From Planctomycetia bacterium (lineage in GTDB: Bacteria > Planctomycetota > Planctomycetia > Gemmatales > Gemmataceae), in the NCBI GenBank assembly GCA_005808665.1, contig SYLG01000033.1, positions 1 to 43,202 of the forward strand: 43,202 nt of DNA, read 5' to 3'. The notes beneath the pieces are model-generated. The model saw only the letters and a list, made by a program, of their open reading frames with translations. It was not told where the DNA came from and did no database searches. A program made the translations under genes and the position numbers. Of the stretch, positions 1 to 43,202 are shown piece by piece (positions within the stretch are counted from its first letter, which is position 1; each line of letters begins with the position of its first letter).

Positions 1-117
1 CTCCTCCCTGGCACATCTGAGTAAAGTCTCGAGATCGTGTACCGTTTCCAAAAGTATGTCGGGTGACTGCATGCCAGCTGGTATCGCTGGAAAGACCCAT
101 TCGTGTCAACTAAAATC
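1..117. other. Left-edge sequence, no assignable gene
   Basis: This lies just downstream (minus strand) of the truncated LamG gene. On the minus strand two frames stay open to the window edge. One gives a protein-like stretch starting with an ATG at 72-70 (MQSPDILLETVHDLETLL). The other is in the +1 frame relative to the LamG stop. I recognise neither, so this could be the decayed remainder of the LamG gene or the start of another gene beyond the window. Confidence 0.3.
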
Positions 118-780
118 TCAAAATCCCGTGAACGCATACGTATAATTGTAATCATTTGAAGCACCCTTAATATACAGAGAGATTTTCTTTTTATTTAATG
201 CTACAACAATATTGTTGGTAGTGCCGTTACCCAAGTCGATGATCCGTTGCCAATTGCTACTGCTGTTGTCGGCAATGTTGGTGGAATTGAACCAGCCTTG
301 GATCGTGAATCCCGCATATTGACCCAACATCAAATCGGGAAGATTGCCATAGGCGGGAAAAGTGGTCGAGCTTTGGAAACTGTTCCCGGGGGTTGAAGTG
401 GTGGAAAGGATCGGGGTTATCGATGTGCTGTAAGGGCTTCCGGTGGTGATCGTAGTGGCAATGGTTTTCAGGTTGGACACCGTGGGATTGGGATACAGGG
501 TATCCATTTGAGCCCAGGTGGAAGCTCCATTGCCATAAGCATTCTGACCAAGCAAATCACTAAGTCGATCCGGAGCCATTTGCCCCAACGAAGCATCCAG
601 TCCGGGAATTTGAGGCAAGGCATCCTCCGCCAGACGAAGGGATTGGGAGATCGTATTCAGGTTGGCAAACGAAGGGTTGATCCGGTTTTCCAGGATTTCC
701 AAAAGGGGACGGCCCAATGGGACAGAAACCGGCCGGGAAAATTTGGATTTTGGGAAGAATTTGGCGAAACGCTTGAACAT
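118..780 (-). CDS. Short LamG-type exported protein, probably truncated
   Basis: The product is about 220 residues. It begins with a basic stretch (MFKRFAKFFPKSKFSRP) followed by LLEILENRINPS, the 'LExxENRxxxS' element seen near the N terminus of many very large planctomycete surface proteins and also present in the giant gene upstream. The C-terminal 70 residues (GFTIQGWFN, WQRIIDLGNG, KKKISLYIKG) look like the first strands of a LamG/concanavalin-like jelly roll, which normally runs to 150 residues or more. The stop TGA at 120-118 therefore falls inside the domain. An ATG pair at 783 and 780 follows AAGGAG; the second has the better spacing, so I place the start there. It lies 104 bases downstream of the giant gene on the same strand and could be co-transcribed with it. 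Decay by a nonsense or frameshift mutation is likely but not proven. Confidence 0.6.
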   Translation of the reverse strand: MFKRFAKFFPKSKFSRPVSVPLGRPLLEILENRINPSFANLNTISQSLRLAEDALPQIPGLDASLGQMAPDRLSDLLGQNAYGNGASTWAQMDTLYPNPTVSNLKTIATTITTGSPYSTSITPILSTTSTPGNSFQSSTTFPAYGNLPDLMLGQYAGFTIQGWFNSTNIADNSSSNWQRIIDLGNGTTNNIVVALNKKKISLYIKGASNDYNYTYAFTGF

Positions 781-884
781 CATCCGCTCCTTGAAAAAAA
801 GGGGGGAATGGGTCATTTAGGGGTACAAAACAATCTCCGTAGGCATTTTCCCTATGGCTATAGGAAATATTACCCTCTGCCAAC

Positions 885-3800
885 TCATTTAGGGCCAAAA
901 AGGATCGTTTGTTGTCCCTTTTCAACCCCACCCATGCCATCCTTCAGGACAAAGTTTATCTTCCTTGGGAAGGTGGATGGGGTCGTGCTGAAATTGCCAA
1001 AGGTCAGGTTGCGGGCCAGTTCCTGCACCGCTTCCACCGTTGCGTTTTCGGTGAATGAGATCACAAGCGATTTGGTGCCCACCCCTCCTTTATAGGAAGC
1101 GATCTGATTGCCCGATAACATTACCCGATTCCCGGTAAGGGTCACCAAATCCGACCCTTTGCTGTTCAATCCCAGGTAATCCGAGGGGGTTCCGTTGGCA
1201 ATGGCTACGGACAGTTCACCACCCGAAAAACGGATATTGTCCACATCGGAAAGGGTGATTTCCCGGTCCAGGAATACCCTGCCCCCTCCCTGGCGATAGT
1301 GGACCGACGATTGCGAAAACCGGATGGTTGGCGCATTGTTGATAGCTTGGACCTGAACAACAATGGTCAATGCCTGGCTTTGGGCGTTTTCCCTTCCGGT
1401 CCCATCATTCAGGACAAAGGAAATGGCCCGTGGCTTGGTCGAGGGATTGTCACCTGCCACGGAAAATTGGATGTTCCGGATCAAGGCCTGGGTGGCCTCG
1501 GGGGTGGAATGGGAATGGAGGTTAACAACCAAAGGCAGGTTGTCCTTGCCGCCCGAGAAGGTACCCATCAACTTGCCCGAATAGGTAACCTGATTGCCTT
1601 GGACCCCGATCTGGCCAGATTTACTCCCCTGGTTTTTGATGGTAAGCCGATCCTCTGCCGTGGCATTAACCTCCCCATTTACTCTCAACATTCCGAGATT
1701 GAAATTCCGGGGGGCATCGAGGTCTGTCAACCGGACATTTCCGCCCAAGGCAACCGGTGCATGTCCTTCGGTGAAGAGGAGGTGCTGGAATGGCGTGGCC
1801 GTAAGGAGAGGCGTTTCATTCAGGGTACGACCGAGCAACCAGGACCTCATCTGGGTAGAGGAAGCCAGTTCAAGCCTTTCCGAGACCACTTGACCGTTGG
1901 AAGGCTGCTGATTGATTTGGATGTTCAACGATTCCGCCTGGTGCGCCAAATAGTGGGCAGATCCCAGGATGGCCCGGGCTACGGCTATCTTTCCTTGTGC
2001 TTTTTCGACCTTCAAAAGATTGGTAAGCACAGCAGGCGAAGGGGCCCCCGAAGGATCAATCACAAGCCTGTAGACTCCGGTGATGTAGCGTTCGGCGGCC
2101 TTGGTACCTTTTTGAAGGGTGGCCATCCTGGCTGCACATTCGGGGGAGGAAAGGATGTGGGACAAAACCTCGGTTTCGGAATGGTTTGATTGCAGGAGCT
2201 TCACCCATGGGGCAATTTCAAAGGGTTGCCCGGTTCGACCCAAATAATTTTTGTACCAGCCACCTACCATCAGGGAATAGGCCTCGGAGCTGGTTCCAAT
2301 CTCGGTGGCCATGGCGGTTCGGGAAAGGGAATGATTGTCCAGCCTTCGGCTACTCTGGTCGAGGTAGGCCGGATTCGGTTGGCGCCCCAAAACCTGGGCA
2401 AACACGGTTTGAACAAATTGTCGTGAGGCGCCCTGATCGGCGAACAGGGTTGAATCCACCGATTGGACAGGGTTAGGCAACCCGTTCAGGACCGCGCATC
2501 CATTGACCTTTATTTGTTCCATGTTGGAATGGTGGAGCTGGTTGTTCCAGGTTTGAAGGATTCCCGGAGCTGCCCAGCCATTTTCGCCAAGAGTATTTGT
2601 GACAAGTTGGTCGATACCCTCGCCACCCTCGATGGACAGGTTGCCCAGGAGTTGGTCGCCCAGGCTGATGAAGAAGCTGTCAAGGCCCTCGTTCCCCTCG
2701 ATTCGCAATCCATTCAGCCCGCTGTTTTTTCCTACCGAGACACTGTCATTTCCAGTTCCAAGGTTCAGCAACAGCGTAGTGGGGGTGGAAAACTCCATAC
2801 CCAATGTGCTTGTGGAAAGGGTCTGTTGGTCCAAAACAAAACTGCGCCCATCCGCAAACAGCGTATCATCGGCATGAACGGATTGGTATCCGCCAACCTG
2901 GGCTGCCAACGGGGTATCATGGATCCCCTTGAGGCTGGTGAGAGCCATGGAAAGGACCTGATCGGTGGACCCGCCCTGGATGGCGAGCGTACCGGAATGG
3001 ATCGTTCCCAAAAGATTCGTCGTGATCTGGCCATTGAAACCATGGGCCGAAACACCCGTGGCAAGGGACACATGGGAGGCATTTCCGTTCTGGCCGAGGC
3101 TTTCCAGGCTGGAGGTGGGAGCCGTTTCCAATCCCTCATTGCCAAACAGGGAGACGATGCCACCATGGGCAACAATCCTGGACCCGTTTTCAACAAGGAT
3201 CTTTGCCGGACCATGGGATCCGGACAGGGCGTTCAGCGAAACGCCTGCGGAAGCTGTGATGGCTGATGGGACATGGAGGGTACCTTCGTTGGACAGGTGG
3301 ATGTCGCCTCCGGCAAATAGCCCCTTCCCTGGCAATCCGTCCTTGGCCCCGATGGTCAACTCGCCTCGGTTCTGAAGAGAGATATCTCCCAAACGGCTTC
3401 GGCCGGAAATATGGCCGGTTACGGTTTGGATCGGGCTTGCTGTGGTACCGATGCCCAAAAGGCCCTCGATCCTGACTTCGGATCCCTTTACCAAAGGGAG
3501 AGCTGGCCCGGACCTTTTGATTGGGGTGCCGGATCGGGTCGAAGAGGGACCCACCGCCTTTGTCGCAGGCGGAACATACGCCACCACAGATCCCTGGTCG
3601 GCACTCAGGGATACCACCCCATTGCTTGTCATGGGTCCAATGTTCATGTTGCCCAGGAGCTGCTCCGCATAAATCCCATCAGGCGCGGTGATCTGAACTT
3701 CATTGAGAATGAGCATGGTGATCGGGTCGGATTCGGTGCCAAACGATCCCCCCGCGGTTGCGGTTAGGGATGCCCCCTGCAAATTGGCCGCACCATCAAC

Positions 3801-6800
3801 CAGGTTAAACTCACTGATGTTTTGTGTTAATGCGGAGGTCCCTGAACCAAAGGCGGAAAATCCGATCAGAACCTTGTCCGTTCCCAAAAGCTGCAACAGG
3901 TTCAGGCCGGTTTGGACAAGCGTGGCGGTCTCTCCCGTTACGGTATCAGTAAGGACACAGGTCCAGGATTCCTCCCAGATGGAATAGGCAAGGTTGACCA
4001 TAATAGGGTCGCCCGAATTGAAAACCACCGATCCAGCCGATTGGGGAATATAAGCCGGACCGGTAGGACTATAAAAGTCAAATCCGGCGGATGCGGAGTT
4101 TGCAGATCCATTACCAAGATCAAGCACAAAAGACATCGTCCCTTGTTGGGACAGCCCCATAGGATTGGTTGGGACCGTGGTCTTGAACGGATTCATAAGG
4201 GTAAAGGCAAGACCGCCCCCCAGCCCGGTGGATTGGTAAAGGAAGGAAACGGTGAAATCCGCATTCAAACCAACGGTTTGGGAAAGCACCAAGCCGTTGA
4301 CACTTGGCCAATCGACATTGTCGGGATTGGAGGCCACCTGATTGGTGAAGGTGAGGTCGTTATTGGTGATGCTTACCTGGCCATTGACAGAGCTGGCTGT
4401 CCAACCAGTCCCATCCTCATTGAATCCCTCAATGGATTGCCGGTCTGAGCTTGGGTTGTCCAGGATGCTTTGTTCGGCAGTAAGGGAAATGGCTCCACCA
4501 GAGTTAATTTGGCCCAGATTCAGGTTTCCCGTCACCTGATTGAGGGACACATTGCTTTTGCTGTAGGCGTCCACCCGACCGACCGCCTCGATGGATAGGG
4601 GATCCAGGGGGCCGGATCCCAAGGGACCATTGGCAATGAGGAACAGGTTATTGCTGGTGATGGTGGTTGGGCCGGATCCACTGGAAGAGAGGATGCTCCC
4701 CTCGGCAGTCAATCGGACCGTTCCGGGACCCTGGATGGAATCTATATTCATATCGCCAGCCGTTTCGGTCAAAAGGACCGCATCGCCGGATTGTGCTGTG
4801 ATCGTTCCGCCAACTGCGACATCGACAAAAAGAGGTCGGGTGATAATGACCTGAACCCCGGTGGGAACAATTTCGTAAGGGGGGTTGTCATAATAATACA
4901 ACTGGGATTCGCCAAAGATGTTGGTGCCCACCATCATCACCTCACCCGCCAGCGAGGCCATGGTGAGAAGTTCTTTTTGGACGGGGGTCAAGGTCTGGTT
5001 TTCGATATCAGCAAGGGGAATGACCACCGGAGACTTGCTATTTCCAACAGATTCTGAAGCAAACAAAGCCAGGTTACCGGCCTGGATATTGACCTTGCTG
5101 GTTGGGGTGTTGCCCAATCCATCCTGTTTTTCCAGGGCGACCAGGGAAATCCCGGCAATGAGTCCAAACGCCGAGGTGCTTCCCGCAGTCAACTGGTCCA
5201 CGGTCGAAGCAGGGGCAATGAAAACATAAGTGGAATCATAGGTCCCAAATTGCGGAAGGGTTTGCCAGGTGGGGCCAAAAGCAAGCGTGTTTGCAAAGGA
5301 AGTCACGCACTGTTGCCAGGTATCGTTGGCCCAGGTTTGGACCTGGTCGTTGGTTGCGGTGGGGATACCATAGGCCGCCGCAACCTGCGGTTCCAGGACG
5401 CTTATATCATCGGCATTGACGACAAACACCCCGTTCTGGACGGTTCCATTGGGGACAAGGTTCCAATATTGGAGATAATTCCGATCAATCATCCCTTCAT
5501 AGGTTGTCACGGTCCGGGTGGTGGAATCGGAAATATCCTCGGATAGGAAATCCATGATTTTGGAACGACTGGCGGTAGTCAACTCGACCGTGTTCAAACC
5601 CGAACCGTCAGGCAGGAGCCCATCGACAATGCTGCCTTGCAGGGCCGACAGACTTACGGTTCCTGCGGCGCTAACCGACCCGACCCGCAAATTCCCATGG
5701 GATTGGGAAGCATAAATATTCACCGCGGCAGTGGCGTTAAAAATCCCCCCGGTGATCGACCCATTGGCGAGCGTTTGCGGATTCAATTCCAGGGTGATCG
5801 CCTGGGAAGCGGTCCCGATGGATCCGGTGGTGGAATTCAGGGAGATATTCGATCCCTGAATGCCGGAGCTGCCGTTGGCCGCCGTGATGTTTCCGTTTGC
5901 GGTGATTACCACTTCAGCCAGGGCTGGGGTAAGGTAACCAAACCGGAAATCGGAAATGGTCTGCGAAGCAAAGGCTCCCCCATCGGAGGCGGTGAATCCA
6001 ATAAAAGAGGTCTCCGCATTCAGGACTGCGGCAAGGTTGATGGAATACTGGGTGGAGTAGGTGGCACCGGTGTCGAGGTCGGTCAGAGCCTCGAACAGGG
6101 TCCCCGACGATTGATCATAATTGAGGTTGACCAGGATCTGGTGGCCTGAGGCCATATTGATCGGGCCCGTGGGGTTGTAGTTTCCCCATGCCCCATTGGT
6201 GACAAAATTGGTCCCAACCGTGTGACCATCGTAGACATTGATTTCAAAGGCGGCGGTGTTCTGGTTATTGGCAATCCCTTCGTAACCAAGCGATCCCCCA
6301 TAGGACCCGATTGCGTTCAGGCCCTCATTCTGGAAGACAAGGGCCATGCCATCGGCGGGATTGGAGCCCAAGGCCTGGTAAACAAAACTTGCCTCAAAGC
6401 TGTTTGTCACCCGAATGGGGGTGTTATACCAGGCGGCGGAAAGTTGGTTGTTGACACCGGGGGGAATCGCCACCAGCGTATTGCCGGCAATTTGAGGCAA
6501 ATTCGGCTGGAATTGGAAGTTGGTGATGGTCTGGATGGATGTGGCACCCCCATCCCCACCGGTGAATCCCAAATAAGCGGTCGGCCCAAGCAGTGCTTCG
6601 AGCCGAACATTGGAATGGACCTTTGTGTAGGTTGTGGAGGTCACGCTATCGACCAGGGTTTCAGTCAGGGTTTGGGAAATTTCATCATACACCAAAGTAA
6701 CATCAATCGGATGGCCCGAGGCGATGTTTACATTTCCCGTGGCTTGATAGGTGCCGGTATAGTTATTGGTGAGATAATTGGTCCCTATTTGATGGCCATT

Positions 6801-9800
6801 GTAGATGTTCATTTCATAGGCAACAGTTTGTCCGGTAATACCCGTATACCCCAAAGACCCTCCAACATTTCCAAGAGCGGTTGAGATCTGATTCTGGAAG
6901 CTGAAAGTAATTCCATCTGCAGCCCGGGCACCACTCGGAGTGTAGGTGAATTGGGCAATAAAGCTGCCTGTTGAAACTTTGGTAGGGAGCCAAGCGCTGG
7001 TGGCCGTGTCATTGACGCCATCGGTTAGTTGAAGGGATATTGAATTGTTACCGATCACAGCGCCTTGTGTTTGAAAACCGGAAAAACCAACAATGGCTTC
7101 CACACCATTCACCAGGGACCAATCATTGGTTCCTCCGGAGAACCCGGTAATGGCAAGCGGTGTTGTGGAGATATCATCCACGGCAAGGTCACCAGGGGAG
7201 GAAAGGAATACGCCCTCCTCACCAAAAGCGGAAACGGAAAAACCGCTGGTGGCATTGACGCTTAGGGGCAATTGTTCGGATCCAAGACTTCCCTGGGTGG
7301 CGGTCAACTGGATTTCATTGGCTGTAATTCCTTCCGTGCTGGATTGTGACAGGTCGCCCAGGGTATTGATGCTGACGTTACCCGCAAACAGGACCCCACC
7401 ACCAAGGATGACGCTTGCGTTGGAGTTCACAGACAAATTGCCGGTTTGCATGGCCCCAAAATCGATGGCAATCGGATTGTCCGCTTTGAGAAAAGAGTAA
7501 AGGTTAAGGCTGTAACCGCTTGGATATTGGTAGTTTATATACTCTGCAGGCATTCCATTGGCGTACTCGTTATGCTTTTCAGGGGTAAAATATGCGGTGA
7601 AATATCCGTTGGTGGTTTGTTCCGCCACAAGGTATTCGGTAAACTGATATCCCGATGGGAGGGTGTAATTGCTTGAGGGGATGTTCACTCCGGGTGGATT
7701 TGTCGATCCTTCTGCCAGAACGATCTGTGCGGGATTAGAGATGTAATAAGGGTCAAAGACAGTAAGGTTACTCCCATCGGTTGGCGACCAATGCAAAAGG
7801 ACATCATCCACAAAGACATTGCTTTGAGTGCTGGGATCGCCACCATAGGGGGATGCTCCTGACAATTGGAGAGTGTAATTCCCAGCCTCGGTCACTTGGA
7901 ATGGGGCGGATGTAATAAAATAAGTCCAGCTGGTTAAACCCGGGGTTATCCTACCCAATTGGGTTCCATCAATGCTTACAGTAATCGGATTGTTTTCATA
8001 TCCACTTCGTTGGGCGGCAAAAAACGATACGGAATAATATCCTGGATACAGGTACACACTTTGGGTAATGTATCCGCTATTTTGGATAAACGCACAAGCG
8101 TTGTCGGCATCCAGGGGAGTGGCCGGGGAAAAAGCACTACCCGTGGTGGCAAGGCCTGCATTGTTGGAGCCTTCGGTATAAGGATCGGGGTTGTTGAACT
8201 TCCATCCAAACCCACCCTCATTTAGTGTTAGTGCATCTTGTGCTGAGGTTGGGTAGGTATATGTTTTGGGGTCGAGATTTTGTTGATTTGTATAATTGAG
8301 GGCAAAATTGGAATTGGATACCTGGGGGCCAAAATTCCAGAAACCACCGTTAGGGGAATTGTCAAAAGTGGTCCATACATCCCCCCCCACATTGAGACCC
8401 CGCCAGAGATTGGCACTGGCCGTTTGGCTGATTAGGGATCCCGAAACGGGATTATAAGTTGTTTCAGAGGAAGTGGATGTCACATTTGGTGCAGCAGGAT
8501 AGGTTTGAACCTGGGAACCGGCAATGTAGGGAGAGGTATAGGTCGCCAAACCTTGACCGGGCTGGTAAACATATTTGGTATTCTGTAATTTAAGCGTATC
8601 CTGGATCTCTATCGTTCCCGATACTTCGGTGGTTCCTGAACTGATTCCCTCAAGGACCAATTCCATTCCCGTTTCATTGTTTATGGAGGCCAAACCCGGT
8701 CCTCCGATCATGTTGATTTTCCCCCAGGAGGTTGTGGAAATAATCTTGCCTTTCAAAATCGCCCCTACCTGGGCCGAGGTGGTGGCTATCGGACTAATCG
8801 TGATCTGGTTGGTTTGAGCATTGTAGATTGCCGTAAAATCGATTTCCCCGGTGCCAAGGTAGCTGGCGGGAATGGAATAAATCGGTGAGGTTACGGTTCC
8901 ACCTTGATAGCTTGCCTGGTACTGGGTCAGCGTGGTTCCCAAGCCAGCGGTCAAATTGATGTTGATATTGGTGGAAATACCGACATTGATTGGAGCATTG
9001 ATGTCAATGATCAGGGCGGTAATCGATACCTGGGCTGCCGTCAATCCCCCCATCAGGTAGGGACTGACCTGGGAATCCTGCCCTTGGGCAAAGATGGTCT
9101 GGTCGGGAAGGAAAACGGGAAGGTACCCCTGACCGTTGTTGCCATCTCCCACCAGAACATAACTTCCATTGGCGGAAAGAATGTTGCCGCTTCCCGTATA
9201 ACTTGTTTGACCTTGAGTAGCAGTTGTATCTTGATAATTACCCTGATAGGGGGCCGCATTTCCAAACAAAATCCCATAAGTATACTCAGCATTTTCGGGG
9301 TAAAACTGACTCAATTCAGTATAACTTTCATCCAACTGCCTTGCACCAGGTCCAATGACGCTTAGGTTATGTGTGGCAATAAGGTAATCGTAGGCGGCCG
9401 TTGCGGCCAGGTTGGCGTTCCAACCGGTAGTGGTCCGCCCCGGCTGGAAGGCATACCCTGGTATCGTGTAGTTGGGATTGTAACTTGTGGCACTGATTCC
9501 GGGTGGATTCCCGCTTGGGGGTTGTTGGGTCGCCGCCCATGCGTCCAAAATATTCCCGCCCACGCCGTAATAGGAATTGGGTGTGCTAAGCACAAACGCC
9601 GAGTTTGGACTGGAAATGGTCACGCTGACCGCCTTGATCGGGGCTATTTCAATAATCGCTCCCATGGCGTTCGTCAGGGTGACATCGCCTGCTGGGTTGT
9701 TGAAATAGCCTTCGATGAGCATGGCTGGGCCGGAAGTTGTCCCGGTTCCCACCGCGGAAGGGTAACTTTGGTTCACCTCAATCGTTGGAGTGGTTTCCCC

Positions 9801-12800
9801 ATGGGTGCCGGGAAGGACAAGAGACCCCTGATCAAGATTTCCCCCACCAACCTTCATTAGGGAAACCGTTCCTGCATTTTTCCCATTGAGAATGGAAACC
9901 CCATCGAGGAGGAGATAATTTGCGGAGGGGTTGGTTATCGAAATGGAGGGCGAGTAGGCGGAAAGGGTGGCGGTCCCCTCCAGGCTTCCCGCCTTCACCA
10001 GGACATTTCCACCCTGGGCGACCAGTCCCGAAAGTTGGAGGGCAGCGACGGGTGTGTTGGACACCGAAGTGCTTAAAATGGCGGCGGTTGCGGGATCGGT
10101 CACGCTGCTGGTATTGGGGAGGTAGTTGGTGTTGTAGGCGGCCTGGAAGGGAAAAAACACCTGGCCGGGGAGGACCGGTACCACCTGATTCGGGGAAAGG
10201 GTCTGATGGACAAAGGTGGTATGATTGGCAAGGGGTATCGATGGTCCACCATTGATCGTCAAAGCGTCTCCTGAATCATTGACCAAAATATCCAATTGGT
10301 AAGCGACCCCGGCCTCCACGGTCCCCCCGAGGGTCGCGCTGCTGGAATTGTTCAAAACATCAAAGGTGTCCGAATGGATGAAATTACGGTCATATTGGGT
10401 GCGCCAGTAGGTTGTTCCTGTATTGTTCCCCGGATTGGCCCCCAGATAGAGGTTGCCTCCACTTTGGATGGTCGAGGAGTTACCTACTGAAAGATTGGCA
10501 TTGGCACCGAGGTAGCAATCCTCGGTGGAGGCAAGCGGAATATCAATGAGGCCCCGCGTCCTTGCATACGCTAAAGCCAAGGTGTTTACACTCGATGTTT
10601 GGCCATTGAGGGGGTTTTCTCCGGCAACGATCGACACGGTTCCCAAACCGAAAATCGTGGTATTGGTCCCTGATTGAACCGATTGGTTGACTGTCCAATT
10701 ACTGGTAGCCGAACTGGTGGCGTTGCCTCCCAGACCCCAAGTTGTGGTGGAGGCACTGGTGGAGGCATTGATAAAGACAAGGGTTCCAATGGCGATGGAG
10801 CCCGCCGTTGCGACGATACTTACATCCTCGCCAATCGAAACGCTTGTGGTTACGGTTGCCGTTTGCGAAGTATTGTTCCAATCGAGTGAAACAAGCAGAC
10901 CACCCGTGGCCAGGTTGGCATTTTCCTGCATTTGGGCCGTTTGGGTCGCCAGGATCGAGATACCCGAGGAGGCACCCCCTACGATTCCGTTGGAATGGAT
11001 CGACACCCCATCCGCGATCGTTACGGTGCTAACCGGGTTGAAATTGGTGGTGATGCTGCCGCCATACCCGGTCAAAACACCGCCCGCCCCAACCCGTACC
11101 ATGTAGCCATCCACATCGTTACCGAGGGTAGCCCGTTGAAACTGGTTCTGTGAAGCAATATCGATCGGGCCGGTGGAGGTTAGGGTGGTGCCACTATTGA
11201 GGGCGACTGTGGCGCTTGGGCTTGAGCTATTGACGACAACGGTTCCCCCACCCCCTGCCAGGTTGACATTGACCGAATCGGCATAGGCATCATAGGTCAT
11301 GGTGGTAACTGCCTGAACCGTGATGCTACCCGCGTTGATTGTGCTGGAACCAATCGACAAACTTGCATTGGGTGAATTGGTCGTCTCCGCCCTGGAGGCC
11401 TCACCACTAATACGGCCTCCCGATCCTGCCATCGCCTGGGCGGTGTTGGAACCACTAACCGTTGCGGAAACGGACAGCCTTCCTTCTGCAACAAAATCCA
11501 CATGGGAAAGGGTTGTCGTGATGGTCGGCGTAAAAGTGGATTGGGCCTGGTACACCCCGACGCCCAACCCGGAAATCGTGTAACTGGTTTGGGCGGGAGA
11601 GTTGGGGTCCTGGCCACTATCCCGGGCCATTGCCGTGGTGTTGCACTGGGCGTTGATGGTTGCGTTGCCATCCACGGTGAGCGGGACGGGAGTTGCGCTG
11701 GTTCCGATGATGTTTGCGGCGATGGTTTCGCTGTAGGTCAGTTGATGGGTTTCGCCGGTCCCGGCTAATCCACCGATGGTTATCGAATATCCATCCGAGG
11801 TGATCGTATGATTGCCGGTCGCCTGGAGGAGGAGATCTCCCACGGCAATCGACCCGGCGTTTGCGATTTGGGCCGTGGAGCTGCCATCACAAATCGTATC
11901 CGACATAAAAACGCCAATGGAGCCTAGCCCGCCGGCCCCGCCAAAAATTTGGGCCAGGAGGGTGTCCTGGCTAAAGGAACCAACGGTCAAGTCCCCATAA
12001 TCAACGCCTGGATTTCCCGTTTGAAGAGTGGATCCACTATCGACGGAAGCAAGGAAGGTGGAAGAATCGGTGATGTTGGAATTGCCTCCCGCCCCAGCCA
12101 CACCAAGGGAAACCGACACGGCTGTGGGAACCGACATGGTGGAAAGGGAACTATTGCCGGTAGCTTCCACAGAAACACCAGTGCCGGTGGTGGAGACCGT
12201 GGCTCCACGAATCAAAGCCTCCACTGTATCCGTAGTCGTGATTTCGGCAAGGGAAATGCCAAGGGAGCCGCCAGCCTCACCCACGGACAGGGCCCCCGCC
12301 CCTACCGAAGCGTTTAATGTGGATTCTTCCAGGGCGGCGACGGTTATCCCATCGGCGCCCTGGTCATTACCGGACCCCATTTGGGTCAAGATGGAGGTCA
12401 GGTTGGTCCCATACAAAAGCCCAGCCATTACAGTGTTTTCCGTGGTTATGGCAGCGGAGGCTCCTCCCCCGGAAAGAGCCGCCCCATCGCCGGCCGCAAC
12501 ACTCACCGCCACAGCGACTACCGTCGCATTGACTGTTTGGTCGGAGGTAGCCTCTACCACAATTGGAACCGAAGCAAGGATCGTGGTCGGGCTGGAAGGA
12601 TTGGTAGAGGTTGAGCCAATAAAAGCTTCAACCGTATTTCCGATGGTAATTTTGCCGATGGCGGAACTGGGAGCCAGGGCAATCGCTGCGGAACCGACAG
12701 AAACGGCAAGGCTCCCTGCCCCACTACTAACCTGGTAGCTGGATTGATCCAAGGCGGAGACGGTTAGCGTTTCTTCGGCCGTACCGTTCACGGTTGTGGT

Positions 12801-15800
12801 TCCCCCGCTGATCGAGGATTGGGCAGAATCGGTGACATCCAGGTAAGCAAAGGCTCCCGAAAGCGATAAAGAAAAACCTAGAGATGCCGCCAAAGCGACA
12901 TCCACCGCCACCCCAAAAGCGATCGAAGTGACATCGGGTTTCAACAGGGATTCCACGGCAAGGGAGGCGGTTGTGATGGTAGCATCGCTGAGGGTGGCCT
13001 CTACCGAATTGCCGGAAGTGTAGCTGTTGTAGGCTCCCCCAATCGCCACCCCCACGCCAGGACCATCGGACATCTGACCTGCCACCGTAACCCCACCTGC
13101 GTCGGAATAAACCAAAAGAGCATTGGTAGCGGCAATGGTAACCTGTTCGGCTTCAATGGTGGTTAGGGTATTGTCTACTTCAATTGTGGCCGCCGTATCG
13201 AGGTCCACGGTAGTATAAATCAGGGCTCCGGCGACGGCCACACCTATGGCAGCACCGCCTTCGGTTGCAGATTCTCCCTGGGCACTACCGGCGATCGCCA
13301 GGGACCAGATGGAATTGCCATCCGGATCAGGCAGTTCCGAAAGGGGTGACACGATCCCTGTAGGGGCATCGCTTTGACGGCCGGAATAACTTTCGACGGT
13401 CAATTCCCCCTCTCCGAGGTTGATTTGGGAATCGACTATCGACGCTACGGTCTGAGCAAGGTTGGAACCATTGTTTTCGATATTGGTGACCACCACACCG
13501 GCTCCCACCCCGTCACCAATTTTATTTACCTTTTTCGAAAAGGGTTTATTCGCTTCCAAGGCCACATAGCCGGCAAAGGAGATTAGCACCGGGACAAAAG
13601 CAGCAATCACCTCCAGAGTGGCCGGATGACTCCCTTGGACGCCAAGGATGTTGCTGCCGGTGACCTGGGCCTGGGTATCGGGGGCGATATTGGTGGTCGA
13701 CCACATCCCTCCCAATATTACCGCCATTCCGGCAGGTACGGTTACATTCACCCCGGCACTGAACACAAAACTGTGGGAGAAATCCTGGGCGATCAATTCC
13801 AGCGCCCCTTCCAGATTTTCCATCTCGCAATCGCTAATCGTTGCATGGGTTGTATTGATCAGCGTGTTCATGGCCCCGCTGACACCTACCCCGATCACTG
13901 TTTTGGGTAATTCATCATTTTCAGGGTGTTCAAGGTCCCTTCTTTTCACTGTTATCGTCAACACTCCCGCCGCTGCCCAGACCTGATCGGCCGTGGTCGC
14001 CTCAATCGTTGCCTCCTCCAGATCAGAGGCGGTGACATTTTCGAGCGTCGCCTGGGTGTTGTTGGTAATCTGGTTGTAGGCAACCGAACCGGCCACATTC
14101 AGGTCCGAACCAGTGACAACAGATACCTGCATTCCCCCGGAAAAGGAGCCGACTTTCTTGGCATTGTCGGCGATCAATTCGACTTGGTAGTTATGCAAAG
14201 TTGCGTTGGCAAGAAGTGCCAAAACAGTGGATTCATAAACCACCACCGAGGCGGATCCGGACAGTCCCACGGTTAGCCCGGTTTTGCCATGGGCGTTGAC
14301 AATGGCGGCAGAACCCGAGATGGCATGGGCATAGGTTATATTGGATGCTTCAATGCTCAACTGGTCGCCAAGCTGCCCAGTGAAAGCACCCGTATCGTTG
14401 ATCCAGGCATTTACCGAATCGTTGATCAGAGCGGCAGAATAATCCCCCGATACCGCCCAGCCCCATTTCCCATGAATGTCGGATGCCGCCTGGGCTTGTC
14501 CTCCTTGACCCACATTTGCCCCTCTTGGGGCCGCGGCATGGGCCACCGATTTGCCGTTGGGAGCGTATTCCCCAACCAGGGAACCGGGGTTGATCAAGCC
14601 CCTTGCCTGGGCCATGATCTCGACCGTCCCAAGGGTATTGAAAGTAGAGGCCTGGGTCGGAGTGGCCGTTGCCGAGGTGTTTCCTACCGTTGCGGAAATG
14701 TCCCGGGTCAATTCGACCTGGGAACCACTGAATCCAATCGCTTTGGCCCCACCGTAGAGCATCGCCCCGGAAAGGACCCAAAGGGAGCTTTCATCGGTGG
14801 CCTCTACTTTAAGCGTTCCGTTGGTTCCGGGATTTGCGATGATTACAAGAGGCAAATTGTCGGAAATCAGTTGGGCAAAGGTGGTTTGTTTCTTTTGGAC
14901 CGCTCCCTGTTCCCCCATGTTCAATACGGCGAAACTTCCCTCAAAGCCAAACCCTGTACTTTTTCCCCCGGCTTGGGACAAAAGGACACTGGTGACATAG
15001 GTGATCGCCTCGACCGTAAGGCCACTGTTTCCATAATGGACATTGGTAGAGGAAAACGGGGTGCCGGTGTAGGGCGAAACGGATTGAATTCCCTGTCCGC
15101 CTGAGGGGGAAACAAAAGCATAGCCGCCGCCCAGTAACGCCTGGGTATTGTTTTCCATCGACATGTAATTGAAGGAGCCACCCATCGTCAGGCCCGAATT
15201 GGAGGTGTCAAACAGCGAACTTCCAATTTCATCTTTCTTTATTCCATAGAGTAGCCAGGTGACACTCAAACCAAGATAGACCATACCCGTGGCGCCGGTT
15301 TGAACCACCGTGGTTGCCGCTTCCACCGTGACCCCTTGCTCCTCTTCCACCTCCTCGGCGACCTCGGGGTCCTGATTGATCTGGGCACCGTCGGCGATTT
15401 GAGCCAAATTGGTGTTATTGATTTGGATCACGGAAATACTGGCACTGATGGTCCAGGCGAGAAGGGGGTCCAGGTTTTTTCCCGCACCAAGGGCGTCACC
15501 ATCGTCCTCACCAAGGGTTGCGGTGTTGGCGGTATGGTTCAACAACCAATTCGAGATCCCTGCGTTCGAGGAAAAGAGGAGATTTCCAATAAATTTTTCA
15601 ATGGTGGCAATCACATTGCCAGCGCCTGCTGGTTCGGAATCATCCTTCATTTGGGAAAGGTTGGTCTCTTTGATAATAAAGGGATAGAAAATATCGGATA
15701 AAACGCTAATATCCGCCGCACTGACCTGGGCGTTGGAGGCGATGATGGCACTCGAATTGTTGTCGACAAAGGCCCCGTTGAACGCAATGGCGACCGCTTT

Positions 15801-18800
15801 GTCCGATTCACCGGTTCGTGATTTGCAAATGGTGGCGGCGGATTCACTGTGGAGGATTTCATCAAGGATGCTTTTCACGGAAACATCACCATAGGAGGTA
15901 ATGACCGCATTTTCCCCTACAAGTGCCTGGACTGTGTTGGTGACAAAAACCAGGGCGGGAGCGGCACTTAATTCGAATTCATTCGGAATATCCGCCCCAG
16001 CGGGAACCTTATGCTTGATATGGTGTTCCTCAGTGATGCCATGGCCCCCATGACCCCTAGGTTTCCATTTGCCATTACCCCAAGGGTCCCAGTTGCCATT
16101 AAGATGAGTGACATAAGCAAGCATGTTGAACAGCCCGATCGAGGAAATCACCGTAACCCAGTCCATGGATACCAAATTCGCTTTGATTTTGATCGCCGAA
16201 TCCGGATGGGACGACTCCTCGGCAAGGGACACCTCGGCCCCGGTCATGGTGTTATCCATCGCAGTCGTCAAAGGAATGAAGGGCTGCATCTGGATCAGAA
16301 TCGGGGGGGTTGCCATCGCATCCTGCAAAGTCGCTGCCATACCCAACAAAAGCGTTTGGGGTTGGAACTGATTGGCGGAAACCACCGCGTAATAGGTTTG
16401 GCCATCCATCATGCCCAAGCTGGGCATGTTCCAGCAATCATGAAACACCAAAGAATCCCCCGTCTGGATCCCCTGGAATCCCGTGGTTATTTGCCAAGGG
16501 TTTTCGGGTGTGCCTGAACCGGTGACGCTTGACCGGACTTGGGGGAGCGCATTAAGTGCCTCGATCAACTCGGTTACGGTAGCATTGAACGCAATCGAAG
16601 CCGTCGTCAGGCTTTGCCCATTCCCATCAAGGGTTAGGGTAAAGGAACCCGAGGTCGCCGTGGTCCAAACCTGGCTGGTGTTTGTAACCAGCTCCTTGGC
16701 CAGGATGTTGGTCTGGTAGCTGCCATCCAGAAGCAGGGTGCAATCAAAGGTGACCGACCCGTAACTTAAACCGACCATCGTCCAGGGCGCATCCCCGGTG
16801 CCGAGCCCCAATACGGTTACGCTCACCCCGGCAAGACCGTTGAGTGCCGCCTCGACCTGGGAAGCGGTAGCGTTGTAGGCCAAGGGACCGGTGGTAACCG
16901 TTTCCGTGCCGATTTCAACTGAGATGGTAAAAGTACCTGAGGTGGCAAAGGAGAAGAACTGCAGGGCTCCCGATGAAACCACCGAGGAATAGGCCGCACC
17001 GCCCCCCAAACCAGCACCATTCGTGGAGGTGACAAGGGCTGTTTGGGGCAAATCGAGAAGGATTTGCCCTTCGGAGGCTACCGCTCCAGAAAGCGTATAA
17101 TTTTGACCGTTTTTATCGGTAAACCCTTGCCCGAATTGAAAATCGACCGGAGTGCCATTGGTTTCCAGGGTGGTTTGTAACGATAGCACATATTGCGGAA
17201 GCTGGGGCACGAAATTGGCATTGATTTGGTTATAAGCGTAGTAGATTTCCCCATTGGTGAACCCATAAACCGGCTTTCCGGGAACCGCCTGGAAAATCAC
17301 CCCTGTGCCATCGGCAAAATTGGGATCGTAGTCAAAAACCAGACCGACGCCCGTTTCCAAGGTGCCCACAGGCAACTGATACTGCCCGGCGATCACCCAA
17401 GGATCGTTCTCATTGCCACTGCCGGTAACCGTGACCACCATCCCGCTAATGGCGTTGATGGCAGCAGCCACCTCGGAAGCGGAAGCGTTCCAGGCAATTG
17501 CTGGGGTTGTGCCAGAACCTTGGGGTGGGGTCACATCCAGCGTGAAGGTGCCGCCATTGGCATTGTTCCACAGGGAATACGAACGGTTGGAATTGAGCGT
17601 TGTGGCTAAAGTCTGGTGGGACGAGGGGAAGGAGGTGCTTGAACCACTTAGAAAAGCCTGGTTGGCAACTGTCAGCAGGGTGGGAACCGCATTTTGGATC
17701 GCCGGATTGGCCGATTCGCTTTGGGCAAGATTCAAGGCGAGCTGGATCACTCCCGGGGTGGCAGGATTCACCACCGCGTAGTAAATCTGCTGATTGTTCA
17801 GATTGCCTAGGGGGTTGGTGAGTCCACCGATAAAAGTCAGTTCTTGCCCATTGGAAAGGGCGGGCGGACCGTTGGGTGGAATCGTCCAAGCTTGTCCCGT
17901 GGCGGGATTGAGTGAAATCGGGTTGAGATCGAGTTGGCTGGCCGAAACATCAAACGAGGAGATTGGGATATAAGTATTATCATTGGTTTTAAGGAGGCAG
18001 TTGCTGTTAAGCACAACGATATTCCCCTGAGGATCCACCAACTGGATTCCCAAGGGGAAAGGGGAGTTATCGGTGGGAGGCAAAATAATTACTCTGTAGC
18101 TGCCTGAAAGGGGCCCAAGCAGGTTGCCGTTGGCGTCGTTATACCCGAGAAATTTCCCAATGGCGGGAGCAAAGGTGACGGTTTGACCGTTTGAAAACAG
18201 GGGAGTTGTCCCATCGGCCAAAGTGCTGTAGCCAAAGTAGATGGCATTGGCAACTCCGACATCGACAATAGTGATGGGGACGGCCAATCCACTGGAATTG
18301 GTCAGGGTGGGAAAACCGGTTCCAAAAGAGATGGGAATGCCGTTTTGGGCGTTTTCCAGGGTGGTGGCCAGCTGCAACTGCTTGGGGTTTTGCGTTTGGG
18401 TGATGGCATAATAAGTTGTGTTCGGTACCAGGCCGGGGACCGTGGCCCCATCGACGCTCTGGAATAGCAGGGGCACGCCGGTTACAAAGGTTACAGGGGA
18501 AGGAAATACCAGACTGCTGGTGGCAAAATCGACCGTAAGGGAAGGATTGAAGGAGAGGGTTTCGACCGGGTTTGAACTGGGTGGAACCCAGGTGGTATGG
18601 ATGGTTCCCTCCACAATCGCCTGAACGATTGCGTGGGTATCCACCACCGCAACACCCAACCCGACCGTCCCATCACGATAATCATTGGTAATGGCTTCGA
18701 CTTCGTTTTCGTCGGTGGCTTCCGCCACAATCGAAACACTTCCCTCGGTATTGATCGTGGCGCCGGGTTGGACATGGATGGTAGAGATTGTGTTCAATAC

Positions 18801-19814
18801 GCCTGTGGCACCTGCAATCGCTATCGCTTTGGGATTGGTAACAGTGATGCCATTGTTTTTATTCGCCATGGCTTCGAGTTGGATGGCATTTTCGACCGTG
18901 GTTCCCAAGCTGACATTCCCCGTGGATTGAATGGCTGCACCGCTATTCATGTCAATGGTGGCCGAAGCATCGGTTTGAAAGTAACCAGCCGCGGCACCAT
19001 ATCGGCCACCACCGTCAAACCAATCGGGGAGGGAATATCCTTTTACTTTCGTTTGGTTGTCGAAGGTTCGCATGTAGACGGCTTTTCCGGACGCATTGGC
19101 GTCGGCCGTACTGCTGATGCTTACGGTCCCAGAGCTTGAAAGGCTACCCCCAAGAGTGATACTGGAAGTCGGTTTCCAAACCTGAATCGCCAAAGGGAGG
19201 CTGCCAAAATCAGGCACATGGAAAAATTCTGTTACGACTTTGCTAAACGGGGCAATAAACAAGGATGTAGTATTGGAGAAAATAAAAGAGTTGCCACTAT
19301 CAGCCGTGATTTTAATGTTGCCGCCATCGATGGTTGTGTTTGAACCGACGGTAATGGAAGCATAGGTTTTGAAGTTACCCAAATCTTCGAGCTGTACAGT
19401 AAAATTGAGATCTATATTTTTATGTACATCATCTGCTGTGATGGTAATGGCCCCGTCCTGGGCGTCAGTGGCGCCATTAGCGAGCAGTTGGACCCCAGTA
19501 TTAATGGTGATTTTTGGTGCCGCTAATGTGATACTTCCAGCTATACCTGTTGCTTGATCTAATGTGTTAATGATAACATTAGAATTGATAATAATTTCTT
19601 CGTCATCGGTACAGGAAAAACTCCTTCCGGTCCAATTATCACTAATCGTAGTGGACAGGACCACCCGGTTTTCCAACGATTCAAAACCGTCCCCAATGGT
19701 CAGACGGTTGACCCGTTTTTGCTGTCCGGCCCGAAAGGCATCCAGGGCAGTTTTTTTGGCAAAATCAAAAATTTGGCCAAAAAATCGAGGATACAACCCT
19801 TTGAGTTTGTTCAT
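885..19814 (-). CDS. Giant adhesin-like surface protein (about 6,309 aa)
   Basis: This is one uninterrupted frame of 18.9 kb. Residue positions below count from the alternative TTG at 19,832; the ATG at 19,814, preceded by GTGAG, is my preferred start. The planctomycete signature FESLENRVVLS is at 50-60. Residues 60 to about 3,850 are low-complexity Ala/Ser/Thr/Gly/Asn beta-helix repeats of filamentous-haemagglutinin style. Within them, at about 757-1,114, are three copies of a 55-residue module (FNATxxELxxALNxL...PW). A jelly-roll module like a carbohydrate-binding domain is at about 3,900-4,020. L-type-lectin-like domains lie at about 4,234-4,444, 4,459-4,632 and 5,129-5,347 (DGITFSFQNQ, DGMALVFQNE, GGLAFTLMNP). 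A short RTX-like stretch (GTGNDSVSVG) is near 5,690. A DUF4214 domain follows at about 5,790-5,980, then two cadherin-like repeats to the C terminus. It is probably exported and involved in adhesion or glycan binding; the function is inferred from architecture alone. Confidence 0.85.
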   Translation of the reverse strand: MNKLKGLYPRFFGQIFDFAKKTALDAFRAGQQKRVNRLTIGDGFESLENRVVLSTTISDNWTGRSFSCTDDEEIIINSNVIINTLDQATGIAGSITLAAPKITINTGVQLLANGATDAQDGAITITADDVHKNIDLNFTVQLEDLGNFKTYASITVGSNTTIDGGNIKITADSGNSFIFSNTTSLFIAPFSKVVTEFFHVPDFGSLPLAIQVWKPTSSITLGGSLSSSGTVSISSTADANASGKAVYMRTFDNQTKVKGYSLPDWFDGGGRYGAAAGYFQTDASATIDMNSGAAIQSTGNVSLGTTVENAIQLEAMANKNNGITVTNPKAIAIAGATGVLNTISTIHVQPGATINTEGSVSIVAEATDENEVEAITNDYRDGTVGLGVAVVDTHAIVQAIVEGTIHTTWVPPSSNPVETLSFNPSLTVDFATSSLVFPSPVTFVTGVPLLFQSVDGATVPGLVPNTTYYAITQTQNPKQLQLATTLENAQNGIPISFGTGFPTLTNSSGLAVPITIVDVGVANAIYFGYSTLADGTTPLFSNGQTVTFAPAIGKFLGYNDANGNLLGPLSGSYRVIILPPTDNSPFPLGIQLVDPQGNIVVLNSNCLLKTNDNTYIPISSFDVSASQLDLNPISLNPATGQAWTIPPNGPPALSNGQELTFIGGLTNPLGNLNNQQIYYAVVNPATPGVIQLALNLAQSESANPAIQNAVPTLLTVANQAFLSGSSTSFPSSHQTLATTLNSNRSYSLWNNANGGTFTLDVTPPQGSGTTPAIAWNASASEVAAAINAISGMVVTVTGSGNENDPWVIAGQYQLPVGTLETGVGLVFDYDPNFADGTGVIFQAVPGKPVYGFTNGEIYYAYNQINANFVPQLPQYVLSLQTTLETNGTPVDFQFGQGFTDKNGQNYTLSGAVASEGQILLDLPQTALVTSTNGAGLGGGAAYSSVVSSGALQFFSFATSGTFTISVEIGTETVTTGPLAYNATASQVEAALNGLAGVSVTVLGLGTGDAPWTMVGLSYGSVTFDCTLLLDGSYQTNILAKELVTNTSQVWTTATSGSFTLTLDGNGQSLTTASIAFNATVTELIEALNALPQVRSSVTGSGTPENPWQITTGFQGIQTGDSLVFHDCWNMPSLGMMDGQTYYAVVSANQFQPQTLLLGMAATLQDAMATPPILIQMQPFIPLTTAMDNTMTGAEVSLAEESSHPDSAIKIKANLVSMDWVTVISSIGLFNMLAYVTHLNGNWDPWGNGKWKPRGHGGHGITEEHHIKHKVPAGADIPNEFELSAAPALVFVTNTVQALVGENAVITSYGDVSVKSILDEILHSESAATICKSRTGESDKAVAIAFNGAFVDNNSSAIIASNAQVSAADISVLSDIFYPFIIKETNLSQMKDDSEPAGAGNVIATIEKFIGNLLFSSNAGISNWLLNHTANTATLGEDDGDALGAGKNLDPLLAWTISASISVIQINNTNLAQIADGAQINQDPEVAEEVEEEQGVTVEAATTVVQTGATGMVYLGLSVTWLLYGIKKDEIGSSLFDTSNSGLTMGGSFNYMSMENNTQALLGGGYAFVSPSGGQGIQSVSPYTGTPFSSTNVHYGNSGLTVEAITYVTSVLLSQAGGKSTGFGFEGSFAVLNMGEQGAVQKKQTTFAQLISDNLPLVIIANPGTNGTLKVEATDESSLWVLSGAMLYGGAKAIGFSGSQVELTRDISATVGNTSATATPTQASTFNTLGTVEIMAQARGLINPGSLVGEYAPNGKSVAHAAAPRGANVGQGGQAQAASDIHGKWGWAVSGDYSAALINDSVNAWINDTGAFTGQLGDQLSIEASNITYAHAISGSAAIVNAHGKTGLTVGLSGSASVVVYESTVLALLANATLHNYQVELIADNAKKVGSFSGGMQVSVVTGSDLNVAGSVAYNQITNNTQATLENVTASDLEEATIEATTADQVWAAAGVLTITVKRRDLEHPENDELPKTVIGVGVSGAMNTLINTTHATISDCEMENLEGALELIAQDFSHSFVFSAGVNVTVPAGMAVILGGMWSTTNIAPDTQAQVTGSNILGVQGSHPATLEVIAAFVPVLISFAGYVALEANKPFSKKVNKIGDGVGAGVVVTNIENNGSNLAQTVASIVDSQINLGEGELTVESYSGRQSDAPTGIVSPLSELPDPDGNSIWSLAIAGSAQGESATEGGAAIGVAVAGALIYTTVDLDTAATIEVDNTLTTIEAEQVTIAATNALLVYSDAGGVTVAGQMSDGPGVGVAIGGAYNSYTSGNSVEATLSDATITTASLAVESLLKPDVTSIAFGVAVDVALAASLGFSLSLSGAFAYLDVTDSAQSSISGGTTTVNGTAEETLTVSALDQSSYQVSSGAGSLAVSVGSAAIALAPSSAIGKITIGNTVEAFIGSTSTNPSSPTTILASVPIVVEATSDQTVNATVVAVAVSVAAGDGAALSGGGASAAITTENTVMAGLLYGTNLTSILTQMGSGNDQGADGITVAALEESTLNASVGAGALSVGEAGGSLGISLAEITTTDTVEALIRGATVSTTGTGVSVEATGNSSLSTMSVPTAVSVSLGVAGAGGNSNITDSSTFLASVDSGSTLQTGNPGVDYGDLTVGSFSQDTLLAQIFGGAGGLGSIGVFMSDTICDGSSTAQIANAGSIAVGDLLLQATGNHTITSDGYSITIGGLAGTGETHQLTYSETIAANIIGTSATPVPLTVDGNATINAQCNTTAMARDSGQDPNSPAQTSYTISGLGVGVYQAQSTFTPTITTTLSHVDFVAEGRLSVSATVSGSNTAQAMAGSGGRISGEASRAETTNSPNASLSIGSSTINAGSITVQAVTTMTYDAYADSVNVNLAGGGGTVVVNSSSPSATVALNSGTTLTSTGPIDIASQNQFQRATLGNDVDGYMVRVGAGGVLTGYGGSITTNFNPVSTVTIADGVSIHSNGIVGGASSGISILATQTAQMQENANLATGGLLVSLDWNNTSQTATVTTSVSIGEDVSIVATAGSIAIGTLVFINASTSASTTTWGLGGNATSSATSNWTVNQSVQSGTNTTIFGLGTVSIVAGENPLNGQTSSVNTLALAYARTRGLIDIPLASTEDCYLGANANLSVGNSSTIQSGGNLYLGANPGNNTGTTYWRTQYDRNFIHSDTFDVLNNSSSATLGGTVEAGVAYQLDILVNDSGDALTINGGPSIPLANHTTFVHQTLSPNQVVPVLPGQVFFPFQAAYNTNYLPNTSSVTDPATAAILSTSVSNTPVAALQLSGLVAQGGNVLVKAGSLEGTATLSAYSPSISITNPSANYLLLDGVSILNGKNAGTVSLMKVGGGNLDQGSLVLPGTHGETTPTIEVNQSYPSAVGTGTTSGPAMLIEGYFNNPAGDVTLTNAMGAIIEIAPIKAVSVTISSPNSAFVLSTPNSYYGVGGNILDAWAATQQPPSGNPPGISATSYNPNYTIPGYAFQPGRTTTGWNANLAATAAYDYLIATHNLSVIGPGARQLDESYTELSQFYPENAEYTYGILFGNAAPYQGNYQDTTATQGQTSYTGSGNILSANGSYVLVGDGNNGQGYLPVFLPDQTIFAQGQDSQVSPYLMGGLTAAQVSITALIIDINAPINVGISTNININLTAGLGTTLTQYQASYQGGTVTSPIYSIPASYLGTGEIDFTAIYNAQTNQITISPIATTSAQVGAILKGKIISTTSWGKINMIGGPGLASINNETGMELVLEGISSGTTEVSGTIEIQDTLKLQNTKYVYQPGQGLATYTSPYIAGSQVQTYPAAPNVTSTSSETTYNPVSGSLISQTASANLWRGLNVGGDVWTTFDNSPNGGFWNFGPQVSNSNFALNYTNQQNLDPKTYTYPTSAQDALTLNEGGFGWKFNNPDPYTEGSNNAGLATTGSAFSPATPLDADNACAFIQNSGYITQSVYLYPGYYSVSFFAAQRSGYENNPITVSIDGTQLGRITPGLTSWTYFITSAPFQVTEAGNYTLQLSGASPYGGDPSTQSNVFVDDVLLHWSPTDGSNLTVFDPYYISNPAQIVLAEGSTNPPGVNIPSSNYTLPSGYQFTEYLVAEQTTNGYFTAYFTPEKHNEYANGMPAEYINYQYPSGYSLNLYSFLKADNPIAIDFGAMQTGNLSVNSNASVILGGGVLFAGNVSINTLGDLSQSSTEGITANEIQLTATQGSLGSEQLPLSVNATSGFSVSAFGEEGVFLSSPGDLAVDDISTTPLAITGFSGGTNDWSLVNGVEAIVGFSGFQTQGAVIGNNSISLQLTDGVNDTATSAWLPTKVSTGSFIAQFTYTPSGARAADGITFSFQNQISTALGNVGGSLGYTGITGQTVAYEMNIYNGHQIGTNYLTNNYTGTYQATGNVNIASGHPIDVTLVYDEISQTLTETLVDSVTSTTYTKVHSNVRLEALLGPTAYLGFTGGDGGATSIQTITNFQFQPNLPQIAGNTLVAIPPGVNNQLSAAWYNTPIRVTNSFEASFVYQALGSNPADGMALVFQNEGLNAIGSYGGSLGYEGIANNQNTAAFEINVYDGHTVGTNFVTNGAWGNYNPTGPINMASGHQILVNLNYDQSSGTLFEALTDLDTGATYSTQYSINLAAVLNAETSFIGFTASDGGAFASQTISDFRFGYLTPALAEVVITANGNITAANGSSGIQGSNISLNSTTGSIGTASQAITLELNPQTLANGSITGGIFNATAAVNIYASQSHGNLRVGSVSAAGTVSLSALQGSIVDGLLPDGSGLNTVELTTASRSKIMDFLSEDISDSTTRTVTTYEGMIDRNYLQYWNLVPNGTVQNGVFVVNADDISVLEPQVAAAYGIPTATNDQVQTWANDTWQQCVTSFANTLAFGPTWQTLPQFGTYDSTYVFIAPASTVDQLTAGSTSAFGLIAGISLVALEKQDGLGNTPTSKVNIQAGNLALFASESVGNSKSPVVIPLADIENQTLTPVQKELLTMASLAGEVMMVGTNIFGESQLYYYDNPPYEIVPTGVQVIITRPLFVDVAVGGTITAQSGDAVLLTETAGDMNIDSIQGPGTVRLTAEGSILSSSGSGPTTITSNNLFLIANGPLGSGPLDPLSIEAVGRVDAYSKSNVSLNQVTGNLNLGQINSGGAISLTAEQSILDNPSSDRQSIEGFNEDGTGWTASSVNGQVSITNNDLTFTNQVASNPDNVDWPSVNGLVLSQTVGLNADFTVSFLYQSTGLGGGLAFTLMNPFKTTVPTNPMGLSQQGTMSFVLDLGNGSANSASAGFDFYSPTGPAYIPQSAGSVVFNSGDPIMVNLAYSIWEESWTCVLTDTVTGETATLVQTGLNLLQLLGTDKVLIGFSAFGSGTSALTQNISEFNLVDGAANLQGASLTATAGGSFGTESDPITMLILNEVQITAPDGIYAEQLLGNMNIGPMTSNGVVSLSADQGSVVAYVPPATKAVGPSSTRSGTPIKRSGPALPLVKGSEVRIEGLLGIGTTASPIQTVTGHISGRSRLGDISLQNRGELTIGAKDGLPGKGLFAGGDIHLSNEGTLHVPSAITASAGVSLNALSGSHGPAKILVENGSRIVAHGGIVSLFGNEGLETAPTSSLESLGQNGNASHVSLATGVSAHGFNGQITTNLLGTIHSGTLAIQGGSTDQVLSMALTSLKGIHDTPLAAQVGGYQSVHADDTLFADGRSFVLDQQTLSTSTLGMEFSTPTTLLLNLGTGNDSVSVGKNSGLNGLRIEGNEGLDSFFISLGDQLLGNLSIEGGEGIDQLVTNTLGENGWAAPGILQTWNNQLHHSNMEQIKVNGCAVLNGLPNPVQSVDSTLFADQGASRQFVQTVFAQVLGRQPNPAYLDQSSRRLDNHSLSRTAMATEIGTSSEAYSLMVGGWYKNYLGRTGQPFEIAPWVKLLQSNHSETEVLSHILSSPECAARMATLQKGTKAAERYITGVYRLVIDPSGAPSPAVLTNLLKVEKAQGKIAVARAILGSAHYLAHQAESLNIQINQQPSNGQVVSERLELASSTQMRSWLLGRTLNETPLLTATPFQHLLFTEGHAPVALGGNVRLTDLDAPRNFNLGMLRVNGEVNATAEDRLTIKNQGSKSGQIGVQGNQVTYSGKLMGTFSGGKDNLPLVVNLHSHSTPEATQALIRNIQFSVAGDNPSTKPRAISFVLNDGTGRENAQSQALTIVVQVQAINNAPTIRFSQSSVHYRQGGGRVFLDREITLSDVDNIRFSGGELSVAIANGTPSDYLGLNSKGSDLVTLTGNRVMLSGNQIASYKGGVGTKSLVISFTENATVEAVQELARNLTFGNFSTTPSTFPRKINFVLKDGMGGVEKGQQTILFGPK

Positions 19815-19911
19815 GATGGGCTCACAGTTCAATTCAAAATGGTGAAAACAGGCAAATCAGAGGAAGGAATTTTAGCGAAAAGATTCCCTAACCGGAAATC
19901 TCACCCCACCA

Positions 19912-19940
19912 ATTATACTTCCCTATTATACGGATCACAA
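19912..19940 (-). promoter_or_regulatory. Sigma70-type promoter of the giant surface-protein gene
   Basis: On the minus strand, TTGTGA (19,940-19,935) is followed after exactly 17 bases by a perfect TATAAT (19,917-19,912). A second perfect TATAAT lies at 19,930-19,925, inside the spacer. The predicted transcript would start near 19,905, leaving a leader of about 90 bases before the ATG at 19,814. Confidence 0.6.
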
Positions 19941-20562
19941 GAAAAATGGTTCGCTGTAAGGTCAGTCGTCATGGGGTAATCCTTGCAAATCCCCTAATAA
20001 ATGTTTTTGGTTAGGTAAAATAGGAAAAAAAACGAATCATTCTGTTTCAATGAGAGCATCCAACCTTGCCCCTCCGAAATCCAAACCCGGACCATCCCCG
20101 ATTCGGTTGGTCCCCTTGTCCTGTTTCCGCGTTTCGGTCATTTCTTCCCCCGCCTGCAACCGGAAAAGGCACTGGATGCATTGGTCTCCCAGAAAGGCCA
20201 ATACGCTTTCGCTGGACGGTTCAAACTATTTTTCCTCCCACAAAATCCAGTGCTTTCCCTACCTGGAGGAATAACCTTGCGGCGAGAAAATCACCTATTC
20301 CCTATGGTTGTTGGGTGCCTCAACCAAACCTCAGGATCGCAAGGAAGTCAACCCTCTTGTGGCCTAATTCATCCTTTGCCAGGACGGCAACGACCCAGGT
20401 TTTTTCATGATAGCCAAATCAGACCGTGTTGTTTTTTGCCAGGGAATTCTTGGCAAGGTGGAGGCAGGAAGTAGCCTTGGGGGTCAGGACAGGGCGCGCT
20501 GGGGTCCGGACAGGGGCTATTTGGACCGATCAACCACCCCCGAAAACAGGATAAAAAGCCAA
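19941..20562. other. Intergenic stretch with no recognised gene
   Basis: This is about 620 bases between the giant-gene promoter and tRNA-Gln. Several open frames cross it on the plus strand, but none shows a recognisable domain or a protein-like composition. The GGAGGAATAACC at 20,266 resembles a ribosome site in front of a TTG, but the following frame reads as random sequence. Confidence 0.5.
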
Positions 20563-20633
20563 CTACCCGGGAAGGATTCGAACCTTCACAAAGAGCGCCA
20601 AAAACTCTTGTGCTACCGTTACACTACCGGGTA
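20563..20633 (-). tRNA. tRNA-Gln (anticodon UUG)
   Basis: The minus strand folds as a complete cloverleaf. The acceptor TACCCGG pairs with CCGGGTA, the D stem GTGT with GCAC, and the anticodon stem AGAGT with GCTCT around the loop TTTTGGC (anticodon TTG). The T arm is GAAGG-TTCGAAT-CCTTC, with discriminator base G. No CCA is encoded. The U1-A72 acceptor pair is typical of bacterial glutamine tRNAs. Confidence 0.95.
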
Positions 20634-20682
20634 ACTATCCCAAGTTTACCCCAAGACAAAGTTAGTCTAGTTTATTGGGTCA

Positions 20683-21219
20683 ATGGGGTCAAGCGGGGTC
20701 GCCATGTCCGGGAATATTCCACCACAAAATACAGCCCACCCCCCTGCAAAAAGCGATGCCGATCCCCAAAGAACCGCCGTCCATGAGGCCGGCCATGCCG
20801 TGGTTGCGTTTGTGCTGGGCAGGCCGGTCGCAAATGTTTCCATTCGGGCCAGAGGTCGTTTTGCAGGTTTGTGCCGATTTCAAAAGGGAAAGGGCAAGCA
20901 AACAGAGGATTTTGTCGATCGCGAGATGCAAATATCCCTGGCCGGGGTTGCCGCGGAGATTCGGCTTTTGGGAAGGGCCGATGCCGGTGGGGCACAATCC
21001 GATCTCATCCGGGCCATGGATCTTGCCCTGATGCGGTCGGGAACCCGGGAAAAGGGCGAACGATTGGTCCGGCGCACCCTCGATAAGGTACTGCATTTTT
21101 TGGATCAACCGGGGCGTTGGCCGGCCGTATTGGTCATTATGGAAGAGTTGATCGCCAAAGAAACCATTTCAGGGCGGGCGGTCAGCCATTTTGTTCTGGA
21201 GGCAAAAAAAAGGGTCTGA
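20683..21219 (+). CDS. Stand-alone M41 (FtsH-type) peptidase domain protein
   Basis: The 178-residue product carries the zinc-peptidase motif HEAGH (H34, E35, H38) and, about 70 residues later, GGAQSDL. The Asp there (D107) matches the third zinc ligand of the FtsH/M41 family. The intervening LAGVAAEIRLLG matches the family's 'LAGRAAEE..FG' helix. FtsH proteins normally have membrane segments and an AAA+ ATPase before this domain. Both are absent here, and there is no signal peptide, so this would be a cytosolic, ATPase-less relative. The ATG at 20,704 (MSGNIPP) is an alternative start; neither start has a strong ribosome site. Substrate is unknown. It converges on the porin gene, separated by a 36-base spacer with a hairpin. 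Confidence 0.8.
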   Translation: MGSSGVAMSGNIPPQNTAHPPAKSDADPQRTAVHEAGHAVVAFVLGRPVANVSIRARGRFAGLCRFQKGKGKQTEDFVDREMQISLAGVAAEIRLLGRADAGGAQSDLIRAMDLALMRSGTREKGERLVRRTLDKVLHFLDQPGRWPAVLVIMEELIAKETISGRAVSHFVLEAKKRV

Positions 21220-21231
21220 CCTTGCCCTTGC

Positions 21232-21255
21232 GGGGTGCTTGGGAATCAAGCCCCC
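21232..21255. terminator. Hairpin between convergent genes
   Basis: GGGGTGCTTG pairs with CAAGCCCCC around the loop GGAAT, with one bulged T. It fills nearly all the gap between the peptidase stop and the porin stop. There is no long T run, so its activity as a terminator in either direction is inferred from stem strength and position. Confidence 0.45.
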
Positions 21256-22851
21256 TTAGAAATCGACCTGGGCCTGGAGGCCAAAGGCATCCGCCCGGCT
21301 GTTGTACATCGGTTGTTTGGAATTACGATCGTTGATGAGTTGGGTACCATTGGGAGCTTGCAACCAAACGGGAATGTAGTTGAAGGACAACTTGGTGTAG
21401 GGGTTCATGTACCAGTTCAGGGCAAAGGTAGGGTCCATGATTCTTCCCCCCGAGATTTGCTCGGAGTTCAGGGTCATATAGTTGAAACGGACGGCTGCCT
21501 CCCAGGCACCCCCCCACGGGTTGCCCTTGCCCGAATTGGTTTTTGGCTTGATACGGTCAAACACGGCCAGGTTCCGGTCGTAGACCCTGTGTTCGCCCGT
21601 GAGAAAATAGGTCGCAAAGACATAAAAACCACCCACCAAGGGGTTTGTTCCCAGACTTTTGATGTTTTTTTCGTTATAGAGGTTGCGGTTGTTGCTGAAG
21701 GTGCCCTGGACGAGGTCCCCTTCGGCCTGAAGGGAAAAGGGTCCTTTGACAAAAGCGGTTTCCAGGTGAAAAAACTGGAAATAGTCCACGGGCAAATTGA
21801 ACGCCCAAATCATATTCTGGTTTTGCTGGAAGGAAGCGGTTCCATATTGTCCCTGGATGACTCCCAATTCCGGAGCGTTACCTCCAAACTTGCCGATATT
21901 CAGGTTGTTGTTGGAGGGGGCCACTATCGCATACGAAGCCCCGGCATGAATAACCTCGGCACCATCCATCTCATATTTGAAACAGTGGGTAACGCGACCT
22001 GCTCCGCCTACCCCTCCGTTGTCGGTCAAATCATCCCCATAAAAATCGTTGGCACCACGAAAGGCACTGAAAAACCAGGTCCATTTCTCCTCCTCGTCCC
22101 AGTCGTAGAAACCGACGCCGGTCCGGCGAACAGGGTTAAAAAGGAACTGGCTGGAACGATCTATGAAGGGGTTGAAACGAAAGCTGGTCATTTCCTCAAG
22201 GCTGAAGGGTTGCTTGAAGTGGCCGATGCGGACCCGACCAAGCAAAGGAACCTCTTTGACATCCATGTACAAATCGGTGATGGAGGGCCTTCCAAAGCCT
22301 CCAAAATCAACCTGCATGCGATAATCAATATTTTCGGAAACGGAACCAAAGGCGGTGATGCGGGCACGCTTGAATCCGGTCCCGGTAGGTTCATCCCCGA
22401 CCGATTTGATATTTTGTTCGTCTTGAGTGTACCAGACCGAGTTGACAGAAAAGACACCACCAATTTGGACCAGTGGATATTTTTTCGCCCCGCCCACCAA
22501 GGGAGGCAAAACCATCGGCTCGCCATATTGATTGGGCTGGGGACCTTCGGGTGGCACCATGCCTGGGCCTTCCCGGAATCGGTCGAAAAGGCCTGGACCC
22601 GGGCTTGGTTCCCCATATTCATTGGGCTGGGGGCCCAACGGTGGAACCAGGGGACGAGGTGCTCCTGGCCGTGGAGGGTCAGGAATGACAAGGGGAGGAA
22701 CGGTTTGCGCTGGGGTGGCTTCGTCCGGGGCCTGGAATGGGGATCCAAACAGTTGTTGTTGGCCAATATCCATGGATAAAACGATTAGGAAAGCCGTAAA
22801 GGCCCGATTGAATTTCCAGGTAGTCACCCTGTTTTCCGCCCAAGAAATCAT
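21256..22851 (-). CDS. OprO/OprP-family outer-membrane porin
   Basis: The product has about 531 residues from the ATG at 22,851. A hydrophobic stretch (AFTAFLIVLSM) serves as signal peptide. A Pro-rich linker of roughly 100 residues follows, with two PQPNEYGEP/PQPNQYGEP repeats. The remainder matches the phosphate-selective porin O/P family: GVFSVNSVWYTQD at the barrel start, then GFKRARITAFGSV, MQVDFGG, RIGHFKQPFSLEEMTS and GVGFYDW, ending in a C-terminal Phe (QAQVDF), as is usual for outer-membrane barrels. It is probably a diffusion channel for anions or small solutes; specificity cannot be read from the sequence. A GTG at 22,890 is an alternative start; neither start has a clear ribosome site. 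Confidence 0.85.
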   Translation of the reverse strand: MISWAENRVTTWKFNRAFTAFLIVLSMDIGQQQLFGSPFQAPDEATPAQTVPPLVIPDPPRPGAPRPLVPPLGPQPNEYGEPSPGPGLFDRFREGPGMVPPEGPQPNQYGEPMVLPPLVGGAKKYPLVQIGGVFSVNSVWYTQDEQNIKSVGDEPTGTGFKRARITAFGSVSENIDYRMQVDFGGFGRPSITDLYMDVKEVPLLGRVRIGHFKQPFSLEEMTSFRFNPFIDRSSQFLFNPVRRTGVGFYDWDEEEKWTWFFSAFRGANDFYGDDLTDNGGVGGAGRVTHCFKYEMDGAEVIHAGASYAIVAPSNNNLNIGKFGGNAPELGVIQGQYGTASFQQNQNMIWAFNLPVDYFQFFHLETAFVKGPFSLQAEGDLVQGTFSNNRNLYNEKNIKSLGTNPLVGGFYVFATYFLTGEHRVYDRNLAVFDRIKPKTNSGKGNPWGGAWEAAVRFNYMTLNSEQISGGRIMDPTFALNWYMNPYTKLSFNYIPVWLQAPNGTQLINDRNSKQPMYNSRADAFGLQAQVDF

Positions 22852-23007
22852 GAGTAAAGTTTGCTGACAACTGCCCCCAATTGCCACCACGGGCCTGTTA
22901 ACCCAAAGGGGATGGTTGAAACAATAGCAATTGGGGAGATCCCAATGGGGATCCGAAACTTAAAGGGAATTGCGCCGGTTAAGTGTACTTGGAAAACAAC
23001 AAAAAAT

Positions 23008-23079
23008 TGGGCGCTACAGGATTCGAACCTGTGACTTCCACCGTGTGAGGATGGCACTCTACCGCTGAGTTAAGCGCCC
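23008..23079 (-). tRNA. tRNA-Val (anticodon CAC)
   Basis: The minus strand forms a complete cloverleaf. The acceptor GGGCGCT pairs with AGCGCCC, the D arm is ACTC-AGCGGTA-GAGT, and the anticodon stem CCATC pairs with GGTGG around CTCACAC (anticodon CAC). The T arm is ACAGG-TTCGAAT-CCTGT, with discriminator A. CCA is not encoded. It lies 37 bases downstream of tatA on the same strand, so read-through from tatA is possible. Confidence 0.95.
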
Positions 23080-23116
23080 TGTTCGGTTGCCCGGAAAAAT
23101 CCAGAGGTTTGGCGAA

Positions 23117-23395
23117 TCAGGCTTGGGGGGAATCATCAAACTTGGGAGCCGAGGCAGCAACTCTTTGAGGCGGTTTGGGAGATTCGGAGGCACTTGGTTC
23201 CGAACGGGACAAACTGCCTACATCCACATCATCTTCAATCCCTTTGATTCCTTTTTTGAATTCCACGATGGACTTGCCCAAATAGCGGCCCACATCAGGA
23301 AGCTTGCGCCCGAAAATCACAATCCCAACCACCAAAATGATGACCCATTCCATGCCTTGGGGCAAAAAATTCAAAAATGCGAAAAGGCTGCTCAT
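23117..23395 (-). CDS. tatA: Sec-independent translocase subunit TatA/TatE
   Basis: The 92-residue product has the TatA layout. One N-terminal membrane helix (about residues 15-28, MEWVIILVVGIVIFG) is followed by the hinge FGRKLPDVGRYLGKS and an amphipathic helix with FKKGIKGIEDD. A polar Ser/Pro-rich tail ends the protein. TatA oligomerises to pass folded twin-arginine substrates through the inner membrane. The N terminus is about 14 residues longer than usual; an internal Met15 would give the standard length, but AGGA lies about 8 bases before the first ATG. No tatB or tatC is nearby. Confidence 0.9.
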   Translation of the reverse strand: MSSLFAFLNFLPQGMEWVIILVVGIVIFGRKLPDVGRYLGKSIVEFKKGIKGIEDDVDVGSLSRSEPSASESPKPPQRVAASAPKFDDSPQA

Positions 23396-23436
23396 TATGG
23401 AATTCCTGGGTGGGGCGAGCTGGGGAATCGACCGTT

Positions 23437-23445
23437 ATTATCGCA
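23437..23445 (-). promoter_or_regulatory. Possible extended -10 element for tatA
   Basis: On the minus strand, TGC directly precedes GATAAT (23,442-23,437), forming an extended -10 about 42 bases before the tatA ATG. I see no good -35 hexamer at the right distance. Confidence 0.3.
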
Positions 23446-23505
23446 TTCCCTCGATTGGTATTCTATCACCGGGCCTACTGCTTCGACAAGCATTGCCAAA
23501 GGTTA

Positions 23506-23517
23506 GGGGCTAGCCCC
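23506..23517 (-). terminator. Palindromic hairpin after the phosphatase-family gene
   Basis: GGGGCTAGCCCC is a perfect 12-base palindrome just beyond the stop at 23,535. On the minus strand it is preceded by GGCCCCTTTTGTTT, giving two alternative GC-rich stems. There is no T run after it, so termination is inferred. Confidence 0.35.
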
Positions 23518-23534
23518 AAACAAAAGGGGCCAAA

Positions 23535-24680
23535 TTAGTCCGGCAAAATCCGCAATTTCACCCCAACCGGCAAATGATCGCTGGCACCTCGGGCCCCTTT
23601 GTGTTTTTCGGATCCAAAGGCCAAGGGGTGCCCTTTTTTGTTGACATTGGGGGGATACCGCAATACATGCTGGGATTCTGGCACCACCCCCCACCCTTTG
23701 TGATCAAGCATACCGGGTGAAACGGCAATTTGGTCAAATTGGTACCAGGATCCGGAATAGTAGTGGGTGCCTGGTTGGCCAAGGCGAAAGCTGCCAAACA
23801 GGTTCAGAAGGGAACCCATTTGAGGTTTTTGTGCGAAAAGCTCCTGAGGAGTTTCGACCGCCCTTAGGTGGTCCCGAACGCTTGGTTCATCGGGATTATC
23901 GTTGAAATCGCCGCAAACCAGGAGATCCGCCGTGGGGTTGGCCATCAATATGGCCCGAACTTGACCATGGATTTGATCACCATATTTGGCTCTCCCTGTA
24001 CCCTCTTTGTCGGAAACTCTCGAGGTCCAATGACTTACCACCAGAATCAGGGGGGCTTTGTCCTTCCCGGTTGGATTTTGCACCTCGGTTTTGAGAATTC
24101 GAAGTCGTTTTCCCCAAAGTTGGGTTCGAAACCCGCTTAGGGGAATCCGGGAGAGGACCGCAGTCATGATAGCCCGCCCCCCTTCCGGATCTTTTTGTTG
24201 AATGTGGTGGTACATCGTTGCCTGGGCAGGCAGGTTCTGATTGAGCTTGTCTCTTAAAGCCTCCACCGAGCGGGACCCGGTTTCGACCTCGGCCAAACCC
24301 AGGATATCAGGTCCCCGACCTTCGTTTTCCATGAGAAGGACCTGGGCAAGGTGGTCCAGTTTTTCTCGAAAAAGGGCAGGATTTTGGGAGAACAGCCGGT
24401 CGTAGGGGGCATCGGCTGTTCCGTTGTGGTGGTTCAGTTGGTCATCAAAAAAGTTTTCCACATTCCAAAAGACGAAAGATATATCGGGATATTTCTCTGT
24501 ATTTAAAGCCACCTTGTCGGATTCTGGTCCCTGAGAGGGGCCATTGGGTTCAGCTGGAGGTTTGGGGGTGCAACCCACCAAGGCAAGGACAAGGAACAGG
24601 CCGACCCACCAAGGTTGAGGTTGATCCCGACGCCCGAGTTGGTTATTGCCAAACCAGGATTGGGCAAGGAGTATGGTCAT
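23535..24680 (-). CDS. Lipoprotein endonuclease/exonuclease/phosphatase family enzyme
   Basis: The product has about 381 residues from the ATG at 24,680, with GAGGT six bases upstream. It starts with a hydrophobic segment ending in the lipobox ALVGC (Cys37), so it is predicted to be a lipoprotein outside the cytoplasm. The body has the family's active-site motifs in order: FWNVENFFDD (metal-binding Asn), LAEVE (catalytic Glu), CGDFNDNP (Asp/Asn pair) and SDHLPVG (final Asp-His). Members cleave phosphodiester or phosphomonoester bonds in nucleic acids, lipids or inositol phosphates; the substrate here is unknown. An upstream in-frame ATG at 24,734 would put a charged stretch before the signal and is less likely. 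Its start codon shares bases with that of the divergent gene on the plus strand. Confidence 0.8.
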   Translation of the reverse strand: MTILLAQSWFGNNQLGRRDQPQPWWVGLFLVLALVGCTPKPPAEPNGPSQGPESDKVALNTEKYPDISFVFWNVENFFDDQLNHHNGTADAPYDRLFSQNPALFREKLDHLAQVLLMENEGRGPDILGLAEVETGSRSVEALRDKLNQNLPAQATMYHHIQQKDPEGGRAIMTAVLSRIPLSGFRTQLWGKRLRILKTEVQNPTGKDKAPLILVVSHWTSRVSDKEGTGRAKYGDQIHGQVRAILMANPTADLLVCGDFNDNPDEPSVRDHLRAVETPQELFAQKPQMGSLLNLFGSFRLGQPGTHYYSGSWYQFDQIAVSPGMLDHKGWGVVPESQHVLRYPPNVNKKGHPLAFGSEKHKGARGASDHLPVGVKLRILPD

Positions 24681-25458
24681 GCGAGACCTCGGTCGGATGG
24701 GCTGGTTGTTTTTGGGGCTTGTCCTTGGAATCACAGGGGCCTCTTTCGCCTATTATGTGGTGCCCCAGCGGGCACTTGGGGCCAACGACCGACACGAGGA
24801 CTATGTCCTTTGTACGGGGCCGGTTTTGGTGAACCCACGGATTCCAAGTGATGGAATCTGGCTTTTGGATTATCGCACCGGTCGTCTCATGGGTACAGTC
24901 ATAGATCACCTTGCCGGCACGATTGCGGGGTGGGCCGAGGTGGACCTGGTCAAAGAGTTTGAAATCGCACCCCGGACCAATGTCCATTTTCTCATGACCT
25001 GTGGGGTTATCAACAACGGTCAATCCGCCCTTTATGTTGCGGAGACCCAAACCGGGAAATTTGCGGTTTACACCATGGGAATCCGGCCTGATAACCAATC
25101 CGGCATGATGATCATGCGTCATTCGATTTCCAGTTTTCGGGCCACCGGTGGTCCCGCCAATCCCAACATGGTAATGCCAACCGCGGGCATTCAACCCAAG
25201 GGTATGAATCTTCCGGGTGTATTTCCGGCAACCCAACCCGGGGTCGCCCTTCCGGGAAACAACCTGGTAAGGCCCGGTTTCATGCCTGGAATTAACGGTG
25301 TCTTTCCCGGTGCAAAACAAAATCCCACCATGGTGCCTTTGGGGGGACCGGCTGCCGGCAATCCCTCAGTCAATCCGGAACCCAATGGCCCGGCTGGTCC
25401 AGCAGGGACCAACCCTAATGCGGGGCCCTTGCCCGGACCGGATGCCCCTATGAAATAG
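24679..25458 (+). CDS. Membrane-anchored protein with Pro/Gly-rich tail, unknown function
   Basis: The product has about 259 residues from the ATG at 24,679, which follows AAGGAG with seven bases of spacing. A single N-terminal membrane helix (WLFLGLVLGITGASFAYYV) comes first. A compact domain of about 100 residues follows, containing DGIWLLDYRTGRLMGTVID and ALYVAETQTGKFAVYTMG; these look like beta-strand pairs of the type 'value shown to the user, then compared', but I cannot name the family. The last 110 residues are almost entirely Pro, Gly, Asn and Ala, likely an extended linker. Two earlier in-frame ATGs (24,646 and 24,673) lack a usable ribosome site. I do not recognise a function. Confidence 0.65.
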   Translation: MRDLGRMGWLFLGLVLGITGASFAYYVVPQRALGANDRHEDYVLCTGPVLVNPRIPSDGIWLLDYRTGRLMGTVIDHLAGTIAGWAEVDLVKEFEIAPRTNVHFLMTCGVINNGQSALYVAETQTGKFAVYTMGIRPDNQSGMMIMRHSISSFRATGGPANPNMVMPTAGIQPKGMNLPGVFPATQPGVALPGNNLVRPGFMPGINGVFPGAKQNPTMVPLGGPAAGNPSVNPEPNGPAGPAGTNPNAGPLPGPDAPMK

Positions 25459-25511
25459 CCTTCATGTCCTGGAAGGAATGGTTCCCACAGGTCTTGACAG
25501 GATTTCTTCAT

Positions 25512-25535
25512 GGGGTTTGTATTTCAACAAACTCC
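25512..25535 (+). terminator. Probable rho-independent terminator
   Basis: GGGGTTTGT pairs with ACAAACTCC (nine pairs including one G-T) around a six-base loop. A CTTTTTTC run follows about 13 bases later. It sits 54 bases after the stop of the plus-strand gene and just before the convergent DUF1015 gene. Confidence 0.45.
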
Positions 25536-25561
25536 CATCCCTCGCCTTTTTTCAAACCAGC

Positions 25562-26887
25562 TTAACGCAAGGGATTGAGCACCAGCCCGCTTAACACTTT
25601 GGGATAGAAATAGGTGGATTTGGGAGGCATCTTTTCGTTATTTGAGGCAATTTCGGCTACATGGTCCATCTCGCAGGGCGGAACCAAGGCCGATAGGTCG
25701 CACCCCTGGGGCCCATTGGTGTGGACGGCAGGAACCGCTTCCTGATCCTCATGAACATAGCGGAATTTCAGACCCCCGCCGGGAGCAAGCAGGTCCAGTA
25801 CCAGACGATGCAGGATGCTCACGCCAAGCGACTGCCACTCGGGCGTGTGTTCGGGCACACGCCTGGCAAGCTCCTCAACGCCTTCGGGTTTGAGTCGTAG
25901 CAAGGTCCAATTGCCATCGGCCCTGGTTCCAAGGGCAATGATGTCTTGTGAACCATCCTCGGTAATGCGCCGCCATGCCGCAAAACCCGCTTCATTGCCG
26001 GCACCCACCCTTTCGATGTGGAAATAGGGCGATAGCTTGGTGGCCAAGGTAGCAGCATCCAGGCCGGGTAAGCCATCCACCAGGCGATGGGTCGGCATGA
26101 TGGTCAAGCCTGGGTCCCCCATGGAAACCAGCAGCATGAGGATAAAGCGTTGGGGGGCATTTTCATCCCGGGCTTCCCCCGCAAGGAGAGCCTCCTCGAG
26201 ATATCTGCAACCTGTTTCATAGCGATGGTGGCCATCGGCAATAAACACAGGAAGGTTGCAAAGTGTGGCTTGGGCAGCTTGAATGGCCGACACATCGGTA
26301 ATGGCCCAAATGCGACTGGTAACGCCAAGGTGATCGGTGGCTTCGATAGGAGGCGACTGCCTTGTGACATGTTCAAGAGCGGTAATAACCGAATTCTCCT
26401 GGTCGGGATAGAGGCCAAAAATGGGACTTAGGTTTGTCGATGTGGCTTTGTAAAGGCTAAGGCGATCGGCCTTTGGCCCTGCATGGGTTTCCTCGTGAGC
26501 ATAGATTTTTCCTGTGCCAAAGGGTTCCAGCCTTACCCTTGCCATAAAACCTTTGCGGGTGTGGGTTTTTTCGCCAACCCTATAGGTCTGTTCGACGAGG
26601 TATATCGACGGGCGGGTTTCGGTCACCAGAATATCTTCCCTGATCCACTCCCGCATGATTTGGGCGGCCCGGGTGTAGCGGTTGCTTTGTTCATCGTCGG
26701 CGGGCTGCTCCGGTTGAAGTTCCAGACGAACAATGTTGAAGGGGGACATTTCCAGCAAACGGCGTTGCAATGCCGGATCGATCACATCATAAGGCGGGCA
26801 AACCACATGGCTGAGCATTCCCACTTGGGCCAGATTGAATCGCAGGGCACGAAAGGCTTGAATATCCGCCATCTGAGCATTCTCCAT
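25562..26887 (-). CDS. DUF1015 family protein
   Basis: The 441-residue product matches the DUF1015 family along its whole length. The signature VVCPPYDVIDP is near residue 30, followed by NIVRLELQPE, YLVEQTY, GKIYAHEETHAGPKADRLSL, the conserved FIADGHHRYETG core, and a C-terminal FRYVHE segment. The family is widespread in bacteria and usually found as a single gene; its biochemical role is poorly defined. No membrane segment or signal peptide is visible, so it should be cytosolic. It is divergent from the yggS gene across a 112-base gap. Confidence 0.85.
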   Translation of the reverse strand: MENAQMADIQAFRALRFNLAQVGMLSHVVCPPYDVIDPALQRRLLEMSPFNIVRLELQPEQPADDEQSNRYTRAAQIMREWIREDILVTETRPSIYLVEQTYRVGEKTHTRKGFMARVRLEPFGTGKIYAHEETHAGPKADRLSLYKATSTNLSPIFGLYPDQENSVITALEHVTRQSPPIEATDHLGVTSRIWAITDVSAIQAAQATLCNLPVFIADGHHRYETGCRYLEEALLAGEARDENAPQRFILMLLVSMGDPGLTIMPTHRLVDGLPGLDAATLATKLSPYFHIERVGAGNEAGFAAWRRITEDGSQDIIALGTRADGNWTLLRLKPEGVEELARRVPEHTPEWQSLGVSILHRLVLDLLAPGGGLKFRYVHEDQEAVPAVHTNGPQGCDLSALVPPCEMDHVAEIASNNEKMPPKSTYFYPKVLSGLVLNPLR

Positions 26888-26999
26888 GGGAAGCCATTAC
26901 TTTCTAATGGTCAGTTCCATGAGATAATCTAGGATTTCGACCTGAGGGGCCAATAGCCATCCACCAAAGGACCGGGAAGTAGCCCGGAATGCGTTTGCC

Positions 27000-27719
27000 A
27001 TGAATGAACAGGAGGGAGCCAGGTTTCGACAATTTGTGGCGGCAAGGCTTGAGGTGGTGGCCCAGCGTATCGACCTTGCAGCAAAACAGGCGGGCCGAAA
27101 CCTGCGTCCCGTAACTGTCGTTGGAGTAACCAAGTCGCTACCGGGGGGAGCCATTCCGCTTCTGGCTGGGCTTGGACTAAACCACTTTGCCGAAAACCGG
27201 CCTCAGGAACTTGCCCGTCGTAGCCCGTTATTGGCAAAAGCAACCTGGCACATGATTGGCCATATCCAACGCAATAAAGTCGGCCAAGTGCTGGACCATG
27301 CGGCGCTCATCCAGAGCGTGGATAGCATCAGGATCCTTGAGGAATTGGAAACCCAATCCGCCAAGCGGAACCTCATGACGAAAATCCTGATCCAGGTGAA
27401 CGGATCAAGGGAACCGCAAAAAGGGGGATTTGACCCGGATCAGCCTGGCCTTATCCTCGAAGCCATCAAGGGCCTGGCAAACATCTCGGTTCAGGGACTC
27501 ATGACCATGGCCAAGGATACCACCGACCCGGAATCCTCGCGGCCAACCTTTTCCCTTGTTCGGAGACTTCTTGATAAAATCCATTCCGAAATCGACACCA
27601 CCAAACATCCATTGGACCAGCTCTCCATGGGGATGAGCGGCGATTATGAACAGGCCATTTTGGAAGGTGCCACCATGGTTCGCCTTGGAGGTATCCTCTT
27701 CGCCCCGGAACTGCCATGA
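27000..27719 (+). CDS. yggS: YggS/PLPBP family pyridoxal-phosphate homeostasis protein
   Basis: The 239-residue product has the normal length for the YggS/PROSC family. The PLP-binding Lys is K45 in VVGVTKSLP. Other family motifs are present: HFAENRPQEL, WHMIGHIQRNK, IQSVDS, QVNGSREPQKGG, GLMTM and LSMGMSGDYEQAI, followed by the phosphate-binding end MVRLGGILFG-like (here MVRLGGILFA). These proteins bind PLP without catalysing a reaction and buffer the vitamin B6 and amino-acid pools. The stop overlaps the start of the DUF167 gene (ATGA), so translation is probably coupled. Confidence 0.92.
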   Translation: MNEQEGARFRQFVAARLEVVAQRIDLAAKQAGRNLRPVTVVGVTKSLPGGAIPLLAGLGLNHFAENRPQELARRSPLLAKATWHMIGHIQRNKVGQVLDHAALIQSVDSIRILEELETQSAKRNLMTKILIQVNGSREPQKGGFDPDQPGLILEAIKGLANISVQGLMTMAKDTTDPESSRPTFSLVRRLLDKIHSEIDTTKHPLDQLSMGMSGDYEQAILEGATMVRLGGILFAPELP

Positions 27720-28036
27720 CCGGGGATATGGGACTTGCCTGCATTGTGACCCATCCCAGGGGCATTGACCTTTTGGTCAAGGCTCATGCCGGGTCCAAGA
27801 AAACGGGAGTGTTAGGTTTGGTGGGGGACCTTCTCAAGCTAGGCGTTTCCGCCCCGCCAGAAGATGGCCGAGCCAACGAAGCCCTCCTGAGGTTGATCGC
27901 CGAACTTTTGGAAGTTCGCCTATCCTCCGTAACCCTTGTCACCGGGAAAACCGCCAAAAACAAGCGGTTCCGCATCGAAGGAGTGGATTCCATGGTGGCC
28001 TTGGCGTTCATCCAAAGTCAACTGGATAACCCTTAG
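27716..28036 (+). CDS. DUF167 (YggU-type) small protein
   Basis: The 106-residue product belongs to the DUF167 family. LLVKAHAGSKKTGV begins the domain, then LKLGVSAPPEDGRANEALLRLIAELL, and SSVTLVTGKTAKNKRFRIEG completes it. The family is small and conserved; its function is unknown. The ATG overlaps the yggS stop by four bases, and yggS-yggU pairing is a common arrangement in bacteria, which supports both calls. A second Met at codon 5 is a possible start. Confidence 0.88.
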   Translation: MTGDMGLACIVTHPRGIDLLVKAHAGSKKTGVLGLVGDLLKLGVSAPPEDGRANEALLRLIAELLEVRLSSVTLVTGKTAKNKRFRIEGVDSMVALAFIQSQLDNP

Positions 28037-28064
28037 ACTTAATTCATCCCTGGGAAATAACAGT

Positions 28065-29672
28065 ATGAAGATCCCCTTTGGTTTCACCCTGTTCGCTTTG
28101 GCCCTTTCCGCATGGGGGCTTCATGCCCAGGTCCGGGTGGTAGGCCACATTGTCGATGAACAGACGGGCCAACCAATCCCGGCCCGATTGGAAATCCGTT
28201 CCGAAAAATGGGAACGATTTGAGGCAAGGTCTTTGGATCCATTAACCCCGGCCCTCCCTTATAAACGCCAAGTGGGTAAATCCAGTCTGGAACACCATGT
28301 AACCCTTGGGGCGGTGCCTTTTGTTGTCGACCTTTTGCCTGGTAAATACAGCCTCACCGCCGAGCGGGGAAAAGAGTGGCTTTCAACCACCAGGGAAATC
28401 TTAATAGCAGACAAACCGATGGAGGTGACCTTGAAGTTAAGGCATTGGATCGACCTTCCCAAACGGGGGTGGTATAGCGGAGATGTTCACTCGCACAGGC
28501 CCTGGTCCCAGTTGCCCAACCTGGCCTTGGCCGAGGATGTCCATGTTTCGTTTCCGCTATCCCATTGGGTGACCTCCGCCGAGGCTGGTTTGATTTCAGG
28601 GAACCGGATTCGTGATGGGTTTCAGGGAAAGGCAAAAACACTTTCCCTGGACAAAAACCATCTGATTCACTCCCATAATGCCGAATTTGAAATCTTTACC
28701 GTAAAAAACAGGTCCCACACATTAGGGGCCCTCCTTGGCATTGGCATGACCGGAATCGACGATGACCGGGTACCTCCCCTGGCTTCTTTTGTGCAAAAAG
28801 TACGGGCTCAGGGCGGCCTTCTGGATTTGGAAAAACATTCCTGGCCCTGGTCTCTTGCCATTGCCGCAACCCACAAAGTGGACCTGTTTGAGCTTTCCAA
28901 TAACCATGTTTGGCAAACGGGGTTTGGCTTTCCCTCCTGGACGATAGGAGAAACTGCCCCGTACATGAAGCTGGAACAAAACAGGGAGGGCCTCACCGAA
29001 TGGGGTTGGATAGACTTTGGTTTTCAAACCTATTACGCACTCCTCAATTGCGGTTTGAAAATCATGCCTAGTGCGGGAACCGGGGCAGGAGTACATCCGG
29101 TCCCCTTTGGCTTTAGCCGGGTTTATGCCAAAACCGAAGGGCCACTGGGGTTGAAAAGCTGGCTGGATGCCCTCAAGGCAGGCCGTTCTTTTGTTACCAA
29201 TGGCCCGATCCTTTTCGCCGAAATCGATGGACTCGCCTCAGGGGAGAAGTGGACTGGACCCGTTACAAAACCCAGCACCTTGCGGGCAACGGTTTATGGG
29301 GTCGCCCCTTTGGATCGAATCGAGATCCTTTATAATGGGGTGGTTGTTCAAAAAGAAAATTTGGTTTCAACCCCGTTGGGGAAGGGTGGATATGAAGCTG
29401 TTTTTGAAACCAGCCTGAAGCCCGATCGCTCGGGTTGGTATGCCGTTCGGGTTTTTGAAAAAAACGGGGAAAAGCGGGTTCGTTTTGCCCACAGCTCCCC
29501 ATGGTTTGTCGAAGTTCCCGGAACCACCCTTCGCCCCCGCAAAGAGGAATTGGATCACATCCTACGGACCATTGACCGGGAAATTGCCAGAAACAAAAGT
29601 GTCCTGGACGAATCAAGTTTGGCAGAGTTCCAAACGGCCCGGGATTATTACCAAAACCTTGCCAGACCTTGA
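28065..29672 (+). CDS. CehA/McbA family metallohydrolase, exported
   Basis: The product has about 535 residues from the ATG at 28,065, 28 bases after the DUF167 stop. A signal peptide (FGFTLFALALSAWGLHAQ) is followed by a carboxypeptidase-regulatory-like beta domain (VVGHIVDEQTGQPIPARLEI). The PHP-type metal-binding domain opens with WYSGDVHSHR, and near the C terminus has PSAGTGAGVHPVPFGFSRVY and SWLDALKAGRSFVTNGP, both typical of the CehA/McbA group. Characterised members hydrolyse carbamate or amide bonds, but most planctomycete members have no known substrate. It may belong to the yggS operon by spacing, although its function looks unrelated. Confidence 0.82.
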   Translation: MKIPFGFTLFALALSAWGLHAQVRVVGHIVDEQTGQPIPARLEIRSEKWERFEARSLDPLTPALPYKRQVGKSSLEHHVTLGAVPFVVDLLPGKYSLTAERGKEWLSTTREILIADKPMEVTLKLRHWIDLPKRGWYSGDVHSHRPWSQLPNLALAEDVHVSFPLSHWVTSAEAGLISGNRIRDGFQGKAKTLSLDKNHLIHSHNAEFEIFTVKNRSHTLGALLGIGMTGIDDDRVPPLASFVQKVRAQGGLLDLEKHSWPWSLAIAATHKVDLFELSNNHVWQTGFGFPSWTIGETAPYMKLEQNREGLTEWGWIDFGFQTYYALLNCGLKIMPSAGTGAGVHPVPFGFSRVYAKTEGPLGLKSWLDALKAGRSFVTNGPILFAEIDGLASGEKWTGPVTKPSTLRATVYGVAPLDRIEILYNGVVVQKENLVSTPLGKGGYEAVFETSLKPDRSGWYAVRVFEKNGEKRVRFAHSSPWFVEVPGTTLRPRKEELDHILRTIDREIARNKSVLDESSLAEFQTARDYYQNLARP

Positions 29673-29697
29673 CCCTTTCGTTTCCATCAGGGTCAAG
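29668..29697. terminator. Perfect hairpin at a convergent gene end
   Basis: CTTGACCCT (29,668-29,676) pairs perfectly with AGGGTCAAG (29,689-29,697) around a 12-base loop. The stop codon of the metallohydrolase lies inside the left arm. No T run follows, so termination is inferred from symmetry and the convergent setting. Confidence 0.45.
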
Positions 29698-29735
29698 CAG
29701 GGGCGGACAAAAGGACTCCATCGGATCCCAAGGGG

Positions 29736-30743
29736 CTAATTCAGCTCGGGGTCTTTGGCACCGTCGGCCTTGCGATAGAGCCCTGTTGGGATAAGGATCT
29801 CCTTGGGGAGTTTTTCGCCGTTACGGTATTTCTGGATCGACTCGACGGTGATCTGGGCAATCCTGTCAGGAAATTGAATGGGGTCCGCATAGACCTTTCC
29901 CTCTTTGATGGCTTGCTTGCCCTCCTTTTGCCCATCAAAACCAATGATGAGAATCGCTGTTTTAGTCGCCTTTTCCAGGGCAGCACGACATCCCAGGGCG
30001 GAAGGGTCATTGATACAGAAGACGGCGGACAAATCGGGTACTCCCTGAAGGATGTCTTCCATGATCCGGGCACTGGGTTCGGGCAATCCCTGGCCGTTCA
30101 ACTTTCTGACAATCTGGATCGCCTTGGTGGCATTTTTGGTATTGTGCTCGCCGATCACCTCTTCAAAGCCCTTCACCCGCAAAATGCAAGATTCCGCTTC
30201 GGGATAATCGAGGATGGCAATTTTCCCAGGTTTGCCATCCATTGCCTCGATCATGGCTTTGCCTGCCAAACGGCCACCATCGAGATTGTCCGTGGCAATA
30301 TGACAAGTAACCACCGCCTTGGCTTTGGGGTCGGTGCAGCCGGTATCGGCGGTGAAGACCGGGATACCCGCCGCGTGGGCTTCCAAAACCGCAGGTCCAA
30401 TGGCCGTGGCATCACGGGGACAGAGAACGATCGCCGCCGCCTTCTTTACGATGAAATCTTTTACCTGATTGCTTTGTCGGGCGGGGTCCATTTCCGCACT
30501 TACCACGATGGTTTCCATACCAATTTTGGTGGCTTCCTGGGTTATCGTGTCCCCAATCGTTTTGAAAAAAGGATTGGTCAGGTTCATCACCGAAACGCAA
30601 ATGACCCCTTTGGATCCCTTGGAGACCGTTTTTTCCACTTTGGTTCCAGGTTGGGCCGACTTTTCCGAAGAGCAACCAAACAGGCCCGCCATGGGTAACA
30701 GAAAAACAAGGCCGAAATGGCAAAAGGCACGCCTTCGATTCAT
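29736..30743 (-). CDS. Sugar-type ABC transporter substrate-binding lipoprotein
   Basis: The 335-residue product starts with a signal ending in the lipobox LFGC (Cys24), preceded by a CAGGAG ribosome site. The rest is the ribose-binding-protein fold: GVICVSVMNLTNPFFKTIGD at the first lobe, AIVLCPRDATAIGPAV, AGIPVFTADTGC, ATDNLDGGRLAG, AVFCINDPSALGC, ILIIGFDGQKEG and the closing hinge. These proteins bind a sugar or related ligand and hand it to a membrane ABC permease. No permease or ATPase gene is adjacent, so its partner is elsewhere or it acts as a sensor. The ligand is unknown. Confidence 0.88.
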   Translation of the reverse strand: MNRRRAFCHFGLVFLLPMAGLFGCSSEKSAQPGTKVEKTVSKGSKGVICVSVMNLTNPFFKTIGDTITQEATKIGMETIVVSAEMDPARQSNQVKDFIVKKAAAIVLCPRDATAIGPAVLEAHAAGIPVFTADTGCTDPKAKAVVTCHIATDNLDGGRLAGKAMIEAMDGKPGKIAILDYPEAESCILRVKGFEEVIGEHNTKNATKAIQIVRKLNGQGLPEPSARIMEDILQGVPDLSAVFCINDPSALGCRAALEKATKTAILIIGFDGQKEGKQAIKEGKVYADPIQFPDRIAQITVESIQKYRNGEKLPKEILIPTGLYRKADGAKDPELN

Positions 30744-30819
30744 GGGAAAGAACTCCTGAAAATTGGGTAGGGGGGTAGGGGCAGACTATGAACCCAAACC
30801 CCTTTGACCAGCGGGAGAT

Positions 30820-31605
30820 TCAGTCCGCCTTGCTTTCGCCAAGGTCGGTCATGATCCGTCGAAGCATCCAACCGGGCAGACAACGGAGGAGGCCAAGGAG
30901 TGCCACCGTGCCAAGGGGAAAGTTGTACACCTCCCGCCCTTGGGCCAGAGCCGCCAGGATTTTTTGCGATGCTTTTTCCGCCGACATGACGCCAGGCATC
31001 GCTCCATGGTTGCCTGCGGTCATCGGGGTTTTGATGAACCCCGGGCAAATAGTTGAAACTAAAATTCCCTTGGGGCGAACCTGCTCCCGAATCGAAGCTG
31101 TGTAGGCATTTACCGCAGCTTTACTGGCACTATAGCCCCCTTCCCCTGCAAAGGAGATATAGGCGGCAAGGCTGGAAATTGCCACCAAATGACCCTTGCC
31201 TCGACGAAGCATTCCCGGCAAAACCGATGCAAAGGAATGGACCACCCCCAAGGTATTGATCCTGATCATGGAACCGATTTCGCGAACATGGGCCTCCGCT
31301 TCAAGAGGGCTAGGGGCCCCCACCCCGGCATTGGCGATCAGGATGTCCGTGGGCCCGAAAACCGTTTCGACCTGTTGAACCGCTTCCCGCATGGAAGGCC
31401 AGTCGGCGACATCGGCTGGGACAGACTGAACTTGACCCCCCATGGAGCGAATTTCCATTTCCAATGCATCCAATAGGTTTACTCGCCGGGCAAGAAGACT
31501 GACCTTTGCCCCTGCCTTTGTCAAATCCAGTGCCATAGCCCGGCCCAATCCGCTGGAAGCACCGGTGACGATGATGGATCGATCTAGGAAGGGGCTTCTG
31601 CCCAT
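30820..31605 (-). CDS. Short-chain dehydrogenase/reductase
   Basis: The 261-residue product is a classical SDR. The nucleotide-binding TGASSGLG is at 14-21, with ARR at about 40 suggesting NADP(H). NAG is at 92-94, the catalytic Ser about 144, and YSASK at 158-162. The PGFIKTPMT loop follows, and the C-terminal segment (VALLGLLRCLPGWMLRRIM) is hydrophobic and may associate with the membrane. The start follows AGGAG. It is divergent from an alpha-oxoamine synthase 100 bases away. Since those enzymes make alpha-amino ketones, a reductase of the product (as in sphingoid-base synthesis) is a reasonable inference but untested. Confidence 0.88.
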   Translation of the reverse strand: MGRSPFLDRSIIVTGASSGLGRAMALDLTKAGAKVSLLARRVNLLDALEMEIRSMGGQVQSVPADVADWPSMREAVQQVETVFGPTDILIANAGVGAPSPLEAEAHVREIGSMIRINTLGVVHSFASVLPGMLRRGKGHLVAISSLAAYISFAGEGGYSASKAAVNAYTASIREQVRPKGILVSTICPGFIKTPMTAGNHGAMPGVMSAEKASQKILAALAQGREVYNFPLGTVALLGLLRCLPGWMLRRIMTDLGESKAD

Positions 31606-31633
31606 TATGCCTCTCCTGCCCCTGCAATTTTAT

Positions 31634-31663
31634 TTGCCCAAACTCTTATACCCTTCCTATGAT
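31634..31663 (+). promoter_or_regulatory. Possible promoter of the alpha-oxoamine synthase gene
   Basis: TTGCCC (31,634-31,639) is followed after 18 bases by TATGAT (31,658-31,663), 43 bases before the ATG at 31,706. The -10 matches five of six consensus bases; the -35 is weaker. Confidence 0.35.
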
Positions 31664-31705
31664 AGCTCAAACCGGATTAGGGACGATTCACAAAGGTTTT
31701 GGGAA

Positions 31706-32977
31706 ATGGATAATCCCCTCGCCACGCTTTCCTCGCAACTCATGCAGACCACTTTGGTCCGGTATTATCACCGCCTTTATTTGGATTTTCCCGATGTTCA
31801 CATGAAGGATATGACCCAGGAGGAGTCTGGGGCGGGAAGGCGGATTCGACTCGATGGGCGTTGGGTAACAAATTTTGGTTCCGACAGTTTTCTTGGTCTG
31901 GACAAGCATCCGGCTGTTTTGCAATCCTTGGCTCTTGGGATCCAAAAATGGGGTTCGCATAACGGTTGTTCCCGGGCATTTTCAAGCGTGGAGGCAAACG
32001 AAATCGCCGAGGCAAGGCTTGCCTCCTGGCTCAAGGCCCCATCGGCTTTGATTTTTCCCTCGGTAACCCTGACCAATCTAGGTGCCCTCCCTGCCCTGTT
32101 GACCCGACATGATGCTTTGGTGGTGGATCAATATGCCCATCATTGCATCCATCAAGGGGCCAAAATTGCAAAGTCCCAAGGAATCGCAACTTCCACATTT
32201 CAGCACAACGACCCTGATAGCCTGGAAAGGACCCTGGCCAGGTTACGCCCCTATCGTCACGCCATCATCGCCATGGATGGGGTCTATTCCATGAGCGGGA
32301 CGGTGCCGCCGCTGGTCGAGTTTCAACGCATTGCCAGGCAGCATCGAGCCGTCCTTTATGTGGACGATGCCCATGGAACAGGAGTTCTGGGAGAGCGTGG
32401 CCGGGGTACGGTACTTGATACCCTTGGCAACTATGACAATACTCTTGTGGTGGGATCCCTTTCCAAGGGCCTTTCCTGCTTTGGGGGCTTTATCGCCTGC
32501 AATCCCCAAATCAAATTTGCCTTAAAGGTCCGGTCTGGTCCGATGGTTTTTGGCGGGCCTGTTCCCCCACCCTACCTTGAGGCCATCGCCACGGTAATGG
32601 ACATCATGGAATCGGAGGAAGGCCTGTTGTTATTGTCTAATCTCCGGGAAAACATGGAGCATTTCAACCGGTTGGCCTTGGAGGCGGGCCTCTTTCCCAA
32701 GGGTGGAATTGGAGCAATCGCCTCCCTGTTGATTGGTGATGAAATGGCCACAATGACCGCGGGGAAACTCCTTTTTGAAAGAGGGTTTTTCGTTCAGTCG
32801 GTTATATTTCCTGCCGTTCCCCACAAGCAGGGTATCCTTCGGGTGCAAATCAATGCGATCCACACTCAGGAGCAAATTCAGGGGCTTGTCGAGGCGATAG
32901 CGTCTGTGGTTGAGGAATTGGGACTGGCTTTGAACCCGATGGATGCCCCCAATCAACTCGTCCACACCAACCTGTAA
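31706..32977 (+). CDS. Alpha-oxoamine synthase family PLP enzyme
   Basis: The product has about 423 residues from the ATG at 31,706, with AAAGG nine bases upstream. It shows the family layout shared by 8-amino-7-oxononanoate synthase, 2-amino-3-ketobutyrate ligase, 5-aminolevulinate synthase and serine palmitoyltransferase. NFGSDSFLGL opens the domain, followed by GSHNGCSRAFSS, ALIFPSVTLTNLGAL and the PLP-contacting DDAHGTG (D220, H223). The Schiff-base Lys (K254) lies in GSLSKGLSCFGG. Such enzymes condense an acyl-CoA or acyl-ACP with an amino acid and release CO2. The segment DQYAHHCIHQGAKIAKSQG differs from the usual 'NHAS..DG' of BioF and Kbl, so the exact substrate pair is open. No biotin genes are nearby, and the divergent SDR favours a lipid-type product. 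Confidence 0.85.
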   Translation: MDNPLATLSSQLMQTTLVRYYHRLYLDFPDVHMKDMTQEESGAGRRIRLDGRWVTNFGSDSFLGLDKHPAVLQSLALGIQKWGSHNGCSRAFSSVEANEIAEARLASWLKAPSALIFPSVTLTNLGALPALLTRHDALVVDQYAHHCIHQGAKIAKSQGIATSTFQHNDPDSLERTLARLRPYRHAIIAMDGVYSMSGTVPPLVEFQRIARQHRAVLYVDDAHGTGVLGERGRGTVLDTLGNYDNTLVVGSLSKGLSCFGGFIACNPQIKFALKVRSGPMVFGGPVPPPYLEAIATVMDIMESEEGLLLLSNLRENMEHFNRLALEAGLFPKGGIGAIASLLIGDEMATMTAGKLLFERGFFVQSVIFPAVPHKQGILRVQINAIHTQEQIQGLVEAIASVVEELGLALNPMDAPNQLVHTNL

Positions 32978-33224
32978 ATGCTGAAAACTGGGACCTATTC
33001 AAGGTTTTTATCTATAACCGGATATGGGCCCTTGAACCAGGACCAGATATTTTCAATCCACTTTAAGGATGGGTTTTTGTTACGAAAAGCCATCGTCCAG
33101 ACCCTGCGTAGGGGTTTAAGCAATAGAAATTTGGCCTTGGACCTCTGCCCATTGTTCCCTATTTTGGGGTCTGGTTGGGATTAGGTTCCAGACTCATTCC
33201 AAGTCTTTTCCTTGGCCTTATAAC

Positions 33225-33910
33225 CCAAGTAACGCAGTTGGGACCATGAAAACCTGTTTTTTAAAATGGAAAAGTCAAATCCGCCTGGAAACGACGGGAC
33301 TACAAATCCTCTTTACAGGATCTGTTTCAAGGCGTTTGATCCAGATTGGCGAGAGACTGAGGAATGGGATAGCTCGGGCTTTCAGCCCTTTGTGAATTGG
33401 GGAATGGATACCTGGGCCGTTGGCCCAGGCTGGTAGGGTGCCACGCCGTTGGCATTGAAAACAGGGGGCGGTGGGAACAGAAAGGTGGCTTGCCAATCCA
33501 TGTCTGTGGCCTGACAAATACGATCCGGTTGAATCCTACCCTTGCCGTTTTGGTTCTGGGGGCCAAAGGCCCGATCTATACCAGCCTGGGCCAACGGCCC
33601 AGGTTTCGGGCCCCCCCAATATTTGAGGGCTGAAAGCCCGATCCATTGGGCATGGGACCACGAACCCAATGTTGGCGAGAGATTGAATCATGGGCCTCTT
33701 GTTCCCCACCGAAATTCAACCCTTAAAACCAAGGCAAATGGTTTAAACCCGTTCAGAGAATCTGCGATCCATTTCAAACTCTATCGTTAAAATCGCACCT
33801 GGAGCGGCTAATTTCATGGGCTTTGGTCGGGACTACGGGCTGTTTTGAACTCGACAAACTCCAAATTACCTGGAAAAACCACAACCCGGGTCCCAAATTA
33901 GGCTAAAAAG
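33225..33910 (+). mobile_element. Non-coding dispersed repeat, copy 1 (right end lost)
   Basis: This roughly 685-base stretch matches 41,283-41,967 along its length in the same orientation. The longest identical block I found is 62 bases (33,321-33,382 and 41,379-41,440). It starts with CCAAGTAACGCAGTTGG, like the terminal repeat of copy 2, but resemblance fades after 33,910 and the right terminal repeat is missing. Open frames inside it translate to the same non-protein phrases in every copy, and no transposase is present. It fills most of the gap between the oxoamine synthase and WGR genes; 32,978-33,224 before it holds nothing I recognise. Confidence 0.75.
33374..33641. repeat. Long imperfect inverted repeat inside copy 1
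   Basis: The left arm (33,374-33,436) contains TCGGGCTTTCAGCCC and the palindrome-like CCTGGGCCGTTGGCCCAGG followed by CTGGTA. The right arm (33,579-33,641) contains the reverse complements of these in mirrored order. The spacer is about 140 bases. Transcribed or single-stranded, it would fold into a large branched hairpin. Confidence 0.65.
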
Positions 33911-33997
33911 CCGTTGAGGGCTTTGGCCTGCCTGTTGTTTTTCAATCTCAGAGGGTTTTGCAATACCGTGGAACGACAAATTGGGATTTTCAGGGCT

Positions 33998-36106
33998 CTA
34001 TGGCAAGTCCAAATCCGGGGGTAAAACCACTTCCAAATCATAATCCGGTTGGGAAGTTTTTTTAGGGACTACTAAGGTAGCTTTTTTCTTTTTTAACAAC
34101 TTTTTAATTTTTTTATCAATGGTTAATTTGTGTTTGATCTTTATAAGATGTTTTGCAGCATTTTTCGAAAGACTCGTCAGGCCATGGAAACCCAAGGTCC
34201 CCCCCTTAAACTGACCAAGACAATTGGCAGCAGGGTCCGAAAGGCTCGTCAAGCCGCCGAGGTCCAAATTCCTCCCCTCAAACTGCCCAAGACTTTTAGC
34301 AGCAGCGTCCGAAAGGCTCGTCAGGCCGTCGAGGCCCAACCTACCCCCCTTAAACTGCCCAAGACTTTTAGCAGCAGCGTCCGAAAGGCTCAACAGGCCG
34401 TTGAGTTCCAAATCATCTCCATCAAACTGCCCAAGACCTGAAGCAGCTCCCTCTGAAAGGTTCGTCAAGCCGCCGAGGCCCAACCTACCCCCCTTAAACT
34501 GCCCAAGACCTGCAGCGGCTCCGTCCGAAAGGCTCAACAGGCCGTTGAGTTCCAAATCATCCCCCTCAAACAGCCGAAGACCTGCAGCAGCTCCCTCTGA
34601 AAGGCTCGTCAAGCCGCCGAGGCCCAACCGGCCCCCCTTAAACTGCCCAAGACCTGTAGCGGCTCCGTCCGAAAGGCTCGTCAAGCCCCCGAGGTCCAAA
34701 TTCCACCCCTCAAACAGCCCAAGATCCGCAGCGGCTTCGTCCGAAAGGCTCGTCAGGCCGGTGAGTTCCAAATCATCTCCCTCAAACTGACCAAGACCTG
34801 CAGCGGCCCCGTCCGAAAGGCTCAACAGGCCGTTGAGGTACAACCGACCCCCACTAAAGCGCCCTAGACCTGCAGCGGCCCCGTCCGAAAGGCTCGTCAG
34901 GCCGCCAAGATACAAATTCTTTCCCCTAAACTGCCCAAGACCTGCAGCGGCTCCGTCCGAAAGGCTCTTCAGGCCGCCGAGGAACAAGTAACTTCCCCTA
35001 AACTGCCCAAAACCTGCAGCGGCTCCGTCCGAAAGGCTCGTCAGGCCGGTGAGGCTCAAGAAACTCCCTTTAAACTGCCCAAGACCAGCAGCAGCCCCGT
35101 CCGATAGGCTCGTTAGGCCGTTGAGATTCAAGGAACTCCCCTTAAACTGCCCCAGACCTTTAGCAGCAGCGTCCGAAAGGCTGGTTAGGCCGTTGAGGGA
35201 CAGGAAAACGAAACCCTCCATAAATTGGACAAAACTATTAGCATTAGCGCCTGAAAGGCTTGTTAGCCCGTCGAGGCTCAAGGAACTCCCCTTAAACTGC
35301 CCAAGACCATTAGCAGCAGCGTCCGATAGGCTCGTTAGGCCGTTGAGCTCCAAGGAACTCCCCTTAAACTGCCCAAGACCAGCAGCAGCCCCGTCCGATA
35401 GGCTCGTAAGGCCGTTGAGATTCAAGGAACTCCCCTTAAACTGCCCAAGACCATTAGCAGCAGCGTCCGATAGGCTCATCAGGCCGTTGAGTGACAACTC
35501 CCCCCTTTCTAACTGCCCAAGACCAGCAGCGGCCCCGTCCGATAGGCTCGTTAGGCCGTTGAGATTCAAGGACCTCCCCTTAAACTGCCCAAGACCATTA
35601 GCAGCAGCGTCCGATAGGCTCATCAGGCCATTGAGTTTCAGTTCATCACAATTTAACTTTCTAAGTCTTTTAGCAGCGGAATCGGTAATGGCATCGAATT
35701 TACTTTCATCCCCATATCCCCATTTAATTTTTTTAAGCACAGCAAGAGTTAGTGGATTCTTTACCCCAGGAGGAATAACCTCTTCGGCCCGATCCATATT
35801 TTTTGATTTGGAAGGCGTTTGAGCAATTATTATTTGATCGGCGACGAGAAGACCAGCGCCATTAACCTCCTTGTATCCCATTCCGGTTTTATTCAGGATT
35901 AGCTTATCCACCTCAGCCTTGGCCTTTTCGGGACTTCCTGCATCCATGGTTTTGCAACCCTTTTCTTTGGTTACAATTCGGCCAAAATTTAGGGTGAACT
36001 GCGCGCCATTCAGGCTCACCTCCCAGAATTTGCAGGATGTCCCTTCTATCATTTCAAACCGCCTGATAACCACTTCGGATTCTTTATCAGGTTTTGGGTT
36101 GGACAT
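33998..36106 (-). CDS. WGR domain protein with 21 leucine-rich-type repeats
   Basis: The 702-residue product starts after AAAGGAAAAGGAAAACCCC. Residues about 10-80 form a WGR-type domain (KFWEVSLNGAQFTLNFGRI, then KAKAEVDKLILNKTGMGY); the usual W of the 'WGR' motif is F here. A linker of about 80 residues follows. Residues 160-660 are 21 units of 24 residues with consensus GLTSLSDGAAAGLGQFKG plus six variable residues ending LxLN, a leucine-rich type seen in planctomycetes and relatives. Unit 6 is longer and divergent. The tail is Lys-rich (KKIKKLLKKKKATLVVPKK). WGR domains elsewhere bind nucleic acid ends or partner proteins; the repeats suggest a binding scaffold. No signal peptide is visible. 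The function is unknown. Confidence 0.8.
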   Translation of the reverse strand: MSNPKPDKESEVVIRRFEMIEGTSCKFWEVSLNGAQFTLNFGRIVTKEKGCKTMDAGSPEKAKAEVDKLILNKTGMGYKEVNGAGLLVADQIIIAQTPSKSKNMDRAEEVIPPGVKNPLTLAVLKKIKWGYGDESKFDAITDSAAKRLRKLNCDELKLNGLMSLSDAAANGLGQFKGRSLNLNGLTSLSDGAAAGLGQLERGELSLNGLMSLSDAAANGLGQFKGSSLNLNGLTSLSDGAAAGLGQFKGSSLELNGLTSLSDAAANGLGQFKGSSLSLDGLTSLSGANANSFVQFMEGFVFLSLNGLTSLSDAAAKGLGQFKGSSLNLNGLTSLSDGAAAGLGQFKGSFLSLTGLTSLSDGAAAGFGQFRGSYLFLGGLKSLSDGAAAGLGQFRGKNLYLGGLTSLSDGAAAGLGRFSGGRLYLNGLLSLSDGAAAGLGQFEGDDLELTGLTSLSDEAAADLGLFEGWNLDLGGLTSLSDGAATGLGQFKGGRLGLGGLTSLSEGAAAGLRLFEGDDLELNGLLSLSDGAAAGLGQFKGGRLGLGGLTNLSEGAASGLGQFDGDDLELNGLLSLSDAAAKSLGQFKGGRLGLDGLTSLSDAAAKSLGQFEGRNLDLGGLTSLSDPAANCLGQFKGGTLGFHGLTSLSKNAAKHLIKIKHKLTIDKKIKKLLKKKKATLVVPKKTSQPDYDLEVVLPPDLDLP
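34127..35629 (-). repeat. Tandem array of 72-bp coding repeats
   Basis: About 21 units of 72 bases encode the leucine-rich repeats of the WGR protein. Units alternate between two types (SDAAANGLG and SDGAAAGLG) near the N-terminal end. Near the C-terminal end, units 14-15 and 16-17 are near-identical pairs, giving a 144-base higher-order period. This indicates growth by duplication of unit pairs. Confidence 0.85.
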
Positions 36107-36319
36107 GGGGTTTTCCTTTTCCTTTGGGTGAATTATTTGGCACCAACCAGGGCTTTGTCAGAATGGCCAGCGATGTCGTTCTATGTGACTCTTTTAAACT
36201 AATCAAGATTAGTACATTTAATTCCTGAATTCATTCTTGCATTATAAAATGGCGCAATGTTACTTTTCCCTTTTGGCTTGCCAATCCCTCCAAAATCCCA
36301 ACGGGCCAAACAGGGTCGT

Positions 36320-36536
36320 AACAAGTTCTGCTGTTGGAGTGATTTTTCACGCTTATTGGATCTATTTTGGAACATGGATTGCTGTTTTTCCCTGGAATTG
36401 GGAATATGTAGAGGTCAAAACCCCGCATGTGGTCCGATACCTGGGCCGTTGGCCCAGGCTGGAATAGGTTGGGCCTTTGGCCCGCAAAACACCAAAGGCA
36501 AAAGAATAATGCGATCCGATCGTAATGGTCAGGGTC
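36320..36536 (-). repeat. Inverted partial copy of the dispersed repeat
   Basis: Read on the plus strand, this matches the reverse complement of the right end of copy 2. It starts with a degenerate terminal repeat (CAAGTTCTGCTGTTGGAGTG), then TTTTTCCCTGGAATTGGGA, then jumps to CCTGGGCCGTTGGCCCAGG and TTGGGCCTTTGGCCCGCAAAAC, ending near CGATCCGATCGT. The middle part of the element has been deleted. Confidence 0.65.
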
Positions 36537-36556
36537 CAATTAATGAATTCCTCTCT

Positions 36557-36695
36557 TTGGAGGGGTGGCAGGCGAAGCCTGACGGGGTGGTACATGGAGA
36601 AACACAAAAACCTACTTTAAAGATATTGTGCAGGGTTGGGAAGGAGTGTTGGAACACTTGGAGAACCACCCCACCCCGACGGGCACCCCTCCCTG
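36557..36695. repeat. Inverted pair of GC-rich segments
   Basis: GGAGGGGTGGCAGGCGAAGC (from 36,557) continuing into GACGGGGTGGT is mirrored by ACCACCCC-ACCCCGACGGGC-ACCCCTCC at about 36,664-36,700. The spacer is about 75 bases. It lies in a gene-free stretch (36,107-37,066) that otherwise holds only pieces of the dispersed repeat family. Confidence 0.5.
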
Positions 36696-36921
36696 GAGGG
36701 GAATAAAGGCCGCTCCTTTTTTTAGGATGATGGGTGGCAAATTCTTTAGTCCCGTATTCCTGACCCAATTACATGAATTGCTCGCTATTTGTGCGGTATT
36801 AACAAGGGAGTTTGCAAATGTTTGCGTGTACCCATTCCCAAATCAACCAAGGGATTTTCGCCCGAGTTGTCCCATGCCTCAATCATTCACCAACAGAGGG
36901 AACGCCAGAAACCTGGGTTTA

Positions 36922-36982
36922 CATGGTCCGATACCTGGGCCTTTGGCCCGCAAAACACCAACGGCAATGTTAGGATTCAACC
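36922..36982 (-). repeat. Short derivative of the dispersed repeat
   Basis: GGTCCGATACCTGGGCC runs directly into TTTGGCCCGCAAAAC and then GGCAATGTTAGGATTCAACC. Compared with the inverted partial copy near 36,430, the segment between two GGGCC sites is missing, as expected from a deletion between short direct repeats. Confidence 0.55.
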
Positions 36983-37066
36983 CAATATTTAGGGCCCGGC
37001 AAAAGAGATGAATTGGCCTGCTATTTTCATGATTTCAACGCCAAAGCCTCAAGTCCGGTTTTGGCC

Positions 37067-39649
37067 CTAACCCCAAAGCACAAGTTTTGGCTCGATTGGG
37101 GTTGCCAAATGGGGATGATTGGGAAGTACCCGAATCCGGTATCCAAAACGGCCAGAGGCCATGCAGGGAATTTGTCCCTCGAAGGTTTGACCCCCGTCCT
37201 GAAACCCGCCACCAGGCAACAAGGTTAGGGTATGCGGACTGTGAACCTCTCCGTGGCTGTCCAGGGGGCCATGGCAAACCTGAACCATGATGTCCGAGGG
37301 CAAAAGGTTTCCCAACTGGATTCGTGCCTTGAAGGGCATGGTCTGCCCCATGCCCAGGGCGGTTCCAAGGGGGGTCTGGTCCTCGATCCGCAGGGCATGC
37401 CACCCTTGGGTTATCTTTTGCCTCCACGCCGCCAACTCGCGCCCTGCCCGCATGGACGAGGCGGCCAATAGGTCGTGGCGTTCCAGCGAAGGAATATAAC
37501 AACGATCCGTATATTCACAAACCATCCTACCCGTGTTGTATACCGGGGCAAGCGTGCCGATCGCCCGCTTCATCCGGGCCACCCACCCCTTGGGGACTCC
37601 ATCGGAACCACGCCTATAAAAGAGGGGTACGATTTCCTGTTCAAGCAACTCATGAATCGAGCGGCTTTCGATATCATCCTGGTAATGCAGGTCGCCATAC
37701 TCCTCGCCCGAACCAATCGACCAGCCATTTTCCCCATCGAAGCCCTCGACCCACCAGCCATCCAGAATGGAAAAGTTCAACACGCCGTTGGCGGCGGCTT
37801 TCATCCCGGAGGTTCCCGAGGCTTCCAGGGGCCTTCGTGGGTTGTTTAGCCAAATGTCACACCCCTGAACCAGGTAACGGGCCGTGTTCATGTCATAGTC
37901 TTCAAGGAATACAACCCGGTTTTTTAGCTCTTTCCGGTGGGCAATGGAGGCAATTTCGGCAATAAGTTCTTTACCCCCATGATCATGTGGGTGGGCCTTC
38001 CCGGCAAAAATCAATTGTACGGGTTGGTCTTTGCTCAGAAGCATTTGGGTCAACCGTTCGAGTTGCCTGAAGATGAGGGCCCCCCGTTTATAAGTGGCAA
38101 AACGCCTGGCAAATCCGATGGTCAACGCCTCTGGGTGGAGAAAATCCTCTGCCGCGGCAATTTCCGAAGGGGAGGCGGCCCGGGCCAAAAGTTGACGCCT
38201 CAGCCGTTGGCGGGCATAGGCCACCAGCCTTTCGCGGCGCCTTTCATGGGTCCGCCAAAGCTCCGAATCGGGGATTCCTTCGATGCGTTTCCAAACGGCG
38301 GTTTCCGCAGGTCGCGTTTGCCATTCGCGCCCCAAATAACGATCGAACAGGTTGGCCATTTCGCCACTAAGCCAACTCGTCGTATGGATCCCGTTGGTTA
38401 TCGAGGTGATAGGTATTTCATGGGTGCCAATACCAGGCCAAAGGTTTTTCCACATGCCCCGGCTGACCTGGCCGTGGAGGGCAGAAACCCCGTTGGACAC
38501 ATTGGCCAGTTTGATGGCCAGAACGGTCATGCAGAAGGGTTCATGATTGTCCGAGGGATTTTCCCGGCCAAGGGCCAGAAAATCGTGCAAGCCGATTCGA
38601 AGTCCCGGATAATAGCCATGAAAATATTTCTCAATCAAATCGGTTCCAAACCGGTCATTACCCGCTGGAACCGGGGTGTGCGTCGTAAAAACCGAACCGG
38701 CAGCAATGGCTTCACGGGCTTCCGCAAAGGAAAGGGCGGGGTCATTTTCAAGGGCCATGCGAATGCGCTCAAGGTTGCAAAAAGCCGAATGTCCCTCGTT
38801 CATGTGGCAAACACTTGGGGTTAACCCCATTGCAACAAGGGCCCTGAGCCCACCAATGCCAAGGACAATTTCCTGGCGCACCCGCATATCCGAATCACCA
38901 CCATAAAGCCTGGCGGTTATGTCCTGGTCTGAGGGACTGTTCTCCTCGATATTGGTGTCAAGCAAAAACAAAGGCACTTTGCCAACCATCATCCGCCAGA
39001 TCCGGATCTTTACGGGAAAATGGGAAATCCCGGTGCCAATGATCAGGGGTTTGCCGTCTGGCCCCTCCACAGGAACCATGGGAAGGTGGAAGAAATCGTT
39101 GTCCGGATAGCGCTCTTGTTGCCAACCATCCACGGTAAGGTATTGGCGAAAATAGCCTTCCCGGTACATAAGGCCTACTGCCGCAAGGGGAATTCCCAGA
39201 TCGCTGGCGGCCTTCAGGTGGTCACCCGCAAGCACTCCAAGCCCTCCGGAATAGATCGGGACGCTTTCATGAATGCCAAACTCCGCGGAGAAATAGGCGA
39301 TGACCGGGTTTCCATGATGGGCCAACGGGGCAACCGTGGGGTGCTTTTCGTCAAACCAGGCGTTGGATTTCATATAGGCGTCAAACGATGCTTCCACCTT
39401 GTCGAGCTGATTGAGGAAACCCTGATCACTTTCCAACTCTTTTAGTCGTTCCAAGGGAACCGCACTCAACATTCGAACCGGGTTTTGATCGGTTTCATTC
39501 CAAAGGTCGGGATGGATGCGGCGAAGAATGTTGATCGCATCATGGTGCCAACACCACCACAAATTGAAGGAGAGCTTGTTCAGGGCAGCAAGGCGCAGGG
39601 GAACCTGAGGCTTGACGGTGAAAACACGGGGTTTGATACTCTGTGGCAC
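37067..39649 (-). CDS. glgP: Alpha-glucan (glycogen) phosphorylase, GT35 family
   Basis: The product has about 860 residues from a GTG at 39,649, which follows GAGG with five bases of spacing; a TTG at 39,667 is the only longer alternative. It matches the shorter archaeal/bacterial branch of glycogen phosphorylases. LSFNLWWCWHHDA lies near the N terminus, and FSAEFGIHESVPIYSGGLGVLAGDH, HMNEGHSAF, TTHTPVPAGNDRF and IGFARRFATYKR follow. The PLP-binding Lys (about residue 615) lies in ASGTSGMKAAANG. The last 100 residues form a separate beta domain. The enzyme releases glucose-1-phosphate from glycogen or maltodextrin using PLP. It stands alone, with no other glycogen genes beside it. Confidence 0.92.
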   Translation of the reverse strand: MPQSIKPRVFTVKPQVPLRLAALNKLSFNLWWCWHHDAINILRRIHPDLWNETDQNPVRMLSAVPLERLKELESDQGFLNQLDKVEASFDAYMKSNAWFDEKHPTVAPLAHHGNPVIAYFSAEFGIHESVPIYSGGLGVLAGDHLKAASDLGIPLAAVGLMYREGYFRQYLTVDGWQQERYPDNDFFHLPMVPVEGPDGKPLIIGTGISHFPVKIRIWRMMVGKVPLFLLDTNIEENSPSDQDITARLYGGDSDMRVRQEIVLGIGGLRALVAMGLTPSVCHMNEGHSAFCNLERIRMALENDPALSFAEAREAIAAGSVFTTHTPVPAGNDRFGTDLIEKYFHGYYPGLRIGLHDFLALGRENPSDNHEPFCMTVLAIKLANVSNGVSALHGQVSRGMWKNLWPGIGTHEIPITSITNGIHTTSWLSGEMANLFDRYLGREWQTRPAETAVWKRIEGIPDSELWRTHERRRERLVAYARQRLRRQLLARAASPSEIAAAEDFLHPEALTIGFARRFATYKRGALIFRQLERLTQMLLSKDQPVQLIFAGKAHPHDHGGKELIAEIASIAHRKELKNRVVFLEDYDMNTARYLVQGCDIWLNNPRRPLEASGTSGMKAAANGVLNFSILDGWWVEGFDGENGWSIGSGEEYGDLHYQDDIESRSIHELLEQEIVPLFYRRGSDGVPKGWVARMKRAIGTLAPVYNTGRMVCEYTDRCYIPSLERHDLLAASSMRAGRELAAWRQKITQGWHALRIEDQTPLGTALGMGQTMPFKARIQLGNLLPSDIMVQVCHGPLDSHGEVHSPHTLTLLPGGGFQDGGQTFEGQIPCMASGRFGYRIRVLPNHPHLATPIEPKLVLWG

Positions 39650-39945
39650 AAGGACCTCAACGAACAAGCATGTAAGTCAGGCGTGGTGATGTTCCTCCCA
39701 GGGACAAACACCCATCCCTGAAAAGAAGAGAGGTCGCCACAAGTTGTGGGCAATTCAGAGTTTTGGGAAAATCAGGCTACCTTTTTCCCCGCCAGATCCA
39801 CTACCCCTATTCAACGAATGGGAGGAGTATTTTCAAGGGAATACCCAAGGGGAGAATTGCCTGAAACCTCATCAACCCACCCAAGGACAGACCTCATTCG
39901 TTCCCATTTCTTGGGATCGTTTTGAGGCAAACCCGAATTGGGAAA

Positions 39946-41067
39946 TCAATATACGGGGATCTCGACCCGGGTGCCCCCGGCCATGGCGGATTCATGGGCG
40001 CAGATTCCCACAAGGGTCCAATTGGCGCTTGCACTTGCATCAGGAAACGCCGGGCGTGTTCCGCGAACGGCTTCGACAAAGGCATTGGTAAGGTGAGGGT
40101 GACTGCCGCCATGACCACCCCCCTGGGTAAAGCTAAGGTGTTGTTCATCGTCCTTGGAGTAGACCCCCTTGGTGGTAAACCTGCCTACCTCGGGGGGTAG
40201 CAGGTGGGCATAATCGGGCACCTTGGTTCGAAGCGGGATTTGCGCTTCGGGTAAACCCTTGGTGTGAATTACTGGTTCCTCATTTTCAACCTGTTGCCAT
40301 TCAAAGGTTTTCCTGGAACCAAAGACATCGAAACTCTCCCGGTATTGCCTGGCCGTGTCGAAAAGGCTTCGGGTGACCTCGGCGACCACATCAGAATCCC
40401 GAACTTTAAAGGTAGCCGTCTCAATGGCAAAAGGAGAGTTGTATTTCGAAATCAATTCTTCCCGGATACGACCCGACCCGTGACAAACCACACTTTCGGC
40501 GGGTTTGTTGAGTATGGCAAGGCAGGGGCCAACGCAATGGGTCGCATAATGCATTGGGGGAAGGCCCGGCCAATAATTGGGCCAACCGTCCATGTCCTGC
40601 TGGTGACTGCCCCGGAGAAACTGGATCCGCCCCAATTCGCCCTTTTCATAAAGCTCCCTGGCAAAGAGATATTCCCTGGCATAAACCACCGTTTCCATCA
40701 TCATGTAAACTTTGCCTGTCCGCCTTTGAGCCTCCACCAACGCTTTGATCTCCGCCTTGGTGGTGGCCATGGGGACCGTACATGCGACATGTTTTCCGGC
40801 GTTTAATGCAGCCAGGCTTTGAGGGCCATGATCGGGAATCGGGCTGTTAATGTGGACAGCGTCAATCTCGGGATCAAGAAGCAATTCCTCGTAACTGGTA
40901 AACCGCTTGGAAATCTTGTACCGATCCCCGCAAGCATCCAGTTCCTTTTTGTCACGGCGACAAATGGCCACCAATTCGGCATGAGGGTGGGCTTGGTAAA
41001 TGGGAATGAATTCGGCCCCAAATCCCAATCCTACCAGGGCCACTCGAATCTTCCGGTCCTTGATCAT
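39946..41067 (-). CDS. Gfo/Idh/MocA family oxidoreductase
   Basis: The product has about 373 residues from the ATG at 41,067, preceded by the strong site GGGAGGGG; upstream in-frame Met codons lack this. The Rossmann segment IRVALVGLGFGAEF at the N terminus is followed by HAELVAICRRD, IDAVHINSPIPDHGPQSLAAL and AGKHVACTVPMATT. In most of the family the last motif reads 'EKP' with a catalytic Lys; here it is TVP, so the usual proton donor is absent. The substrate-binding half (residues about 130-370) contains HYATHCVGPCLAI and ends AGGTRVEIPVY. Typical members oxidise or reduce sugars or inositols with NAD(P). Without the Lys, the reaction is uncertain. Planctomycete genomes carry many such paralogues. 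Confidence 0.85.
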   Translation of the reverse strand: MIKDRKIRVALVGLGFGAEFIPIYQAHPHAELVAICRRDKKELDACGDRYKISKRFTSYEELLLDPEIDAVHINSPIPDHGPQSLAALNAGKHVACTVPMATTKAEIKALVEAQRRTGKVYMMMETVVYAREYLFARELYEKGELGRIQFLRGSHQQDMDGWPNYWPGLPPMHYATHCVGPCLAILNKPAESVVCHGSGRIREELISKYNSPFAIETATFKVRDSDVVAEVTRSLFDTARQYRESFDVFGSRKTFEWQQVENEEPVIHTKGLPEAQIPLRTKVPDYAHLLPPEVGRFTTKGVYSKDDEQHLSFTQGGGHGGSHPHLTNAFVEAVRGTRPAFPDASASANWTLVGICAHESAMAGGTRVEIPVY

Positions 41068-41281
41068 GGTAACCCCTCCCTGTTTGCCAAATCCATTGTC
41101 CGCCCCAGTGGGCAATTTGCAACCAACATCCTTCTCGTTATAGGTCGAATAGGGCTTCTCAACCATGCAGGGTATTGGGATTGGAAGGAATCCTTAACCC
41201 CTCGGGAAGGCGCTATTCATTCATTGGAAAGGGTTGGAAATGTCAGGGATGGAGGGGGCCTCAGGTACTTTCGACATTTAA

Positions 41282-41999
41282 TCCAAGTTACGCAGTTGGG
41301 ACCATGAAAACCCGGTTTTTCCCGGGAAAAAGTCAAATCCCCCTGCAAACGACGGGACTACAAATCCAATTTACAGGTTCTGTTTCAAGGCGTTTGATCC
41401 AGATTGGCGAGAGACTGAGGAATGGGATAGCTCGGGCTTTCCGCCCTTTGTGTATTTGGGAATGGGTACCTGAGGCGGTGCCCCTGGTTGGTAGGGTGGC
41501 ACGCCGTTGGCGTTGAAAACAGGCGGCGGTGGGAACAGGTAGGTGCATGGCAATCCATGTCAGTGGCCTGACTAATACGATCCGGTCGAATCCTACTCTT
41601 GCCGTTTTGGTTCTGCGGGCCAAAGGCCCGATTTATACCAGCCTGGGCCAACGGCCCAGGTATCGGGCCCCCAAATTTTTGAGGGCTGAAAGCCCGATCC
41701 ATTGGGCATGGGACCACGAACCAAAGGTTGGCGAGAGATTGAAACATGGGCTGCTTGTTCCCCACCGAAATTCAACCCCTCAAACCAAGGCAAATGGTTT
41801 AAATCCATTCAGAGGATCTCTGAACAATTGCAAACCCCATTGTTAAAATCGCACCTGGATCGGCTAATTTCATGTCCTTTGGTCGGGACTACGGGCCGTT
41901 TTGAACTCGACATACTCCCATTTCCAGGGAAAAACCACCATCCAGGTCCCAAAATGGACCAAAAAATCGTAAAAAATCACTCCAACCGCATAACTTGGG
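41282..41999 (+). mobile_element. TTAA-flanked, terminal-repeat-bounded non-coding element (MITE-like)
   Basis: The element is 718 bases long. Its left end reads TCCAAGTTACGCAGTTGG, and the reverse complement of its right end reads CCCAAGTTATGCGGTTGG: 15 of 18 positions agree. TTAA lies directly outside both ends (41,278-41,281 and 42,000-42,003), consistent with a target duplication. There is no transposase-length frame. It matches 33,225-33,910 in the same orientation. After its right end, 42,004-42,126 holds nothing recognisable before the toxin/immunity locus. Confidence 0.65.
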
Positions 42000-42126
42000 T
42001 TAAAAAATGAAACCTTACAGGAATTTCCAAGGGCCATACATAATCCGGGTTAGCTGTCTATCCAGGTTTTGGGGTCCAATACACACGCAGGGGCGAACGC
42101 CAAGATTGCCGTGGTCGGCATGCGAA

Positions 42127-42726
42127 TTACGGCTTTATTACACCTTCGGGCCATTGAAGTTTTGACGATTCGACGAAATGAGCATTTGTCAGGCCATTCT
42201 CTTCAATAATGGTCTTAGCTCTTTCGCTGATAAGCACGTACTTTGGATATTCCGTAACCGTAAAGAAGTCGGAACCATCGTAATTGGTTTCATTGACGAT
42301 TAGTCCATGTTCGAACGCAGTGTACCGAATTAGTCCACATGCGCCACATTGCCATTTCACCACAATTCCCGAATCAGGATGGGCGTTCCCGGCTTTGCCT
42401 GTTACTAAAAACTCCCAGAGTTTGGGAATTTCACATTGATTCTTAATTCGTGTTTTCGAGCAAATCCCGGGGTTTTTGACTTCAAAACCCGTCAATCCCA
42501 CCTGAGTCAAAACATCGAGTGCGTGGTTGGTGACCACAATGTCGCTGAGAATTGTGCTTGAGAAGTCAGCAACTCTCGTTGATAGGCAATGAATATGAAG
42601 ATCTGTGGTACGTCGCCCAGCTCGCTGGTGACCTGAATCCTTCGGACACACAATGCCTTCCCAGTCATTACCGTCGGATAATTCGACAAACTTCTGCGGT
42701 ATGATCAATTTGTAAAATCCTCTCAT
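42127..42726 (-). CDS. Putative immunity protein, double-CxxCG-like
   Basis: The product has 199 residues from the ATG at 42,726. That ATG comes two bases after the reconstructed stop of the toxin gene, without its own ribosome site, so translation is probably coupled. QCGACGLIRY (about residue 140) is one CxxCG motif. The position where a first CxxCG would be expected reads IVCPKDSGHQ, with the second Cys replaced. The mid-part (LSDIVVTNHALDVL, GLTGFEV) and overall size resemble the double-CxxCG family (TIGR02264) described from Myxococcus, members of which are immunity proteins for Sit-type toxins. The family call rests on motif memory, not alignment. Base composition is more AT-rich than neighbouring genes, which fits recent transfer. 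It should act in the cytoplasm by binding the toxin tip encoded just upstream. Confidence 0.5.
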   Translation of the reverse strand: MRGFYKLIIPQKFVELSDGNDWEGIVCPKDSGHQRAGRRTTDLHIHCLSTRVADFSSTILSDIVVTNHALDVLTQVGLTGFEVKNPGICSKTRIKNQCEIPKLWEFLVTGKAGNAHPDSGIVVKWQCGACGLIRYTAFEHGLIVNETNYDGSDFFTVTEYPKYVLISERAKTIIEENGLTNAHFVESSKLQWPEGVIKP

Positions 42727-42728
42727 TT

Positions 42729-43202
42729 TCAAATCCCAAATTTGCTTCGCATTGCCGCTAATTGTTCCAATACTTGGGCGGCCGAAGCGTTGGGATTCGC
42801 TTCAAAGAAGTCAGCCCAGACTTTATTCCAATTACCACCGCTGATGGTGTGGATTCCGTCCGGCTTTAGACGGTGCTTTGCACCGTCGAGCGGAACCTTG
42901 AAATCTTCAATGTTCCGCCCAGCCTTTTCAAAAAAAGCCTCAGAGATTTGGACTGCGGCAAGAGATGGTGTACTTCAGTCGCCCCGCTTGGAACAACCTT
43001 CCCAATCTCATCACCCAAGCCACCCGCACTACAAGGATTGCTATTGTGCACCAACACCCCGGTTTTTCCAACGGCGTAGGTGTGAACCTCGGCGATTTCC
43101 AGATTGAAGACTTTTTCCGTATAGGGGACGGTTCCCACTTCTTCAACCGAAACCTCATTTCCATTCACCAAAAAAAGTTGGTCACCGATTTGGACATGAC
43201 CC
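42729..43202 (-). pseudogene. 3' end of a HINT-type polymorphic toxin, frameshifted (partial)
   Basis: The gene enters from beyond the right edge. The first 55 residues visible (GHVQIGDQLFLVNGNE, then KVFNLEIAEVHTYAV, ending GVLVHN) are the end of a HINT/intein-like domain that releases toxin tips in Rhs- and CDI-like proteins. After a short linker comes EVHHLLPQ, the start of a nuclease-like tip. The frame then runs into a stop at about 42,866. One base more in the T7 run at 42,936-42,930 restores a frame reading FFEKAGRNIEDFKV, GAKHRLKPDGIHTISGGNW and NKVWADFFEANPNASA, ending at TGA 42,731-42,729. The order HH...H...H...W fits the DUF2380-like/HNH-like toxin families of myxobacteria; assignment to a nuclease is inferred. 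The break could be a mutation, a sequencing error, or slippage. Confidence 0.7.

Follow-up and report, generated by a model that had tools for sequence, protein, structure and literature searches.

A minimal divergent overlap of two start codons in a Gemmataceae genome and its probable recent origin

Two neighboring genes that run in opposite directions and start within the same four nucleotides raise the question of how such a layout arises and whether the genes control one another. We addressed this for a pair in the window, a 43,202-nt stretch that makes up one whole contig (G000:C185) of a 4.48-Mb, 186-contig Gemmataceae genome. Here, the CATG at 24678-24681 contains both the ATG of the minus-strand gene EEP (24680-24678) and the ATG of the plus-strand gene MEMB (24679-24681), as a sequence-only reading of the locus had proposed. 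The two coding genes therefore lie head to head and overlap by 2 nt. The surrounding sequence (24666-24690), AAGGAGTATGGTCATGCGAGACCTC, has a single occurrence in the genome. Enumeration with ATG, GTG and TTG starts indicates that, among divergent overlaps of 1 to 5 nt, just the lengths 1 and 2 nt are possible, and that CATG is the sole possible 2-nt overlap.

A rare layout with two plausible ribosome sites

Each start codon has a plausible ribosome site, as had been claimed from the sequence. MEMB is served by AAGGAG (24666-24671, plus strand), which ends 7 nt before its ATG and lies inside EEP codons, while EEP is served by GAGGT (24686-24690, minus strand), which lies 5 nt before its ATG and corresponds on the other strand to MEMB codons 3-4 (GAC CTC). 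A span of about 25 nt holds both sites.

Both genes are coding and conserved: of 59 related genomes, 21 have a match to EEP and 51 a match to MEMB. EEP (23535-24680, minus strand, 381 aa) encodes a lipoprotein with an endonuclease/exonuclease/phosphatase domain that matches the Pfam families PF19580 (Exo_endo_phos_3; E 5.5e-26) and PF03372 (E 8.2e-12); a lipobox-like LVGC with Cys37 was recognized by eye, and comparison with PDB sequences gave no match at E <= 0.001. MEMB (24679-25458, plus strand, 259 aa) encodes an uncharacterized membrane-anchored protein with a predicted N-terminal helix (residues 2-27) and a predicted beta-rich domain, followed by a Pro/Gly-rich tail seen by eye. AlphaFold2 modeled residues 1-154 with a mean pLDDT of 77. 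As a PDB fold search with these residues found nothing at E <= 0.001, only weak beta-propeller resemblances, we assign no function to MEMB. Searches of MEMB against Pfam and NCBIfam gave no match; the family is widespread among the related genomes, yet has no model in either collection.

To place the overlap among other divergent pairs, we ran a crude, home-made gene caller, which combines a Markov model with Shine-Dalgarno matches, on 101 stretches of the genome including the window (1.605 Mb in total) and obtained 994 genes. Among the called pairs, 139 were divergent, 143 convergent and 615 same-strand, and EEP/MEMB was the only one of the 139 divergent pairs whose gap fell in the range from -2 to 47 nt. 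Three divergent overlaps were called (-201, -92 and -2 nt, the last being EEP/MEMB); the next smallest gap was 48 nt, with a median gap of 240 nt. The 201-nt overlap (stretch L186) looks like a start error, as the aconitase domain begins only at residue 99. In the 92-nt case (L102), a CATG at 12400-12403 would be common to both genes if a later ATG of the plus-strand gene were used; GGAGG precedes the called start.

Divergent overlaps are also strongly under-represented in a published survey of 58 species, which counted 331 of them, compared with 12,737 overlaps in the codirectional and 1,890 in the convergent orientation (PMC2174442). In 274 of these divergent cases the overlap measures 5 nt or more, and subtracting Table 3 of that survey from its Table 2 leaves about 57 shorter than 5 nt, all in phase (123:213), a figure that we derived from rounded percentages. 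By our own derivation from these counts, a genome would be expected to contain about one overlap of this kind. Like any 2-nt CATG overlap, EEP/MEMB shares this phase, in which position 1 of the plus-strand codon is opposite position 2 of the minus-strand codon. The main text of the survey does not mention CATG, and we found no single case described there; in contrast to that survey, the origin of the present overlap can be traced through three members of the genus and eight relatives. EEP/MEMB belongs to a minimal type of overlap that is already on record, and it is rare in this genome.

A probably young overlap in an old gene pair

Conservation in relatives had been suggested as a check on the arrangement, and the comparison upheld it within the genus. 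The two starts touch in all three genus genomes: the exact CATG is present in the window and in the Baikal metagenome-assembled genome (MAG), and CATTATG, with a 1-nt gap, in the MoE MAG, where the EEP ATG is displaced by one codon. The ribosome sites are kept along with the starts. MEMB has AGGGAG at unchanged spacing in MoE, and all three genomes retain the GAGGT of EEP, at a distance of 8 nt from the displaced ATG in MoE.

Outside the genus the picture differs. By coordinates, EEP and MEMB are head to head in 11 of the 21 genomes with EEP, and all eight head-to-head loci of the family outside the genus have a spacer of about 114-640 nt between the best-supported starts, which we chose from listed codons and Shine-Dalgarno matches (least clearly for L070, L078 and L089). 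As the starts touch in the genus while all eight other loci have spacers, the overlap appears to be derived: the head-to-head pair would be old and the overlap young. Of the two starts, that of MEMB is, judging by the alignment, the older, with MKDL (L062) and MKDA (L072) matching the MRDL of the window. In EEP, the lipobox Cys is residue 37 or 39 in the genus versus about 19-30 in relatives with a recognizable lipobox (counted by eye).

These data are best explained, with a probability of about 0.72, by a minimal 2-nt divergent overlap that formed recently, on the stem lineage of the genus, within an old head-to-head pair whose genes are probably transcribed separately, the complementarity of their 5' ends being a by-product. 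In the ancestor, a spacer of some 110 nt or more would have separated EEP from MEMB. Loss of this spacer, combined with recruitment of an ATG that faces the MEMB start, would have given EEP a longer N-terminus, which now would cross the MEMB leader and Shine-Dalgarno site, with the EEP Shine-Dalgarno site formed by the complement of MEMB codons 3-4. MEMB would then probably be transcribed from control DNA within the EEP leader codons, and EEP probably from a promoter within the 5' coding region of MEMB, such that the two 5' ends would be partly complementary as a side effect. Elongation at the 5' end has been put forward as a possible origin of divergent overlaps (PMC2716372), and EEP/MEMB resembles that route in that one gene seems to have moved its start upstream, to where the opposite gene begins, but differs in that the spacer also shrank. 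With spacers in the relatives and none in one genus, the pair offers a clean case of divergent-overlap formation.

EEP codons 2-25 (24605-24677, minus strand), which form an N-terminal extension in front of the signal-peptide core, have no excess of third-position changes within the genus: between the window and MoE, 13/25, 8/24 and 6/24 sites differ at positions 1, 2 and 3. The corresponding changes in MEMB codons 2-25 are 6, 1 and 10 of 24. The linker after the EEP lipobox likewise has no third-position signal, which makes this test a weak one. Within the fast-changing EEP leader, a 14-nt run, TTGAGGTTGATCCC (24615-24628, plus strand), is invariant in the three genus genomes and is a candidate for MEMB control DNA. 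Where all three genomes agree on an EEP residue, they also share the codon in 7 of 8 cases within the first 25 alignment columns, versus 83 of 236 beyond them (p 0.004 in a one-sided Fisher test, the best of four cuts tried). From these three genomes we infer that the EEP leader is under constraint as DNA, most simply as the promoter and leader of MEMB lying beneath a tolerant EEP N-terminus. The extension thus seems to be molded by its neighbor's leader more than by its own protein. Raised synonymous conservation in the first MEMB codons was not significant in the same three genomes (best p 0.056) and so lends no positive support to an EEP promoter there.

Promoters and possible mutual control

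The sequence-only reading held that each promoter must lie inside the other gene and that the complementary message ends suggest mutual regulation. The first part stands for MEMB, as its promoter inside EEP follows directly from the layout of the starts; for EEP, a promoter inside MEMB is likely but not forced, since read-through from the DUF1015 gene is possible in the window. A sigma-70 consensus scan of 23500-26500 gave 1 site versus 1.7 expected, nothing beyond chance, and an expectation-maximization search of 199 upstream regions, aimed at a two-box motif (log-likelihood about 0), learned no promoter motif for the genome; because neither search found anything, we claim no promoter. We also set aside TTGATC-N17-TATTGC near 24621-24649, a candidate seen by eye only. 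A possible EEP promoter that we weighed is a 17-nt stretch of MEMB (24802-24818) that does not vary among the three genus genomes and is longer than any other such stretch in their alignment; its codons specify the conserved YVLCTG motif, for which relatives use other codons.

Could the two genes nonetheless regulate one another? With promoters in the opposite gene and 5' ends complementary over both ribosome sites, they might act like an excludon, in which strong expression of one gene would silence the other through RNA pairing, RNase III cutting or polymerase collision. The closeness of the ribosome sites means that any overlapping messages would span both, the touching starts recur in all three genus genomes, and a long 5'-UTR overlap is among the layouts in a review of excludons (PMC7154746). 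EEP/MEMB shares with those systems neighboring opposite genes whose messages may overlap; it differs in that no long UTR or antisense transcript is known for it. Against this reading, the layout is limited to one genus while the eight other family pairs have spacers, we found no functional link between the two proteins, and the exact CATG is not fixed even within the genus. As a hypothesis, mutual control is reasonable and of a type already known; nothing specific supports it here, and we consider it rather unlikely, at odds of about one to seven; dedicated control of this kind is probably absent. If the two messages truly pair, the locus would provide a simple natural test of control through complementary 5' ends.

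The possible read-through from DUF1015 (25562-26887, minus strand) leads to a second alternative, a noncontiguous operon, in which one long minus-strand message would run from DUF1015 through the antisense of MEMB and carry EEP and TatA, leaving EEP without a promoter inside MEMB. DUF1015, EEP and TatA are indeed all on the minus strand with MEMB inserted on the plus strand, the same layout has been described for the menaquinone genes of Staphylococcus aureus (PMC7154746), and the hairpin that follows DUF1015 in the window (-11.6 kcal/mol) has no T-rich tail. Both genus relatives, however, have terminator-like hairpins: at the corresponding place in Baikal, one of -23.3 kcal/mol with the tail TTGTGTTT, and in MoE a bidirectional one after MEMB (-14.1 kcal/mol on the EEP strand). 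The neighbors also differ in MoE, where DUF1015 is unlinked. We regard such a shared message as improbable, and separate transcription of the two genes as the better account.

Choice of start codons and gene neighborhood

The overlap depends on the start codons assigned to both genes. For MEMB, a second in-frame ATG, overlooked in the sequence-only reading, lies two codons upstream at 24673 (ATGGTCATG). As this ATG is just 1 nt from AAGGAG and is missing in MoE, 24679 is the better start; the MEMB alignment of the window and four named loci also begins at the Met of 24679.

Other candidate starts of EEP are the in-frame GTG at 24734, which has GAGG at 5 nt and would extend the overlap to 56 nt, and a TTG/GTG at codons 34-35, use of which would remove the signal peptide. 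If EEP began at GTG 24734 or at an unrecognized downstream codon, the two genes would have no start codons in common. The GTG at 24734 is present in all three genus genomes, and the amino-acid sequence of the EEP leader is weakly conserved, so that a different, non-standard start is conceivable. Between codon 1 and codon 34 of EEP, which covers the region up to the signal core, the window has no ATG, GTG or TTG; Baikal has none up to codon 42. In MoE, the codon homologous to the EEP ATG is ATA, yet the very next codon is an ATG. The GAGG of the GTG is missing in MoE, in contrast to the GAGGT of the ATG, and the GTG faces conserved MEMB codons, so its conservation requires no function in EEP. 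These observations make 24680 the most likely EEP start and a misassigned one improbable, to much the same degree as the long minus-strand message. Least probable of all is a genus-specific either/or switch, in which leaders complementary over both start sites would let one envelope protein be made at a time.

The wider neighborhood was compared in 40 of the 50 other genomes with a MEMB match, the 10 omitted being weak class-level matches. TatA adjoins EEP on the minus strand in the window (23117-24680 region), and a TatA on the EEP side, on the strand opposite to MEMB, was found in 8 of 41 stretches. In L063, L065 and L079, TatA is on the opposite strand close to MEMB, with no EEP detected between them; the MEMB-TatA neighborhood may, on this pattern, be older than EEP's place in it. 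On the MoE contig (L059), the EEP side also carries two copies of a porin-like OprP neighbor.
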